Assembly (NCBI RefSeq): GCF_010468615.1
Contig: NZ_WUEH01000018.1
Coordinates: forward strand, 1 to 64,000
Direction of reading: 5' to 3'
DNA length: 64,000 bases
From: Pseudodesulfovibrio sp. JC047
GTDB taxonomy: Bacteria > Desulfobacterota > Desulfovibrionia > Desulfovibrionales > Desulfovibrionaceae
Part shown: one piece after another, positions 1 through 64,000 of the stretch
How the letters are laid out: the number at the start of each line of letters is the position of its first letter
Position numbering within the stretch: the stretch's first letter is position 1
Notes under the pieces: generated by a model
What the model was told of the DNA's origin: nothing
Databases searched by the model: none
What the model saw: the letters and a program-made list of their open reading frames with translations, nothing else
Program-made: the position numbers and the translations under genes

Positions 1-92
1 ATTACTAATACGCCATAAGGCGAGGGTGAAGCCTGGCCTAATTAAAGAGAAAACAACGAAGAAAGGGAGTTCTTGACATGGTGCCGCATAAG

Positions 93-134
93 AAAAAGCC
101 CCCCTTTGGATCGTGCGAGATGCACGCCAAAGGG
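93..134 (-). terminator. Rho-independent terminator of the GltD-like gene
   Basis: A long bipartite hairpin pairs CCCTTTGG (102-109) with CCAAAGGG (127-134) and CGTGC (112-116) with GCACG (122-126). Read on the minus strand it is followed by a run of T, the complement of A at 93-97. It lies just past the stop of the flavoprotein gene that ends at 168, so it most likely ends that transcript. Confidence 0.75.
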
Positions 135-167
135 AGGAAATTTGTACGACAGAGAATCGAAAACAGA

Positions 168-1400
168 TTATGCATCAAGTGTCGCAACATACTCCATGAT
201 AGCCTGAGCGGACCGTTTGGACAGATTCACGGCCTCAGCCACAGTCTTGGCGCCGGTCACCACATCGCCTGATGCGAAAATGCCTTCGCGAGTGGTGCGA
301 CCATCTTCATTGGTGATAATCAACCCTGTTTTCCCGACTTCGATACCAGACAAATTGTCTCTGGGAGCCTGGCTGGCTGCGATGAACATCGTATCAGCCT
401 GGATAAAATGTTCACTTCCTTCCACCTGAACGAGCCTCGAGGAATCTCCGTCCTGCACCATTTCGGTCTTGATACATCGCACGCCGTCATCAAGAAGTTC
501 CAACGGTGTGGTATAAAAACGAAATGAAACACCGTCGATTTTGGCGTATTCATATTCATATTTGGTGGCGGTCATGTTTTCCTCGCCACGACGGTACAGG
601 ACAAGGACTTCTTCCGCGCCCTTGCGCCGAGCGGTCCGGGCAACATCCATGGCCACGTTTCCGGCACCAATGACAACCACACGTTTACCCAAAGAATACA
701 CCTTGGGATTCTTGAGATAATTAATCGCGTAATGGACATTTCCCAATGTTTCGCCCTTGATCCGCAATGGCTTTGGACTCCACACGCCGGTTCCGATGAA
801 AATAGCTTTGTACCCGTCACGCAACAAATCATCGAGGGTAATGATCGGGCCGATGAGCATGTTCGGACGGATTTTGACGCCCAGTCGTTCCAACAACTTC
901 TTGAGCTTCACCAAAATCCGCTTTGGCAGACGAAATTCAGGGATACCGTATTGAAGGACGCCGCCAATCTTGTCTTCGGACTCGAAAATCGTCACATCAA
1001 ACCCTTTGGATGCAAGAATAAACGCCACGGTCAATCCGGCCGGTCCTGATCCGACGATGGCAATTTTCTTGCCATTGTTTGCATGTTCCGGCTTTCTTAA
1101 TGAGATGTGTTCCAAATAATAATTGGAAATATAATTTTCAATGTCACTCACCTGAATCGGCGCACTTTTTCGACCAAGAATGCAATGTCCTTCGCAAAAA
1201 TTTTCATGCGGACAAATTAATGAACACACCACCGAAAGCGGGTTATTGTTGAATAACAATTCCCCGGCTTCAAAAGTTTTGCCGTCGAGCAAGAGTTTAA
1301 TGACTTCGTTGATCGGCGTGCTGATCGGGCATCCCTTGCTGCACAACGGTTTTTTGCATTGCAAACAGCGACTCGCCTCTTCAATGATATGTTTTCCCAT
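168..1400 (-). CDS. GltD-like NAD(P)H/FAD oxidoreductase with N-terminal iron-sulfur domain
   Basis: The 410-residue protein belongs to the family of the NADPH-dependent glutamate synthase small subunit, which also includes NfnB/SudA-type electron bifurcating subunits. The N-terminus carries two four-cysteine sets (C12, C15, C20, C24 and C59, C63, C69, C73), the usual ligands for two [4Fe-4S] clusters. A GSGPAGL motif at about 117-123 binds FAD, and GAGNVAMDVA in the middle is the second dinucleotide fold for NAD(P)H. It is somewhat shorter than GltD because it lacks the N-terminal lead. No glutamate synthase large subunit or NfnA-type partner is adjacent, so its acceptor is unknown. No strong ribosome binding site precedes the ATG. 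The fold and cofactors are clear, but the physiological reaction is inference. Confidence 0.85.
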   Translation of the reverse strand: MGKHIIEEASRCLQCKKPLCSKGCPISTPINEVIKLLLDGKTFEAGELLFNNNPLSVVCSLICPHENFCEGHCILGRKSAPIQVSDIENYISNYYLEHISLRKPEHANNGKKIAIVGSGPAGLTVAFILASKGFDVTIFESEDKIGGVLQYGIPEFRLPKRILVKLKKLLERLGVKIRPNMLIGPIITLDDLLRDGYKAIFIGTGVWSPKPLRIKGETLGNVHYAINYLKNPKVYSLGKRVVVIGAGNVAMDVARTARRKGAEEVLVLYRRGEENMTATKYEYEYAKIDGVSFRFYTTPLELLDDGVRCIKTEMVQDGDSSRLVQVEGSEHFIQADTMFIAASQAPRDNLSGIEVGKTGLIITNEDGRTTREGIFASGDVVTGAKTVAEAVNLSKRSAQAIMEYVATLDA

Positions 1401-1645
1401 ACAAACCCAAATATGTTCAGAAGGTTAATCCAATGGACTATTCATGGCAGATGATACTGATGGTCAAAGTTTCAAGCTAAAGCAAAAATTCATGAAGCTT
1501 TTTGCATGGTCTTGTCAAGCGTATTCCATACTCAACGGCTCTGTTTATCGTCATTTCCCAACGTTTTTCCCCGGCTCATATGGAGTCATATTTGGAAAAA
1601 AACCGCAATTATGCCATGATACACGGCAAACAAGGAGAAAAGATC

Positions 1646-2098
1646 ATGCAATTGTCTTTAAAGATGCACGCTCCCGATTTTACCCTTGTCGATGTCAAAA
1701 ATCGCACGATTTCACTTTCTGATTTTAAAGGGGAATATGTCCTGTTGGTCTTCAATAGAGGGTTCCTGTGACCATTCTGCCGACGGCACATGGCGCAGTT
1801 GCGCCAAGAATCATCTTTATTGGAAGGCATGAACATGGTCGTCATGGTCATTGGTCCTGAAAGTCATGATGCCTTCAAAGCGTATTGGGAAAAGGAACGA
1901 TTGCCGTTCATTGGACTTGCCGATCCGACACACGCTGTCCTGCAACTGTATAATCAGCAAATAAAATTCCTGAAATTGGGAAGAATGCCAGCACAAATGA
2001 TGGTTGATCCTGATGGGAATCTTCAATTTATCCATTACGGCAATTCAATGGCAGATATCCCCTCCCTTGCTGAAATCGAGACGGTGCTTTCTCGCTAA
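1646..2098 (+). CDS. Predicted selenocysteine-containing peroxiredoxin-like (AhpC/TSA) protein
   Basis: I read this as one 150-residue thioredoxin-fold protein whose codon 42 is an in-frame TGA (1769-1771). The frame is open and homologous on both sides. Before the TGA it has the AhpC/TSA start (APDFTLVDV, ISLSDFKGEYVLLVFNRGFL), and directly after it PFCRRHMAQLRQ. Relatives have a Cys at this position in a CPFC redox motif, so the motif here would be U-P-F-C. A hairpin follows at a distance suited to a bacterial SECIS element. The start was chosen because AAGGAG at 1632-1637 sits 8 bases before the ATG. Members of this family are predicted thiol/disulfide oxidoreductases or peroxidases. The alternatives are a nonsense mutation or a sequencing error. 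The selenium machinery is not in this window. Confidence 0.8.
1791..1806 (+). promoter_or_regulatory. Candidate bacterial SECIS hairpin
   Basis: TGGCGCAGTTGCGCCA is a perfect inverted repeat that can fold with GGCGC pairing GCGCC and an AGTT apical loop. The loop contains the GU dinucleotide typical of bacterial SECIS elements. The loop G (1798) is 27 bases past the end of the in-frame TGA. As I recall, known bacterial elements place it about 16-37 bases away. The element lies inside the coding sequence, as expected in bacteria. This is structural inference from sequence only. Confidence 0.65.
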
Positions 2099-2128
2099 AA
2101 AAAGGTCCGGTCAAAACGACCGGACCTT
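2097..2128 (-). terminator. Terminator between convergent selenoprotein and cytochrome genes
   Basis: An 11-bp perfect stem, AAGGTCCGGTC (2102-2112) with GACCGGACCTT (2118-2128), has a 5-base loop. The A run at 2097-2103 becomes a T run on the minus strand, so it best terminates the cytochrome operon ending at 2184. It may also stop the plus-strand gene, although that side has no T run. Confidence 0.75.
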
Positions 2129-2183
2129 CAAAGGATTCTTACTGTCTCGCCTCTCCGATTTTCAACCGGACAGCGTCCTGATG

Positions 2184-2666
2184 CTATTTGAATTCATGTA
2201 CGAGAATATAGTCATTGGCAACCCGCGTCGCATGGCACCCGATACACCCTGCGGGCTTCCCGGCTTTTTTCACGGTTCCATCAGGCATATATTTGACCCA
2301 ATACCAATCCCCGGCATCAGGATTGTATCCCTTAATTTTATACATGACAGTAATCACCAACAACTCTTTTTCGTCCTCACTATAATTTTCCTTCACTTCA
2401 ATGGTTCCGGGCATCACTGGAGCCATCATGCATTTCAACCCCGTCGCATTGACAAAGACTTTGTGTTTCGGCCCATGAGGAGCACGCCCGTCCTGCATTC
2501 CCTCGTGGTCTGGCCAAAATCCCCATTCGGTGTACGGATCAACCGTGGTGATGTATTCCCACAATTTCGCGGAATCGGGACCAGGCATGTCTTCGGCCAT
2601 TACTGTTCCTGCCAAAAGTGTCAGAGCACACGTCAGGAAAAGGGCAATCACACAACATTTTTTCAT
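2184..2666 (-). CDS. Cytochrome P460-family c-type haem protein
   Basis: The 160-residue exported protein has a signal peptide (MKKCC, a hydrophobic stretch, cleavage near A24) and one haem c motif, CIGCH, at 141-145, followed by the NDY segment that ends P460-family domains. The block around PHGPKHKVFVN and the DWYWVKYMPDG segment also fit cytochrome P460. Characterised P460 enzymes oxidise hydroxylamine or detoxify NO using a lysine-crosslinked haem. Whether that crosslink exists here cannot be seen. AAGGAGAG lies 7 bases before the ATG, and the gene starts only 31 bases after the haem membrane protein gene, so the two are probably cotranscribed and may form a periplasm-to-membrane electron path. 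Confidence 0.8.
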   Translation of the reverse strand: MKKCCVIALFLTCALTLLAGTVMAEDMPGPDSAKLWEYITTVDPYTEWGFWPDHEGMQDGRAPHGPKHKVFVNATGLKCMMAPVMPGTIEVKENYSEDEKELLVITVMYKIKGYNPDAGDWYWVKYMPDGTVKKAGKPAGCIGCHATRVANDYILVHEFK

Positions 2667-2697
2667 AAATCTCTCCTTGTTTTCATGGATATATTAA

Positions 2698-3480
2698 TCA
2701 GAAAAAAGCCACGACGAGATGATACCCGGTCACAAGTTGCAGGAAGGCCAACACGACCAACACCAAATTGTTGGCACCGTGAAAGAGTGGGAGCACTTTT
2801 CGCGGCGCTTTCTTGAATCGCATATACAATCCGGACCCGGCGCCAAAAAGAATCAAGGGGAGCATGACCATGGCAATTTTCTGGTGCGTTCCTGTCATGC
2901 CGCTGGCTCCATACAGCATATTGGCAACAAGACTACCGGCCACCATGCCCAACGCCCAAACGGCCATGACAAGCACGCCATATCTGACATGCCCTTTCCA
3001 ATCGAATTTGACCTTCTGCCCCCAAAGAACAAATCTGGCCCGGTTGACTCCCTGATTGGCAACCCACAATGAAAGAAAGAAGACAAGAATCATGATGGTC
3101 GGATGGGCAAGCGCTAGGAGGAGAGGAATATCACGATTTCTTCCCTGCGCTCTTTGTTCCATATCCCCCGCTGCTGACGCGCATCGCAAAACCGAAGCAA
3201 CCGTCTGGGGCTGTTCATCCAGGAGACGAGATACCCCAAGAATCTCCCGCGCTGACAGGGACGCGCCATTGGACGCCATTCGCTCCACAATTGGCTCCCA
3301 GATCGTCTTCCCATCGGTCAAACGTGCGCAAATGCGGTCCGCAGAATGACAAATCACACACCGTTCCTGAACGTCCGTCAATTTCACTTCACGGGCAAAA
3401 CAGACCGAAGAACTTGAAAAAATGACGACACAAAACAGAAAGGAAAAAACAAAAAAGGTAACTTTCATACTCCATTCCAT
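2698..3480 (-). CDS. Membrane haem protein: CxxCH domain plus four-helix cytochrome b-like domain
   Basis: This 260-residue protein starts with a signal peptide or anchor. A short exported domain follows with one haem c site (CVICH, 41-45). The C-terminal half has four hydrophobic helices with histidines placed in or beside them (HP at the start of helix 1, GHVRYG, GTHQK, LFHGANN, GYH near the end), like DUF4079 or b561-type diheme cytochromes. It likely passes electrons between quinone or haem b in the membrane and the periplasmic cytochrome encoded next. The start could also be Met5. The family name DUF4079 is from memory of its pattern; the haem and helix reading is direct. Confidence 0.65.
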   Translation of the reverse strand: MEWSMKVTFFVFSFLFCVVIFSSSSVCFAREVKLTDVQERCVICHSADRICARLTDGKTIWEPIVERMASNGASLSAREILGVSRLLDEQPQTVASVLRCASAAGDMEQRAQGRNRDIPLLLALAHPTIMILVFFLSLWVANQGVNRARFVLWGQKVKFDWKGHVRYGVLVMAVWALGMVAGSLVANMLYGASGMTGTHQKIAMVMLPLILFGAGSGLYMRFKKAPRKVLPLFHGANNLVLVVLAFLQLVTGYHLVVAFF

Positions 3481-3560
3481 CTGATACGTCTCTTTTCAAG
3501 TCAACAATTTTACCCAATTAATAACACGCCCTTTCTTGCCTTTTAGGTCGTGAGCAGCGT

Positions 3561-3893
3561 ATGAAATGGTCCATGCCTGTTGTACCATTTACCCAAAAAG
3601 TCATTGATCTCATTCATGCCATCCCCGCCGGCAAAGTCAGTACCTATGGACATATCGCAGCCATGGCAGGGAATCGCCGGGCCGCTCGACAAGTCGCTCG
3701 AATCCTTCATTCCTTTTCTCGAAAAGAAGCACTGCCATGGCACCGGGTCATCAACAAACAAGGGCAGATCTCACTCCCCCGTTCACATGGATATGAAATG
3801 CAAAAGAAACGACTCGAAGCCGAAGGTGTGATTTTTGACACATCTGACACCATTGACCTCAACGTCTTCCTGTGGCGAAGTGAAACCCCATGA
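3561..3893 (+). CDS. atl: Alkyltransferase-like protein (ATL), MGMT family
   Basis: The 110-residue protein matches the DNA-binding domain of O6-alkylguanine-DNA alkyltransferase, but the active-site PCHR is PWHR here (W60), the hallmark of alkyltransferase-like proteins. The helix-turn-helix region (STYGHIAAMAGN) and the arginine finger (NRRAARQV) are intact. ATL proteins bind O6-alkylguanine lesions, flip the base and hand the site to nucleotide excision repair instead of removing the alkyl group. It appears to be a single-gene unit followed by a terminator. A start at Met5 is also possible because no strong ribosome binding site is seen. Confidence 0.9.
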   Translation: MKWSMPVVPFTQKVIDLIHAIPAGKVSTYGHIAAMAGNRRAARQVARILHSFSRKEALPWHRVINKQGQISLPRSHGYEMQKKRLEAEGVIFDTSDTIDLNVFLWRSETP

Positions 3894-3900
3894 AAAAGGA

Positions 3901-3941
3901 CGGTGTGCCGCCAAAAAAACGTTGCACACCGTGCCTTTTTT
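3901..3941 (+). terminator. Terminator after atl
   Basis: CGGTGTGC (3901-3908) pairs with GCACACCG (3924-3931), and the hairpin is followed by a T run at 3936-3941. It separates atl from the lipoprotein gene at 3958. Confidence 0.8.
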
Positions 3942-3957
3942 GCAATAGTTTAGGAAA

Positions 3958-4401
3958 ATGAAACATACACACCTACACGCTGTATCCTGTGTCTTGATTC
4001 TTTTTGCCCTTGGAGCCTGCACCAGTAAAGTACCGGAACTCGGTATGCGTGACGGCTTGTTCGCTCCTTGCGGAACATCTCAAGAATGCCTTTCCTCCCA
4101 GGCCAATGATGCCCACCACGCAATCGCACCGATAGTCACGACCAAAACCCCGGAAATTGTCATGGTCGATCTGGGCAATGCCATTGAATCCATTTTTGGA
4201 GGGACTGTTCTGCTTGTGGAAGGGAAATATCTTCGCGCGGAATTCAAAAATTCATTCTTTCGCACCGTTGATGATGCAGAATTTTATTATGATGAACCTG
4301 CCGGAGAAATCCAGATTCATATACTATCCCGCAGCGGCTGGTTTGATTTTGGGAACAATCGCGATCGAATAGAAGAAATCCGGCGGCAGATGAAGCAGTA
4401 A
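3958..4401 (+). CDS. DUF1499 lipoprotein
   Basis: The 147-residue protein has a short signal sequence ending in the lipobox LGAC, so Cys21 is probably lipidated. The mature part begins with the DUF1499 signature (DGLFAPC, CLSSQAND) and runs to the typical SRSGWFDFGNNRDRIEEIR end. The function of DUF1499 is not established. AGGAAA lies directly before the ATG. It is convergent with the ferredoxin gene. Confidence 0.8.
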   Translation: MKHTHLHAVSCVLILFALGACTSKVPELGMRDGLFAPCGTSQECLSSQANDAHHAIAPIVTTKTPEIVMVDLGNAIESIFGGTVLLVEGKYLRAEFKNSFFRTVDDAEFYYDEPAGEIQIHILSRSGWFDFGNNRDRIEEIRRQMKQ

Positions 4402-4460
4402 CGAAAACACCTGTGCTCCCGGCACGATGTCATCCATGCCGAGAGTAATAAAAACGAAAA

Positions 4461-4507
4461 AGATCAAAGCCTCACGAACAAAATCGCAATGCTTTGATCT
4501 TTTATTT
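4461..4507. terminator. Bidirectional terminator between DUF1499 gene and ferredoxin
   Basis: AGATCAAAGC (4461-4470) pairs with GCTTTGATCT (4491-4500). A T-rich tail follows on the plus strand, and the A-rich flank at 4450-4460 gives a T-rich tail on the minus strand, so it can end both converging transcripts. Two smaller hairpins (4542-4562 and 4569-4583) lie between it and the ferredoxin stop, without T runs. Confidence 0.65.
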
Positions 4508-4606
4508 ACGCCTTCCAGTTCAAAACGTGTGATACTCTTTAGGCATCGAACAAGTCGATGCCGAATAACCACACACAGTGTGGCAAGAGTGTATCCAACT
4601 CACACG

Positions 4607-4816
<210 letters not shown>

Positions 4817-4841
4817 TTAATTCATAAAATTCTGCTGAGCC

Positions 4842-4871
4842 AATATAGCCTTTCAAACAATTTGGTGGCAA
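4842..4871 (-). promoter_or_regulatory. Candidate sigma-70 promoter for ferredoxin
   Basis: On the minus strand TTGCCA (complement of 4866-4871) and TATATT (complement of 4842-4847) are 18 bases apart and lie about 55 bases upstream of the ferredoxin ATG. The rest of the 288-base gap up to the cyclase gene is AT-rich with no other clear feature. Confidence 0.4.
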
Positions 4872-5074
4872 TAGTTTTCCTGAAAAAATATCAACCAAAC
4901 GCCATAGATACCAAAACTCGCCAGCAAAAAATATGCAATTTTAATGAGTTAGCATTCAGGCATCCATGTCCAGCAAAAAGACTCGGAAAAAACTATTTTT
5001 AATGATAAATCATCACAGACTCTTAAAAAGATTGTCCGCAAAAATCCTTACTCTCGTACGAATTGAGAAATGTC

Positions 5075-7300
5075 ATGAACACAACAAAAAAAATCATCTT
5101 CAAAAGAGATCAGGCCATTCTTCTTGCTGCGGGGATGGCCATTACGATTTTCATGATCCTTCTTTTTACCAATCAGCCACAAATCCTTTCCTTCCTTGAA
5201 CTAAAAATATATGATCAATACATTCAAAGATATCATAAGCCAGCAGCAACCGGTGTGCCAGTCATCATCGATCTGGATGAAAAAAGCCTGACAGAAAAAG
5301 GCCAATGGCCATGGCCGCGCTATCGAGTCGCCTTACTGATGAAGTACCTTCAGGCCTATGGAGCGGCAGCCGTCGCCACGGATATCATTTTTGTCGAACC
5401 CGATCGGACCTCGCCACAAATCATCAGACGTGATGTCCTCAGAGATTTGAAGTTCTCCATTGATTTCACCGGGCTTCCCGCTGATTTTGAAGACTATGAC
5501 AGGCTATTGGCAGCCAACCTCGCAGGTGGACCGTTTGTTCTCGCCATCGATTTCATGAATCCCACGCAACGGGCTCAAAAGACGTTACCTCCCCCTCATG
5601 AATGTCCTATCGTCCCAATCAAAGTCGCTGTCATTGCTTCACCCGGAGCCATCTCTCCCCATGATGTCCTGCCCCGGGGAGACCATATGATCTGCCCGAT
5701 TCCGACCTTGGCAAAAACGGGCAATCGCACCGGATTTATTACCATAGCACCGGATGCCGACTCGGTCTATCGACGCGCCCCATTGTTATATAGTTACCAC
5801 AACCAAATATATCCGAGTCTGGCATTGGCTTCGCTCATGCAGGCCATGGACACAGACAGCATCATTCTCAAAATGTGCTCCGTCGGTATAGAATCAATCA
5901 AAATCAAAGGGACTGTCATTCCGACGGATCATCACGGCCGCCTGCTCGTCAATTACCGGGGGAAAATGAAGACTTTTGAATATATCAGTGCATCGGATGT
6001 GCTCAATCGGAAACTCCCTGACGGAGCACTCCAGGGCCGTATAGCCCTGATCGGTACGTCGGCCTCGGGACTGAAGGACCTTCGCCCCACACCGCTTGAT
6101 CCCCATGCACCGGGCGTGGAAACCCATGCCACAATCATTGATAATATTCTATCAAACCAGTTCATTGTCATCCCGGACTGGGTCAAAGGCATCGAATTTT
6201 CCGGCATGGTTGCTGCCGGATTGCTCACGACACTGCTTCTCATGTGGGCACGAGCATCCTGGCTGATTCTCCCGTTAATAGGTCTGGGATACGCCATGTG
6301 GTACGGATCAGTGCTGATTTTTCAAGAGCAACGGTATTTCCTGTCGCCGCTCTATTCCTATTTGACGCTGGGACTCACTTTCACCACGTTGACCATGCTC
6401 AAATTCTGGCGAGAGGAACGTGCCAAAAAATTCATCCACGGCGCATTCGCACACTATCTTGCCCCATCGGTCATTTCCCAAATCATGAATAATCCCGAAG
6501 CCCTGACCTTGGAAGGACAGGAAAAAGACATCACCATCCAATTTTCAGATGTGCGCAACTTCACATCGCTTTCGGAACAACTGACGCCGACACAGGTGAC
6601 GGACCTTCTCCACGACTACCTCACCCCCATGACCCGCATCATCACGGAACACCATGGGACTTTGGATAAATTCATTGGCGACGCGGTCATGGCTTTCTGG
6701 AATGCGCCACTGGACGTCCCCAACCACCAGCAACACGCAGTCACAACCGCTCTGGCACAATTGGCTCATCTTGAAACACTCAATGAAGAATTTCTTGAAA
6801 CATACGGCTTTGCCATTGCTATCGGCATCGGCATCCATTCCGGTCCTGTCCGCGTTGGCAACATGGGATCGGCTGACCTCTTTGACTACACGCTTATCGG
6901 TGACAACGTGAATCTGGCCTCGCGACTTGAGGGATTGACAAAATATTACGGACAAAAATTGGTCGTTAGTCAATCTATAGTTGACGCCTGCGATGCAACA
7001 TACCATTTCCGACAACTGGACACTGTTCGCGTCAAAGGGAAACACAAACCGGTCACCATTTACACGGTCTATACCGCAAACGAAGCCGATGCGCGCAAAG
7101 AAGAACTCGACCTGTCCGAAAGAGCACATCAAGCCTATCTGGCCATGGATTTCAAAAAGGCCAAAACCCTGTTCACAGAACTGCATGAAACCGGCAACGA
7201 CACCACGCTTTACACCGTGTATATTGAGCGGTGCGACCACCTGGTGGCCAATCCGCCCGACTCTGACTGGGACGGCGTGTTCACCCACAAGAGCAAATAA
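5075..7300 (+). CDS. CHASE2-domain class III adenylate cyclase
   Basis: This 741-residue membrane sensor has an N-terminal membrane segment (about 13-32), an extracytoplasmic CHASE2 domain (about 40-330, with IDLDEKSLTEKGQWPWPR near its start), a cluster of membrane helices (about 365-440) and a cytoplasmic class III cyclase domain. The two metal-binding aspartates are D492 in FSDVRNF and D536 in FIGDAVMAFW. The substrate and transition-state elements DKFIGD, LFDYTLIGDNVNLASRL and the following lysines are present, so it should be active and make cAMP. A short helical tail follows. An upstream TTG at 5063 is in frame, but the ATG at 5075 starts nearer the usual N-terminus. No neighbour is an obvious partner. 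Confidence 0.88.
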   Translation: MNTTKKIIFKRDQAILLAAGMAITIFMILLFTNQPQILSFLELKIYDQYIQRYHKPAATGVPVIIDLDEKSLTEKGQWPWPRYRVALLMKYLQAYGAAAVATDIIFVEPDRTSPQIIRRDVLRDLKFSIDFTGLPADFEDYDRLLAANLAGGPFVLAIDFMNPTQRAQKTLPPPHECPIVPIKVAVIASPGAISPHDVLPRGDHMICPIPTLAKTGNRTGFITIAPDADSVYRRAPLLYSYHNQIYPSLALASLMQAMDTDSIILKMCSVGIESIKIKGTVIPTDHHGRLLVNYRGKMKTFEYISASDVLNRKLPDGALQGRIALIGTSASGLKDLRPTPLDPHAPGVETHATIIDNILSNQFIVIPDWVKGIEFSGMVAAGLLTTLLLMWARASWLILPLIGLGYAMWYGSVLIFQEQRYFLSPLYSYLTLGLTFTTLTMLKFWREERAKKFIHGAFAHYLAPSVISQIMNNPEALTLEGQEKDITIQFSDVRNFTSLSEQLTPTQVTDLLHDYLTPMTRIITEHHGTLDKFIGDAVMAFWNAPLDVPNHQQHAVTTALAQLAHLETLNEEFLETYGFAIAIGIGIHSGPVRVGNMGSADLFDYTLIGDNVNLASRLEGLTKYYGQKLVVSQSIVDACDATYHFRQLDTVRVKGKHKPVTIYTVYTANEADARKEELDLSERAHQAYLAMDFKKAKTLFTELHETGNDTTLYTVYIERCDHLVANPPDSDWDGVFTHKSK

Positions 7301-7301
7301 A

Positions 7302-7325
7302 AAAGGGACCATGAAAGGCCCCTTT
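7302..7325 (-). terminator. Terminator between cyclase and oxidoreductase genes
   Basis: AAAGGGACC (7302-7310) pairs with GGCCCCTTT (7317-7325) with one mismatch. The A run before it gives a T run on the minus strand, which points to the oxidoreductase transcript ending at 7348. Confidence 0.6.
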
Positions 7326-7347
7326 GCAAATTCTTGTATCCATCGAC

Positions 7348-8610
7348 TTATGGATTATTCATCATGGCTTCGATGAAGCTGTCCGGCCAAAGAGCTGGTG
7401 ACGGGTCTCCATCCATGAGTCGCTCTTTGCCGGCCGCATCCAACACGAAACCGTTTTTGATAAAACTGGTATAAAACCCGGCGGCATCGATATCTCCAAT
7501 CAGGATACACCCGACCAGAACATTTTCCCTGAAAATCAATTTTCGGTAAATGGACTTTTCCCGATCCAGATGAACCGTTGTTTCATATTCGGTGTCATCT
7601 GCATGATTGGTTTCTCCAACGGAAATAGTCGGCAACCCGTAATACGTGATGGAATTCATGGACATGCCGCCGGTATACGGAGTATCGGCACCGGCCATAT
7701 TCATCCCGGCGTATCGCCCCTGAGTGTATGCGTTGGGCCAAATGGGTCGCACCGTATACTCTCCGGTCAAAAGATCTTTTGCCTCGGCCACATCCCCGGC
7801 AGCAAACACATCCGCATCACTGGTGGTCAGAAAGTCATTGACCCGAATTCCCTGCTGCGTTGTCAAACCGGCCTGAGAGGCCAGCCCCATGTTGGGACGG
7901 ACACCTGCGGCAACAATAACCACATCCGCTTCGACAAACCCGGAATCCGTCTCCACACCGGTGATCGCCCCATCCGCATTTCGAACGATTTCCTTGGTAC
8001 CAGTGCCTTGCATGAATCGAATGCCATTTTTTTCTAAATGATCGACAATCAATTCTCCGGCCGTCTCATCAAAATAGGTCCGCATGATGCGAGACCGCAC
8101 GACAATGGTCACATCAACGCCTTTTTCCGCAAACCCTTCGGCGGCTTTCAAGGCGATCAACCCGGCACCGATCACCACGACTTTCCTGACGGTATCCACC
8201 AACTCCTTGAGCGTTTCCGCATGCGCCACGGTGGTAAAATTATGGACCCCGCTCCCAGTGATACCAGGCAGGTCCGGCGTGACTGGCGTGCCACCTGTTG
8301 CGAGTAACAATTTGTCATAGGAAACGGTGTCACCTGTATCCAATGTGAGTTTTTTCTCGTATGGATCAAGAGATAACACCCTTGAATCAAGACGCATTTC
8401 AACCCCATTTTTTTCATAAAACGTTTCCGGACGAAACGGCAGGGTTTCAAATTTGATTTTATCTGATAAGTAATAGGAAATGAGCGGACGTCCATATGTC
8501 AAAACAGCCTCATCACTGATAACCGTGATGGAGCCAGCCGAATCATGTTGACGAATTCCCTCAATGGCTCCGATGGCCGAAACGCCATTTCCGACAATAA
8601 CGTAATTCAT
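7348..8610 (-). CDS. FAD/NAD(P)-dependent pyridine nucleotide oxidoreductase
   Basis: The 420-residue protein has two dinucleotide folds: an FAD site at the N-terminus (VIVGNGVSAIGAIEGIR) and an NAD(P)H site in the middle (VVVIGAGLIALKAAEGFAEKG). The second FAD motif DVFAAGDVAEAKD follows. This is the architecture of NADH:rubredoxin oxidoreductases, the NirB N-terminal half and related NAD(P)H oxidases. No redox-active CxxC pair is seen, so it is not a thioredoxin-reductase-type enzyme. I moved the start 13 codons inward, to MNYVIVGNG, because the flavin fold begins there. No rubredoxin or other partner lies beside it, so the electron acceptor is unknown. Confidence 0.85.
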   Translation of the reverse strand: MNYVIVGNGVSAIGAIEGIRQHDSAGSITVISDEAVLTYGRPLISYYLSDKIKFETLPFRPETFYEKNGVEMRLDSRVLSLDPYEKKLTLDTGDTVSYDKLLLATGGTPVTPDLPGITGSGVHNFTTVAHAETLKELVDTVRKVVVIGAGLIALKAAEGFAEKGVDVTIVVRSRIMRTYFDETAGELIVDHLEKNGIRFMQGTGTKEIVRNADGAITGVETDSGFVEADVVIVAAGVRPNMGLASQAGLTTQQGIRVNDFLTTSDADVFAAGDVAEAKDLLTGEYTVRPIWPNAYTQGRYAGMNMAGADTPYTGGMSMNSITYYGLPTISVGETNHADDTEYETTVHLDREKSIYRKLIFRENVLVGCILIGDIDAAGFYTSFIKNGFVLDAAGKERLMDGDPSPALWPDSFIEAMMNNP

Positions 8611-8854
8611 AGAACATTTTCCCACGCCTAAAAAACACATCATTAACAATTATGACAATAAAACACCATTTTTGCAGAGACTTCGACTTTTACACAGTTT
8701 TCTGTCAAAAATCCACTTCAATAATTAAAACAGTTGTTTCATAGTAACATATTGAAATACAAAATAAAAAATGAAAATGAAAAATTTGCCAGAACCCGGA
8801 AGAACCGTTAATTAAAGCACCTTCCAATGACTATAAACAAGAGATAAGCACACC

Positions 8855-10273
8855 GTGAGCATTCAGGGAAATAAAGTACTCATTGCCAATAGAGGCGAAA
8901 TCGCTGTTCGGATCATGGAGGCATGTTCCGATCTGGGCGTTCCATTTGTCGCCCTGTATACGGAAGAAGACGCCCAATCCGGGCATATCGATGTCGCCAA
9001 ACGACTTGGTGGCGAAAAGTCACTCTACCGTATCCACAATTACCTCGATGCCGGAGATATTCTGTCTGTGGCGGATGAATCCGGTGCAACCGCTATCCAT
9101 CCGGGCTACGGATTTTTCTCGGAAAATTACCGTTTTGCCAGACGAGTGGTCAATCGGGATCGCCCCATGACCTTTATTGGACCATCATGGGAGGTCATTC
9201 GTGACCTTGGCGACAAAATCAACACGAAGCGGCTGGCCCGCACATTGGGCGTGCCCACCGTCCCCGGTTCAGACCGGGCTATATACGATGAATTGGAAGC
9301 GGAATCCATTGCCGAAAGCCTCTTTGAATTCCAGACAAAAATGGGCATTTCCCGCCCTGTAGTTCTGGTCAAGGCATCCGCTGGCGGTGGCGGCATGGGC
9401 ATCGATGAAGTTGAGGACATGGCTCGTTTCAGGCAGACCTATCGTCGTATTCGCAACTACTCGCTGCGGACATTCAACGACGAAGGCGTTCTTATCGAGC
9501 AACGGGTTTTCAACTTCAATCATCTCGAAGTCCAGATCGCCTCGGACCGGACCGGTTTGAATCCGGTTCATTTCGGCACACGGAACTGCTCCGTCCAGAG
9601 TCCGGGCCTGCAAAAACGAATCGAAGTCGCTCCCGGCTTCTGGCCTGAAAATCTCGGCTATACATTCGATGCCCAAAAACTCATGAACGACATTACCGAA
9701 TATTCACTCTCCATCGCCCGTGAGATCAAATACGACAACGTGGGCACCTGGGAATGGATTGTCACCCCGGACGGGTCACCATTCCTCATGGAAGTGAATA
9801 CCCGTATTCAGGTGGAAAATGGAGTTTCAGCCTGCATTGCCTCAACAAAAGGCAACAATGACGTCGATCTGGTCAGAGAACAAATTCGAATCGGACTTGG
9901 CGAAGAGCTGGGATACACCCAAAAGGACGTTTCTTTCGATGGCGTGAGCATCGAATATCGTCTCATTGCCGAAGACACGACCAACGGATTCACCCCATGG
10001 GTCGGCAAGATCGAAGAACTCAAATGGACGGACCGCGAGTGGCTTTCCTTGCACACGCACGTTCCACTTGATCGCACCTATCAAATTCCAACAGAATATG
10101 ACCCCAATCTGGCCTTGGCCATCATTTGGGGCAAAGATCTGAAAGAAGCCAAGAAACGTGGCCTGGAATTTCTGAACGACCTCAAACTCAACGGTGGGGA
10201 CTCAAGCGGTGCTGGCATGAAGTCCAACATCCCCTTCCTGATTGAGAAAACAGCAAATCTGCTTGAATTCTAA
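8855..10273 (+). CDS. accC: Biotin carboxylase subunit (AccC-like)
   Basis: The 472-residue protein starts with GTG and opens with KVLIANRGEIAVRI, the biotin carboxylase N-terminal signature. The ATP-grasp glycine-rich loop (VKASAGGGGMGID) and the catalytic region MEVNTRIQVENGVSA are clear. Canonical AccC has VEH where this one has VEN, so it belongs to a divergent branch. It would carboxylate biotin on a carrier protein with ATP and bicarbonate. The stop is 4 bases before the next ATG, so it is cotranscribed with the carboxyltransferase. No biotin carrier protein gene is present nearby. Acetyl-CoA carboxylase is the likeliest role, but another acyl-CoA substrate is not excluded. Confidence 0.85.
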   Translation: MSIQGNKVLIANRGEIAVRIMEACSDLGVPFVALYTEEDAQSGHIDVAKRLGGEKSLYRIHNYLDAGDILSVADESGATAIHPGYGFFSENYRFARRVVNRDRPMTFIGPSWEVIRDLGDKINTKRLARTLGVPTVPGSDRAIYDELEAESIAESLFEFQTKMGISRPVVLVKASAGGGGMGIDEVEDMARFRQTYRRIRNYSLRTFNDEGVLIEQRVFNFNHLEVQIASDRTGLNPVHFGTRNCSVQSPGLQKRIEVAPGFWPENLGYTFDAQKLMNDITEYSLSIAREIKYDNVGTWEWIVTPDGSPFLMEVNTRIQVENGVSACIASTKGNNDVDLVREQIRIGLGEELGYTQKDVSFDGVSIEYRLIAEDTTNGFTPWVGKIEELKWTDREWLSLHTHVPLDRTYQIPTEYDPNLALAIIWGKDLKEAKKRGLEFLNDLKLNGGDSSGAGMKSNIPFLIEKTANLLEF

Positions 10274-10277
10274 CACT

Positions 10278-12524
10278 ATGAATATAGAAAAGAAATTACA
10301 AGATCTTCAGGAACGAGTGACGTATGCCCGCGACATCCTTGGTGGCACGCCCCGATCGGAGTTGGATGCCTTTTCCAAGGAAATAGCGGAGTTCTCTGCC
10401 AAAAACACAGAACTCACAGACGAGCTGCAAAACCGTGCGTTGGATTCGCTGGACGCCCGATTGATCGCCATGGAATCCGCCATTGATACGCAACTGACGG
10501 CCATGGACAAAGTCCGTATTGTCCGCCATCCACAACGGATGTGCCTCAAGGACATTCTGGAAAATGTCTATGACAATTACACCGAAATCGGTGGCCAGGA
10601 CGAGCACTCAATCGACCCGGGAATGCTCATTGCCCGTGCCTACATCACCAGACGGCGTGGCAAAAAGCTCATCAATCAGCCGGTCATGGTCGTTGGTCAA
10701 GAAAAAGGCCATGGCGAAGACTTTCGTAACGGCGGCTCCATCAAGCCCTGGGGAAACAGCAAGGCCTTGAAATACATGAAGGTCGCGGCTCGGGAACAGA
10801 TCCCCATCCACGCATATGTCAATACGCCCGGCTCCTACCCGGTGGAAGACTTTCCGGGTGCAGCCCAACAGATTGCTGAAAACATTTATGAAATGGCAGG
10901 ACTTCCCGTCCCGATCATTGCGATCTTTTCCGAAGGCGGTTCCGGCGGTGCCGAGGCCATTGGCATGGCTGACAAACGGCTGATGCTTTCACACGGCTAC
11001 TATTCCGTCATTTCTCCCGAGGGAGCGGCCGCCATCGAAGGACATATTCGAGGCTCGGAACGCGCCCCTGCCGAACTCATTGAATCCTGCGCTCTTGCCC
11101 AACGCATCACTGCACAGGACAATCTGGAAAACGGCTATATCGATGAAATCATTCAGGAACCACCGCTTGGTGCCCGCGCCGATCATTTTGACTTCTACAA
11201 ACAGGTTCGAGAACAGGTCGTCAGAGCGACCGATGAAATCGCACTCAGCGTGCGTGGCGTCCGACTGTTCCGGGCCATGGCCATGCGCCATTTTCATCGA
11301 CACACGGATATCATTGTCCGCTGGTCGCTCAACGAAACGGCCCGCGAACGACTGATCGCCAAACGATTCAAGAAATACCGAAAATTGGCCCAGCACGCCT
11401 ACAAGGACAATCGGTCCCTGATGGACAAGCTCACGGCCACCAGTTCCGGTATTGTATCCAACACCTCCAGCCTGCTTGTCTACGGCTTGGTTAAACCATT
11501 TCGCCAGCGTGTCGGTCGCATCATCGAGGAAGCCACTGACGAAATTCATGTGGTCACCGGCAAAATTGACGCGGTTGTCAAAAACGGTCTCAAAAAAATT
11601 GGCATCAAGCTGGATAGCAACAAACAGCAGGAAATGGAGCTGACCGGTCTTTCCACTTCGCAAGAAACAAAGCCCGCAATTACCAGCGACAATGGCTACA
11701 TCAGCCCGCAGGCCAAAATGGACCGGGAAGTGACCTGTCCACACGCGGCCAAACGCGGCTGTCTCGATATCTGGGCCAGAGACCTGTTCACCGATTTTGC
11801 CGGTGTCTGCCCTCATTGCGGATACAATTTCCCCATGGAATATCAGTGGTATCTGCACAATCTCTTTGACAAGGATTCGCTTCAGGAATTCAATCGGGAC
11901 ATTGCGGCGGGCAACCCCACACAATTTCCCAATTTCGATGCTCGTGTGGACGCGGCCAAGAAAAAAACGGGATTGCAATCAAGCTGCATGACTTTCAATG
12001 CCAGTCTTGAAGGGATCAACATCACCTGCGCCACGCTGATCGCCAATTTCCGAGGTGGGTCCGTGGGTGCGGCTGAAGGTGAAAAATTCATCCGCGCGCT
12101 GGAGCTGGCGCAAACCAAACACCAGCCTTTCCTTGCCTATGTTCACGGAACAGCGGGTATCAGGATTCAGGAAGGTGTTAACGGTCTGATTCAGATGCCA
12201 CGCTGCACCATGGCTGTTCGCAAATACATCGAGGAAGGCGGCCTGTATATCGTCCTGTATGATACCAATTCATACGCCGGACCTGTTGCCTCGTTCCTTG
12301 GATGCTCTCCCTACCAATACGCGGTCCGCTCTTCCCGACTGGGCTTTGCCGGTCCCGGGGTCATCAAGGAAACAACCGGTATCGAAATACCGCCGGACTA
12401 CCACAATTGCTACAAAGGCCTTTCCAGAGGCCACATTCAGGGCGTGTGGAGCCGCAAGGACATCCGCAAAAATCTGCATCAGGCTTTCCTCACCATCGGT
12501 GGTCGAAACCTCTACTACCGATAA
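10278..12524 (+). CDS. Fused carboxyltransferase alpha-beta (AccA-AccD type)
   Basis: The 748-residue protein joins both halves of acetyl-CoA carboxyltransferase in the order alpha then beta. The first half has RIVRHPQR, VMVVGQEKG, SEGGSGGAEAIG and YYSVISPEGAAA, as in AccA. The second half begins with a cysteine cluster (C487, C495, C511, C514), then IRIQEGVNGLIQM and RLGFAGPGVIKETTG, as in AccD. The first cysteine pair is C-x7-C rather than CxxC, which is unusual for the AccD zinc ribbon. About 130 residues of linker separate the domains. The start is the ATG 4 bases after the biotin carboxylase stop, not the upstream TTG at 10242. The complex would transfer CO2 from biotin to an acyl-CoA, probably acetyl-CoA, for fatty acid synthesis. 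Confidence 0.88.
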   Translation: MNIEKKLQDLQERVTYARDILGGTPRSELDAFSKEIAEFSAKNTELTDELQNRALDSLDARLIAMESAIDTQLTAMDKVRIVRHPQRMCLKDILENVYDNYTEIGGQDEHSIDPGMLIARAYITRRRGKKLINQPVMVVGQEKGHGEDFRNGGSIKPWGNSKALKYMKVAAREQIPIHAYVNTPGSYPVEDFPGAAQQIAENIYEMAGLPVPIIAIFSEGGSGGAEAIGMADKRLMLSHGYYSVISPEGAAAIEGHIRGSERAPAELIESCALAQRITAQDNLENGYIDEIIQEPPLGARADHFDFYKQVREQVVRATDEIALSVRGVRLFRAMAMRHFHRHTDIIVRWSLNETARERLIAKRFKKYRKLAQHAYKDNRSLMDKLTATSSGIVSNTSSLLVYGLVKPFRQRVGRIIEEATDEIHVVTGKIDAVVKNGLKKIGIKLDSNKQQEMELTGLSTSQETKPAITSDNGYISPQAKMDREVTCPHAAKRGCLDIWARDLFTDFAGVCPHCGYNFPMEYQWYLHNLFDKDSLQEFNRDIAAGNPTQFPNFDARVDAAKKKTGLQSSCMTFNASLEGINITCATLIANFRGGSVGAAEGEKFIRALELAQTKHQPFLAYVHGTAGIRIQEGVNGLIQMPRCTMAVRKYIEEGGLYIVLYDTNSYAGPVASFLGCSPYQYAVRSSRLGFAGPGVIKETTGIEIPPDYHNCYKGLSRGHIQGVWSRKDIRKNLHQAFLTIGGRNLYYR

Positions 12525-12541
12525 CCCGAACCCACGACAGC

Positions 12542-12574
12542 AAAAAGGCACCTTCCACCGAAGGTGCCTTTTTT
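12542..12574. terminator. Terminator of the acyl-CoA carboxylase operon
   Basis: AAGGCACCTT (12545-12554) pairs perfectly with AAGGTGCCTT (12561-12570), flanked by A at 12542-12546 and T at 12569-12574. It is a classic strong terminator that can work in both directions. Confidence 0.9.
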
Positions 12575-12650
12575 ATATCCAATACCTTTCAGCCACTTCA
12601 CCCCTTCGAGCAAAGCAAGCACTTCGAATTTCGAGAGTTGCCTCCGGCGG

Positions 12651-12856
12651 CTCAAGAACCTTTTGAAAAAGGTTCTTGAGAATCTCCAAAACTTCTTGGC
12701 GTGCCTTCGGCAGAAGAAACACCAGTCATTCGACAGCCAATGAACCGATTCTCATAATATTTCATAGAGATATCGAAGAACCCCGAGCGAAGCGAGCGAT
12801 AAAAAATTCTGGAAGGGAGTCCAGAGGGGAACCTCTTTCAAGAGGTTCCCCTCTGG
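12651..12856. repeat. Intergenic double-hairpin repeat element, copy A
   Basis: This 206-base element fills much of the 412-base gap between convergent carboxylase and ettA genes. Its left end is a perfect 14-bp stem with a 2-base loop (12651-12680, CTCAAGAACCTTTT arm). Its right end is a perfect 17-bp stem with a 2-base loop (12821-12856, CCAGAGGGGAACCTCTT arm). Between them lie aatctccaaaacttcttggcg and gaagcgagcg-type segments. Both ends and the inner flanks recur, inverted, at 29711-29958. I see no protein gene here; the short open frame across it is a by-product. The hairpins could act as transcription ends for both converging genes. Confidence 0.75.
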
Positions 12857-12937
12857 TCGTCGAAGACGCCTTCCCGGCAAGGGACCGCCGGAGGCAAAAC
12901 GCCTTCCCGACACAAAACTTTTTCCTAACAAGAAACC

Positions 12938-14620
12938 TTATCGAGTCAACTTGCGGAACTTGAGCCGATGCGGCTGGCTGGCATCAGTCCCAAGCCGCTT
13001 CTTCCTGTCCGCATCATATTCGCTGTAATTTCCTTCGACCATGACCACTTTGGAATCCCCTTCAAAGGCGATAATATGAGTGGCCACACGATCCAGAAAC
13101 CACCGATCATGACTGATAACCAACACACATCCGGCAAAGTTTTCCAATCCATCTTCCAAGGCGCGCATGGTATTGACGTCAAGGTCGTTGGTCGGTTCAT
13201 CAAGCAATAAGACGTTTGATCCAGATTTGAGCATCTGGGCCATGTGGACCCTGTTCCGCTCACCACCAGACAAAACATCGACGGACTTCTGCTGATCCTG
13301 TCCCGCAAAATTGAAACGGGAACAATAGGCACGAGCATTGATTTCACGGTCACCCAACTTGATAAACTCATTGCCTCCGCTGATGATTTCATACACCGTC
13401 TTGCCCGGTGTCAAAGACGCACGATTCTGATCAGCATAGGCAAGCTGGACCGTCGAACCGACCGTCATGGTCCCGAAATCCGGCGCTTGGTCACCGACGA
13501 TCATCTTGCACAGCGTGGACTTACCAGCACCGTTCGGACCGATAATACCCACAATGGCATTGGGTGGGAGAATGAAGTTCACATCGTCCATGAGAAGCTT
13601 GTCACCCATGGATTTGGTCACGTTTTCGGCAACGATGACTTGCTTGCCGAGATGGGGTCCCGGTGGAATGTAGATCTGTAAATCATCGGCCAGCCGCTCA
13701 CTTTCGTGGCTGAGCATGGATTCATAAGCATTGATACGCGCCTTGGACTTGGCACGGCGGCCCTTGGGCGACATGCGAATCCATTCCAACTCTCGCTGTA
13801 AGGTCTTTTGGCGGTCGGCTTCCTGTTTGCCTTCTTTGGCAAGACGATTCTGCTTCTGATCCAACCAAGAAGAATAGTTGCCTTTCCAGGGAATACCGCG
13901 TCCGCGATCCAGTTCAAGAATCCAGCCAGCGACATTATCGAGAAAGTAGCGATCATGAGTCACGGCAATAACGGTTCCGGGAAAGCCGGACAGGAATTGT
14001 TCGAGCCAGGCAACGGAATCTGCATCAAGATGGTTGGTCGGCTCATCCAACAACAAAATATCCGGCGATTGCAGCAGCAGACGACACAGGGCGACCCGAC
14101 GTTTTTCACCACCAGAAATCACGGAAACCGGGGAATCACCCGGAGGGCATCGAAGCGAATCCATAGCCATTTCGAGCTTGGAATCAATATCCCACGCCCC
14201 TTTGGCGTCCATCAATTCCTGAACTTTTCCCTGTCGCTCTATAAGCGCATCCATTTCGTCAGGTTCCATGGGTTCAGCAAATTTGTCGTTGATCTCGTTG
14301 TATTCACGGATGATATCCATGATCTCGCCAACGCCTTCTTCAACCACTTCTCGAACAGTACGCTCTTCATTCTGAAGCGGTTCCTGTTCGAGATAGCCGA
14401 TGGTGAACCCTTCCTTGACATGTATATCGCCTTCAAAGGTTGTATCCACACCGGCCAAAATCTTCAACAGAGACGACTTTCCCGATCCATTCAGACCGAG
14501 AACACCGATTTTGGCACCGTAAAAATACGATAGGGACACATTTTTCAGCACTTCCCTTTGCCCGTGACGCTTGGTCACCTTGTACATGGAATAAATTATC
14601 TTATCGGGTTCGTTGCTCAT
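12938..14620 (-). CDS. ettA: Energy-dependent translational throttle protein EttA (ABC-F)
   Basis: The 560-residue soluble protein has two ABC cassettes in tandem without membrane helices, as in ABC-F translation factors. Walker A motifs are GLNGSGKSS (first) and GPNGAGKST (second). Both signature motifs (SGGEKRRVALCRLLL and LSGGERNRVHMAQML) and both Walker B segments (LLLDEPTNHLD, LLLDEPTNDLD) are present. The toothlike arm and linker rich in charged residues (PKGRRAKSKARI) match EttA, which binds the ribosomal E site and gates elongation according to ATP/ADP ratio. GAGG precedes the ATG by about 6 bases. Length equals the E. coli protein within a few residues. Confidence 0.95.
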   Translation of the reverse strand: MSNEPDKIIYSMYKVTKRHGQREVLKNVSLSYFYGAKIGVLGLNGSGKSSLLKILAGVDTTFEGDIHVKEGFTIGYLEQEPLQNEERTVREVVEEGVGEIMDIIREYNEINDKFAEPMEPDEMDALIERQGKVQELMDAKGAWDIDSKLEMAMDSLRCPPGDSPVSVISGGEKRRVALCRLLLQSPDILLLDEPTNHLDADSVAWLEQFLSGFPGTVIAVTHDRYFLDNVAGWILELDRGRGIPWKGNYSSWLDQKQNRLAKEGKQEADRQKTLQRELEWIRMSPKGRRAKSKARINAYESMLSHESERLADDLQIYIPPGPHLGKQVIVAENVTKSMGDKLLMDDVNFILPPNAIVGIIGPNGAGKSTLCKMIVGDQAPDFGTMTVGSTVQLAYADQNRASLTPGKTVYEIISGGNEFIKLGDREINARAYCSRFNFAGQDQQKSVDVLSGGERNRVHMAQMLKSGSNVLLLDEPTNDLDVNTMRALEDGLENFAGCVLVISHDRWFLDRVATHIIAFEGDSKVVMVEGNYSEYDADRKKRLGTDASQPHRLKFRKLTR

Positions 14621-14659
14621 TATTACCTCGTTAAAAATGAAAAAACAGCAGGACGAGCA

Positions 14660-15490
14660 CTAGGTATACGACTGCACAACCGCTTTCAAGTCGTTTGTGT
14701 CATATTCATGCAGTGCCAATCGGTCATGCACAGGAAAAATTGGTCGATCATTGCGATACAGTACCCCCAGCGGAATCCGGTCGCCGAACTCATCGCTCTT
14801 TTCCATGGCTGCGGCCCAATTGGTCGGGTCGTGCTCTTCCAGAAAATAGGTCCGTTCCTTGTACCACGCAAACGTATTGACTTTATTAAAAGAAACGCAG
14901 GGTTGCAAGATATCAACCAGTGAAAAACCCGTATGATTCATGGCCTGAGTCATGACATCGACCAAATGATCCGGCTCGCCGGAAAACGCCCGCGCCACAA
15001 AACTCGCCTTCATCGCGACCGCCACACTGACCGGATTGAATGCCTCGGATGGCGCGCCAGCCGGTTGGGCCTTGGTCACATGTCCTCGCTCGGTCGTCGG
15101 ACTGGCCTGTCCCTTGGTCAGACCGTAAATCTGATTATCGTGGACCAACAAGGTGATATCCATGTTGCGCCGAATCGCGGCGAGAAAGTGATTGCCACCT
15201 TCACCATATGAGCATCCATCGCCGGACACACACAAGACCTTCATGTCAGGATTGGCCATTTTCATGCCCTGCGCCACCGGCAGGGAACGACCATGCAACC
15301 CATTGAACATGTGGCATTTCAGATAATGAGGCATCTTGGCGGCCTGCCCGATACCAGAGGAAATCACGACCTCGTGTGGGGCGATGTCCAGGGCGGACAA
15401 TGTTTTTTTCAAACTCGAAAGAATCGAGAAATTACCGCACCCGGGGCACCATGTTGTTTCGAATTGACCGAAATCTTCAACAGTGACCAT
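14660..15490 (-). CDS. korB: 2-oxoacid:ferredoxin oxidoreductase beta subunit
   Basis: The 276-residue subunit binds thiamine pyrophosphate (SGDGCSYGEGGNHFLAAIRRN, with the GDG start and the following N) and has early cysteines (WCPGCGN) that can hold an iron-sulfur cluster. It is the beta subunit of KorAB-type enzymes, which decarboxylate 2-oxoglutarate or a related 2-oxoacid and reduce ferredoxin. GGAG lies about 8 bases before the ATG, and the alpha gene stops only 4 bases upstream, so the two are translated together. The substrate cannot be fixed from sequence alone; 2-oxoglutarate is likeliest because there are no separate gamma and delta subunits as in pyruvate or branched-chain enzymes. 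Confidence 0.88.
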   Translation of the reverse strand: MVTVEDFGQFETTWCPGCGNFSILSSLKKTLSALDIAPHEVVISSGIGQAAKMPHYLKCHMFNGLHGRSLPVAQGMKMANPDMKVLCVSGDGCSYGEGGNHFLAAIRRNMDITLLVHDNQIYGLTKGQASPTTERGHVTKAQPAGAPSEAFNPVSVAVAMKASFVARAFSGEPDHLVDVMTQAMNHTGFSLVDILQPCVSFNKVNTFAWYKERTYFLEEHDPTNWAAAMEKSDEFGDRIPLGVLYRNDRPIFPVHDRLALHEYDTNDLKAVVQSYT

Positions 15491-15494
15491 ATCG

Positions 15495-17192
15495 TTACTC
15501 CATGGTTTCGAGAATTGTATTCAGACCGGCAAGCACATACTCGGCAGACATGGGCCGACCATCGAAACGCAGAATATATTCGCGGATGATGAACCCGGTT
15601 TCCTGCGCAATCAATTTGGAAAACTGCCCGGTGGCATTGCCTTCCACCGTGATAACGGTGCCTGACTCTTCCAGATAATCGATGAAAGTATCTTCAAGCA
15701 ACGGCCAAACCTGTTTGAAATGCAGGACCCCCACGCTCTTGCCAAAATCGGCCATTTCCATGGCATCCAGACACGCGCCAAGCGTGGACCCCCATGAGAC
15801 CAGCAAGACATCAGGGGTATCTTCACCATAGTAATCCGGCTCGACCACCTCGTCCCATAATCCATATTCCTTATTCAACCGCTTGGTGTTCTGCATCATG
15901 CGGTTGAGACCGTCCTCGGTAATGACTGAGTCCTCATCGTGTTCATGAGAATCGGCCCGAACCAATGCTTTAGTCGATCCCGGCACCAGCCGAGGCGAAA
16001 CCCCGTCTTCCGTCAAAAGATACCGCTTATATTCGGCAGCGTCCGCGTCAAGCATAGGACGCGCCGTATGTGGCAACGTCTCGATATCAAATGGTTCAAG
16101 TGACCGATATGAATCAGCGAGATACTGATCTGACAAGACAAAAACAGGAACCTGAAACCGTTCGGCAAGGTCAAACGCTCGATGCATCAAATAAAAGCAC
16201 TCTTCAGGGTCAGCCGGGGCAAACACGGCACGCGGGAATTCTCCATGCCCGGCATACAACACCAGATTGAGGTCGCCCTGTTCGGTTCGAGTCGCCATTC
16301 CAGTGGCAGGTCCGGGGCGTTGAACCACCATGCAGACCAACGGCGTCTCAGACACGCCAGCCAGACTGAGGCCTTCAACCATAAGCGCCAAACCGCCGCC
16401 GGACGTGGTCACTGCGGCCCTGGCTCCGGCATAGGACGCTCCGATAGCCATGTTCACCGCCGCGATTTCATCTTCAACCTGTTCGTACACCAATCCGAGT
16501 GGGCCGCCTTTTTCAATGAGGGTCATGGCGACCGAGGTTGCTGGTGTCATGGGATAAAATGACAAAAAATTGCATCCGGCGGCCAAAGCTCCAAGCGCAA
16601 TGGCTTCATTGCCATTGATCATGATCCGTTCGCCGTCCTTCTCTGAAGGAGCCACACAGGGGAACGTGTATTCCTGCGACGTCACCCAGGCATAGGCTGA
16701 CCGAAGCACGTCAATATTGGCCTGCACCACTGATTCGCCTTTTTTCGCAAAGGTCTCAGTCAAAAGCCGTTCCAGAATCTCGGCATCCAGACAGACGACC
16801 GCGCCAAGCACGCCAAGGGCAACCGTATTGTGAAACAACGGTTTCGGGGCCAACGTCTTGAACGGAATCCGCAGAACGTTCGCGGCATCAGTCTCAAGAT
16901 CATCCCCGGCAATGACAATGGCTCTGGAGGTAAGATTTGCCTCGTGCAATGCCAAAGTTTCAGCATTCAAGGCCACCAGTATGTCGATGGACTCCGTCGG
17001 CCCGACAATGGGATCGGGACCAAAGCGAATGGCAAAGGTGTTATGCCCCCCACGAACCCGCGACATATATTTCTGATTGACCAACAAATGATATCCGGCC
17101 CGGGTGCTTCCTTTGGAGAAAAGGCGTCCGATTGTGGCCAAACCCTGCCCCGCCGCACCGCCGATAACGATATTGAAGCTTGTATCCTGCAT
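15495..17192 (-). CDS. korA: 2-oxoacid:ferredoxin oxidoreductase gamma-alpha fusion subunit
   Basis: The 565-residue subunit fuses a gamma domain at the N-terminus (IVIGGAAGQGLATIGRLFSKG, about 1-180) to the alpha, pyrimidine-binding domain (NGNEAIALGALAAGCNFLSFYPMTPAT onward). This is the KorA arrangement. Together with KorB it would make acyl-CoA, CO2 and reduced ferredoxin from a 2-oxoacid. AGGA lies 6 bases upstream of the ATG. A terminator separates it from the upstream ferritin gene, so korA should have its own promoter within 17193-17221 or be read through. Confidence 0.88.
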   Translation of the reverse strand: MQDTSFNIVIGGAAGQGLATIGRLFSKGSTRAGYHLLVNQKYMSRVRGGHNTFAIRFGPDPIVGPTESIDILVALNAETLALHEANLTSRAIVIAGDDLETDAANVLRIPFKTLAPKPLFHNTVALGVLGAVVCLDAEILERLLTETFAKKGESVVQANIDVLRSAYAWVTSQEYTFPCVAPSEKDGERIMINGNEAIALGALAAGCNFLSFYPMTPATSVAMTLIEKGGPLGLVYEQVEDEIAAVNMAIGASYAGARAAVTTSGGGLALMVEGLSLAGVSETPLVCMVVQRPGPATGMATRTEQGDLNLVLYAGHGEFPRAVFAPADPEECFYLMHRAFDLAERFQVPVFVLSDQYLADSYRSLEPFDIETLPHTARPMLDADAAEYKRYLLTEDGVSPRLVPGSTKALVRADSHEHDEDSVITEDGLNRMMQNTKRLNKEYGLWDEVVEPDYYGEDTPDVLLVSWGSTLGACLDAMEMADFGKSVGVLHFKQVWPLLEDTFIDYLEESGTVITVEGNATGQFSKLIAQETGFIIREYILRFDGRPMSAEYVLAGLNTILETME

Positions 17193-17214
17193 ACTTTCCT
17201 CGTGGCTGAGACCG

Positions 17215-17244
17215 AAAAAAACCGGAAGGGGCGATCCCTTCCGG
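17215..17244 (-). terminator. Ferritin terminator
   Basis: CCGGAAGGG (17222-17230) pairs perfectly with CCCTTCCGG (17236-17244), and A at 17215-17221 gives a seven-base T run on the minus strand. It lies directly after the ferritin stop at 17262. Confidence 0.9.
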
Positions 17245-17261
17245 CTCGGTACACTGATTTT

Positions 17262-17768
17262 CTATGCGTCTGCCGGAGGGGTAAAGACCCGCGTTCCCAG
17301 GTCTCGATCCAGCATGAACAATCCGCCGCCGGCACCAACCATCTTGAGTTTGCCGACAATCTCGCCAACGGTGTCCTCTTCCTCAACCTGTTCGGAGATG
17401 AACCATTGCAGGAAGATACCGACCGCATGATTCTTCTCTTCGACAGCCAGATTGGCCAAATCATTGATACGGGCAGTGACTCCCTGTTCATGGGCCAATG
17501 CGTCTTCAAAAGCGGCCAGAGGCGATTCCCATGAATACTGAGGGGCCTCGATGGTTCCGAGCTTGGAATGACCACCCGCTTCATTAATGTAGCTGAAGAA
17601 CTTCATGGCATGAAACATTTCTTCCTGATACTGGGCATACATCCATGTGGCGATACCGGACATTCCCTCCTGAGAGAAATGGGAAGACATGGACAGGTAG
17701 ATATGTGCCGAATAGATTTCCCAATTCATCTGCGCATTGAGCGCAGCTTCCATTTTTTCACTGAGCAT
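17262..17768 (-). CDS. ftnA: Ferritin
   Basis: The 168-residue protein is a classical non-haem bacterial ferritin. Ferroxidase-centre residues are seen in NWEIYSAHIYLSM (Glu and Tyr), QEEMFHAMKF (Glu and His) and HEQGVTARINDL, with FLQWFISEQVEEE near the end. It stores iron and protects against Fenton chemistry. AAGGAGATGACTC stands before the ATG. It is a single-gene unit with its own terminator, and an inverted repeat lies in the upstream region. Confidence 0.95.
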   Translation of the reverse strand: MLSEKMEAALNAQMNWEIYSAHIYLSMSSHFSQEGMSGIATWMYAQYQEEMFHAMKFFSYINEAGGHSKLGTIEAPQYSWESPLAAFEDALAHEQGVTARINDLANLAVEEKNHAVGIFLQWFISEQVEEEDTVGEIVGKLKMVGAGGGLFMLDRDLGTRVFTPPADA

Positions 17769-17793
17769 GAGTCATCTCCTTGACTGATATATC

Positions 17794-17816
17794 ATTTGGT
17801 ACGGACGCGACCAAAT
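17794..17816. promoter_or_regulatory. Inverted repeat in the ferritin promoter region
   Basis: ATTTGGT (17794-17800) and ACCAAAT (17810-17816) form a perfect 7-base inverted repeat with a 9-base centre, 26-48 bases upstream of the ferritin start. The position suits an operator or a leader hairpin. It does not match the Fur box consensus that I know. The regulator is unknown. Confidence 0.35.
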
Positions 17817-17930
17817 CCGAACGTCCGACGCAGTAACACGACACAAAGGTAACCATTGCACACAAAAAGGCCAGTCTACAATTCACCATTTTTATCATTA
17901 TTTTGCAACCTGAACCCATTACGCAGGAAA

Positions 17931-20138
17931 TCAATATAACCGATTCTCCGAAAAGATGGAACGGACTCTGTAATCCAGATGTGTATGTCGTTTCCCGGCC
18001 GTGGCATTGTTCAACCCGATCTGAAAGGCCCGCTCCGACCCGATAAGCACAGCCAGCTCTCTGGCCCGCGTCAATCCGGTATAGAGCAAGTTGCGTTGAA
18101 GCAACATATAATGTTGCGTCACGATAGGCATGACAACCGCCGGATATTCGCTTCCCTGTGATTTGTGGACACTGATGGCATAGGCCAAACCGAGTTCGTC
18201 CAATTCACTGGATTCAATATGCACGAAGTTCCCATCGAACTCGATCATCAATTCGTGATCGGCCTCGTCCACCTCGATAATCCAACCAAGGTCACCATTG
18301 AAGACTTCCTTGTCATAGTTGTTCTTGAGCTGAATGACCCGATCCCCTTCCCGATACGTCACGAACTTCCGTTTCAACTCCCGTTTTTCACCCGGAGGGT
18401 TAAGCCGAGCCTGCAAGGCGACGTTCAGGGCCTGTGTCCCGACATCCCCCTTGTGCATGGGGGTAAGCACCTGAATACCCCGAAGCGGGTCCAATCCGTA
18501 TCGTTTGGGAATACGGTCGCACACACTGTCGAGAATGAGTTTTTGAACCTTGAGCGTATTTTCCTGAGGTATCCAATAGAAATCCGCTTCCGGGGCCTGA
18601 CTCGGATGTTGCCGTGGAAACTGCCCTTCATTGATACGGTGCGCGTTGACCACGATGAAACTTTCCTGCGCCTGCCTGAAAATATGTGTCAGAACCGCAC
18701 ACGGTATTTTTTGAGAATGAATAAGGTCTCCAAGCACATTCCCGGGACCAACACTCGGCAACTGGTTGACATCTCCGACCAAAATAAGCCGACAGGTGTG
18801 CGGCAAGGCCCGCAAGATCGCCACAAACAACTGTGCATCGACCATGCTCGCTTCATCGACCATCAACACGTCGGCCTTGAGTTTCTGATCCTCACAATAG
18901 TGGAAACCACCATCGGGTTGATATTGCAAAAGTCGATGCAACGTCTTGGCGGAATGCCCGGTGGCCTCGGCCATACGCTTGGCGGCCCGACCTGTTGGCG
19001 CGGCCTGTTTAATTTTCAGTCCCAACTCTTTCAGCGTGAGCATAATGGCCTTGGTAATCGTGGTTTTACCAGTACCAGGACCACCTGTAATGATGAAAAC
19101 CTTGTTACTACACGCTTCAAAAACCGCAGCCCGCTGCTCATCAGACAACGTAAACCCGAGTTTTTCTTCGACTCGCGGCAAGGTCTTTTCAATTTTCTTG
19201 CGACTGACAGGCGTGGGATGACTGACAAGTTGATACAATCGCTGTGTAGACTCATTCTCATAATGATAAAAATACATCAGGTACACAGCTTCGGATATGT
19301 GCTGATCCGACAAATCCTCGATACGGATACGCTTCTTGGCCTCCAGTGAATACAGGGCCAATTCCAGCTTTTCCACATCCGAGGTGTCGAGCATCCGGGC
19401 CGTGTCCTCCAGCAACTTGGGCTTGGGCACAAAAAGATGCCCTCCCCGCTCGCAACTGGTGAGCATGGTATAGGCAAGGGCCGCTTCCAACCGTTGAGCA
19501 CAGTCAGGATCAAAGCCAAGCTTCATAGCCATCTGATCCGCTGTCCGAAACCCGATCCCCCGGATTTCATAGGCCAGATCATATGGATTTTCCCGCAATT
19601 TCCGTTCGGCTTGTGCGCCGTACAGATGAAAAATCTTTCCGGCAAATGTCGTGGGCACATTGTGGGTCTGTAAAAAAACCAACAGATTCTTGATTTCCCG
19701 CTGCTTGCTCCATGATTCGATGATATCAACAAGCTTTTTTTTGGAAATCCCTCGAATCTTCAACAATTTTTCTGGATCATCATCCAGGACATCCAATACT
19801 TCCACCCCGAATTCTTCCACCAACAGGGTCGCGGTTTTCTCACCAACGCCTTTGATGGATGATTGCAGAAAACGGATGACACCGTTTTCCGTGGCAGGAC
19901 GAGCCTGTTCAAAGGTGGAGACCTCGAATTGGCGACCAAATTTCGGATGATGGATCCATTGACCGTGCAAATCCAGCGACGATCCGGCCGCCAGTTCTCC
20001 CAAAGTGCCAACAATTGTCGTCTGCCCGGGTTCGTCCTTCACCTGGACGCGGGCGATGGTGTAGCCGTTTTCCGAATTATGATAAATGACTGTCTGCACT
20101 TCTGCGCCAGACAGATACGCACGTTGATCGTCGCTCAT
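17931..20138 (-). CDS. recD2: ATP-dependent RecD2-type DNA helicase
   Basis: The 735-residue protein is a superfamily 1B 5'-to-3' helicase of the RecD2 type, which works without RecBC. It has the long N-terminal region (OB-like start, then helix-hairpin-helix segments with IKGVGEKTATLL and IRGISKKKLVD) and the helicase core: Walker A GGPGTGKTT, the VDEASMVDAQLF box, VGDVNQLPSVGPGNVLGD and the C-terminal SVHKSQGSEYP motif. RecD2 acts in recombination repair and mismatch or fork stability. AGAGAG precedes the ATG, and recR ends 15 bases upstream, so it may belong to the dnaX-ybaB-recR transcript. Confidence 0.93.
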   Translation of the reverse strand: MSDDQRAYLSGAEVQTVIYHNSENGYTIARVQVKDEPGQTTIVGTLGELAAGSSLDLHGQWIHHPKFGRQFEVSTFEQARPATENGVIRFLQSSIKGVGEKTATLLVEEFGVEVLDVLDDDPEKLLKIRGISKKKLVDIIESWSKQREIKNLLVFLQTHNVPTTFAGKIFHLYGAQAERKLRENPYDLAYEIRGIGFRTADQMAMKLGFDPDCAQRLEAALAYTMLTSCERGGHLFVPKPKLLEDTARMLDTSDVEKLELALYSLEAKKRIRIEDLSDQHISEAVYLMYFYHYENESTQRLYQLVSHPTPVSRKKIEKTLPRVEEKLGFTLSDEQRAAVFEACSNKVFIITGGPGTGKTTITKAIMLTLKELGLKIKQAAPTGRAAKRMAEATGHSAKTLHRLLQYQPDGGFHYCEDQKLKADVLMVDEASMVDAQLFVAILRALPHTCRLILVGDVNQLPSVGPGNVLGDLIHSQKIPCAVLTHIFRQAQESFIVVNAHRINEGQFPRQHPSQAPEADFYWIPQENTLKVQKLILDSVCDRIPKRYGLDPLRGIQVLTPMHKGDVGTQALNVALQARLNPPGEKRELKRKFVTYREGDRVIQLKNNYDKEVFNGDLGWIIEVDEADHELMIEFDGNFVHIESSELDELGLAYAISVHKSQGSEYPAVVMPIVTQHYMLLQRNLLYTGLTRARELAVLIGSERAFQIGLNNATAGKRHTHLDYRVRSIFSENRLY

Positions 20139-20153
20139 GAACTCTCTCTACGG

Positions 20154-20759
20154 CTATACTTTTTGCCGGTGAACAAGAGACTGTTTCAACGTCTCCTTGT
20201 CCATGAATTTGACTTCCGCGCCAATGGGGATGCCTTGTGCCAGACGGCTCACAGACACTTCGGGAAATTCGGACTCCACCAGATTTTTCACATACGAAGC
20301 AGTTGCTTCGGCGTCCAAGGTCGCTCCAAGAGCCAGGATCAATTCACGGACTTCACCCGTTGCCAATCGACGACGCAACCGATCGACTTCCAAATGTCCC
20401 GGCTCAATCCCGTCCAATGGCGACAGCAAGCCGCCAAGGACAAGATATTTCCCACGGTATACACCCATTTCTTCCATGGCCAACAATGCGTCCCATTCAG
20501 GAACAAGACATAACTGGGTGGACTCACGGGAAGGATCAGAACAAATCTCGCACGGACTTGATTCCGACAGACAAGCGCACTCATCACACAGGCACAGTCG
20601 TTCGCGAAGCTCGACAATAGACTGCCCGACTCCCCGGGCTTTTTCCCGTGGCATCTTGAGCAATGTCAACGCAATACGCAATGCGGACTTCGGACCGATA
20701 CCCGGCAGACTGGAGAGCTGACCAACCACTTCCTTGAGTGGTCTGGGAAGATTCTGCAA
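20154..20759 (-). CDS. recR: Recombination protein RecR
   Basis: The 201-residue protein has the helix-hairpin-helix (LSSLPGIGPKSALRIALTLL), the four-cysteine zinc finger (CLCDECACLSESSPCEIC) and the Toprim domain (DALLAMEEMGVYRGKYLVLGG) of RecR. It forms a DNA clamp that works with RecO and RecF in gap repair. The start is TTG, supported by AGGAG 5 bases upstream inside the end of the ybaB gene. The order dnaX-ybaB-recR is conserved in many bacteria. Confidence 0.96.
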   Translation of the reverse strand: MQNLPRPLKEVVGQLSSLPGIGPKSALRIALTLLKMPREKARGVGQSIVELRERLCLCDECACLSESSPCEICSDPSRESTQLCLVPEWDALLAMEEMGVYRGKYLVLGGLLSPLDGIEPGHLEVDRLRRRLATGEVRELILALGATLDAEATASYVKNLVESEFPEVSVSRLAQGIPIGAEVKFMDKETLKQSLVHRQKV

Positions 20760-20767
20760 AGCAGCTC

Positions 20768-21079
20768 CTAAAACATACCGGGGATATTCAGGCCGCCGGT
20801 AATGCCTTTCATTTGTTCTTCCATCATCTCTTTGGATTTCTTGAGGCCTTCATTGGCAGCGGTCATCACGAGGTCCTGCAACATCTCCACATCACCGGCT
20901 TCCATCACGGATTCCTCAATGTGCACTTCAACGACTTCCTGCGCACCGGTGACCTTGACCGAAACCATACCACCACCGCTGGACGCTTCAACTATCTGCG
21001 TCTTCAGGGAGTCCTGTGCTTCAGTCATTTTGCGTTGCATAATCTGCGCCTGACGGACCATTTCATTCATGCCTTTCAT
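20768..21079 (-). CDS. ybaB: YbaB/EbfC nucleoid-associated protein
   Basis: The 103-residue protein begins MKGMNEMVRQAQIMQ and carries the central glycine-rich strand (EASSGGGMVSVKVTG) of the YbaB/EbfC family, a DNA-binding dimer. A longer frame reaches 21145 and overlaps dnaX, but AAGGA is 8 bases before the ATG at 21079 and the family begins there. The dnaX stop is 25 bases upstream and recR starts 8 bases downstream. Confidence 0.93.
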   Translation of the reverse strand: MKGMNEMVRQAQIMQRKMTEAQDSLKTQIVEASSGGGMVSVKVTGAQEVVEVHIEESVMEAGDVEMLQDLVMTAANEGLKKSKEMMEEQMKGITGGLNIPGMF

Positions 21080-21104
21080 TATCGTATCCTTTTCGTCATA
21101 TCGT

Positions 21105-22976
21105 TTATTGTTTTCTGGGACTGACCGAAACAATCTGGGCACCAAAGGTCTCGATGATCTTGTTCACCGCCGGATTGTTTTCCGCATCTTCCATCAGTTG
21201 CTTATCGGATTTCTGCACAGCAATCTTACCGGTTTCAATCCGAAGTTCAATCGCTGAACCAAAATATTCTTTTGCCAAGGCTTCAAGCGCCTTGAAGGTG
21301 TTCTTTTCCGTCAGATTACCACACATGGTTCGAGATCGGCAGGTCACAACCAATTCATTTTTCACCAATGAACCTTTGGTCAAATGCAACATGCTGACCT
21401 TGACACCGGCTTGCCCGTTCCGCTCTTCCACAAAGGCCAAAAACCCCGTCCAATTTCTGTTTCCCGCAGGATGTGGTGGAACAGGCGGATTCGCTGTTTC
21501 TGACAACGGTGTGGCATCAGATGGCACGACCGGGGCTGGCTCAGGCTCCTTTGGCGCGGCCGGAGGCGTCGAGGTCTCGGTTCCGCGCATTGATGCCGTT
21601 GGAGAAGACGACTGTCGAGACGGGGCCTGAGTCCGCTGCTGGGCCTGCGGCGGGATGGGTGGACGTTGCTGCGTCTGCGGCGGCACCTGTGGCCGAGCCT
21701 GTTGCATGGGCTGTGTCCCGTGCTGAGGAGCAAACCGTTGCCCATTGCCGGGCGCACCGCCCTGTCCCTGCCGAAATCCCTGACCGGGACCCGATCCACC
21801 CTGCATTCCCCCGGAACCACCCATGGGACGCTGTGGTGTGCCCGAAGCCGGAGTCTGCGCGGTCATGGATTCAAGACGAATGAGTTCCGGCAGACTGGTC
21901 AAATTTAACAACAACAATTCCAAGGCCAAGGCAGGTTCCAGACTGGTCATGACCTTTCGCTGCCCATCCAGTGTCATCTGCCAACATGCGTGAATATGCG
22001 CTGGTTCAAATTTTTCGGCCCATCCCATCCAGCCTTTGGCTTCTTCGCCAGACAACCCCAGAAGCGGCAAGGCTTCCTTGCCTGCCTGTCGGAGCAAAAA
22101 CATATTGCGCCAGCAATTGGTCAATTCCCGCAAGAAAAATCCGAGATCAAGTCCCTGATCCAGCACCTGCCGGAGCACGGTCCCCACGGCCACCAGATTC
22201 CTGGAATACATGGCCTCCATGAGACCAAAAAACACATCTTGTCCGGCCAATCCGAGAAATCCCCGGACATCCGCTTCTTTCAGGACGTCTTCACCCATGG
22301 CAAGGGCCTGTCCCAAAAGCGACATGGAATCCCGCACACTACCCGCACCGCGCTTGGCAATAATCTCCAACGCACCGGGTTCATACTGCAACCCTTCCAT
22401 GGTCATGATATTTTCAAGATGGTCAACCAGTTCCATCTGCGTCAACATCTTGAATGTATAATGCTGGCACCGGCTGATAATGGTTGCCGGGAATTTGTGA
22501 TGCTCGGTCGTGGCCATGATGAACGTGGCACGCGGCGGTGGCTCTTCCAACGTCTTCAAGAGGGCGTTGAAGGCCTCCTTGGTCAACATATGGGCCTCAT
22601 CAATGATGAAGACTTTGTACCGGCATTCAATCGGTGCGTACCCGATGTCTTCTTTCAGACGCCGGGCGTCATCGATGCCACGATTGGACGCACCATCTAT
22701 CTCGATGACATCCACGGCCACGCCAGCGGTGATCTGCTTGCAATTCGCACACTCGTTGCACGGCTCGCCGGTCGGTCCGTTCACACAATTGAGCGCCTTG
22801 GCGAAAATACGCGCTATCGTGGTCTTGCCCACGCCTCGTGTGCCCGAAAAAAGATACGCGGGCGCGATCTTATCCTGGGCAGCGGCCCGGGAAAGAATGG
22901 ATTTTATCGCTTTTTGTCCGGCGACGTCTTCAAACGTCTGTGGACGATACTTCGCTGTGAGGTTCGATGTGCTCAT
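21105..22976 (-). CDS. dnaX: DNA polymerase III gamma/tau subunit
   Basis: The 623-residue protein is the clamp loader ATPase subunit. It opens LTAKYRPQTFEDVAGQ, has Walker A GTRGVGKTTIARI, a four-cysteine zinc module (CVNGPTGEPCNECANC), the DEAHMLTKEAFNALLKTLEEPP box and the sensor region. Residues about 385-490 are a Pro/Gln/Gly-rich linker, and the C-terminus forms a tau-like domain. It loads the sliding clamp and links the polymerase. It heads the dnaX-ybaB-recR operon. Confidence 0.96.
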   Translation of the reverse strand: MSTSNLTAKYRPQTFEDVAGQKAIKSILSRAAAQDKIAPAYLFSGTRGVGKTTIARIFAKALNCVNGPTGEPCNECANCKQITAGVAVDVIEIDGASNRGIDDARRLKEDIGYAPIECRYKVFIIDEAHMLTKEAFNALLKTLEEPPPRATFIMATTEHHKFPATIISRCQHYTFKMLTQMELVDHLENIMTMEGLQYEPGALEIIAKRGAGSVRDSMSLLGQALAMGEDVLKEADVRGFLGLAGQDVFFGLMEAMYSRNLVAVGTVLRQVLDQGLDLGFFLRELTNCWRNMFLLRQAGKEALPLLGLSGEEAKGWMGWAEKFEPAHIHACWQMTLDGQRKVMTSLEPALALELLLLNLTSLPELIRLESMTAQTPASGTPQRPMGGSGGMQGGSGPGQGFRQGQGGAPGNGQRFAPQHGTQPMQQARPQVPPQTQQRPPIPPQAQQRTQAPSRQSSSPTASMRGTETSTPPAAPKEPEPAPVVPSDATPLSETANPPVPPHPAGNRNWTGFLAFVEERNGQAGVKVSMLHLTKGSLVKNELVVTCRSRTMCGNLTEKNTFKALEALAKEYFGSAIELRIETGKIAVQKSDKQLMEDAENNPAVNKIIETFGAQIVSVSPRKQ

Positions 22977-23232
22977 TGGTCTGCCTGATGCTTGGACGCG
23001 AAATTCATACTCGATTGATACAAAAGGGAAAAATCGGAAAAACCCGATGTCACGCGTCGTATTTCATCAGTATTATCAGATGATGGTCCGACTTTCTAGA
23101 CTTTCTATCAACCCAGTTTTCAATCGCGTCGGGGTTCTTTCCTGTTCACACGAGAAAAGGGGCACCCCCCGTGTCCTCAATTCGACACAGGGGGATGTCT
23201 CCCAGATTGTCATATATCGCGTCCATTACTTA
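22977..23232 (-). other. 256-base gap upstream of dnaX with two hairpins
   Basis: This stretch lies between ilvE and dnaX, both on the minus strand. A hairpin at 23165-23195 (GTGTC 23171-23175 with GACAC 23184-23188, extended by C and G runs) is followed on the minus strand by CCCCTTTTC and may end the ilvE transcript. A second, short hairpin (ATCGG 23033-23037 with CCGAT 23044-23048) is followed by T on the minus strand. The segment between them could be a small RNA or a leader. The conserved SRP RNA core is not present. I see no tRNA or protein gene. Confidence 0.35.
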
Positions 23233-24156
23233 TTATAAAATGTATCGATGGAGCCAGTGCTCATAGTCAGGATTTTCACCCTTGACAATCTTGAAGTATT
23301 CAGTCTGAAGCATGACTGTCACGGGACCGGCTGTGCCCTCGCCTATCTGCCGACGATCAATGGAACTGATAGGCGTCAACTCGGCAGCAGTCCCGGTGAA
23401 AAAGACCTCGTCAGCCACATATAACATGTCGCGAGTGATCGGTTCTTCACGAACTTCGTATCCAAGATCATTGGCCAACGCGATAATCGATTGGCGGGTC
23501 AAACCACCCAAAACGCCATCGGTGTGCGGCGTGAACAAGACATCGTCCACCACCATGAAAATATTTTCGCCCGAGCCTTCGGACACATGCCCCGTGGTAT
23601 CAAGGAGAATGGCTTCATCATACCCATCGGCCACGGCCTCGGTCTTGGCCAGCACGGAATTGACATAGTTCCCGCAGGCCTTGGACTTGGTCATCATCAC
23701 ATTGACATGATGCCGATTGAATGAACTGCACTTGACGGCAATCCCCTTGTCCAATGCGTCGTCTCCCAAATACGCGCCCCAGGGCCAGGTCGCAATCACG
23801 GTCCGAATCGGATTGTCGCCGGGATGCACCCCCATGGAACCTTCACCAATAAAGACCAACGGACGGACATAGGCTCCGGCTAATCCATTCCGTTCCAGGG
23901 TCTCAATGGCGGCCACGGTCAATTCTTCAGCCGTGTACGGAACCGCTATGCCCAAAATTTTTGCGGAATTGATCAGACGAACCATGTGTTCATCCAGTCG
24001 AAAAACTTCTGAAGAACCATCCGCGCATTCATAGGCACGAATTCCTTCGAAAACACCCGCACCATAGTGCAAAGTGTGTGTCAGGACGTGAACATTTGCC
24101 TCATCCCAGGGGACGAACTTCCCGTCAAACCAAATGGTTTCAGATTTCTGGACCAT
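23233..24156 (-). CDS. ilvE: Branched-chain amino acid aminotransferase
   Basis: The 307-residue class IV PLP enzyme starts at MVQKSETIWFDGKFV, with AAGGAG 9 bases upstream; the longer frame to 24297 has no support. Conserved blocks are THTLHYGAGVFEGIRAY, AYVRPLVFIGEG, the catalytic lysine region (KACGNYVNSVLAKTEA), EGSGENIFMV and TRQSIIALANDLG. It transfers amino groups between 2-oxoglutarate and leucine, isoleucine or valine. It is divergent from the aminotransferase-hom operon. Confidence 0.93.
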   Translation of the reverse strand: MVQKSETIWFDGKFVPWDEANVHVLTHTLHYGAGVFEGIRAYECADGSSEVFRLDEHMVRLINSAKILGIAVPYTAEELTVAAIETLERNGLAGAYVRPLVFIGEGSMGVHPGDNPIRTVIATWPWGAYLGDDALDKGIAVKCSSFNRHHVNVMMTKSKACGNYVNSVLAKTEAVADGYDEAILLDTTGHVSEGSGENIFMVVDDVLFTPHTDGVLGGLTRQSIIALANDLGYEVREEPITRDMLYVADEVFFTGTAAELTPISSIDRRQIGEGTAGPVTVMLQTEYFKIVKGENPDYEHWLHRYIL

Positions 24157-24307
24157 GGATGTCTCCTTGTCTGGTTGCGGCACATTCGCCGAAAGTTTCT
24201 CGTGTTGAATATGAACGCTAAGAAAAACTCCCGCACAGGTCAAGAAAGCATCGTGAATCCACCTGGACAAGATGCCGTATTTCTCAAAGGACTTCACGAT
24301 TTTCGTT

Positions 24308-24336
24308 TTGACACATGCAACAGTCGAGCGTAAGAA
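24308..24336 (+). promoter_or_regulatory. Candidate promoter for the aminotransferase-hom operon
   Basis: A perfect TTGACA at 24308-24313 is followed 17 bases later by TAAGAA (24331-24336), a weak -10 match, 39 bases before the ATG. The rest of the 218-base divergent gap shows no other clear element. Confidence 0.35.
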
Positions 24337-24374
24337 AACCTGATTGAACTAATATATTTGAGGAGTTTCACGTT

Positions 24375-25586
24375 ATGTCAAAGTTTGCTCGAGTCGATCG
24401 ACTGCCCCCCTATGTATTTGCCCAGGTCAATGAATTGAAAATGAAGATGCGCCACGCGGGCGCGGACATCATTGACCTCGGGATGGGCAATCCAGATGTG
24501 CCCACCCCCAAGCCCATCCTCGACAAACTGACAGAAGCGGCGCACAAGGCGGGAAACTCCAAATATTCAGCGTCAAAAGGGATCAAGGGATTGCGGGCTG
24601 GAATCCGCGACTGGTACAAACGTCGCTATGACGTTTCCTTGAACGCCGACACCGAAGTCTGTGTCACCATGGGTGCCAAGGAAGGGTTGGCCCACCTCGC
24701 GTTGGCCATGCTTTCTCCGGGCGACGTCGTCCTTGCTCCGGACCCGGCCTACCCCATTCACCCCTATGCCTCCATCATAGCCGGTGCAGATGTCCGCCGT
24801 GTGCCCATTGGTCCTGGTCAGGACTTTTTTGAAAACCTGGAGACAGCGGTTTCTCACACCTGGCCCAAGCCAAAACTGCTCATCATCAACTTCCCACACA
24901 ACCCGACCACGCAATGCGTGGACCTGCACTTTTTCCAACGGATCGTCAATTTCGCCAAAGAGCATGATTTGTACGTCATTCATGACTATGCTTACGCGGA
25001 CTTCGTCTTTGACGGCTATGAAGCCCCGAGCTTCATGCAGGCCGAAGGAGCCATCGACGTAGGTGTCGAATTCTTTTCAATGACCAAAAGCTATTCCATG
25101 GCCGGAATGCGAGTGGGCTATTGCGTGGGTAACCCGGAAATGGTCAATGCCCTAACCCGCATAAAAAGCTATCTTGATTACGGCATTTATCAGCCGATCC
25201 AGATTGCTGCAGCCTGTGCCTTGAACGGCGACCTTGACGACGATCCAAAATTCACGCAGGCAGACATGGACAAGTCCGTCAAAGAAATCATGGCGGTCTA
25301 TGAAGATCGACGGAACGCATTATGCGAAGGCCTCAACCGCATCGGGTGGGAAGTAACACCGCCCAAGGCGACCATGTTCCTCTGGGCCGCGATCCCGGAC
25401 GAATTCAAAAAAATGGGATCCGTCGAATTTTCAAAAATGCTTTTGCAGGAAGCTGAAGTCGCAGTCTCGCCCGGTCTCGGTTTTGGCCAATATGGTGACG
25501 ACCACGTCCGTTTCAGCTTTGTCGAAAACAGACATCGTACCAATCAGGCAGTTCGTAACCTGCGCAAATTCTTCGCTAAAGGATAG
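24375..25586 (+). CDS. Class I aminotransferase (alanine or DAP aminotransferase-like)
   Basis: The 403-residue PLP enzyme is fold type I. Motifs include [34 protein letters not shown] (substrate and PLP contacts), [12 protein letters not shown], and [18 protein letters not shown] with the Schiff-base lysine. It most resembles the AlaC/LL-diaminopimelate aminotransferase group, which act on alanine, aspartate-family or DAP intermediates. GAGGAG is 9 bases upstream. Two bases separate its stop from hom, so it belongs to the aspartate-family operon. Substrate is not certain. Confidence 0.85.
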
Positions 25587-25588
25587 AT

Positions 25589-26887
25589 ATGGATGTTATA
25601 AAACTCGGTCTCGGCGGATTCGGCACAGTCGGCTCTGGTCTGGCCAAAATTTTGGATAAAAATGCGCAACGAATCGAAAAACGACTCGGTAAACGCATTG
25701 AAATCCGGTCCGTCCTTGTACGGGACCTGTCCAAAAAACGCGCCTTTGATCCAGGCCCGGACGTCACCTTTACCGACGATCCGTCCGCCCTTGTGAACGA
25801 CCCGGATATTGACATCGTGGTCGAACTCATGGGTGGGCTGGATACGGCCAAGGATCTCGTTCTGAACGCGTTTGCTGCGGGCAAACATGTGGTGACCGCC
25901 AATAAACACCTGCTGGCCGAGCACGGGCTGGAGTTGTTTGACGCCGCCCGCGAACACGAGGTAGCCCTGCATTTTGAAGCCAGTTGTGCTGGCGGCATTC
26001 CCATTGTCCAGACTTTGAAAGACAGTCTGGCCGGGGATGAAGTCACACAGATGCTCGGCATCATGAACGGGACAGCCAACTACATCCTGTCCGAAATGAC
26101 CACCAAGGGCTTGGATTTCGAGACCGCCTTGGCCGACGCTCAGGATTTGGGCTATGCCGAGGCTGACCCGACATTCGATATTGAAGGATTTGATACCGCA
26201 CACAAACTGTGTGTGCTCATTCGCATGGCCTACGGCGTGGATTATCCCTTAAATGAGATTCCCATTCAGGGCATCACGGGAATCACGTCCATGGACATCG
26301 AATTCGCCCGGGAATTCGGGTATCGTATCAAGTTGCTGGCCCATGTCATGGATGTCAATGGACGACTGGAAGCCGGAGTCCATCCGGCTTTGGTCCCCTA
26401 CACTTATTTACTGGCCCGGGTCGGCGGCAATTACAACGCAGTCCGGTTGGAAGGAAATGCCGTTGGTCCCATCATGTTGCATGGTCAAGGCGCAGGCGAC
26501 CTGCCCACCGGCAGTGCCGTGCTGGCCGACATCATGAACATCGTCCGAGCCATGGACAGCTCCAACGGTGCACCCGACAATACCGGATTCAGGAATCAGC
26601 CCCTTGCCAAGGCCACCATCCTCCCACCCGAGGATTCCGAGTCCAAATACTACTTCCGTTTTACGGTCGCGGACAGAACCGGCGTCATGGCCGCCATCAC
26701 CAATTCAATGGCTGAGCATGGCATTTCCATTGCTCAGGCGGTACAAAAAGGCGAAGCTGGTGCTGAAGGCGTTCCGCTTGTCATTGTCAGCCACGAGACC
26801 CCTGCCAAAGCGGTCACAGCAATGATTGAAGATATGGACGCCATGGATTTCACTGTTGAACCCTGCGTCAAATTCAGGATACTCTAG
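25589..26887 (+). CDS. hom: Homoserine dehydrogenase
   Basis: The 432-residue protein has the N-terminal NAD(P) fold (IKLGLGGFGTVGSGLAKIL), the VVELMGGLDTAKDLVLNAFAAGKHVVTANK block, the catalytic domain with GIMNGTANYILSEM and the DLGYAEADPTFDIEGFD segment, and a C-terminal ACT domain (FRFTVADRTGVMAAITNSMAEHGI) for feedback control. It reduces aspartate semialdehyde to homoserine for threonine and methionine synthesis. The ACT domain predicts inhibition by threonine. The next gene, 9 bases downstream, is the proposed homoserine kinase. Confidence 0.96.
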   Translation: MDVIKLGLGGFGTVGSGLAKILDKNAQRIEKRLGKRIEIRSVLVRDLSKKRAFDPGPDVTFTDDPSALVNDPDIDIVVELMGGLDTAKDLVLNAFAAGKHVVTANKHLLAEHGLELFDAAREHEVALHFEASCAGGIPIVQTLKDSLAGDEVTQMLGIMNGTANYILSEMTTKGLDFETALADAQDLGYAEADPTFDIEGFDTAHKLCVLIRMAYGVDYPLNEIPIQGITGITSMDIEFAREFGYRIKLLAHVMDVNGRLEAGVHPALVPYTYLLARVGGNYNAVRLEGNAVGPIMLHGQGAGDLPTGSAVLADIMNIVRAMDSSNGAPDNTGFRNQPLAKATILPPEDSESKYYFRFTVADRTGVMAAITNSMAEHGISIAQAVQKGEAGAEGVPLVIVSHETPAKAVTAMIEDMDAMDFTVEPCVKFRIL

Positions 26888-26896
26888 AGAAAACGA

Positions 26897-28096
26897 ATGA
26901 AAGTACTGTATCTTATCGCCGATGGAATGGGTGGTTGGCCGCTGGAAGAACTTGGCGGCAAAACCACCATGGAAGCGGCACATACCCCCAACATGGATGC
27001 ATTGGCCAAGACTGGTATCGTTGGCCGAGCACAGACGGTTCCTAAAGGGATGCCTCCGGGATCCGATGTGGCGAACATGGCCCTTCTCGGCTTTGATCCC
27101 GCAGTGTATCATACGGGACGAGGACCGATTGAAGCGGCGGCCCAAGGCTTGAAACTGGGGCCGGATGATCTGGTCTGGCGGCTGAATCTGGTCACTGTTT
27201 CCAAATTGACCATTGACGGTTTCATGCGAGATTATTCGTCAGGCCATATTTCCAGCGATATCTCACGCCCGCTGGTCAGCACGCTTCAGGAAAAACTCGG
27301 AAACGACACATACACATTCCATCCTGGAGTCCAATACCGCCACCTCTTGGTCCAAAGGAACGGGGCACTCACGGAAGACGCAGCCCTGACGATCAACCCG
27401 CCTCACGATATCACGGACAAATCCATCAAACCGGATTTGCGCACATTTTCCAAAAGCCCGTTTCTTTGGGATCTCATCTTTGAAGCCAAAGAACTGCTTG
27501 AAGACCGCGATATCAACGCATCCATGGCCAATTCAATCTGGCCGTGGGGACAGGGTCGCCCGTTGAATCTTCCTGATTTCACTGAAAATTCAGGCATGAA
27601 AGGAGCGGTTATTTCCGCTGTTGATCTTATCAAGGGACTCGGAAACGCCTCTGGTATGGATGTCATTGATATCGAAGGAGCCACCGGCTTACTGGATACC
27701 AACTATCAAGGCAAAGTCGATGCGGCCCTCGATTTCCTGCGTGAAAACGATTTCGTTTTCGTTCACCTGGAAGGGCCTGACGAATGCGGACACGGTGGCA
27801 ATGCTGCGGACAAAGTCGAGGCCATCAGCCGATTTGACGCCCGTGTTGTCGCTCCACTCCGTAAGGCGCTACGCGATGAGGAAACCGCCTGGATCGTTAC
27901 CTGCGATCACTTCACCCCCATTGTCGAACGCACGCACACCATGGACCCCGTGCCCTTTATCATTAACGGTCCCGGCTGCGAGGCTTCAGGCATTGAGTCT
28001 TTCAGCGAAAAAAGTGCGGATTCCACAGGACTTACGCTGGATAATGGACACGAACTCCTGTCATTTGCCTTGAAAAAACTCGGATTGAAAAAATGA
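26897..28096 (+). CDS. Phosphoglycerate-mutase-like protein, proposed homoserine kinase
   Basis: The 399-residue protein is of the cofactor-independent phosphoglycerate mutase (ApgM) class in the alkaline phosphatase superfamily. Metal ligands can be seen in LIADGMGGWP, SDVANMALLGFDP, EGPDECGHGGN and CDHFTP. A subfamily of these proteins, encoded next to homoserine dehydrogenase in genomes lacking ThrB, has been proposed to be a homoserine kinase (the TIGR02535 model carries that name). Its place 9 bases after hom supports this. The alternative is a true phosphoglycerate mutase of glycolysis. It overlaps the thioesterase gene by 4 bases (ATGA). Confidence 0.78.
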   Translation: MKVLYLIADGMGGWPLEELGGKTTMEAAHTPNMDALAKTGIVGRAQTVPKGMPPGSDVANMALLGFDPAVYHTGRGPIEAAAQGLKLGPDDLVWRLNLVTVSKLTIDGFMRDYSSGHISSDISRPLVSTLQEKLGNDTYTFHPGVQYRHLLVQRNGALTEDAALTINPPHDITDKSIKPDLRTFSKSPFLWDLIFEAKELLEDRDINASMANSIWPWGQGRPLNLPDFTENSGMKGAVISAVDLIKGLGNASGMDVIDIEGATGLLDTNYQGKVDAALDFLRENDFVFVHLEGPDECGHGGNAADKVEAISRFDARVVAPLRKALRDEETAWIVTCDHFTPIVERTHTMDPVPFIINGPGCEASGIESFSEKSADSTGLTLDNGHELLSFALKKLGLKK

Positions 28097-28509
28097 CACC
28101 CTCCGTTCAATTTCCCACATGTGACAGTTGGTATTCGCACTACATCTCCTATGGCGAAACAGACGCCATGGGAGTCGTGTATCACGCCGAATACCTCCAT
28201 CTCTTCGAACGCTCACGAAGCCAACTCATTCGAGAATCGGGCATGAGTTACAGTGAAACCGAAAAACGCGGTATCATGTTGCCAGTTCGAGAGGCACAGT
28301 GTCGCTATCGTGTGCCCATTCGCTATGATGAAAAAATCCATATTCACGTCGGCATCGTCAAATGGGGTCGGGCCTCGGTCGATTTCGTCTATGAAATCTG
28401 GAATGAAGATAAAACCATTCTCCATTCCACGGGGAAAACCAATCATGCCTGCGTCAACCTGGATGGCAAACCCATTCCCGTCCCTCATTGGTTAAAAGAG
28501 CTTTTCTGA
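28093..28509 (+). CDS. YbgC/FadM-type acyl-CoA thioesterase
   Basis: The 138-residue protein has the single hotdog fold of 4-hydroxybenzoyl-CoA/YbgC thioesterases. The active-site segment is GETDAMGVVYHAEYLHLFERSR, with the catalytic aspartate. It should hydrolyse acyl-CoA thioesters. YbgC is often part of the tol-pal operon, but here it is separate from tol-pal (42-46 kb) and overlaps the proposed homoserine kinase by 4 bases. Its link to that operon is unclear. Confidence 0.88.
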   Translation: MTPSVQFPTCDSWYSHYISYGETDAMGVVYHAEYLHLFERSRSQLIRESGMSYSETEKRGIMLPVREAQCRYRVPIRYDEKIHIHVGIVKWGRASVDFVYEIWNEDKTILHSTGKTNHACVNLDGKPIPVPHWLKELF

Positions 28510-28547
28510 AAACACCCTTCTCACATTGATTCATAGGGACAAAAAAA

Positions 28548-28570
28548 GCCGGAAGTCGCAATTTTCCGGC
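28548..28570. other. Hairpin just before the amidohydrolase ribosome binding site
   Basis: GCCGGAA (28548-28554) pairs with TTCCGGC (28564-28570) directly before AAGGA at 28571-28575. Seven A precede it, so on the minus strand it resembles a terminator. On the plus strand it could protect the mRNA or tune translation of the downstream gene. Confidence 0.4.
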
Positions 28571-28581
28571 AAGGATTTCTC

Positions 28582-29367
28582 ATGCGCATTGATATTCACG
28601 CTCACGCGTTTGATCCCAAAATCGCCGACAAGGTACTTGTTCAACTCGAAGGCCATTACGGCGTCAAACCAATTGGTACAGGCAAAGCAGACGATCTCAT
28701 CGAGCGGCTGGACCGGGCAGGTCTGGATAAATCTGTTGTTCTCAGTGCCGCCACAACCCCGAGTCAAGTCATTCCAGCCAACAACTGGGCGATCCAACTC
28801 AAAAAGACCAATCCCCGATTCATCCCCTTTGGCACCCTGCACCCCGGCTTTGACAGAAATGCCGAAGAACTGGATCGACTTGAAAAAAACGGCATCCAAG
28901 GCCTGAAATTCCATCCGGATTTTCAAGGATTCAGAATGGATGACGAATCTTTTTTTGACGTGATGGAATTGATTCAGGGCCGATTTATTTGCCTTTTTCA
29001 CATCGGAGACACCCTGCCCCCCGACGAAAATCCGTCCTGTCCCAAAAAAATGGCCGCATTACGCAAACGGTTCCCGAAACCGACCATGATTGCGGCACAC
29101 ATGGGCGGATACCACCAATGGGAGTATGCGATCAAACATCTGGCCGGAACTGATGTCTATGTCGATTGCTCCAGTGTGCTGGACTTTGTGGACGACTCGT
29201 TGCTGCAACGCCTCTTCGCAGCATTCCCGCACGACCACATTCTTTTTGGCAGTGACTACCCGCTTTATGATGCAGCAACCGAAATCAAAAGTCTTTCGCA
29301 AAGACTGCACCTGACCGAAACGCAGTTGGATGAACTCTTGAGCCGTGGTGGTGCCTTGTTTTCCTAA
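28582..29367 (+). CDS. Amidohydrolase-family metal-dependent hydrolase
   Basis: The 261-residue TIM-barrel protein begins MRIDIHAHAFDP, the HxH metal site. It also has GLKFHPDFQGF, FHIGDTLPPDE, MIAAHMGGYHQWEYA and HILFGSDYPLYDA, which supply the remaining histidines and aspartate of the amidohydrolase 2 group. Members include decarboxylases and hydrolases. The substrate is not predictable. It follows the thioesterase by 72 bases. Confidence 0.85.
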   Translation: MRIDIHAHAFDPKIADKVLVQLEGHYGVKPIGTGKADDLIERLDRAGLDKSVVLSAATTPSQVIPANNWAIQLKKTNPRFIPFGTLHPGFDRNAEELDRLEKNGIQGLKFHPDFQGFRMDDESFFDVMELIQGRFICLFHIGDTLPPDENPSCPKKMAALRKRFPKPTMIAAHMGGYHQWEYAIKHLAGTDVYVDCSSVLDFVDDSLLQRLFAAFPHDHILFGSDYPLYDAATEIKSLSQRLHLTETQLDELLSRGGALFS

Positions 29368-29457
29368 AAGATTCCATCTTGAAAAATAAATGTTGATCAA
29401 AAGCGTCAACAAATTGTACAAATTTATTGACCATTCACTGTTTACAAGGGGTTCTTC

Positions 29458-29679
29458 ATGAAACGGCTCTATTCGATCATCATACTCTGCGCCTTTGCGC
29501 TTTCCCTCACGGCCTGTTTTTCAAAACAATACATGATTACAACCACAGCCGGAGAAACCTACACCGCTAACGGTTCACCAGAATATGATGTCCAAACCGA
29601 TACCTATAAATTCGAAGACGATGATGGGAAAAAAGTCATCCTCAATCAGGAAGACATCCAAGTCATCAAAGAAAAATAA
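29458..29679 (+). CDS. YgdI/YgdR-family lipoprotein
   Basis: The 73-residue protein has a signal sequence ending in the lipobox LTAC and the small SH3-like DUF903 domain (MITTTAGETYTANGSPEYDVQT, DDGKKVILNQEDI). It matches the YgdI/YgdR lipoproteins, whose role is unknown. It is convergent with the dGTPase-type gene. Confidence 0.85.
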   Translation: MKRLYSIIILCAFALSLTACFSKQYMITTTAGETYTANGSPEYDVQTDTYKFEDDDGKKVILNQEDIQVIKEK

Positions 29680-29710
29680 TACATTCGTTGTATAAAAATG
29701 TCTCCGACGA

Positions 29711-29958
29711 CCAGAGGGGGAATCTCTTGAAAGAGGTTCCCCCTCTGGACTTCCCATCAAGAACTTCTTGGCGCGTCTTTGGCGAGGTCGCCCGATATCG
29801 GATGGGGCAACGTAAAAAGATAAATAATTTTTCACAAATCCATCAAAAATATCAAAAACTTTCTCAAAAACAGTGAAACAAAATCTGCCAACAACCTTCG
29901 CGAAGCGACCCAAAAAGTTTTGGAGAGTCCAGAGAACCTTTTTCAAAAGGCTCTCTGG
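29711..29958. repeat. Intergenic double-hairpin repeat element, copy B
   Basis: This 248-base element lies in the 340-base gap between convergent genes and is an inverted copy of the element at 12651-12856. Its left hairpin (29711-29748, CCAGAGGGGGAATCTCTT arm with one wobble) matches the right hairpin of copy A. Its right hairpin (29929-29958, CCAGAGAACCTTTT arm, one mismatch) sits where the left hairpin of copy A would be. Shared inner flanks are aacttcttggcg and aagttttggaga. The middles have drifted. A further 7-bp hairpin, CCAGGAC/GTCCTGG, follows at 29964-29980. No protein gene is seen in the gap. Confidence 0.75.
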
Positions 29959-30019
29959 CAGGTCCAGGACAGCGTCCTGGTCTCGCTGAAAGCGACCCTC
30001 GGTAGGACAAACTCACGTA

Positions 30020-31294
30020 TTAGACCAAATCATTAATTGAACCAAATTCAGGATCAAAAAGTCGTTTGTATGTTCTGACAACAAACCCGTCAGTCATGCC
30101 GGAGATATAGTCGCAAAGCATACGTCTTTTGCCGACGACATCGTGCTTTTTGAGAGCCTTGTGATAATGAGCTGGTAGCAACCGATATTCTGGATTTTTC
30201 TTGGTGATATATTCATCTTCCATAACCGTAAAAATCTCACGAAGAATACGGCCCCCCTTGTATTCGAGCTGATGTACTTGTGGGGTGTAAAAAACAAGAT
30301 TGATGGAAATCATCTTCAACAAGGTGCAAAAAGCCAGACATGAGGGATCAATCTCAATGTCGAAAGCATATCGATTGGTTTTCTGAGAAAGAATATTTTC
30401 CCGTGATACAAGCCGTGTTCCATGAATGAACACACCGATCAAACGGGCTAAAAATGCACTGAATGAATCATTTTCAATGGCATTCGCAAGATTTTGAAGA
30501 AACGTCCGATCATCGCCGGTGTATTCGTCTTCCTTGTCGTCCATCCAATTCAATATTTTCTTCATGGTGATGAAACCAGCTCGAATACCGTCATCAATGT
30601 CATGAATGGAATACGCGATATCATCAGCCCAATCCATTATCCGGCATTCAAGAGACTTGAAAGAATTCAGGTCTAATTCAGAATCAAAAAGCGAAGAAAT
30701 AGAAACATCAGGACTGACAAAATCCAAAATATCCTTTTGAAAATCATAAATGAAATGATTCACCTTGGCTTCAGAATCCCCAAATAACACCTTGTATTTG
30801 AGCATTCCATCAAGAAAAGCCCGCGTCGGATTCATGCCGGACCATTGAGTTTTATCACGATAAAACAGATCGACCAAAATCCGCAAATTCTGCGCATTCC
30901 CCTCGAAACCGCCAGAATCGAACATCAAATCATTGAGAATATGCTCCCCGGCGTGCCCAAAAGAGGGATGGCCGATGTCATGCGCCAAACAAATTGATTC
31001 GACGAGATCCTGATCAATTCTAAAATGATCGGACAATTGATCGGACGATCTATTGAGATGATTCACGATGGATCGGCCAATCTGAGAAACTTCCATGGAA
31101 TGCGTGAGTCGGGTTCGATAAAAATCGAACTCACCGGAAAGAAAAACCTGTGTCTTGTTTTGCAAACGACGAAAAGCCGGAGAATAGATAATACGGTCCC
31201 GGTCCTGTTCAAACGGTGTGCGACCTTTGCTATTTTTGGACTGTCCCCGCCCGATCCATTCTGTGTCAAAATCCGTATAAAAACTGTTCTGCAC
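30020..31294 (-). CDS. dgt: dGTP triphosphohydrolase-like HD protein
   Basis: The 424-residue protein has the HD hydrolase layout of dGTPases: an N-terminal region with RDRIIYSPAFRRLQNKTQVF, then HSMEVSQIGR (first histidine), CLAHDIGHPSFGHAGE (the HD pair and following metal site) and MDWADDIAYSIHDIDDG (last aspartate). Such enzymes remove triphosphate from dGTP or other dNTPs and can affect the dNTP pool or phage defence. The start is GTG, with AGGAGG 6 bases upstream. Substrate is not proven. It is a single-gene unit convergent with the YgdR gene. Confidence 0.9.
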   Translation of the reverse strand: MQNSFYTDFDTEWIGRGQSKNSKGRTPFEQDRDRIIYSPAFRRLQNKTQVFLSGEFDFYRTRLTHSMEVSQIGRSIVNHLNRSSDQLSDHFRIDQDLVESICLAHDIGHPSFGHAGEHILNDLMFDSGGFEGNAQNLRILVDLFYRDKTQWSGMNPTRAFLDGMLKYKVLFGDSEAKVNHFIYDFQKDILDFVSPDVSISSLFDSELDLNSFKSLECRIMDWADDIAYSIHDIDDGIRAGFITMKKILNWMDDKEDEYTGDDRTFLQNLANAIENDSFSAFLARLIGVFIHGTRLVSRENILSQKTNRYAFDIEIDPSCLAFCTLLKMISINLVFYTPQVHQLEYKGGRILREIFTVMEDEYITKKNPEYRLLPAHYHKALKKHDVVGKRRMLCDYISGMTDGFVVRTYKRLFDPEFGSINDLV

Positions 31295-31329
31295 GAGTCC
31301 TCCTGACCGTTGTCACCATCATGGAAAAA

Positions 31330-31358
31330 GAAAACCCCTTCCGGACAACCGAAAGGGG
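31330..31358 (-). terminator. Terminator of the polar amino acid uptake genes
   Basis: CCCCTTCCGG (31335-31344) pairs with CCGAAAGGGG (31349-31358) with one mismatch, followed by TTTTCTTTTT on the minus strand. It is just past the permease stop at 31380. Confidence 0.75.
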
Positions 31359-31379
31359 CATTGTGAACAGCGTAAAAAG

Positions 31380-32090
31380 TTACCCTAAATCAGGTATCTT
31401 ACCAGCATTTTCACGCGCCCCGCTCCCAGCGGAGAGCTTTTTTTCAAGCGCGTTGAAAAGACGGGAAAAAGAAAACGTCAATGTCAAATAGATGCAACCG
31501 GCTCCAACAAGGAACGGAACATATGTGTAATATCGTGCTCCGAGAACTTTTGCAGAATACATCAACTCAGCGACACCAATGGTGGAAATGAGTGATGAAT
31601 CCTTGAGCAAAACGATCAATTCATTGCCCAAAGGTGGAATCATACGCCGCAAGGCTTGTGGCAAAATGACATGGATCATAGCCTGCACATGACGCAAACC
31701 GGTACTCCGAGCCGCCTCCATCTGTCCTGTATTGATAGATTGAATTCCAGCTCTGATGATTTCTGCATTGTATGCGCCACTATTGATCCCAAGAGCAACC
31801 ATACCAGTGACCAGCGGGTCCGGTGAAATCCCCTCACCCGTGATCATCATGTAAATTTGCGGGAAACCGAGGTAAAAGAAAAAGATCTGCAACAGCATCG
31901 GAGTGCCGCGAATAATCTGAATGTATGCGTCTGCGACAACACGGATATAAAACCGACGGCTGATGCGGCATGTCCCGGCAAGAACACCGAGAATAAGTCC
32001 CATGGCGAGCGCACCAATAGTCACTTCAAGAGAAGCCGCCGCGCCCTTGAGAAGCATGTCGTAATGTTTGAAAACCAGGGAGAAGTCCAC
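31380..32090 (-). CDS. Polar amino acid ABC transporter permease
   Basis: The 236-residue permease of the HisM/GlnP type has the usual membrane segments and the EAA loop for contact with the ATPase (EAARSTGLRHVQAMIHVILPQALRR). I chose GTG at 32090 because AGGAG is about 6 bases upstream; a TTG at 32111 is also possible. It lies downstream of the binding protein gene and upstream of a terminator. No ATPase gene belongs to this pair, so the energy subunit is encoded elsewhere or shared. Confidence 0.9.
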   Translation of the reverse strand: MDFSLVFKHYDMLLKGAAASLEVTIGALAMGLILGVLAGTCRISRRFYIRVVADAYIQIIRGTPMLLQIFFFYLGFPQIYMMITGEGISPDPLVTGMVALGINSGAYNAEIIRAGIQSINTGQMEAARSTGLRHVQAMIHVILPQALRRMIPPLGNELIVLLKDSSLISTIGVAELMYSAKVLGARYYTYVPFLVGAGCIYLTLTFSFSRLFNALEKKLSAGSGARENAGKIPDLG

Positions 32091-32111
32091 TATTGGCTCC
32101 TGAAAAGACAA

Positions 32112-32138
32112 GCCGGGAGAGAAAATATCTCTCCCGGC
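32112..32138 (-). other. Hairpin between binding protein and permease genes
   Basis: GCCGGGAGAGA (32112-32122) and TCTCTCCCGGC (32128-32138) form a perfect 11-bp stem without a T run. In transport operons such a hairpin after the binding protein gene often protects the upstream mRNA and lowers permease expression. That role is inference here. Confidence 0.6.
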
Positions 32139-32147
32139 AAAGTTATA

Positions 32148-32909
32148 TTAAAGATTCCACTTCTTGACGAGAGCGTCATACGTTCCGTCTTTTTTGACGG
32201 CATCCAATGCTTCATTCAAAGCATTGAGCAAAGGATCGTTCCCCTTACGGGAAATGATTGCAAATTCTTCGTAGGAAAGCGGATCACCAGCACGCTTGAA
32301 CGTGCCCTGCTTCATGTATTCGTCAGCAACGGACAGATCAGCAACAACAGCATCAGCAGCCTTGTTCCGCAACATCATGAAAGCGATGTTGTAGCTCTCA
32401 GGCTTGATAACTTCGGCACCTTCAATCTTGTCGGCCTGCTGCTCGCCGGTCGTTCCCAACTGAACGGCAATCTTTTTGCCTTTCAGATCAGCGGCGGACG
32501 TAATGTCAGACTCAGGACGCGTTACAATAACCTGGCCATTGGCAATGTACGGAGCGGAAAAACTGACCTGCTTGGCACGATCAGGCGTCACACTGAAACC
32601 GGACATACCCATATCGACCTGACCGGACTGGACAGCGGTGACGATAGCGGCAAATTCCATGGTGACCCATTTGATCTTCAAGCCCATTTTTTCTGTCATG
32701 GCTTTCAGCAAATCAATATCAAAACCAACACGTTCGCCACTGTCTCCAATGGATTCAAACGGAGGATAATCAGGGCTGTTTCCAACAGAAATGACACCAG
32801 CAGCTTGAACTTTTTCCAACGTGGTTCCCGCAAAAGCGGAAACAGACAACATGCCGACCAGCATGGCGACAGCCATGACGGCAACCACATTCATCCTACA
32901 GATTTTCAT
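32148..32909 (-). CDS. Polar amino acid-binding periplasmic protein
   Basis: The 253-residue protein has a signal peptide (MKICRMNVV, cleavage near AFA) and the solute-binding family 3 body: VQAAGVISVGNSPDYPPFESIG, GFDIDLLKAMTEKMGLKIKWV, FSVTPDRAKQVSFSAPYIANGQ. These proteins bind polar or charged amino acids. AAGGAG is 7-8 bases before the ATG at 32909. The frame extends to 32975, but that part overlaps the inverted repeat and looks non-coding. Confidence 0.92.
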   Translation of the reverse strand: MKICRMNVVAVMAVAMLVGMLSVSAFAGTTLEKVQAAGVISVGNSPDYPPFESIGDSGERVGFDIDLLKAMTEKMGLKIKWVTMEFAAIVTAVQSGQVDMGMSGFSVTPDRAKQVSFSAPYIANGQVIVTRPESDITSAADLKGKKIAVQLGTTGEQQADKIEGAEVIKPESYNIAFMMLRNKAADAVVADLSVADEYMKQGTFKRAGDPLSYEEFAIISRKGNDPLLNALNEALDAVKKDGTYDALVKKWNL

Positions 32910-32927
32910 GCCTTTCTCCTTCTCAAA

Positions 32928-32944
32928 TTGAATGTCATATTCAA
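32928..32944. promoter_or_regulatory. Inverted repeat before the amino acid-binding protein gene
   Basis: TTGAAT (32928-32933) and ATTCAA (32939-32944) are a perfect inverted repeat with a 5-base centre, a few bases before the ribosome binding site. It resembles an ArgR box (TGAAT-n4-ATTCA) but has one extra central base, so a regulator cannot be named. Confidence 0.3.
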
Positions 32945-32983
32945 ACCATATGGGCCTGAATGAAAAATATAGCAACCTGGCGA

Positions 32984-34519
32984 CTACTCCACAATCCCAG
33001 CCATTAACGGGCCAATTTTCCGTGTCGTTCCCGGATCTGCCGTATCCAGAATCTCCAGAATTCGACCACGATAAATAACTGCGATCCGGTCGGCAAGTTG
33101 TAAAGCTTCGTTTAAATCGCCCGTCACAAGTAAGACGCCAGCCATGGCTCTGGCTTCGAGGAGCCGCTTCCAGACTTCTTCTGTCGCGGAAACATCCAGC
33201 CCCTGCGTCGGCTGTTCGGCAACAATCAAACGAGGTTCACGATATAATTCACGCGCAAGTACCGCTTTTTGCAGATTCCCGCCGGAAAGCTGCCAAGCCA
33301 ACGCATGAATACGGCCCGGACGGATATCAAACTTCTTGATAAGATCGATAGTATCCTTGGCCGCTTTCTTTTTGTCCAGCAACCATCCTTTGGCAAATCC
33401 TTTGCGCGTGGTCAATAAAAGGTTGTCCACAAGGTTTTGATTCGGCAACGTCGCAAGCCCCAAACGGTCTTCGGGGATGTAGCACATGGATCGATTCCAT
33501 GTAGATTCGGCAAAAAACTGCCGCCAGGGCTGCCCCATGATAAAAACTGTATCCACAGGTGGTTTAGTCAGTCCCGTCACAGCCTCAACCAAACTTTTCT
33601 GCCCATTCCCCGCAACGCCGACCAACGCGACGACTTCACCCTGGTGCACATTCAAATCGACTTCGGACAATCCCAACCCGGTCAGATTCCTGATATCCAG
33701 GACACTCTCACCGTGTTCGACCGGCTCCCGATCAACTTCAAGCAACACTTCCTTGCCCACCATCCGCGAGGCCAGATCAGCCTTGGATTCAATGGTATTC
33801 GGGTCCAGCTCACCTTCGATTTTTCCTCGCCGCAAAATGGCAATTTCATCAGCGATTGCAATAACTTCTTCGAGTTTATGACTGATAAAGACAATGGCTT
33901 TGCCCTGTTCCGTCATCCGCCATAAAGCCTTGAACAAGGTGACAATTTCTTCCGGTGTCAAGACCGCAGTGGGTTCATCAAAAATCAGGATACGACTTTC
34001 GCGATACAGCAACTTCAAAATTTCAACGAGCTGTCTTTCGCCCATGGACAAATCGGAAATACGCGCAAATGGATCAATGTCCATGTCATATTTCTCAGCC
34101 AATGCCACAACCCGTTTGGCCATTTCTCGACGATTGACAAAAAAGCCGCCTTCCTGTCCCAACAAGACATTCTCGGTCACAGTCATGGAATCAACCAACA
34201 TGAAATGCTGATAGACCATGCCGATTCCCGATGCAATTGCATCTCTGGACGATGAAAATCGCACGGGGTTTCCGTCAATCTCAATGGTCCCTTCATCCGG
34301 CTTATACCGACCGGCTAGCATGGACATCATGGTGGATTTTCCCGCACCGTTTTCGCCAAGCAAAGCCTTGATACGACCAGGATAGACATCGAGCGTGATG
34401 GAATCATTCGCCACGACTTTACCAAACCGTTTGGTCAATCCCTTAAGTCGGACAACCGGAACTTCTCCGGGTTCAATAGGACGGCTGGGAACAGGTCGAA
34501 CAAAGTTGAAATCAGGCAC
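32984..34519 (-). CDS. Nucleoside-type ABC transporter ATPase (two domains)
   Basis: The 511-residue protein has two ABC domains, as in sugar and nucleoside (BMP family) importers. The first has Walker A GENGAGKST and signature LSMGERQLVEILKLL, with Walker B LIFDEPTAVLTP. The second has a relaxed Walker A (GVAGNGQKSL), signature LSGGNLQKAVLARELY and AEQPTQGLDV, typical of this group. It powers the uptake system encoded with the two permeases and BmpA-like protein upstream; the gap to the permease gene is 2 bases. Confidence 0.93.
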   Translation of the reverse strand: MPDFNFVRPVPSRPIEPGEVPVVRLKGLTKRFGKVVANDSITLDVYPGRIKALLGENGAGKSTMMSMLAGRYKPDEGTIEIDGNPVRFSSSRDAIASGIGMVYQHFMLVDSMTVTENVLLGQEGGFFVNRREMAKRVVALAEKYDMDIDPFARISDLSMGERQLVEILKLLYRESRILIFDEPTAVLTPEEIVTLFKALWRMTEQGKAIVFISHKLEEVIAIADEIAILRRGKIEGELDPNTIESKADLASRMVGKEVLLEVDREPVEHGESVLDIRNLTGLGLSEVDLNVHQGEVVALVGVAGNGQKSLVEAVTGLTKPPVDTVFIMGQPWRQFFAESTWNRSMCYIPEDRLGLATLPNQNLVDNLLLTTRKGFAKGWLLDKKKAAKDTIDLIKKFDIRPGRIHALAWQLSGGNLQKAVLARELYREPRLIVAEQPTQGLDVSATEEVWKRLLEARAMAGVLLVTGDLNEALQLADRIAVIYRGRILEILDTADPGTTRKIGPLMAGIVE

Positions 34520-34521
34520 GC

Positions 34522-35439
34522 CTATCCCTCCGGCTCGATATTGGTCCCGAGAGCCGCAGGGCCATCAACACGACGACCTCGCCACGCGGACAGAATAAGG
34601 ACAAAAATAGTCAACAAATACGGAAGCATCAATAACAAAGAGGAAGGAAGATTTGTTCCGTAGGCTTGTAGGCGAAGCTGAAAGGCCATGACGCCTCCAA
34701 AAAGGTAGGCACCAACAACCGCCCGACCTGGCCGCCAAAAAGCGAAAATAACCAGTGCGACAGCGATCCACCCACGCCCACCGGACAAACCGTTTGTCCA
34801 CAGGTGTGTGTACGCGAGCGAAAGATACGCACCGCCCAAACCGATAAGAAAACCGCCTGTCAAAACGGCAAAATATCGTAATGCAATGGGCTTCAATCCC
34901 GCAGCCGCAGCCGCCGCTGGCATTTCTCCTGTGGCCGTGACATGCAGCCCGAGACTTGTTCGCTTGAAGAAGAACCAAAATATAAACGGAATGACAAACG
35001 AGATATACACCAGCATGTCATGCTTGAAAAAGATGTCGCCGATCATCGGGATCTGCGACAAGACAGGGAAATCAAACGGGGTAAAACCAGGTGCGGACAA
35101 CCCGACATACGGAACACCGAGATAATGCGTCAATCCAGTACCGAGAATGGTCAAAGCCAATCCCGAGACAACCTGATTACCAAGACAGGAAATACAGACA
35201 AAGGCGTGCAATGAGGCAAAGGCCATGCCACAGATTCCCCCTGCCAAAAAGCCCAACCAAGGCGACCCAGTGGCCAGACTCGTCCAAAAAGCCGCCAAGG
35301 CGGCTACAGACAGAATGCCTTCAACGCCGAGATTCAGCACGCCGCCCTTCTCGGTCATCATCTCACCCAAAGTTGCATACAAAATGGGGGTGCCGGATTG
35401 TACGGTCGCGGCAAAAAGCGGTATCAAAAATTCCCACAT
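34522..35439 (-). CDS. Nucleoside-type ABC transporter permease (second)
   Basis: The 305-residue membrane protein is of the BMP/Nup (branched-chain-like) permease family, with about eight hydrophobic helices and the early motif GTPILYATLGEMMTEKGGVLNLGVEG. It pairs with the 354-residue permease to form the channel. Its start is 4 bases past the stop of that gene. Confidence 0.9.
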   Translation of the reverse strand: MWEFLIPLFAATVQSGTPILYATLGEMMTEKGGVLNLGVEGILSVAALAAFWTSLATGSPWLGFLAGGICGMAFASLHAFVCISCLGNQVVSGLALTILGTGLTHYLGVPYVGLSAPGFTPFDFPVLSQIPMIGDIFFKHDMLVYISFVIPFIFWFFFKRTSLGLHVTATGEMPAAAAAAGLKPIALRYFAVLTGGFLIGLGGAYLSLAYTHLWTNGLSGGRGWIAVALVIFAFWRPGRAVVGAYLFGGVMAFQLRLQAYGTNLPSSLLLMLPYLLTIFVLILSAWRGRRVDGPAALGTNIEPEG

Positions 35440-35443
35440 ACGT

Positions 35444-36508
35444 TTAATCCTGCCTTTGCTTGCGTTCCAAGGTGTATAAAAGGAAGAACTGTCCGGCCAA
35501 AACCGTCAACAAAATCATCCCCTCCATAATCACACCGAATGCCGCAGGAATTTGCAATTCAAGCTGCAAATTTTCTACGCCCACACGCAACGCCGCCAGT
35601 AAAAAGGACGCAAAGGCAATATTCAAGGGTTCAAGACGAGCCAACCAGGCAACAACAATGGCGGTATATCCATATCCGACGATCAAACTCGGCTGCAATC
35701 GGTTCAAAACCGCAGATGTCTCAATACATCCGGCAAATCCGGCAAATCCACCGGACAGGAACATGACAAACATGACCAACAATCCGTACCGAATCTTGGC
35801 ATATTTTGCGACACGCGCCCCTTCGCCACTTGCCTGCAACTCAAAACCAAGTCGGGTGAAACGCATGAACGCCCAGAGTCCGATTCCAACGATCGCGCAG
35901 AAAAGCAGTCCCCAATGAACTCGGTTGCTCCCGATATGAGGGATAATGGCATTGACCGAAAATTCAGGCGTCATGGGGAACCCAAAACTGGCCGGGTCTT
36001 TCCAGACACCAAAAACCAGATAGTCGAGCAGGAGTATTGCGATATAGTTGAGCATCAACGTGGAAATAATCTCGTTGACGCGCAGCTTCAACTTGAGAAA
36101 AGCGGGGATAAATGCCCAGATGCCGCCAAAAACAAACGCCATCAAAAACATGAGTGGCAACAAGACCACTCCAGGCAAATTGGGAAATAACAAGGCAGCC
36201 CAGGTTGCGCCAATAGCGCCAAGGGCAAACTGTCCTTCCGCACCGATGTTCCAGATCTGCATACGGAAGGCCACAGCGACCCCCAGTGAACAGAGGAAAA
36301 GCGGAATAGCCTTGAGAAGTGCGCCTTCCAAAGCCCAAAGGTTTCCGAAACTTCCCTGCCACAGGACCATCATCCCGTGCAGTGCGTCCTTGCCCTGTCC
36401 CTCGATGAGTAATGCACTCACAAAAAGGGAAAAGAGCAGGGCGCCCAAGAATACAACCAGGGCGCCCCACTTCCAGGGTTCATCTCTTTTTCGTATTTTC
36501 AGAGGCAT
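35444..36508 (-). CDS. Nucleoside-type ABC transporter permease (first)
   Basis: The 354-residue membrane protein is the longer permease of the BMP-type importer. It opens with charged residues and a first helix, followed by the LPLFLCSLGVAVAFRMQIWNIGAEG-like segment (about 70-94), which matches the equivalent motif in the other permease. It starts 9 bases after bmpA. Confidence 0.9.
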   Translation of the reverse strand: MPLKIRKRDEPWKWGALVVFLGALLFSLFVSALLIEGQGKDALHGMMVLWQGSFGNLWALEGALLKAIPLFLCSLGVAVAFRMQIWNIGAEGQFALGAIGATWAALLFPNLPGVVLLPLMFLMAFVFGGIWAFIPAFLKLKLRVNEIISTLMLNYIAILLLDYLVFGVWKDPASFGFPMTPEFSVNAIIPHIGSNRVHWGLLFCAIVGIGLWAFMRFTRLGFELQASGEGARVAKYAKIRYGLLVMFVMFLSGGFAGFAGCIETSAVLNRLQPSLIVGYGYTAIVVAWLARLEPLNIAFASFLLAALRVGVENLQLELQIPAAFGVIMEGMILLTVLAGQFFLLYTLERKQRQD

Positions 36509-36517
36509 GTGCCGTAC

Positions 36518-37663
36518 TTATTTTATGGTACCGACAACGCCTTCAACAAACCACATCATGTCATGCAGCTGGGCGTCGGTGAGTTTTTCGCCTTCGGCGA
36601 CTTTGAGCGCACCGCTCTGATCCTTGATCGGACCGACAAAACAAATGTCATTGCCTTCGATCAATTCAGCCCGCTTGGCCATGACCGTGCTCTTGACATC
36701 TTCCGGAACCATCGGTCCCATCGGAGCGATATCAACAACGCCTTCGTGCATGGACCACCACAGGGATTCGTTGCCCTTCCAGGAACCATCACGGACCTGT
36801 TCCATCGTCTTGGTGTACACCGGGCCCCAGTTCCAGATAGCGGATGTCAGATGCGCCTTGGGAGCAAAAGAGGACATGTCGGAGTTGTAACCAACAGAGT
36901 AAACACCAGCTTCTTCAGCGGCTTCCTGCGGTGCAGGAGAATCCTGATGCTGGGCGATAACGTCACAACCTGCGTCAAGCAACGACTTGGCAGCGTCTTT
37001 TTCCAAAGCAGGATCGTACCAGGTCTTTGTCCAGACAACGCGGACTTCGACATCCGGGTTCATCTCACGGGCACCGAGCGTGAAAGCATTGATACCACGA
37101 ATAACTTCGGGAATGGGGAACGCACCCACATAGCCAAGTTTGTTGGTCTTGGACATGGCACCAGCCACCATACCAGTCAGATACCGGGCCTGATACACAC
37201 GACCAAAATAGTTGGTCACGTTCTCGGCTTTCTTGAAACCGGAGCAATGCATGAATTTGACATTCGGAAATTCCTTGGCAACCTTCATGATCGGATCCAT
37301 GTATCCGAAACTGGTTGCGAAAATGATATCAAAACCCTTACGAGCCATGTTCCGAATGACACGTTCGGAATCAGCACCTTCAGGGACGGATTCGACAAAC
37401 GAAGTCGTGGCCCAATCCAAGCCATCCACCGTCTGACGACCCAAGTCGTGCGAATAGGAGTAACCGGCATCACCGATCGGGGAAACATACACGAATCCGG
37501 CCTTGAGCGTTTTCGCTTCTTCAGCGGCAGGAGCAGTAGCTTCCTCGGTTTTTGCAGGCTCTTCGGCCTTTTTCTCCTGAGGAGCTTCGCCGCAGGCAAC
37601 CAGCGACAGGAGCAACGCCATACACATGGCAGAGACTCCAAACAGTTTCAGCATTCTTTTCAT
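36518..37663 (-). CDS. BMP-family nucleoside-binding lipoprotein
   Basis: The 381-residue lipoprotein has a lipobox LVAC (Cys24) followed by an Ala/Glu/Lys-rich linker and the BMP domain: LKAGFVYVSPIGDAGYSYSHDLGR, FDIIFATSFGYMDP, KLGYVGAFPIPEVIRGINAF and DVIAQHQDSPAPQEAAEEAG. PnrA/BmpA relatives bind purine nucleosides, and some relatives bind other ligands. With the ATPase and two permeases it makes a complete importer. The neighbouring purine phosphoribosyltransferase suggests purine uptake and salvage. Confidence 0.92.
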   Translation of the reverse strand: MKRMLKLFGVSAMCMALLLSLVACGEAPQEKKAEEPAKTEEATAPAAEEAKTLKAGFVYVSPIGDAGYSYSHDLGRQTVDGLDWATTSFVESVPEGADSERVIRNMARKGFDIIFATSFGYMDPIMKVAKEFPNVKFMHCSGFKKAENVTNYFGRVYQARYLTGMVAGAMSKTNKLGYVGAFPIPEVIRGINAFTLGAREMNPDVEVRVVWTKTWYDPALEKDAAKSLLDAGCDVIAQHQDSPAPQEAAEEAGVYSVGYNSDMSSFAPKAHLTSAIWNWGPVYTKTMEQVRDGSWKGNESLWWSMHEGVVDIAPMGPMVPEDVKSTVMAKRAELIEGNDICFVGPIKDQSGALKVAEGEKLTDAQLHDMMWFVEGVVGTIK

Positions 37664-37772
37664 GAGGACCTCTCCGTTAGCGATTAACTATCTTTAAACT
37701 CTATCTCAGCTCATCAAATCGGGCAAGACTCGAAGGAAACAGCCGAGAGTTATCAGCATGGATATAAAAATT

Positions 37773-38261
37773 TTAGTCGTCGTCAGAAACCTGGGCAATG
37801 GGTTCAACAAACTGGGAACCGGCATCCCAAGGAAATAAAATCCAGGTATCCTGACTCACTTCCGTAATATAAGTATCGACCAAAGGCCGACCTTCAGGCT
37901 TGGCGTACACTGTGGCAAATTGTGCCTTGGGGACCATGTTCCGAACTATTTTTGCGGTTTTCCCCGTATCCACGAGGTCATCGACAAGCAGCCACCCTTC
38001 TCCGTCACACTCAACCTGCTTGAGGATATTCGCTGCCCCTTGTTCTTTCCAATTATACGAAGAGAGACAAATCGTATCAATCAGATGAATATCCAGTTCG
38101 CGAGCAATGATTGCTGCCGGGACCAACCCGCCACGAGTGATGGCCAGAATGCCTTTCCATGGTCCCTTTTCAACGAGTCTCCAGGACAAGGCCCGACAGT
38201 CTCGATGCAGTTGCTCCCAGGAAACCGGAAACATCTTCTGGTATCTACTTTTATTCCCCAT
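37773..38261 (-). CDS. gpt: Xanthine/guanine phosphoribosyltransferase
   Basis: The 162-residue protein has the PRPP-binding signature [13 protein letters not shown] and [19 protein letters not shown], and looks like the Gpt enzyme that turns guanine or xanthine into GMP or XMP. The start [21 protein letters not shown], with AGGAGA upstream, replaces a longer frame to 38354. It precedes the nucleoside importer on the same strand by 109 bases. Confidence 0.9.
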
Positions 38262-38355
38262 AATGAAACATCTCCTGCATGTACTTTTCAACGGAAGAGG
38301 CTTTCTACCCGTATCAAACCGCTTAATCAAGCATATTTCATGCGTAAAATGCACC

Positions 38356-39303
38356 TTATCGCATCAACCGTTGATTCCCATAGAATCCGGCTCCATATAA
38401 CCCGCTCTCTTCATTGCAATTGAGACGGATGGGCACAGTGTGCAAAAAATCTTCATAAATATGTGAATTATGGAACTCTTCCAAGAAATCCGATGCGGTG
38501 ACAAACATGGGATTCTTGGCGGCAATACCTCCGGCAATAAAAAGGCCACCGCGAGACATGACGCCGATGGCCCAATCCCGACACACTCTGGCATAGAACC
38601 GGGCGTACCATCGGGTGGTGCTATCGTTTATTGTAATGGACGCCGAAATTGCTTCGGGCGTCAAATCTTCGCCAGTGAGATATTTGTGAACCAAATGCAA
38701 TCCCAACCCGGTCACGACAGAGTCCCCTTCCGGCCAATGTCGTCCACTTTCCCGTTGATTGAATGCGGCATACTGCATCTCTTCGGCACCCACAAAGGGA
38801 AATGTCATGTGCCCTCCCTCAAAAGGTAGAGCGCTCCACCCGCAAAGCGAGGGGAGCAACGCAGAATAGCCCAGACCTGTTCCAGCCCCGATCACGCCAA
38901 TGGGATCCCCGTCAAGAGCGTGACCTTCTTGAATAACCGTGGCATTGTCCACGGCTGAAGTTCGGCACGCATAGGCTTGCGCGGCAAAATCGTTGATCAC
39001 ACACACAGTGTCCGTTCCGAAATCAATATCACGAATATCAATCCCCCAAGACGCATTGGTCAAACGAGGACAAGAGACGCCGCCGACAACGGCCCCGGCC
39101 ACGGCAAAAACAGCACTTTCAAAATCGCCTGGACACGCGGAAAAACGACTGCTCCACAATTGCTCCAAAAGATGCGGAAACGACCGGGCACTCTGGGTGG
39201 CCAGCCAAATGGAGTCCACCATCTCGAAACCATCATCCGTGGTTTCAAAAAGTGCGAACCGACTGTTCGTCCCGCCAATATCCGCAGCCAAAATCTTCGC
39301 CAT
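38356..39303 (-). CDS. glk: Glucokinase
   Basis: The 315-residue protein begins [19 protein letters not shown], the ATP-binding start of the Glk family. Other motifs are [39 protein letters not shown] and [16 protein letters not shown]. It phosphorylates glucose to glucose 6-phosphate. GGGAGG is upstream of Met16 of the longer frame. A terminator separates it from the stator genes. Confidence 0.92.
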
Positions 39304-39350
39304 TGGTACAAAACCTCCCGTCTGCGGGACACTATCATAATCAGTCAAAA

Positions 39351-39372
39351 AGAAAAGGAGCCCGAAGACTCC
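39351..39372. terminator. Terminator of the MotB/MotA-like operon
   Basis: GGAGCC (39357-39362) and GACTCC (39367-39372) pair with one G-T pair around a four-base loop (TTCG on the minus strand). The A run at 39351-39356 gives TTTTCTTTTT on the minus strand. T follows on the plus strand as well. Confidence 0.65.
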
Positions 39373-39399
39373 ATTTTTTGTGCCAAAAATTGAATCTGA

Positions 39400-40272
39400 C
39401 TAGGCCGCTTCCGTAGCCTTGTCTTGCGCTTGGGTAGCGGACGGCATGTCCTCGATGTCAACGGGCTGATGTTTTTTCTGCACGTATTTTCGGGTGATTT
39501 TCCGCAACGTTTCCGTCTTGCCTTCGCGTTCACTTGGGCTAAGAAAAGACGCCAGTTTTCGTTCCAACTTATATGAATTCTGTTCCGTACTGATAGCGAC
39601 AATCCCCTCCAAGACCAACTTTTGATTCACCAATTCAGCCCGAGTCGAAAAATTAATATTTTCGGCAATGGGAGAAAAAACCAGATTGCTCAAAATCAAA
39701 CCATACAACGTTGAAATAAATGCAACAGGAATACTCTTCAAAATGACGGCGGTGTCATTTATTCCCATGAGCAAACCGATCAAACCGATCACACTTCCCG
39801 CCACGCCAAAGGCCGGAGCCATTCGGGCAAGTGTTTGGAAAAAACGTTCACTCTGCTGACGGCGCAGATTGAAAAAGGCCATCTCCGCATTCAGGCATTC
39901 ACGAATTTCATCTTCCTTGTAATTATCAACAAGCAGAATCAACCCATTTTTCATGAATGAACTGGTATCACTGGCCTTTGACCGTTCCAGCGACAAAATG
40001 CCATCGACCTTACTTTTGACGGAAAGGTCCAACAATGTATTGACGATCGATTCTGCTGAAATATGTTTGGATGTATATATTTTTCTGGCAACCTTGCAGG
40101 CATCCTTCACATGCCGCACCGGGTAGCTTAACAGCGTGGCGGCAACAAGCCCGGACACGACAACCAAAAACGCGGCAACGTTGAAATAGGCTCCGGCCGC
40201 TCCGGTCAACATAAAACTACAAATAAAAACAAGAAGGCTTATCACCACGCCAATGACATTTTTCCTACTCAT
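39400..40272 (-). CDS. MotA/TolQ/ExbB-type proton channel subunit
   Basis: The 290-residue protein has the MotA layout: two N-terminal helices (about 5-25 and 34-55), a cytoplasmic domain, then two helices (MAPAFGVAGSVIGLIGLLMG and AFISTLYGLILSNLVFSPIAE). The C-terminus is a charged cytoplasmic tail. It probably forms a proton or sodium channel with the OmpA-like partner just upstream. I start at ATG 40272, with GGAG 8 bases upstream. There are no flagellar genes nearby. It may be a stator for flagella or for another motility or envelope machine. Confidence 0.8.
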   Translation of the reverse strand: MSRKNVIGVVISLLVFICSFMLTGAAGAYFNVAAFLVVVSGLVAATLLSYPVRHVKDACKVARKIYTSKHISAESIVNTLLDLSVKSKVDGILSLERSKASDTSSFMKNGLILLVDNYKEDEIRECLNAEMAFFNLRRQQSERFFQTLARMAPAFGVAGSVIGLIGLLMGINDTAVILKSIPVAFISTLYGLILSNLVFSPIAENINFSTRAELVNQKLVLEGIVAISTEQNSYKLERKLASFLSPSEREGKTETLRKITRKYVQKKHQPVDIEDMPSATQAQDKATEAA

Positions 40273-40289
40273 GACTGTACTCCACGCAC

Positions 40290-41012
40290 TCAACGTTGCT
40301 GTGCAATGACGATTTCAACTCGCCGATTCTGTATTTTGTTGGCTTCTGAGGTATCCGGCACTTCCGGCTGATATGCCCCTCGGCCAGTGACGACAACCCG
40401 TTCGGGAACAATCCCGAATTGGGTAATGAGAAAATCCGCCACACTGGTGGCGCGCTGTGAAGACAACTGAAAACTCTGAGTCCCAACCGATTCGCTCTTA
40501 TCTGCAAAACCAACCACATGGACCGTCCCAAAACTGAGCTTCACCACCTCGGCCAATTCATTCAAATACTGGCTAGACGCAGGTTTAAGCAGGCCCGACT
40601 GGGCATCAAAAAACAGTGCCCCACGAAGTGAAATTCGCACCCGCCCGGGAGCATCCCGAACAACGGAAATCCCCTTTGATCGAGATCGAAACAGCACTTC
40701 AGTTTCACCGACTCGCACTTGATTCTGTGATCCTCCAGGCGTCGCACGACTGGCAATCTGCCCAATCAACCCAATAAGAGGATCAAATGAACTCGAAGCC
40801 TGCGCCTTTTCCGCTGCCTGGGGACTGAACAGTATCTTCACATCCTGATGGGTGCTGGCATACATGAACAGAACAACGAACAGGACAAACATGACCATCA
40901 TCAAATCCGCCCACGGTACAGCCCAATCATTCACCCCACGCATCGAGGTTTCCGAATCCATCTGACTAAAAGAGGAAAAATCAGTGGCAAAAGTTTTCTC
41001 TATTTCCTGCAT
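40290..41012 (-). CDS. MotB-like OmpA-domain protein
   Basis: The 240-residue protein has one helix with the MotB-type proton-accepting aspartate (WAVPWADLMMVMFVLFVVLFM), then an OmpA/MotB peptidoglycan-binding domain (VHVVGFADKSESVGTQSFQLS, RGAYQPEVPDTSEANKIQNRRVE). A Met at 41012 with AGGAG upstream replaces a longer frame. In this pair the MotB-like gene comes first, opposite to the usual motA-motB order. The helix and domain order fit a stator anchor. Confidence 0.82.
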   Translation of the reverse strand: MQEIEKTFATDFSSFSQMDSETSMRGVNDWAVPWADLMMVMFVLFVVLFMYASTHQDVKILFSPQAAEKAQASSSFDPLIGLIGQIASRATPGGSQNQVRVGETEVLFRSRSKGISVVRDAPGRVRISLRGALFFDAQSGLLKPASSQYLNELAEVVKLSFGTVHVVGFADKSESVGTQSFQLSSQRATSVADFLITQFGIVPERVVVTGRGAYQPEVPDTSEANKIQNRRVEIVIAQQR

Positions 41013-41184
41013 GTACTCTCCTACGCATGACTGCGTACAACAATTAAGCAAGAATGCTGCCATGTTTATAACATATTCAAATACCATGTTTAATTATCAT
41101 AAAAGCCAACAAAAGAGTTGAACTGACAAAAAGCTGACAGCCATACGTTGACTCTTGAAAGAATATGGGGGAAAAATCGAATCC

Positions 41185-41814
41185 ATGACGACACGAAAAG
41201 GACCATTTACCACGACACGCCCGTTTGTTTTGGCCTCCGGATCTCCCAGACGACAGGAACTGTTGGCCGAACTCGGCCTCCAATTCACCGTCCGCCCGAG
41301 TGCGCTCGAAGAGCCAAAACCGGACGCTGACGAAGCACCACAAGCCTATGTCAAACGCATGGCAGAACTGAAAACACTGGATGTTGCGGCTTCATTCCCC
41401 GGACACATTGTGCTCGGAGCCGACACCATTGTCGTTCTCAATGATCAAATCATGGGAAAACCCAAAAATAACGAACATGCTCTTGAAATGCTTATGGCGC
41501 TTTCCGGAAAAACCCATCAGGTCATGACCGGATTCTGCATGGTTTTACCGGATGCAGCACGTATTACCAAGGCCGTCAGTACGGATGTGGATATGCGGCT
41601 TTCCTCGAAAGACGAACTCAAGGCCTACATTGCCACCGGCGAACCAACCGACAAGGCCGGAGCGTATGCAATACAGGGAATCGGGACTTTCCTTGTGACA
41701 GCAATCAGGGGATCATATACCAACGTGGTCGGCCTGCCTGTTGCCATGGTTGTTGAAGCCCTCACGACTTCTGGCGTGATTGCAGTTTCGAACCAGGACA
41801 GGACATTATTTTGA
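41185..41814 (+). CDS. maf: Maf-type nucleotide pyrophosphatase
   Basis: The 209-residue protein opens FVLASGSPRRQELLAELGL, the Maf signature, and has HIVLGADTIVVLNDQIMGKP and GAYAIQGIGTFLVTAIRGSYTNVVGLP. Maf proteins hydrolyse non-canonical or pyrimidine nucleoside triphosphates. The frame opens with TTG at 41155, but Met at 41185 fits family length. Confidence 0.9.
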   Translation: MTTRKGPFTTTRPFVLASGSPRRQELLAELGLQFTVRPSALEEPKPDADEAPQAYVKRMAELKTLDVAASFPGHIVLGADTIVVLNDQIMGKPKNNEHALEMLMALSGKTHQVMTGFCMVLPDAARITKAVSTDVDMRLSSKDELKAYIATGEPTDKAGAYAIQGIGTFLVTAIRGSYTNVVGLPVAMVVEALTTSGVIAVSNQDRTLF

Positions 41815-41869
41815 CACGAGCACTCGGTGAAAATCAACGTTTTATGAACTGCATCAACCGGAATAAGAA

Positions 41870-42343
41870 ATGAAAGCCACATCACCTCTTGACACCTTTG
41901 CCGCCGCATTGGCCACACTCGGCCCTATCGGACATTTTCCAAAAGCACCGGGAACATGGGGATCACTGGCCGCCATTGTCGCAGCTCCATGGCTTTTCGT
42001 TTCTCTGCCACTGTGGGGCCGGTGTCTTACTCTTGCCGTCGTGCTCCTCGTGGGCATTTGGGCCTGTGCCCGTGCAGAAATAGTCTTTGACAAAAAAGAT
42101 CCCGGTTGCGTCATTATTGATGAACTCTTCGGACAATGGCTCGCCCTGCTTTTCTTTCAGGGACTCCCCATCTGGTATCTTGCCGTGGCATTTGCCTTGT
42201 TCCGATTTTTCGACATACTCAAACCATGGCCAGTCAACTGGGCCGAACGGACTTTCCCCGGCGGCTTGGGCGTCATGCTGGACGATGGGGTGGCAGGACT
42301 GTACGCCATGGCAGGACTCCATTTGATTCATCTGATTTTCTAA
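41870..42343 (+). CDS. pgpA: Phosphatidylglycerophosphatase A
   Basis: The 157-residue inner membrane protein matches PgpA. It has the GPIGHFPKAPGTWGSL start, CVIIDELFGQWLAL with acidic metal-binding residues, FRFFDILKPWPVNWAER and MLDDGVAGLYA. It dephosphorylates phosphatidylglycerol phosphate to phosphatidylglycerol. It follows maf by 55 bases and ends at a strong bidirectional terminator. Confidence 0.92.
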   Translation: MKATSPLDTFAAALATLGPIGHFPKAPGTWGSLAAIVAAPWLFVSLPLWGRCLTLAVVLLVGIWACARAEIVFDKKDPGCVIIDELFGQWLALLFFQGLPIWYLAVAFALFRFFDILKPWPVNWAERTFPGGLGVMLDDGVAGLYAMAGLHLIHLIF

Positions 42344-42350
42344 ACAAAAA

Positions 42351-42382
42351 ACCGCCGCTTCCCGAGAGAAGCGGCGGTTTTA
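42351..42382. terminator. Bidirectional terminator between pgpA and pal
   Basis: ACCGCCGCTTC (42351-42361) pairs perfectly with GAAGCGGCGGT (42368-42378). A on the left and T on the right let it serve both converging transcripts. Confidence 0.9.
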
Positions 42383-42403
42383 TTTCAATATATTCAAACA
42401 ATT

Positions 42404-42955
42404 TTATTGAACGACGAATTCGGCCCGACGATTCTTGGCCCAGGCCGTTTCATTGTGAGCGGCATCCACAGGACGCTCTTCGCCAAAGCTCACGAGCTTC
42501 ATGCGTTCTGGAGCCACACCGAGGATAACAAGATGCTCATATGCGGCACGGGCTCGACGTTCACCCAAAGCCAAGTTATACTCTTCCGTTCCCCGTTCGT
42601 CGCAATGGCCTTCAATGACCACTCCCACATCTGTATACTTCCGCATGATGCGTGCTTTCAACGCAAGGACAGCCCGAGATTCCTCATTCAATTCATAGGA
42701 ATCGAAAGCAAAATTAATCGTCACGCCCGACAGTTCTTCAACCGCTTCGACTTTGGCCTGAGCTTCCGCCTCGGCAGCCAACGCGGCTTCATCAACCTGC
42801 GGTTCTGCTGGCGGGGGAGTCCACTGGGAATCGTCCGTCACCTCAACCTTCGTCTCAGCCGGGGTGGTGGTTGTCGTCTTCTTGGCACAGCCTGCAAAGA
42901 CAAAAAGGGACAGGGCCAACAGGGCCACAATTCCGAAATACACTCTGTTTTTCAT
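42404..42955 (-). CDS. pal: Peptidoglycan-associated lipoprotein Pal
   Basis: The 183-residue outer membrane lipoprotein has a signal peptide ending FAGC (Cys23 lipidated), a Thr/Glu/Ala-rich linker and the OmpA-like domain with INFAFDSYELN, VIEGHCDERGTEEYN, GERRARAAYEHL and RRAEFVV. It binds peptidoglycan and TolB and links the outer membrane to the wall. AAGGAG precedes the ATG. The longer frame to 43102 overlaps tolB and is not supported. Confidence 0.94.
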   Translation of the reverse strand: MKNRVYFGIVALLALSLFVFAGCAKKTTTTTPAETKVEVTDDSQWTPPPAEPQVDEAALAAEAEAQAKVEAVEELSGVTINFAFDSYELNEESRAVLALKARIMRKYTDVGVVIEGHCDERGTEEYNLALGERRARAAYEHLVILGVAPERMKLVSFGEERPVDAAHNETAWAKNRRAEFVVQ

Positions 42956-43077
42956 GCTCACTCCTTGGTAGAGCCGTCGCCCGGCCATTATTTCAGATGC
43001 TCCAATCCTCAATGATTCTCGCATTGAGTACCATGCACCTGTTCGTACAAAAAAATCAACCCCGCTTCCATGACAAT

Positions 43078-44385
43078 TTACCGCTGAAGTGCCGTATCCC
43101 ATGCCGGAGCAAAAGCCGGTCCCTTTCCAGTGGAAATCATTCGAGGCTTGTCCCCATGTCGCGTTGACAAATACAACTTGTACTCACCTGTCCTGCTGGA
43201 CGCAAAGGCAATGAAGTACCCATCAGGCCCAAATGCAGGATACTCATCATTCCCCGGGCCAAAGGACAACTGTTTTTCCCTGCCGGTCTGTAAATCATGC
43301 AAGAAGATACGATGTCCGTCAGCAGTTTGATGCGTATAGGCGATATATCGTCCGTCAGGACTCAAACACGGATGGGTGTTATACCGACCCGTTGTGGTCA
43401 CCCGTCTGATCTTCCCGGTCATGATATCAAGTAGATAGATATGCGGATTTCCGGCCCGGGCCGAAGTAAACGCCATCTTTTTTCCCGCTCTGTCAAAACT
43501 CGGAGAAACGTCAATATAGGGGCTACGCACCAGCATCTTACCCGGTTTGTAAGCAGAATCCAACGTATAGATATTCGTGGTCCCGTTTCGGTTCAAAGCG
43601 ACATAAAGAACGTCGTTCTGGTCATAGACAGGACTGATAACCGTTGATCCCAATCCTTTATGCATCCGGCTGATCGTCCCGGCTTCACTATCGTAAATAC
43701 CAAGTTCATGCCGGGTCTTGCTGATATGTGTAAACGCGATACGCTTGCCATCAGCCGACCAGGCCGGGCTCAGGTTGTATCCACCCAATTTCGTGATCCG
43801 CTTCAAACCCCGTCCTTGTGGAAGCACGGTGAAAATCTCTTTGGTTTCCCCTTCCTGTTTCACGAAGGCAATGGGAGAATCAAAAAATCCTTTTTTCCCC
43901 GTCAAGGCTTCGAGAAAGGATGAACACAGCCGATCAGCGACCATGGGCAAATTCCGGCCCACTTCCCGGTACGATTTTCCCACCACCCGGCGGCCACTGA
44001 ACGTTTCGAAGACACGAGCTTCAAGGTACTCACCGTTCCAGCCTATCGTCATGCACAGATCGACCTTGGCCAGTTGCAATGGTTTGAAATCAACATCCGC
44101 CGCGGTCACACCCCGACTGGGGTCACCACCCAACAAATCCGTGATCGGCACAATATTCAGAAAAGGAATATATGCCAAATCGTTGGCCACAAGCTCCTGG
44201 AAAGCCTGGGCCGCAGCTTCGGGCACGGCAGAACCGTCCAGACCTTTGGGAGGGAGAAGCGTCATGTTGACCATCCGCTGTCCCGGACCATGAATATCAA
44301 CTGTCAGCGGTCCCTGAGCGGACGCGGACACGGCGATAATGCAGGCACAGACGCAACTCATACATAGTGTCAAAATCCGTTTCAT
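43078..44385 (-). CDS. tolB: TolB translocation protein
   Basis: The 435-residue periplasmic protein has a signal peptide (MKRILTLCM to about ASAQ), an N-terminal alpha/beta domain (about 25-160) and a six-bladed WD40-like propeller with repeated YNLSPAWSADGKRIAFTHI, DVSPSFDRAGKKMAFTS and HPCLSPDGRYIAYTHQ motifs. It binds Pal and TolA in the Tol-Pal system for outer membrane constriction at division. It follows tolA by 5 bases. Confidence 0.95.
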   Translation of the reverse strand: MKRILTLCMSCVCACIIAVSASAQGPLTVDIHGPGQRMVNMTLLPPKGLDGSAVPEAAAQAFQELVANDLAYIPFLNIVPITDLLGGDPSRGVTAADVDFKPLQLAKVDLCMTIGWNGEYLEARVFETFSGRRVVGKSYREVGRNLPMVADRLCSSFLEALTGKKGFFDSPIAFVKQEGETKEIFTVLPQGRGLKRITKLGGYNLSPAWSADGKRIAFTHISKTRHELGIYDSEAGTISRMHKGLGSTVISPVYDQNDVLYVALNRNGTTNIYTLDSAYKPGKMLVRSPYIDVSPSFDRAGKKMAFTSARAGNPHIYLLDIMTGKIRRVTTTGRYNTHPCLSPDGRYIAYTHQTADGHRIFLHDLQTGREKQLSFGPGNDEYPAFGPDGYFIAFASSRTGEYKLYLSTRHGDKPRMISTGKGPAFAPAWDTALQR

Positions 44386-44390
44386 ACCGT

Positions 44391-45278
44391 TTACTCTGAG
44401 AGTTCCTGGCTGTTAAAATTAATACGTAGGACCCGATCCCTTTTGGTTCTGGGCTTTTCCACGTATTCTGTTTCCTTGATAGCCCGAAGAGCGGAATTGT
44501 CAAATTCAGGATTGTTTGACGATTCAAGGATCTTCGAGGACATGATTTTCCCATCGGCTTCAAGGACTATCTCAAGGGTCGCCATCAGATTGGTTTCCCC
44601 GGCAAAAGCCGGATAGCGCCAATGTTTCTTGATGGCTGCTCCCACAATTAACGAATAGACTTCGGACAGCCCGGAACCGGACCCTCCGACCGCCCCACCA
44701 GCGACGCCATCTTCGACACCGCCTGGTTGTCCACCATGGGCATACACCTGATCCCCTTCCCGCTTCTTGAGCGCGGCCAGTTCATCAGCTAGGGCTTTTC
44801 GCTTTTTCTGATCCTGCCGCTTGGTTGTGGCCTTGGCAGCGGCCATCCCTTCGGCCAGCAATTGTTCAGCCGTTTTTTTGGGCTTCGGTTTTGGCTTTGG
44901 CTTTGGTTTTGGCTTGGGTTTGGGGGGCTCCTTCTTTTTAACCACCGTCTTTTTCTCAACCTTTTTCGGGCTGATCTTTTTGACCTCTGGTTCAGGCTCT
45001 GGTTTGGCCTCGACGACTGGCGTCGGAGCACTGTCCACAGCCGGCTCAGGTTTGGCCTCGACAACTGGCACTGCCGGAGTGGTTGGTTCCGGTTCGGCCA
45101 CGGCTTTTACCTCAACAGGTGGTCCCGGCGGCGGTGGAGCCAAAGAAACCAGGTCAACCGTATACACTGGACGATCCATATTGACCTGCACACCAGCGGT
45201 ATTCACGCCATAAATGGCGACCACGGCCAGAAGCGCGTGGAGAAGAATGGAGAAAAGGAGACCGAGACTGTGCCGCAT
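44391..45278 (-). CDS. tolA: TolA/TonB-type energy transducer
   Basis: The 295-residue protein has one N-terminal membrane helix (about 5-27), a long Pro/Glu/Lys-rich periplasmic part with tandem KP repeats (PKPKPKPKPK, about 120-134), a charged helical segment and a C-terminal TonB/TolA domain (SLIVGAAIKKHWRYPAFAG, LEIVLEADGKIMSS). It connects TolQR in the inner membrane to TolB/Pal. The KP repeat is a low-complexity region that may vary between strains. Confidence 0.88.
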   Translation of the reverse strand: MRHSLGLLFSILLHALLAVVAIYGVNTAGVQVNMDRPVYTVDLVSLAPPPPGPPVEVKAVAEPEPTTPAVPVVEAKPEPAVDSAPTPVVEAKPEPEPEVKKISPKKVEKKTVVKKKEPPKPKPKPKPKPKPKPKKTAEQLLAEGMAAAKATTKRQDQKKRKALADELAALKKREGDQVYAHGGQPGGVEDGVAGGAVGGSGSGLSEVYSLIVGAAIKKHWRYPAFAGETNLMATLEIVLEADGKIMSSKILESSNNPEFDNSALRAIKETEYVEKPRTKRDRVLRINFNSQELSE

Positions 45279-45290
45279 ACTGTGACTATA

Positions 45291-45716
45291 CTATTTTTTT
45301 GATGTTTTTTCAGCGTCAGTGGTCTTTTCCGCCACAATGCCCAACCGATCGATACCGGCACCTTTGATTTCACCCATGATCATCACCACGGTCCCGTAGG
45401 CAACCTCCTTGTCGGCACGCAAAAAAAGCTGTTTCTTCTGGGTTGCGACCAGTCGTTTCAGGTGGTTCTGGAGTTCATCCAACCCCACCTGATATTCATC
45501 AAGGAAAAGCGTCCCGTCCTTTTTGACGGAAAGCACCAGATGCTCGGAATCCTGTGGCAAATTCTTGACTGTCTTTGTCACCGGCAGATCGACTTCAACC
45601 CCCTGAGTCATCAATGGTGCGGTCACCATGAAAATAATCAGAAGAACCAACATGACGTCCACAAAAGGCGTCACGTTGATTTCATTGAGAAAGCCACCGC
45701 CTGTCTTGATAGCCAT
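45291..45716 (-). CDS. tolR: TolR (ExbD family)
   Basis: The 141-residue protein has the single helix with the proton-carrying aspartate (EINVTPFVDVMLVLLIIFMV) and a periplasmic ExbD domain (DLPVTKTVKN, LFLRADKEVAYGTVVMIMGEIKGAG). It works with TolQ to couple proton flow to TolA. The gap to tolQ is 9 bases. Confidence 0.93.
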   Translation of the reverse strand: MAIKTGGGFLNEINVTPFVDVMLVLLIIFMVTAPLMTQGVEVDLPVTKTVKNLPQDSEHLVLSVKKDGTLFLDEYQVGLDELQNHLKRLVATQKKQLFLRADKEVAYGTVVMIMGEIKGAGIDRLGIVAEKTTDAEKTSKK

Positions 45717-45725
45717 GAGACGCTC

Positions 45726-46430
45726 CTACTTTTTCTCGGATTTGGATGCCCACGCGATTTCGCGTTCCGCACGGTTCAAAAACGCCCCGGCAAAATCCAC
45801 CAGTCCGGTTTCCACTTCGCCAAGTTTTCCAAGAAAATAGTTGTAAAAAATCGTCGCGGGAATAGCGACCAGCAAACCGATGGCCGTGGCGATCAACGCT
45901 TCGGAAATTCCTGGAGCAACGGTTGCAAGGGCGGCAGATTGCGCCAAACCAATGGAATGGAATGAATGCATGATTCCCCAAACTGTCCCGAACAACCCGA
46001 TAAACGGCGCGGCATTGGCACAGGTCGCCAAGAAAGGCAGGTTTCGCGTCAAAACCCGCATTTCTTTTGAAATGCCCTGCTTCAAAACACGACGCAATGT
46101 ATCCTTGACCAGCAGTCGTTTCCGTTCCCGATTGACATCCGCTTTTTCCAACAAACGGAATTCATGGACGGCCAATGTCGAAACCCGGGCCAATGGAGAC
46201 TGTTCCCTATCTCCCAGTACCTTCAGGCCAGCGGTCAAATCCTGTGCATCCATGAACGCGTCATAGCCCTGCATGACTTTTTTCCGAGCTGAACCAATGG
46301 TGAAGAACTTGAAAAAAATGATTGTCCAGCTCCAGATAGACATCATCGCGAGAAACAGCATCACAAGCTTAACGGCCAAAGTCGCTCCGGTCAGGAGGGT
46401 CAGCATGTCACTCTCAGGCATAAAATTCAT
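45726..46430 (-). CDS. tolQ: TolQ proton channel subunit
   Basis: The 234-residue protein has three membrane helices: an N-terminal one (LTLLTGATLAVKLVMLFLAMM) and two near the C-terminal third (LATCANAAPFIGLFGTVWGIMHSF and GISEALIATAIGLLVAIPATIFYNYF). This is the TolQ/ExbB fold. Met at 46430 with AAGG upstream was chosen over the longer frame. It is the first gene of tolQRAB-pal. Confidence 0.93.
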   Translation of the reverse strand: MNFMPESDMLTLLTGATLAVKLVMLFLAMMSIWSWTIIFFKFFTIGSARKKVMQGYDAFMDAQDLTAGLKVLGDREQSPLARVSTLAVHEFRLLEKADVNRERKRLLVKDTLRRVLKQGISKEMRVLTRNLPFLATCANAAPFIGLFGTVWGIMHSFHSIGLAQSAALATVAPGISEALIATAIGLLVAIPATIFYNYFLGKLGEVETGLVDFAGAFLNRAEREIAWASKSEKK

Positions 46431-46566
46431 GGTGGCACCTTTCTTTGAATCTTCGGGCACTTTGCCCCGATTATGCGGAAAAAGCCGAGCTTACTCAAAG
46501 CCACGGCTTTCCAGAATCATTTTGACGTATACGCTTCCATAGTCACACTCATGCGACAATACCGTG

Positions 46567-47217
46567 TTACTTCATGCATCGTTGGACGATCTCCCAGGCA
46601 TTGCTCTCGGTCTGCCGGTATTCCTCAACGGTCAATCCAGCACCCAAGGCAATGGTTTTCCGCAACTCGCTACAGATCAGATCCCGGGGAGCATGGGCAT
46701 CGTTATTCACGACCAGTTTTGCGCCGTGCCGACGGGCAATCGCCGCAACATGACCATTGGTATAACTGTGCCCGCCTCGGGTCGTTATCTCCAAAGCCAC
46801 GCCTTTTTCGACCGCCAGTTTGACTTCTTCGTCAGTAATCAGTCCGGGATGCGCCAAGACATCAACACCGGCTTCAATCGCGGCCAAATTCGTTCCGGGA
46901 GCCACGGGTTCAACCGGCGTTTCACCATGAACAACAACAATCTGCGCACCGGCCTCTCTTGCATCCTGCACCATACCGTCAATCAAAGCGGGTGGGACAT
47001 GGGTCAATTCCACTCCGGCCATCACGTTGACGTCAAAGAAATGCCCATGTTTTTTTACAAAACGAAGGATATTCTCCAACGTATGATACATGGTACTTTC
47101 GTCCGCATGGTCGGTCATGCAAAGCGCCTTGTAACCCATGACTTCAGCCCTGCGAACAAGTTCGGCGGGAATGAGTTCGCCGTCACTGAAAATAGTATGT
47201 GTGTGCAGATCAATCAT
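46567..47217 (-). CDS. PHP-domain phosphoesterase (histidinol phosphatase-like)
   Basis: The 216-residue protein starts MIDLHTHTIFSDGELIP, the HxH motif of PHP metal-dependent phosphoesterases, and has CMTDHADES, MAGVELTHVPP, IVVVHGETP, VLAHPGLI and NNDAHAP for the remaining metal ligands. The substrate is not known; histidinol phosphate or a 3'-5' bisnucleotide are both known for this fold. It lies 7 bases after the bifunctional nuclease gene. Confidence 0.85.
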   Translation of the reverse strand: MIDLHTHTIFSDGELIPAELVRRAEVMGYKALCMTDHADESTMYHTLENILRFVKKHGHFFDVNVMAGVELTHVPPALIDGMVQDAREAGAQIVVVHGETPVEPVAPGTNLAAIEAGVDVLAHPGLITDEEVKLAVEKGVALEITTRGGHSYTNGHVAAIARRHGAKLVVNNDAHAPRDLICSELRKTIALGAGLTVEEYRQTESNAWEIVQRCMK

Positions 47218-47224
47218 TCTATGC

Positions 47225-47719
47225 CTACATTTTGTATTTGATGTCGTCTTCCGACAACTTTTCCAGCGTGTCCATCCATGTCTCGGAATTCTCGGTACTG
47301 ATCACCGTCTGGGTATGTTCTGGAAATGGTGCGCCCGCTTCATCAAGCACACGCTGGCTGACAAAAATCGGACAATCAGCACGCACTGCCAAGGCAATGG
47401 CATCCGAAGGCCTGCTGTCGATACGCCGGGTCTTCTGCTCCATGGAGACCAAGATTTCCGAAAAAAACGTTCCGTTTTCAATATCAGTCAACTCGATTCG
47501 CTTCACCGTTCCACCGAGCGCATGGATCGTATTCAATAACAAATCATGCGTCATGGGACGAGGAAATGGGACTTCATTGATAGCCATGGAAATCGACATG
47601 GCCTCCACAGCGCCAATCCAAATGGGCAGGACCATGGCATCGTCCTTGTCCTTGAGGACAAGAATGGGGGATTTCCCCGTTTCATCTAATGCAAGTCCGA
47701 ATATTTCAACCTCTACCAC
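47225..47719 (-). CDS. Bifunctional nuclease (BFN, DUF151) family protein
   Basis: The 164-residue protein has the BFN-domain body: VEVEIFGLALDETGKSPILVLKD, VLPIWIGAVEAMSIS, RPMTHDLLLNTIHALGG and SRPSDAIALAVRADCPIFVS. Plant and bacterial relatives have been described as nucleases with both RNase and DNase activity. The gene overlaps miaB by 7 bases. Confidence 0.85.
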   Translation of the reverse strand: MVEVEIFGLALDETGKSPILVLKDKDDAMVLPIWIGAVEAMSISMAINEVPFPRPMTHDLLLNTIHALGGTVKRIELTDIENGTFFSEILVSMEQKTRRIDSRPSDAIALAVRADCPIFVSQRVLDEAGAPFPEHTQTVISTENSETWMDTLEKLSEDDIKYKM

Positions 47720-49062
47720 AGCTCGCCTATCCTTTCTCCATTCAAAGAATGTTTTTTTGCTTCAACGATTCTGACAGGAACCATCATACCGACCAAACCA
47801 CTCTGCTCGTGCATCTCGACATTGACAATTCTTCCGGCCAAATCACGCCCCTTCCAGGACGTCAAGTTGGTCCCCTGCTTTCGACTCAATCCTTCGATAA
47901 ACGCATGAGTCTCAACACCGACCAGATTCTTTAGACATTTTCTAGTAATATTATTTTGCAAAGTCTGCAAGCGCATCAACCTTTCAGACGCGACTTCCGA
48001 GCTGACTTTCGGCTCCATGTTCACCGCGGCAACGCCTGGACGATCAGAATACTTGAAGGAAAAACTGGACTCAAATCCGACTTTTTCCACCATATCAAGG
48101 GTTTTCTGAAAATCGTCCTCAGTTTCACCGGGGAATCCAACAATGATATCCGAAGTCAGGGCTATATCCGGTCGGGCAGCTTTCAAACCGTCAACGATAG
48201 AAAGATACCGGGCAATATCGTATTTTCGACGCATGGCTTTCAAAACCCGATCAGACCCAGCCTGCATGGGCAGATGGAGCGATGGGCACAAATTCTCAAG
48301 CTCACCAAACGCGGTGATGACCTCGGGAGCGATATCTTTGGGATGCGAAGTTGTGAACCGGAGCCTGTCCAGTCCGTCAATTGCCGCCACACGGGTCAGC
48401 AGTTCGGCAAAACTCACGCCGACACCGCCTTTATCCAAACCAAAGCTATTCACATTCTGCCCGAGCAAAGAAATTTCCCGCACGCCACTCTCAACCAGAA
48501 GACGACATTCATCAAGGATGGCATCGGGATGACGGGACTTTTGCCGGCCCCGAGTATACGGAACAATGCAGTATGAACAGAAATTGTCACACCCCTGCAT
48601 GATATTGACAAATGCCTGCCGGGTCTCGGGGATGGTCACAGTCTCTTCTTCTGGTTGTTCCCGCTCTTCATAAACCGGAACAAAATCAAGCAAAGCCAGT
48701 CGGTTCCCCTTGCCTGCGGCAACCTGTTCAAGGGCATTGGGAGCACCAGCAATGCCATCGGAACCGAAAACGAGCTTCACAAAAGGAAACCGATCAAAAA
48801 ATCCTGTACCAACCTGTTGGGCGACACACCCGCCCACTGCGGCAAAAACCGTTTCATCGCGTTTGACATGTGCGGCAATACGGCCAAGCTCGCTATACAC
48901 TTTTTGTTCCGGCTTATCCCGGACACTGCATGTATTGAGAATAAAAACCTGGGCCTCGGACTCATCCGCCTGGACCCAACCCCGGCTTTCCAATGCACGG
49001 GTGAGCCATTGGGAGTCATGGACGTTCATCTGGCACCCAAAGGTAGTGATGTGAAATTTCAT
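47713..49062 (-). CDS. miaB: tRNA methylthiotransferase MiaB
   Basis: The 449-residue radical SAM enzyme has the N-terminal UPF0004 domain (MKFHITTFGCQMNVHDSQWL and NTCSVRDKPEQK), the radical SAM cluster site CDNFCSYCIVPYTRGR, and the C-terminal TRAM domain (IEGLSRKQGTNLTSWKGR). It adds the methylthio group to i6A37 of tRNAs reading codons that begin with U. The start is the family's Met rather than the frame's first codon at 49152. Confidence 0.95.
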   Translation of the reverse strand: MKFHITTFGCQMNVHDSQWLTRALESRGWVQADESEAQVFILNTCSVRDKPEQKVYSELGRIAAHVKRDETVFAAVGGCVAQQVGTGFFDRFPFVKLVFGSDGIAGAPNALEQVAAGKGNRLALLDFVPVYEEREQPEEETVTIPETRQAFVNIMQGCDNFCSYCIVPYTRGRQKSRHPDAILDECRLLVESGVREISLLGQNVNSFGLDKGGVGVSFAELLTRVAAIDGLDRLRFTTSHPKDIAPEVITAFGELENLCPSLHLPMQAGSDRVLKAMRRKYDIARYLSIVDGLKAARPDIALTSDIIVGFPGETEDDFQKTLDMVEKVGFESSFSFKYSDRPGVAAVNMEPKVSSEVASERLMRLQTLQNNITRKCLKNLVGVETHAFIEGLSRKQGTNLTSWKGRDLAGRIVNVEMHEQSGLVGMMVPVRIVEAKKHSLNGERIGELW

Positions 49063-49133
49063 ATAAAATCTATCCGGCCCGAGACACGGGCTGTTGAAGG
49101 TTATCTGTGTATTGCGTTGCCTACCGGCAGGAA

Positions 49134-49718
49134 TTACGCATTCGGAATCCATGTGTCCAGAAAGTGCAAGACTTTTCTCAAAGTTTCCTCTGGGGACAAC
49201 AGGGTATTATCAATAATGAACTCGGCATTCTGGTCTTTTTCAAAAGCCACGTCCACACCAATAACATCACCCAATCCTGCACACGGCTCTCCGGTCCGCT
49301 TGCGATGCAATGCCTTGGCATATAATCCGGCCATCACCATACCATCCGGCCGAGCCGCCTCCCGACGAATGGCTTCATCCAAAGAACATTGAATGAAAAT
49401 CTCCGCAAATCGATCAATCTGCTGCCGCGCGGACGCTCGCATTGAACGTTGATACGCAGCCCCGTCCATCACGACATTTTGCCCACGGCGTACATATCGA
49501 ACAGCCTCGTCAACAAACAGGGAATACGCCTTTTCCCGTTCCTCGACCGAATACGTCGGACGCGGAAAGTAGGTCCTGCGTCGAGCGTCCATCTGAAGCA
49601 ATTCCGCCGCGATGCCACGACCTGTCAAAACGTCATGCACCCCGTGCGCCACTGTGGATTTTCCGCTTCCCGGCAGGCCGACAATCCAGATGGCCCATCC
49701 GTTGCCCTGTCCAACCAT
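49134..49718 (-). CDS. Adenylylsulfate kinase-like P-loop kinase
   Basis: The 194-residue protein has Walker A GLPGSGKST at 14-22 and the CysC-like layout, with LLQMDARRR in place of the usual LDGDxxR and YSVEEREKAYSLFVDEA following. True APS kinase makes PAPS. Dissimilatory sulfate reducers reduce APS directly, so a PAPS role would be for sulfation, or the substrate is another small molecule. ATG at 49718 with GGAG upstream was chosen. The APH-fold kinase gene ends 2 bases upstream, so the two are coupled. Confidence 0.75.
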   Translation of the reverse strand: MVGQGNGWAIWIVGLPGSGKSTVAHGVHDVLTGRGIAAELLQMDARRRTYFPRPTYSVEEREKAYSLFVDEAVRYVRRGQNVVMDGAAYQRSMRASARQQIDRFAEIFIQCSLDEAIRREAARPDGMVMAGLYAKALHRKRTGEPCAGLGDVIGVDVAFEKDQNAEFIIDNTLLSPEETLRKVLHFLDTWIPNA

Positions 49719-49720
49719 GG

Positions 49721-50803
49721 TCACTCCAGATATTTGTTGATGTTCTCCCAATCGAAAACATCGTCCTCAAGAACACGAGACACGAAATTGAAAAGTCGGT
49801 GGCGCACGGATTTCGGATGATCCGGATACCACTCGGGAGAGGCGATGACCAGTCCCCGGAATACGCAAAAAGGCGCCATGACTTCAAAGATCTCCGTATC
49901 CCCTGTCTGCTCCAGATACTCCTCCATATACGCACGATACAGCCGTTCGAACGGCCCACTCATTCGGTCTGTATCATACAGGCTCCACAACAGATAGTTC
50001 ATCGCCATGGTTGCGAGGTCACCGGCCGGTTCGCCCCATTCACCACGACTTCGGTCCAGAACCGAAAAATCTCCGGACTCTGTCACGAGAACATTCCATG
50101 GATGGAAATCGCCATGGACCACGCTCAATCGGTGGGCATAGTTCTTGAGCTTCCACCGCCAATCGATCAACCGTTTTTCCAAGGCGATGAAGCGTTCATC
50201 TGAAAATGACAAATAGGGGTGGGGAAAGGCTTCGTCGATCAACCCAAGGATGCACTCACTTGACCCGAGCAGATTGCGGACACGTCGATAATACAAGTGC
50301 GGGTCATCATGTTTGACATGGTGAATCCGGGCCAGCCACCGACCGAACTCTCTCGCGAGAGTTTCATCGGCATCTCGAATATCCCCGGTCCTGATTCGAT
50401 CAAGGTCGAGGAAATAATCATGGCCGTCCAATTTCTCATTCAGGATGAAGAATTCTCTCGGCTCATCCACCGGGACCAATGAATCCGAGCCATCCACATA
50501 GCCAAGCCCGAGCGGCAGGACATGCCGTTCCATCCGGGCCGAGGTCTCATACTGAAACATGAGACAGGCACCCCGATCCCAATAGAACTGATGGCCGTAC
50601 TTGTCCCCTTTCATAATGGACAAGACTGCTTCCCGACGTTCTCCACCGACCTCGAACCGAAGCAGAAGCGGCTTGCCATAGCCAAACCCCTTCATCCCTT
50701 GTTCATCCAGATTGCCGATATCACCAGCCCCGACAAGACGGGCATCATCGCCGAACACACGTTTCAAATACAGTGCAATTGATTTGGTATCGAGTTCGAT
50801 CAT
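49721..50803 (-). CDS. Aminoglycoside phosphotransferase-fold small-molecule kinase
   Basis: The 360-residue protein has the catalytic loop VVHGDFHPWNVLV (H230, D232, N237) and the metal aspartate in FSVLDRSRGEWGEPAGDLA (D250) of the APH/choline kinase family. The N-terminal lobe is less conserved. The substrate is probably a sugar, alcohol or amino-alcohol, not an antibiotic. It sits between a pfkB kinase gene and the APS-kinase-like gene. Fusions of an APH domain with a P-loop kinase domain are known in other bacteria, which supports a shared pathway. Confidence 0.8.
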   Translation of the reverse strand: MIELDTKSIALYLKRVFGDDARLVGAGDIGNLDEQGMKGFGYGKPLLLRFEVGGERREAVLSIMKGDKYGHQFYWDRGACLMFQYETSARMERHVLPLGLGYVDGSDSLVPVDEPREFFILNEKLDGHDYFLDLDRIRTGDIRDADETLAREFGRWLARIHHVKHDDPHLYYRRVRNLLGSSECILGLIDEAFPHPYLSFSDERFIALEKRLIDWRWKLKNYAHRLSVVHGDFHPWNVLVTESGDFSVLDRSRGEWGEPAGDLATMAMNYLLWSLYDTDRMSGPFERLYRAYMEEYLEQTGDTEIFEVMAPFCVFRGLVIASPEWYPDHPKSVRHRLFNFVSRVLEDDVFDWENINKYLE

Positions 50804-50836
50804 GACGCCCTCCTCGGCGAAACATTTCAGTACTGT

Positions 50837-51772
50837 TTATTCCAAGGGACCAAATGCCGCCTCATATCGGGCAGTGAATTCGTCCATGGTGAAAGTATGC
50901 TCCTGTGGGCCGTCGGTTTCAATAACAAACGTGGCACTGGTTGCCCCCATTTTACACGAATCAACCACGCTTTTGCCCATGGACAACCCTTTCAACAACC
51001 CAGCACGAAAAGCGTCGCCCACACCGGTGGGATCAGCGACCGTTTCCACAGGGACGGCATTAATATGCGTCGCGTCTCCCTTGCAATTGATGACAGCACC
51101 CTTGTCCCCAAGAGTCGTCACAAGGTATTCCACGGAATCCAGCAACGCCTCTTTGGACATTCCTGTGGAATTCATGATCAATTCCAATTCATAGTCATTG
51201 GTGATCAGAATCTCTGCCCCCTGGAAAGCCTCTTGCAACTGTTCACCCGTCAAGGCAGGAATCTGCTGGCCCGGATCAAAAATGAAAGGGATCTTGTTTT
51301 CCCGATAGAATCTCGGATGGTCAATCATATCACCCACATTGCCTGGAGACACAATGCCGAGCGAATCACTCCCGTTGATCTGTGTCATATCATACAGGCA
51401 GGGATATTTCATGGCACCAGGATTGAACCCCGTGATCTGATTGTCTGACTGATCGGTCGTGATATAGGCACCGGCGGTGAATTCCTGATCCAAAGTCCGT
51501 ATTCCCTCGACAGAAATGCCAAAGCCCTGCAAATGTTTGTCATATGCGGTGAAATCCTTGCCCACCTGACTGAGAATGGTGGATTTCCCTTCAAGCAAAG
51601 CCAGCGTATACGCTATATTACCGGCTGTTCCACCAAACCGTTCGACCAAACCGTCAACGAGAAAACATACATTCAGAATATGAATCTTGTCAGGCAGGAT
51701 ATGGTTGGAAAACTTGTCGGGAAAGGACATGATGCGATCGTAGGCAAGAGAACCGGTGATATAGATATTCAT
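50837..51772 (-). CDS. PfkB-family carbohydrate/nucleoside kinase
   Basis: The 311-residue protein has the PfkB signatures FGGTAGNIAYTLALL (47-61) and ADPTGVGDAFRAGLL with the catalytic D253, as in ribokinase and adenosine kinase. It is closest in style to adenosine kinase-like members. It phosphorylates a sugar or nucleoside; the exact substrate is unknown. It is the first of three kinase genes on the strand, with 33 bases before the APH-fold gene. Confidence 0.86.
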   Translation of the reverse strand: MNIYITGSLAYDRIMSFPDKFSNHILPDKIHILNVCFLVDGLVERFGGTAGNIAYTLALLEGKSTILSQVGKDFTAYDKHLQGFGISVEGIRTLDQEFTAGAYITTDQSDNQITGFNPGAMKYPCLYDMTQINGSDSLGIVSPGNVGDMIDHPRFYRENKIPFIFDPGQQIPALTGEQLQEAFQGAEILITNDYELELIMNSTGMSKEALLDSVEYLVTTLGDKGAVINCKGDATHINAVPVETVADPTGVGDAFRAGLLKGLSMGKSVVDSCKMGATSATFVIETDGPQEHTFTMDEFTARYEAAFGPLE

Positions 51773-51868
51773 TATAACTCCTCAAAAGGTGACTGAAAAT
51801 TACCAGCGGGAAGGTACGATCTTGCTCACAGTGCTGTCAACGGTCTGGCGTCATGAAAAAACACCCAG

Positions 51869-52189
51869 TCAGGATGCACGGGTTTCCGCCTGAATCCATT
51901 GTAAAAAATCCGGATTTCCATCGTGAATAGGCATGGCGACAATGCACGGAACAGCATATTCATGCATGGCCTTGACCGCTTCGGTCAGCTCAGGAACCAG
52001 GTCCGACCGGGTCTTGACGACAAGAACCGCTTCCTCTGCCCGATGCACTGCCCCTTCCCACCAATATATGGATTTCATGCCCTCCATGATATTCGCACAC
52101 GCAACCAGCCGGCGTTCCACAAGAATTGTCGCGATATTTTCCGCCTCGACCATAGTCGAGCACGTCATGTACACAAACGATGCAGCCAT
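51869..52189 (-). CDS. cutA: Divalent cation tolerance protein CutA
   Basis: The 106-residue protein matches CutA1, a trimer with a ferredoxin-like fold. It has CSTMVEAENIATILVERRLVACAN, SIYWWEGAVHRAEEAVLVVKT and YAVPCIVAMPIHDGNPDFLQWI. Two ATGs are adjacent; GGAG is 5 bases before the second, which I use. The frame reaches 52291 without support. Confidence 0.92.
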   Translation of the reverse strand: MAASFVYMTCSTMVEAENIATILVERRLVACANIMEGMKSIYWWEGAVHRAEEAVLVVKTRSDLVPELTEAVKAMHEYAVPCIVAMPIHDGNPDFLQWIQAETRAS

Positions 52190-52310
52190 CATTACTCCTT
52201 TGTTTGAAATAAACGGTCTCGATTCAAGACACAACCACGATCCTCGCCCCGACAATTGGGGGTTGAGCGTTGGAAAGGCAAATGCTAACACCCTCCGTCA
52301 TGGAGACTTC

Positions 52311-52946
52311 ATGAAAAAAAAAGAACGCGCCAAAGTAATATACGCACGGTTGTCACAACGCTATCCACGCCCTGAACCGGCCCTGACATGGTCCACGCCA
52401 TGGGAGCTGCTCGTTGCCACGGCCTTGTCGGCACAGTGTACCGATGAACGGGTCAACAAAGTGACACCGGTCTTTTTTTCACAATGGCCAACCATCAAGG
52501 ACGCAGCAGAGGCTGATGTCACGGACATTGAAAACGTGGTTCATTCCACTGGTTTTTTCCGAAACAAGGCCAAGAATATCAAAGCTGCGGCACAACGCAT
52601 CATGACAGAGTATGATGGAGAGGTGCCACAAACCATGGCGGAACTCATCACGCTTGGCGGAGTGGCCCGAAAAACAGCCAGTATTGTCCTGTCCAACGCA
52701 TTTGGCGTCAACGAAGGCATTGCCGTGGATACCCACGTCAAACGCCTTGCCTTTCGACTGGGACTCACCACGAAAACCGCTCCGATTCCCATAGAAAAAG
52801 ATCTTATGCCCCTTTTCCCACAGGAACAATGGGGTGATATCAACCACTATCTCGTTTTTTTCGGTCGCGAAATTTGTCCGGCTCGCACGCCCAAATGCGA
52901 CATTTGCGAATTGAACGACATCTGCCCCAAAAAGGGAGTTAAATAA
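52311..52946 (+). CDS. nth: Endonuclease III
   Basis: The 211-residue DNA glycosylase/AP lyase has the helix-hairpin-helix [18 protein letters not shown] with the catalytic lysine, [14 protein letters not shown] with the catalytic aspartate, and the [4Fe-4S] ligands C-x6-C-x2-C-x5-C at the end. It removes oxidised pyrimidines from DNA. GGAGA is 6 bases before the ATG; the frame runs far upstream across cutA on the other strand, but homology begins here. It overlaps tgt by one base. Confidence 0.96.
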
Positions 52947-54061
52947 TGACAAAACCCGGTAATTTCACGGTTCACACAACCGACGGCCACGCACGACGCG
53001 CCACATTGAGCACCGCGCATGGCGATATTCAAACCCCCATTTTCATGCCCGTGGGGACACAGGGAACGGTCAAAAGCCTGACCCCGCTGGACCTCGAAGA
53101 AATGGATGCCCAGATAATACTCGGCAACACCTACCATCTGTATCTGCGCCCCGGCGACGATCTCGTGGCACGGCGCGGTGGTCTGCACAAATTTTCCAAC
53201 TGGAAACGCCCCATTCTGACAGACAGTGGCGGATTCCAGGTCTTCAGTCTTCAGGGTATCCGCAAGTTATCCGAGGAAGGCGTTGAATTCCGATCCTACC
53301 TCGACGGATCAAAACATTTTTTCTCACCGGAAAAGGCCATTGATATCCAAAAAAATCTCGGTTCGGACATCATGATGGTCCTCGATGAATGTGTCGGGTA
53401 CGGCAATGATCGCAAATACACCGAAAAATCCCTCGAAATGACGACACGATGGGCACAACGCTGCCGGGATCATTATCCCAAGGGAAGTGGTGACCAGCTC
53501 ATGTTCGGCATTGTCCAAGGCGGCTTTCACAAGGATTTACGGGAAAAAAGTCTGTACCAACTGCGTCAGATCGACTTTGAAGGATTTGCCATCGGCGGAT
53601 TGTCAGTGGGAGAATCCACGGAAGAAATGTATGACATTCTCAACCACATCGCCCCCAAAATGCCGGAAGAAAAACCCCGATACCTGATGGGCGTCGGCAC
53701 ACCGCTGGATATACTGGAAGGCGTGTCAGCTGGAGTGGACATGTTCGACTGCGTGCTGCCATCGCGCAATGCCCGTAACGGCACCTTGTTCACATCCATG
53801 GGCAAAATCAATATCAAACGGGCCGAATTCGCGGAAGACGACTCCCCGCTTGACCCCAATTGCAATTGCTACACCTGCCGCAATTTCTCCAAGGCATATC
53901 TGCGCCACTTGTATCAGGCCAAAGAGTTATTGTCGTACAGACTCAACACGTACCACAATCTCTACTTCTATCTCGACCTCATGAAACAGATTCGAGCCGC
54001 CATCGAAAACGGCACATTCAACGCCTTGAAAACGCATTACGAAGCAGTATACGCCAAGTAG
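52946..54061 (+). CDS. tgt: Queuine/preQ1 tRNA-ribosyltransferase
   Basis: The 371-residue enzyme swaps guanine 34 for preQ1 in GUN-anticodon tRNAs. Motifs include [16 protein letters not shown], the active aspartate region [63 protein letters not shown]-like blocks and the zinc site CNCYTC. It starts at the last base of the nth stop, so the two are coupled. The minus-strand YihY gene ends 6 bases past its stop. Confidence 0.96.
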
Positions 54062-54067
54062 CCACAA

Positions 54068-55471
54068 TCACACCGAAGTGTGAGAACAAAGTCCCAGCGC
54101 ACCAGCTTCCGGCGCAATACTCGAAATAGACGAAGCATATGATTCAGCACATTCCAGCAGAGTGAGGTTCGCCTCACTCTGACTGGTCGCTTCAGCCAAC
54201 GCCCCGAACAGGGTATCCAAATAACCAAATTTCTTGGCAAAGGCTTCAAAGACCCGAAGCTCCCCATCCATATTGACCACACGAATGATGTCCAGCACTC
54301 GAATTTCATCCAACGCCCGCGCCGGGGCATAGATTTCACATCCTTTCACATCGGCGAGCACGGTATACCCCGCTTTTTGCAGCAACGTGAACAGATCCGA
54401 GACCAATGCTGACGGCGCCATGAGACCATCTGAAATTTCTTCCACTGACGGCAGCGGCTTGCCCGCATGAAACCGTTGGGCCAGCACCACCATCATCAGA
54501 ACAGCAATTTTCTGCCGCTCATACGGCGTTGCCTCGCCAAAATACCGTTGTTTCACAAACGAATTGATATTCTGCCAACTGTAGCTCACTTCAGCGCCCA
54601 GCAAAACGATCAGCCAACTGATGTAGATCCAAATAAGCAATAACGGCAACTGAGCGAAGCTTCCATAAATAGCATTATACTTGGCCGCCCCGATCTGCCA
54701 ATTAATGTACAGCCATTGCGCCATCTGCCACAACACGCCACCGACAACCCCGCCCATAAGCGCCGCGACAATGTTCACCCGGGTGTATGGAATGAAGGCG
54801 TACATGAACATGAAGGCCAATGAAATCAGGATGTATGGCGTGACCTTGAGAAATGCGGTCTCAAGCAGGCCGATGGTTTCCACACTCAAAAAGCCGGTCA
54901 CCATTTGCTGCTGTTGCAGACTGACGTTGAAGCTGGAAGCCACGATCAAAACCAATGGACAAATCAGGATCACCGGGAAAAAATCCGCTACCTTTCGCCA
55001 GGCGGAACGGCCTTTGGTCACATTCCAAATGGTATTGAACGCCTTTTCAGTGGTCCCGATGAGAGAAAAAACTGTGAACAACAGTGTTGCAACACCGACC
55101 CATCCCAAAGCCTGAACATTGGTCCGATCAATGTATTCGATGATTTTATCAGCGACTTCTACACGGCCAGTGGTCATTTTGAGAATAAGCGTCCGAATAA
55201 AATCGGTATTTTGTAATCCAAACCCCTTGGAAATGGAAAAGGCGACCGCAAGGAAGGGAACGATCGATAAAATGGTCGTAAACGTCAACGCGGCCGCACG
55301 AATGACCATCTGATCCTTGATGAATCCGAATCCGATCAAATACGCAAGGCGACTGGCTCCTCGCACAATTCGCAAAGGAAAGGGGGTATCCGGCGTATTC
55401 CGCACCCAAATACCTTCAGAAAAAAGCCGTTTCACATTCCGGGGTGTCTGTTTCAATTTCGCTGCACTCAT
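54068..55471 (-). CDS. YihY/BrkB-family inner membrane protein
   Basis: The 467-residue protein has about six membrane helices, with the family motifs RAAALTFTTILSIVPFLAVAFSI, WNVTKGRSAWRK, AYNAIYGSFAQLPLLLIWIYISWLIVLLGAEVSYSW-like end of the membrane part, and a winged-helix-like cytoplasmic C-terminus (EEISDGLMAPSALVSDLFTLLQKAGY). It was once called RNase BN but is not a nuclease. Its function is unknown. ATG at 55471 with GGAG upstream was chosen. Confidence 0.88.
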   Translation of the reverse strand: MSAAKLKQTPRNVKRLFSEGIWVRNTPDTPFPLRIVRGASRLAYLIGFGFIKDQMVIRAAALTFTTILSIVPFLAVAFSISKGFGLQNTDFIRTLILKMTTGRVEVADKIIEYIDRTNVQALGWVGVATLLFTVFSLIGTTEKAFNTIWNVTKGRSAWRKVADFFPVILICPLVLIVASSFNVSLQQQQMVTGFLSVETIGLLETAFLKVTPYILISLAFMFMYAFIPYTRVNIVAALMGGVVGGVLWQMAQWLYINWQIGAAKYNAIYGSFAQLPLLLIWIYISWLIVLLGAEVSYSWQNINSFVKQRYFGEATPYERQKIAVLMMVVLAQRFHAGKPLPSVEEISDGLMAPSALVSDLFTLLQKAGYTVLADVKGCEIYAPARALDEIRVLDIIRVVNMDGELRVFEAFAKKFGYLDTLFGALAEATSQSEANLTLLECAESYASSISSIAPEAGALGLCSHTSV

Positions 55472-55567
55472 GAGCACTCCACTCGTCTCCATACCTATTT
55501 CTCCGGCACACCATCAGTTACTATCGTATACTGTTTCGCGTCGGACACGCAAGGTAGCCTCAATTCA

Positions 55568-58500
55568 TCAAAAAAGATCTCGTAAGAATTGGAACGACTT
55601 TTCGGGAATGCTCAAAATGTTGAACACCGTGTCGTGAACAATTCTTCCTGTTGGAATCCGAACAGCGGGGTCTGTTAATTTCCCGATCAATTTAAGTGTC
55701 ACGCTTGGAACAGCCACGAAATCATTTCGAATAGACAGGTCAATGGTATTGTCAGGCAGACTGAATCCACCTTTGCCATACGACTGCAAAACCGGCGGCG
55801 CTTCCACTCTCCACGTCTGAGCCGTAAAAACGCCCCGCTTGACGGAATATTCGGAAGTCGCCCGACGAAAAGAAGTCCTCGCACTGGGTTGCGGTGACCG
55901 TTTCGTCCGAATTGTATCCGACGTCCTTTGTGTCGAAACCTGGTCAGGCTGTCCCCCATATCCTGTAAATTTGAAAGACCCATTGGTGATTTGCAATTTA
56001 GCCATTCCATCCAGATTGGCAAGAATGCTATCGTCAGTCACCCCTCGACTTTTGAGAGCAAACGAAATGTCGGTTTGTCCCCGTATATAATCCCGATCAG
56101 CCACGTCGGTCATGAATGGGCCAGCCTGCATGTTTCGCACATCCAAAAGCAGGTCAGTACTCAAGGCACGCGAAGAAACCGTTCCTTTCCAATCCCCGGT
56201 CAACGCCCCACCGTAGGTCTGTCCACGCACATTGGCCACATGGATATTTCCGGCATCCGCCTTGAGACGCCCTGTCAACCGGGTTGTCCGAATAGCCGCC
56301 AGTGTAAAAGACTCAAAGGCCACCTTCCCATCAAGCCGAAGTGCTTGAAAAAATGCGAGCGGCAAATCCACCGGTTCTGCCTTGGGCACCACTCCAGTTC
56401 GAGAATTCGGTTGGCGAGGTGGAGGAAGATATCTGTCCAGATCGAATGCTCCGGCACTCAAGGAAAAGGTCAACATAGGATGAATGAACCCCGCTCCATC
56501 AATTCGTCCCTGTATCGGCATTCCATCGAATTCTGCACGGACATTCGTCAGCGAAAATCCTTTTTCATCAAAAGAAAATGGGGTTTTCAGGTCCACATTC
56601 GTCAAAGCCGTACCATCCCGGGTCCGCAAGGCCTTGTTTGCCAATAGATAGACAATTCGCTTGGGATTAACCCCGGACAATTCCACTGTCCCGGTTCCTT
56701 TCGGCGTCGTGGTCAGATCGCGAACCTGAACGGAGCCTTTGAGAGAGGTTTCCAAAACCCGTACAAAACCATCAACCACTGAAAGGGTGTCTTCTTCCGA
56801 ATCAAAAGCGATCGTCCCATTTGCCGTCAGCCGTTTGGCATCCCGAGGCAAAACCGAGGACAACACATGCCCATTGACGGCCATGCCCGAACTCATCACA
56901 CGCCCATCCTCAATGCCGACGCTCAAAGGTCCCTGCGCGAGCACGGCAAGGGATTCGATATCTGTTCCACCCCGAAGCCTGACAGAAGCATCGACAGCAC
57001 TGTTCCACTGTGTTTCCGATGTCCCGGCCGCAGGAGTAATAGTCATCCGTGTGCTGACACTGGAGTACTCCAGACGCTGGTTTTGCTTTGACGCATCCGT
57101 ATATTGGAAACTCCCTTTGTCTAAAGCACCATCAATCTGCCCTCGCACAGCTCGTAGGATCAAAATTGATCGCTGCCTTGGTGGACACGGAAGAGGTGGA
57201 ACCGACACCGTTACCGAGCACTTCCCCAAACCTCCAAGGGCAAAAAGCGGCCCCTGAAGCTCGGCGAATCCATCTTCGGACGATTGGACGTGCATCATAC
57301 TTTCAAGAGCCAAGGTCGGCACACCGGTTTGGGAGGATTTTCCCACAACGACATCCAGTGTTCCGTTCAAAGTTGTTCCATCAGGACGAGCTGCCTGGGC
57401 ACCAAAAGCAAGCGTCCCCTTCTGTGCAGAAACTTTCAGCCGCACATCCGCAAGCGTGGTGTCCAAAATGGTCAAAGCCTCAGCACGCACCACCCCTTTT
57501 GCACGCAGTTGTCGGAAAAAATCCAAATGGAAGTCTCCCCAGACAAACGGGGTTCCTGTCACGAAAAGCGGCAGATATCGATCAAGATCAAGTGCGTTTG
57601 TCCGCATCGAAAAATCAAAGACAGGGTCTGCGTACCCTTCAATATTCAATGCTCCACGAATAATCAGATCGTCGAGAGTCAAAGCCAGGTTGTCAAAATG
57701 AATTCCAGTCTCAGAAATCCGGATAAAAGACGTCAAAGCACTGCTTTCCAGCCCTTGCACATCTTTCACCGGCAATGATGGAGCGTGCCGGGCAATCACT
57801 TCAGCCGGAGTAAAAGGATGGACTATCACATGCCCTTCAGCGGAGAGGCCCTGACTCAAATTGCCACTTTGAATATTCCCTTCCGCCCGAAGGCCCAGAA
57901 ACAGGACTTGTAAATCACGAACGCCCACCGACCGATTGTCCCAATCCACGTCAAGAAATCCTGTCATCTGTCCCGGAGCCGCTCCTTCCGGCATAAAATC
58001 GCCAGTCAGAGTCGCATAGATCGACGCATCCCGAAGCAGGACAGTAGCCCCATCAGAGGGCACACGAAGTCGCCCTTTCAACGTCAGTTCGGACAGAAGC
58101 CCATACTCCTCCAAGGAAAAAGTACTACTCACGGTAAAAGAGACATCTTCATCAGGTTTGAAAATGCCGGTGTTCAAATTGAGGCCGCTCAATCGGTATT
58201 CGTTGTGGGAGGCACTATCGCGGTACAGAATATCCGCATCAAAAATTTCAATAGTTTCAACAGAAAAACGCCATCCATCAAATACGGATGAACTGTCATC
58301 TCCCTGAATCATCTCAGTCGTAAAAAGGCTTTGCCAATTCAAACGGCCCTGCTCGTCAGAAAGGACCGTTCCCGTCATACCATCCAAAACAACCGACTCA
58401 ATTTTCAGTTGCTTCGAAAGCAATGGCAACACTGAGACCAATATCCGAACCGTTTCGAAGTCCGCTGCAATCCCGGACCCGAAATCAGGGGATTCTTCAA

Positions 58501-58732
58501 TACGCAATCCCTTGACTTCAAGAGCCAGATCAGGCCAGGCAACAATGTCCAGCTCTCCAGTCAATTCGACCTTTCGGTCGAGAAGCGTCTCTATCTTTTC
58601 AACAAAAGCCGTTCTGAAATTTGCAGTATCAATATAATAAGAAGCCCAAAACACAGCGATGGTCAGTCCTAAAACAAGAATGACACATAGCTCCAACAGG
58701 AGAAGAAACAATCGTCTAATCGCTGCTCGCAT
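55568..58732 (-). CDS. AsmA-family envelope protein
   Basis: The 1054-residue protein has one N-terminal helix (about 7-31) and a very long periplasmic region. It opens TLLDRKVELTGELDIVAWPDLALEVKGLRI and has several AsmA-type blocks rich in beta structure, including FSLSAGAFDLDRYLPPP and IDLSIRNDFVAVPSVTLKLIGKLTDPAV near the end. AsmA proteins are thought to bridge the periplasm and move phospholipids to the outer membrane. The start at 58732, with GGAGG upstream, lies 17 bases inside the end of the DUF89 gene, so the two are coupled. Confidence 0.85.
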   Translation of the reverse strand: MRAAIRRLFLLLLELCVILVLGLTIAVFWASYYIDTANFRTAFVEKIETLLDRKVELTGELDIVAWPDLALEVKGLRIEESPDFGSGIAADFETVRILVSVLPLLSKQLKIESVVLDGMTGTVLSDEQGRLNWQSLFTTEMIQGDDSSSVFDGWRFSVETIEIFDADILYRDSASHNEYRLSGLNLNTGIFKPDEDVSFTVSSTFSLEEYGLLSELTLKGRLRVPSDGATVLLRDASIYATLTGDFMPEGAAPGQMTGFLDVDWDNRSVGVRDLQVLFLGLRAEGNIQSGNLSQGLSAEGHVIVHPFTPAEVIARHAPSLPVKDVQGLESSALTSFIRISETGIHFDNLALTLDDLIIRGALNIEGYADPVFDFSMRTNALDLDRYLPLFVTGTPFVWGDFHLDFFRQLRAKGVVRAEALTILDTTLADVRLKVSAQKGTLAFGAQAARPDGTTLNGTLDVVVGKSSQTGVPTLALESMMHVQSSEDGFAELQGPLFALGGLGKCSVTVSVPPLPCPPRQRSILILRAVRGQIDGALDKGSFQYTDASKQNQRLEYSSVSTRMTITPAAGTSETQWNSAVDASVRLRGGTDIESLAVLAQGPLSVGIEDGRVMSSGMAVNGHVLSSVLPRDAKRLTANGTIAFDSEEDTLSVVDGFVRVLETSLKGSVQVRDLTTTPKGTGTVELSGVNPKRIVYLLANKALRTRDGTALTNVDLKTPFSFDEKGFSLTNVRAEFDGMPIQGRIDGAGFIHPMLTFSLSAGAFDLDRYLPPPRQPNSRTGVVPKAEPVDLPLAFFQALRLDGKVAFESFTLAAIRTTRLTGRLKADAGNIHVANVRGQTYGGALTGDWKGTVSSRALSTDLLLDVRNMQAGPFMTDVADRDYIRGQTDISFALKSRGVTDDSILANLDGMAKLQITNGSFKFTGYGGQPDQVSTQRTSDTIRTKRSPQPSARTSFRRATSEYSVKRGVFTAQTWRVEAPPVLQSYGKGGFSLPDNTIDLSIRNDFVAVPSVTLKLIGKLTDPAVRIPTGRIVHDTVFNILSIPEKSFQFLRDLF

Positions 58733-59633
58733 CCGGGACACCTCCGTCCCCGTTCTCCGCTTCATCCAATTGTGTTCGATAAAAGGCACTCGTGCCGAAT
58801 TCTAACCCGGTCTTGTCAGCAATCCGTTTGCACTTGACCTTGAATGCACAATAAATATCGGGCCACCGGCCTTCAAGCGATTCAAAATTCCCCAAACCCT
58901 TGGCAAGGATAATATCTGAGTCCCTCATCATCTGAAGGAATTCGGGCGTACACCTGTCCAAAATGGTTCCCGGAGTATCAACACCACTTTCAACCACGCG
59001 ACACAAAGCTGTCATGCCAACAGTCTCAGCATCTTCCATGGTCGCATCATTAATGACCGGACAGGATCGCACAGCGAATGTCACATCACATTCCAACCGC
59101 TGGAACTCTTTGACAAGCAATGTATCCAGCACGATTTCCCCAGTGTTATCGCCAAGAATCAAGACCTTGGCTCCAGGGAAAATATCGGCCTCCAAATCAC
59201 TCAGAACATCCGGTGAAATCGTTCTGGTGACGTTGGCCATCTCTTCTTCGAGATCAAATTCTATCTCTACACCCTTATCCATGTAATTACCAATGATCGC
59301 GAATTCCAAGGCAAGGGCCAAAGGATCACCATCCGCTTTTTCGCGCTCCAAAGCGATCCGTTTTTCGAGATCAGGCAGCAAGGCCGTGACAACCCTGTTT
59401 GCCTCGTCCTTGTCCTGACGATACAGATCCCCACATCCGGTTTTTCGCTGAATCAACTCAGCCAAATACCGGGCAAAAACAGGCGGGGGACATCGCAAGT
59501 CAAGCTGGGAAAGCGTCTGACACCATTCCATGACAATTTCATGTTGCAAGTCAATGTCGTCCGGGCAGGCCAGCCGAGCCTCGCGGATCACCATTTTCAT
59601 AAAACACGGCACACAATCCAAAGCAGTATCCAT
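58716..59633 (-). CDS. DUF89 (ARMT1-like) damage-control phosphatase
   Basis: The 305-residue protein has the N-terminal CVPC pair (C7, C10) and LILGDNTGEIVLDTLLVKEF, DVTFAVRSCPVINDATMEDA and IILAKGLGNFESLEG, the metal and phosphate-site blocks of DUF89. Relatives dephosphorylate damaged or excess sugar phosphates and related metabolites. The substrate here is unknown. It lies upstream of asmA, next to the lipid A cluster; its overlap with asmA suggests cotranscription. Confidence 0.85.
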   Translation of the reverse strand: MDTALDCVPCFMKMVIREARLACPDDIDLQHEIVMEWCQTLSQLDLRCPPPVFARYLAELIQRKTGCGDLYRQDKDEANRVVTALLPDLEKRIALEREKADGDPLALALEFAIIGNYMDKGVEIEFDLEEEMANVTRTISPDVLSDLEADIFPGAKVLILGDNTGEIVLDTLLVKEFQRLECDVTFAVRSCPVINDATMEDAETVGMTALCRVVESGVDTPGTILDRCTPEFLQMMRDSDIILAKGLGNFESLEGRWPDIYCAFKVKCKRIADKTGLEFGTSAFYRTQLDEAENGDGGVPDASSD

Positions 59634-59762
59634 CGGTACACCTATTCAAATATATACTGACGGGATTGTGATCAACCCCGCCAGAAATTAACACCATTCT
59701 CTATAATTGATTGCACGAGACCCAACGCATTGGCAAGGTCTGTTCATCATTGAAGGAAAAAA

Positions 59763-60602
59763 TCAGAAAGATTCGGCAGGAAAATCAGTTCGAAGCCCAA
59801 CAATGGAAATTCCGGCCTGATCGGCATAGGCGAGAGCGGCTTCTCGATCAAAGAAAAGACTTTTACCAGCTTCAATACCGAGACACGTGGCCTTGCCCTT
59901 AGCCATGACCTTCAAGGTATCCATTCCCAAGCTCGGAAGATCGACTTCTTCTTGCTGCCCGGGTTTGAAAACCTTGACAACAACGCACCCGTTACCACCG
60001 AATTCACACCCTCGCTTGATGGCGGCATCGGTTCCTTCAAGTGCCTCGACTGCAGCAACAATCCCCTCACGAACAATCAGGCATTGCCCAACGTCCATTC
60101 GGCCGAGTTCTTTGGCTATTCTCCACGAAAATCGCAAATCACTCCATTCACGATCATTAGGCTCTCGGGTCGTCAAAACCCCTTCAGGGGTCAACAATTC
60201 CGGCAAAAACTCATGAGCTGGAACTACTGGCATTCCCTCTTTTTCAAATTCACCAGAGATGAGATTCAGCAAAGCGGAATCACCACGATTCTTCTTCCCA
60301 AGAACCAACTTCACAGCCCGCATATCCAAATGTCTGATATCCATGACCTTCGGCTTTTCGATGGTCCCTGCCATAATCACGTTCTCAACCCCGTTGGATT
60401 TCAGGTAGTTGACGAGCTTATTCAGCTTGCCCAACTTTAATTCCATCCAAACGTCAGCCAACGGGACAACATCCATATTGGTGTGCCCGGTAAAACCGGC
60501 AACAACAAGTTTGTGCCCCTTGGCCTTGACACCTTCAGCGACAAGAACGGGGAACTGCATTCCTCCGGCGATAAGACCAATAGTCTTGACTGATTCTGAC
60601 AT
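59763..60602 (-). CDS. lpxI: UDP-2,3-diacylglucosamine diphosphatase LpxI
   Basis: The 279-residue enzyme has the LpxI body (TIGLIAGGMQFPVLVAEGVKAKG, VENVIMAGTIEKPKVMDI, GDSALLNLISGEFEKEG, MDVGQCLIVREGIVAAVEALEGTD). It cleaves UDP-2,3-diacylglucosamine to lipid X and UMP, replacing LpxH in many alphaproteobacteria and other lineages. Its place 9 bases after lpxA supports lipid A synthesis. Confidence 0.93.
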   Translation of the reverse strand: MSESVKTIGLIAGGMQFPVLVAEGVKAKGHKLVVAGFTGHTNMDVVPLADVWMELKLGKLNKLVNYLKSNGVENVIMAGTIEKPKVMDIRHLDMRAVKLVLGKKNRGDSALLNLISGEFEKEGMPVVPAHEFLPELLTPEGVLTTREPNDREWSDLRFSWRIAKELGRMDVGQCLIVREGIVAAVEALEGTDAAIKRGCEFGGNGCVVVKVFKPGQQEEVDLPSLGMDTLKVMAKGKATCLGIEAGKSLFFDREAALAYADQAGISIVGLRTDFPAESF

Positions 60603-60611
60603 GATAAGGAT

Positions 60612-61421
60612 TTAGTGATTGTTTCCGTTACGCTGTTTATGATCCGGTGTGACACCGTTTTTGCTTTCACGGATAAAGGCCACAAGGCGATCAACGTCTG
60701 CAAAACCGGGCAGTTCTTCCTCGACCTTGACCAAACCGTCTTCACGCTTCAATCCGGAACGGAAAATAATTTTATAGGCCCGTTTCAATGCCTTGCACGC
60801 ATCCGTATCAAACCCATTGCGCCGCAAACCGATCAGGTTCGGACCAAACAGCATCCCCCGCACGCCATGTGCCAACATGAATGGCGGGACATCCAGCTTG
60901 TATCCGCTGGCTCCGCCAAGAAAGGTGTATTCGCCAATTCGAATGAACTGTTGCACGGCGGACAACCCACTGATGATAACATTCCGTCCGACTTCGACAT
61001 GCCCAGCCAACTGGACCGCGTTTGCAAGAATGACATTGTCACCCACCTGGCAATCATGGGCGATATGCGAATACGCCATGAACATACAATTGGAACCAAT
61101 CTGTGTTTTTTCACACCCTTGAACAGTCCCACGGTGAATAGTCACGCACTCACGAATGATATTGTTGTCGCCGATGTGCGTACAGGTCTTTTCACCTTTA
61201 TAGGCACTGTGCTGAGGTTCGCCGCCAATGACGGCATGTGGATGAATATGATTATTCTTTCCAAGCACTGTATTGGCCTGAATAACCGTATGCGATTCCA
61301 AAAAAGTTCCATCGCCAATTTTCGTCTCCGCACCGACGACGACATATGGGCCGATTTGAACGTCTTCACCAATTTCGGCTGACGGATCGATAACAGCACT
61401 CGGATGGATAACAGTTGCCAT
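60612..61421 (-). CDS. lpxA: UDP-N-acetylglucosamine acyltransferase LpxA
   Basis: The 269-residue left-handed beta-helix protein starts MATVIHPSAVIDPSAEIGE and has hexapeptide repeats, the catalytic histidine region YSHIAHDCQVGDN, and a C-terminal helical part (GLRRNGFDTDACKALKRAYKII). It is the first enzyme of lipid A. Only one base separates it from fabZ. The frame to 61502 overlaps fabZ and is not used. Confidence 0.96.
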   Translation of the reverse strand: MATVIHPSAVIDPSAEIGEDVQIGPYVVVGAETKIGDGTFLESHTVIQANTVLGKNNHIHPHAVIGGEPQHSAYKGEKTCTHIGDNNIIRECVTIHRGTVQGCEKTQIGSNCMFMAYSHIAHDCQVGDNVILANAVQLAGHVEVGRNVIISGLSAVQQFIRIGEYTFLGGASGYKLDVPPFMLAHGVRGMLFGPNLIGLRRNGFDTDACKALKRAYKIIFRSGLKREDGLVKVEEELPGFADVDRLVAFIRESKNGVTPDHKQRNGNNH

Positions 61422-61422
61422 C

Positions 61423-61881
61423 TTACATATCCCCTTTATCTGCAACGGCAGCGGAAAACTCACCCTGACATGTGACCTGACCGTCAACCTTGGCGACACC
61501 ACGCATTTTCCAAATATTCAATTTATGCCGTTCATAGCTAACATTCAGTTCTAATTGATCCCCGGGAACGACCGGTCTTCTGAATTTGACCTTATTCAAT
61601 CCGGTGAAAAGAAAAACTTTATCGCCAAGCGGTTCATTGAGAGAATTCATGACAAGGAGCCCTCCTGCCTGAGCAAGAGCTTCCAATTGCAAAACCCCCG
61701 GCATCACGGGCATATTCGGGAAATGCCCCTGAAAAAACTCCTCATTCATCGTCACATTCTTGATCGCCTTGAGACGAATGCCTGGTTCCAATTCCAAAAC
61801 CCTGTCAACAAGCAGAAAAGGATACCGATGTGGCAACATTTCCAGAATACGACGAATATCCAGGACACATTCATTACTCAT
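61423..61881 (-). CDS. fabZ: 3-hydroxyacyl-ACP dehydratase FabZ
   Basis: The 152-residue hotdog-fold enzyme has [13 protein letters not shown] with the catalytic histidine and [25 protein letters not shown] with the catalytic glutamate. It dehydrates 3-hydroxyacyl-ACP in fatty acid synthesis and competes with LpxA/LpxD for 3-hydroxyacyl-ACP. The start MSNECVLDI, with GGAG upstream, overlaps the end of lpxD by 8 bases. Confidence 0.95.
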
Positions 61882-62917
61882 TATTTGCTCCATTGGCTTC
61901 CATTGCCTTGAGGGTCGCCAATTCCTTTTCCAATTTCTTCACCCGTTTAAACAAATCAGGTAATTTCGGCATACACACGCCAGCTTTCAAAAAGGTCCCG
62001 GCCTTCATTGCCGGTGATCCCGCAACCTTACTTCCGGGTTCGACGGTCCCAGCAACGCCACTTTGCGCGCCAACCATGGCACCATCACCAATCTTCGCAT
62101 TGTCTGCGACACCAACCTGACCAGCCAGAACAACGCCGTTTCCAACGACGGTACTTCCGCCGATACCAACCTGACCAATCACAAGACAATGTTCACCGAT
62201 TTCGACATTGTGCCCGATCTGCACCAGATTATCGATTTTGGTTCCCCGTTTAATCCGGGTAGTATCCAAAGCGGCCCGATCAATTGCCGTGTTCGAACCG
62301 ACTTCAACATCGTTCTCGATCTCGACAATCCCGATCTGCGGAATTTTCATATGGCCAGCAGGTGTCTGGGCATATCCATACCCATCCCCACCAATAACCG
62401 CCCCGGGCTGCAAAATAATATTGTCGCCGAGACGCACACCACCCATGACAACCGAATTGGGGTACAAAATACATTTCGAACCAACACGAGTCCTTTCACC
62501 AATATACACTCCGGCAAAAACAACTGTTTCTGGCCCGACGACAGCCTCTTCGCCAATAAAGGCAAAGGGATAGATCGTTGCCGAGGCATCAACATGTGCA
62601 TCAGGATGGACATACGCCAATTCACTGATGCCGTTGAAACACCCTTGCGGACGGGCAAAAAGATTCACCACTTTTGCCAGATCCATATAAATATTTTTGC
62701 TGATAAGCGCACACGGCGTCTTGTCGGCATAAGGGCCGGATGTGAGAACACATCCGGCCTTTGTCGTTTCCAAAAGGTGCTGGTATTTCGGATTGACCAA
62801 AAATGACAATTCGTCAGGTCCGGCCTTGTCCAGAGTGTTTACTCCGGCAATCTCCATGTCAGCACCAGTATGTTCAAGCCCGAGCTTCGAGGCTAAGGCT
62901 GACAATGTAATGCGCAT
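61874..62917 (-). CDS. lpxD: UDP-3-O-acylglucosamine N-acyltransferase LpxD
   Basis: The 347-residue enzyme has an N-terminal uridine-binding domain ([18 protein letters not shown]), many hexapeptide repeats, the [35 protein letters not shown]-type active-site region with the catalytic histidine, and a C-terminal helix. It is the third step of lipid A synthesis. It starts 4 bases after ompH. Confidence 0.96.
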
Positions 62918-62921
62918 AAAA

Positions 62922-63437
62922 CTACTTTCCAGATTTTTTCATCTTGTCGAGTTCTTTGGTGATAGCACCAGTGATATCCAAACCTTCAGCAATAAAGGCA
63001 AGACCAGGGGTCTGCTTGTCAAAAGCGATGGTGAAACCATTTTTCGTACAATAGTTCATGATCACTTTTTCCAATTTCTTGAGAATCGGCTTACCAAATG
63101 CATTCTGATCGCGCTGGATGGACTTCTGGTAGACCTGAAAATCTTCTGTCCAATCACGGCTTCTCCGACGGATTTCAACGATCTTATCCTGCATGGTCTT
63201 TTCGTCAAAGGCCTTGCTTTCAATCTGCAGTTTCAACTTCTCAAGTGCTTCCCGTTCCTTTTTGAGCTGCTCACCACGAGCTCCGAACTTGGCATCGAGT
63301 TTTGCCCGAACATCCTGGCCATACAGACAATCCTGCATCACTTTCTTGGCATCAAAAATACCAATCTTTGTTTCAGCAAATGCCGCAGCCTGAAAAAGAA
63401 AGACAAAGCACACTGCCAGCAGACACACTTTTTTCAT
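62922..63437 (-). CDS. skp: Periplasmic chaperone OmpH/Skp
   Basis: The 171-residue protein has a signal peptide ([22 protein letters not shown]) and a long helical, charged body ([36 protein letters not shown]) that matches Skp/OmpH, which holds unfolded outer membrane proteins. A start at 63437 with AAGGAG upstream replaces a longer frame reaching 63632 inside bamA. It lies between bamA and lpxD, as in many proteobacteria. Confidence 0.94.
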
Positions 63438-63471
63438 TGTATAACTCCTTAAAATAAAAATCATTATTACA

Positions 63472-64000
63472 TTAGAACTGTTGTCCCATAAGCAATTCGA
63501 CCTTATGGCGACCATGATCATCAAGCTGATCCAGTGCATATCCATACACCAAGCCGACGGGACCCATCGGAGAATTCCAGTTAATACCGGCACCGACACT
63601 CTTATATAACCCGAAAGACTGTTTTCTACCATACCGTGTTACAGATTCAAAGAACATCTCTCCCTCTTTCCAAGAGTTACCAGCATCAAAAAAGGCCAAT
63701 GCAGTGATACCCAATTCTTCACTGATAGGACGTTTCAACTCAATGTTAGTATAAAACGCCTTGTCACCACCAAGAGTCGAGGAGGAGTCAGGACCTTCCG
63801 TTGGCGTAATATCATAGTTGCTGTACCCGCGAATACTGTTCACGCCACCCAGTTCAAAACGAGGCGCTGTCGGAATTTTCCCGCCGCCAAAGTTTTCATG
63901 AATATACCCCGCCCACACCTTGGTATGAAAGACGACTTTCTCGAAAACCGGCGTATACCAATCATGCGAGCCGGTATACTTGATATAATCATCGGTACCA
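63472..64000 (-). CDS. bamA: Outer membrane assembly factor BamA, C-terminal part
   Basis: The last 175 codons of BamA lie here; the rest is beyond the window. The end of the beta barrel is recognisable by PRFELGGVNSIRGYSNYDI, the ITALAFFDAGNSWKEGE strand and NSPMGPVGLVYGYALDQLDDHGRHKVELLMGQQF-like C-terminal strands ending in Phe, the Bam recognition signal. BamA inserts beta-barrel proteins into the outer membrane. It heads the skp-lpxD-fabZ-lpxA-lpxI cluster. Confidence 0.93.
   Translation of the reverse strand, partial: GTDDYIKYTGSHDWYTPVFEKVVFHTKVWAGYIHENFGGGKIPTAPRFELGGVNSIRGYSNYDITPTEGPDSSSTLGGDKAFYTNIELKRPISEELGITALAFFDAGNSWKEGEMFFESVTRYGRKQSFGLYKSVGAGINWNSPMGPVGLVYGYALDQLDDHGRHKVELLMGQQF

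Follow-up and report, generated by a model that had tools for sequence, protein, structure and literature searches.

A predicted Prx-like UxxC selenoprotein gene with a conserved SECIS-like hairpin in Pseudodesulfovibrio sp. JC047

The window, a stretch of 64,000 nucleotides from Pseudodesulfovibrio sp. JC047, contains a Prx-like selenoprotein gene at 1646..2098 (plus strand), with 150 predicted amino acids, candidate selenocysteine at residue 42 and a TAA stop. A Shine-Dalgarno-like AAGGAG (1632..1637, plus strand), spotted by eye, lies 8 nt upstream of the ATG at 1646. The sole in-frame stop in 1646-2095 is the TGA at codon 42 (1769..1771, plus strand); no frameshift was observed, and TAA occupies 2096-2098. 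The single coding frame suggested by the original prediction is thus what translation yields, 150 residues interrupted by this TGA only. The motif around it is N-R-G-F-L-U-P-F-C, where Cys45 (1778..1780, plus strand) is the second member of the UxxC pair. When residue 42 is read as Cys, PF00578 (AhpC/TSA) matches residues 8-128 (E 1.9e-21, 76.7 bits against a cut-off of 26), and thus one domain spans the TGA, as had been proposed from the residues on its two sides. PF08534 (Redoxin) also matches across the TGA (residues 8-146, E 1.4e-18). The promoter scan found one site against an expectation of 1.6 from shuffled sequences, and no terminator was detected by the corresponding scan.

A mechanical ORF call on this gene ends at 1771 or opens at 1790. 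One possibility is that the locus encodes two short products, one of 41 residues and another of 102 residues starting from ATG 1790, and an ATG is indeed present there in 48 of the 58 TGA-containing family rows described below. However, in the other 10 of the 58 this Met is replaced by Leu (CTG or CTC), no Shine-Dalgarno-like sequence was seen by eye upstream of 1790, and both halves lie in one Pfam domain. We consider two separate proteins very improbable.

Relatives were collected at E<=1e-20, which gave 67 rows, the duplicates L036, L037 and L072 having been excluded beforehand. Two rows, L062 and L063, belong to another family and one fragment lacks the site, leaving 64 rows from two phyla, the window gene included. 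In these fetched loci codon 42 is TGA in 58 rows and TGC in six, with no third residue; this ratio is not a frequency, since the loci were chosen as best matches and the rows are related. As TGC is the sole alternative, the TGA occupies the place of the first Cys of CPFC, in agreement with the original prediction. Its presence is beyond chance, because TGA is retained at codon 42 by relatives from other genera and from a second phylum. Invariant or nearly invariant are Arg38, Sec/Cys42, His48, the Gly-Arg-x-Pro-Ala loop and the Met-x-Asp-Ile-Pro stretch, whereas Cys45 is not invariant. The hallmarks of the subfamily are NRGFxUPFCRxHMAQLR and GRMPAQ.

Among 36 genomes of the genus (threshold E<=1e-15), six have a match, the window's own included, and each match contains one TGA, at codon 42. 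In the phylum and class samples at most nine first-look candidates were scored per genome, so that the counts are lower bounds, and the position of the TGA was verified for fetched loci only. In the sample of the window's phylum, at least 22 of 395 genomes have a match at E<=1e-25 and at least 30 of 395 at E<=1e-15. Each of the 20 rows at E<=1e-40 contains one TGA; among the weaker rows (E<=1e-15) there are Cys paralogues and fragments as well as members of other Prx families. The other sample is of the class to which Leptolinea tardivitalis belongs, a species of the family Anaerolineaceae in the phylum Chloroflexota; we take this class to be Anaerolineae. There at least 124 of 396 genomes, approximately one third of those sampled, have a match at E<=1e-25, and 118 of 119 rows at E<=1e-40 have one TGA, its position being confirmed in L017 and L073-L101. 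The original prediction considered UxxC Prx-like selenoproteins as known in anaerobic deltaproteobacteria. The kind is indeed known, but given the Leptolinea-class counts it is no deltaproteobacterial speciality.

Purifying selection among the relatives persists past the TGA. Nei-Gojobori estimates for 12 pairs gave dN/dS of 0.04-0.32 upstream of the TGA (dS finite in 8 of 12 pairs) and 0.06-0.36 downstream of it (10 of 12). In both pairs with the window gene itself synonymous sites are saturated, and thus no ratio is given for this gene. These values bear on the possibility that the gene is dead, its TGA being due to a nonsense mutation or to a sequencing misread. The break in the mechanical ORF call, which ends at 1771 and restarts at 1790, would fit a pseudogene, as would a decayed relative of approximately 31-35 residues in the same-genus genome G002, which shows that decay of this gene happens within the genus. 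On the other hand, the identical TGA is shared by genomes from two phyla, the relatives are under selection beyond it, the gene has no other stop or frameshift, and the hairpin discussed below is constrained at the codon level. A pseudogene or sequencing error is thus extremely unlikely.

The TGA is followed by a bacterial SECIS-like hairpin, TGGCGC-AGTT-GCGCCA (1791..1806, plus strand), with the stem 1791-1796/1801-1806 and the loop AGUU at 1797-1800. The terms for bacterial SECIS elements, in the part of a 2026 review that sets them out (PMC13188914), are a loop of 3-9 nt, a stem of 4-16 bp, G at one of the first two loop positions, UGA-to-loop spacing of 16-37 nt and an energy of -7.5 or below. 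The window hairpin agrees with all of them, having a 6-bp stem, a 4-nt loop with G in the second position, 25 nt between the TGA and the loop and an energy of -10.0 kcal/mol according to our own scanner, which considers contiguous stems only. The GU-containing loop noticed originally, 27 bases past the TGA, is at exactly this distance, with GU at 1798-1799. As a background, in the 51 long ORFs of the window 726 of 18,993 in-frame codons (3.8%) precede a bSECIS-like hairpin of -7.5 kcal/mol or lower, and 171 (0.9%) precede one that reaches -10.0; such a hairpin at -7.5 was observed for one of the 51 stop codons. The folding energy by itself stands out only a little (z -1.67), and 10 of 200 shuffles reach an equally good fold. 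Raw folding z-scores do not discriminate; conservation does.

The strongest evidence for an RNA signal comes from the codon choice inside the hairpin, although the rows, being related, do not count as independent. In the TGA rows with the UPxC motif, Leu +10 is encoded by TTG in 50 of 50 cases, compared to 122 of 637 Leu codons outside the region; Ala +8 is GCG in 46 of 47 (86 of 383 outside), Arg +11 is CGC or CGT in 48 of 48 (185 of 366 outside), and the Gln codon in the hairpin is CAG in all 49. All six stem pairs are intact in 46 of the 50 rows, and in 48 of 50 the best hairpin has the same spacing, a 4-nt loop and at least five pairs. The energy is -7.5 or better in 36 rows and weaker in 14. 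In the 48 distinct rows 97.9% of 288 cells are paired, as opposed to 16.7-66.3% with slid partners. The covariation counts are three cells changed on both sides (as high in 2 of 500 shuffles), two pairs with both-side change (17 of 500) and five further pair types (244 of 500). A slide by +2 also yields two such pairs and five types, and therefore the latter two counts do not discriminate. In the close relatives L039 and L040 a change of Ala to Thr is accompanied by the matching change on the opposite arm, and in L082 the amino acid changes from Arg to Cys with the pair retained. None of the six Cys (TGC) rows reaches -7.5 kcal/mol, the best being -3.8; in the Cys member L019 five of six pairs can still be formed, with the best energy of -2.3. 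In this gene family the RNA-level constraint on a coding region is legible codon by codon. The contig-end member L059 has UPYT in place of UPxC, yet contains TGGCGC-AGTT-GCGCCA letter for letter.

All four genes of the selenium machinery are present in the genome: selA (C9:56509, 601.2 bits), selB (C9:61145, 398.9 bits) and selD (C23:26653, 338.6 bits) above the curated cut-offs, and selC, encoding tRNA-Sec (C19:23026, 76.2 bits), above its cut-off and identified by ARAGORN as SeC with the anticodon tca. The selD gene has an in-frame TGA of its own, and a bSECIS-like hairpin (-9.9 kcal/mol) lies downstream of it. At the same time TGA is a working stop, since 13 of the 51 long window ORFs end in it. 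One more explanation is decoding of the UGA as another residue (Trp or Cys) with no role for selenium, through an altered code or through near-cognate readthrough. UGAC contexts can leak. However, apart from TGA the fetched relatives have Cys and never Trp, and the use of TGA as a stop, the presence of tRNA-Sec and SelB, and the in-frame TGA of selD with its hairpin all argue against such decoding, for which we see hardly any room.

The original reading of the TGA as selenocysteine is supported by TGA and TGC in the relatives, the hairpin and the sel genes, and selenocysteine insertion at codon 42 is very well supported as a prediction from sequence. The gene has an in-frame UGA, coding conservation on both sides of it and Cys homologues, which is one of the criteria for bacterial selenoproteins. 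We therefore predict with high confidence a single-domain AhpC/TSA protein of 150 residues, in which UGA 1769-1771 would encode Sec by means of the hairpin and SelB, and Sec42 and Cys45 would form a redox pair. As the conservation and the machinery suggest, the hairpin 1791-1806 would recruit SelB with Sec-tRNA(Sec), and for this reason the ribosome would not be stopped at the UGA, which would be read as selenocysteine. The apparently broken gene of this bacterium of the sulfate-reducer type is very probably an intact one, for a selenium-containing redox protein.

The motif of canonical peroxiredoxins is PxxxTxxC, containing the peroxidatic Cys. In the profile alignment to 2ywn, Arg38 is in the Pro column, Sec42 in the Thr column and Cys45 at the peroxidatic Cys, and the product of the window gene has no PxxxTxxC. 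Thus the original description as peroxiredoxin-like is correct as regards the PF00578 domain, but does not extend to a canonical peroxiredoxin. The peroxiredoxins of the bacterial Q/BCP type (2ywn, E 3.7e-17; 3drn, 1.8e-16) and Sec-Prx with TxxU are relatives by sequence profile, but here the redox residue is at the Thr position and not at that of the peroxidatic Cys. Among solved structures these two peroxiredoxins are the nearest by profile, and thioredoxin-family and ResA entries have lower ranks (3hdc, 5.8e-12; 3c71, 1e-10). With Sec42 at the Thr position of Prx and Cys45 at the peroxidatic one, the working pair would be thioredoxin-like.

The product probably functions as a Sec-based thiol-disulfide oxidoreductase or peroxidase. 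Judging by the UxxC motif and the fold family, the Sec42 selenolate would attack an oxidised substrate (disulfide or peroxide), Cys45 would in this member resolve the intermediate as an Se-S bond, and a thioredoxin-type reductant would reopen this bond. The selenoprotein may act mainly as a peroxidase, which we consider a serious possibility with a probability of roughly one in three. The profile ranking of peroxiredoxins above the thioredoxin-family and ResA structures points in this direction; however, PxxxTxxC is not conserved, the retained redox residue is in the Thr column, and the GR-x-P-A loop appears similar to the cis-Pro loop found in thioredoxin-like reductases.

Prx-like UxxC selenoproteins appear in published lists since 2005-2006 (PMC1088965, PMC1794560, PMC2398784, PMC9312934, PMC13188914). 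The entries on Prx-like thiol:disulfide oxidoreductases among them give PF00578, UxxC or UxxU, and the representative WP_010940744.1 (PMC13188914, PMC9312934). The holders include Deltaproteobacteria, and the table that names them does not list such proteins for its two Desulfovibrio species (PMC1794560). The product of the window gene agrees with this description (PF00578 at 76.7 bits; U42-P-F-C45). Set beside the published groups by domain and motif alone, with PF00578 and UxxC in place of TxxU common to both, the gene is a further example of an already known kind. Searches of the open-licence PMC literature gave no paper with a clear description of the UPFC subfamily.

The top NCBIfam match for all six members scanned is NF040769 (SelL_rel_redox), covering about the first 100 residues, but the scores of 65-86 bits are below the family cut-off of 120. 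The window gene itself scores 72.1 bits with this model and 25.7 bits with NF040737 (PrxU, cut-off 270), and the subfamily is under the cut-offs of every NCBIfam model listed for it. Since the six tested members are below the cut-off of their best model, annotated records probably show genes of this type as fragments, and it is likely that automatic annotation misses or cuts them.

The tree was constructed for 62 family rows of at least 140 residues and two outgroup rows; L059 and both pieces of L061 were dropped as short. The match L061 (genome G181) is in two pieces, profile positions 2-62 with the TGA and 59-149, which may reflect a frameshift or an assembly error. The window gene groups with L044, from another family of the same phylum (98/80), and a group of seven rows (97/97) contains L044 and all six genus members, the window gene among them. 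Rows of the two phyla are intermixed in the tree, and therefore gene transfer between the phyla is likely.

Five of the six genus holders have the gene next to, and pointing away from, a flavoprotein gene with Pyr_redox_2 and Fer4_20 domains, presumably GltD-like, and a cytochrome P460-like gene lies on the opposite side. In one of the five, G050, an ORF of 651 aa is inserted between the selenoprotein gene and the cytochrome gene. The sixth holder, G010, has a different neighbourhood. In L. tardivitalis the gene comes after the EamA, UDG and alpha/beta-hydrolase genes. No functional partner is suggested by the gene context in the genus holders and L. tardivitalis. The fetched flanks of 11 loci of this flavoprotein gene in 10 further genus genomes contain no remnant of the selenoprotein gene at E<=0.01. 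The remnant in G002, a genome without the full gene, is C-terminal (L013 1501-1605, minus strand) and seems to represent an apparent gene loss.

L017 of L. tardivitalis (TGA) and L019 of Leptolinea sp. HRD-7 (TGC) are sisters (100/97) with the same gene neighbourhood, and we interpret them as a Sec/Cys exchange at one locus. This makes a natural Sec/Cys pair in two Leptolinea species. Loss of the selenium machinery as the cause of two CPFC forms was rejected, as both genomes (G447, G448) contain selA, the sel gene searched for in them.

In a group of 11 rows (99/96) from the window's phylum, Cys45 is replaced by Ala, Ser or Thr, with the motifs UPFA, UPYA or UKQS. Codon 42 in this sister clade encodes Sec in seven of 11 rows (L054-L058, L060, L109) and Cys in four (L105-L108). 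In genome G136 a single Sec paralogue accompanies four Cys ones, and G062 has two Sec copies. The Sec rows have other hairpins: three of seven reach -7.5, three are at -4.4 to -6.3, and for one the scanner found none. A tentative interpretation, which we hold to be rather doubtful, is that the genes form a widespread unnamed selenoprotein subfamily of two phyla with a near-frozen hairpin, where Sec/Cys42 is the sole invariant redox residue and the sister clade would be a mono-selenol enzyme with an external thiol. If so, the mechanism of the sister clade would be distinct from that of the UxxC oxidoreductases with which it is filed.

A second family of Prx-like selenoproteins, with FYRGGW or FYRGHW followed by UPYC or UPFC and an in-frame TGA, was observed in the same genus (L004 1501-1788 and L005 623-913, both minus strand, in genomes G011 and G019) and in the phylum (L062, L063). 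These FYRGxWUPYC proteins are AhpC/TSA-like, with UxxC and TGA at the codon matching that of the window gene. However, L062 and L063 are set apart on a long branch of their own (100/99) in the tree, which was built without L004 and L005, and the latter two have 32-33% identity over about 95 residues. One search of the window's genome found no match to this family.

The stop codon of the window gene is followed by an 11-bp perfect inverted repeat with a 5-nt loop (2102..2128), absent from the list of the terminator scan. The A-run before it is a T-run on the minus strand. It is possible that this repeat is the terminator of the convergent cytochrome P460-like gene at 2184-2666 (minus strand), and perhaps it serves the selenoprotein gene as well.
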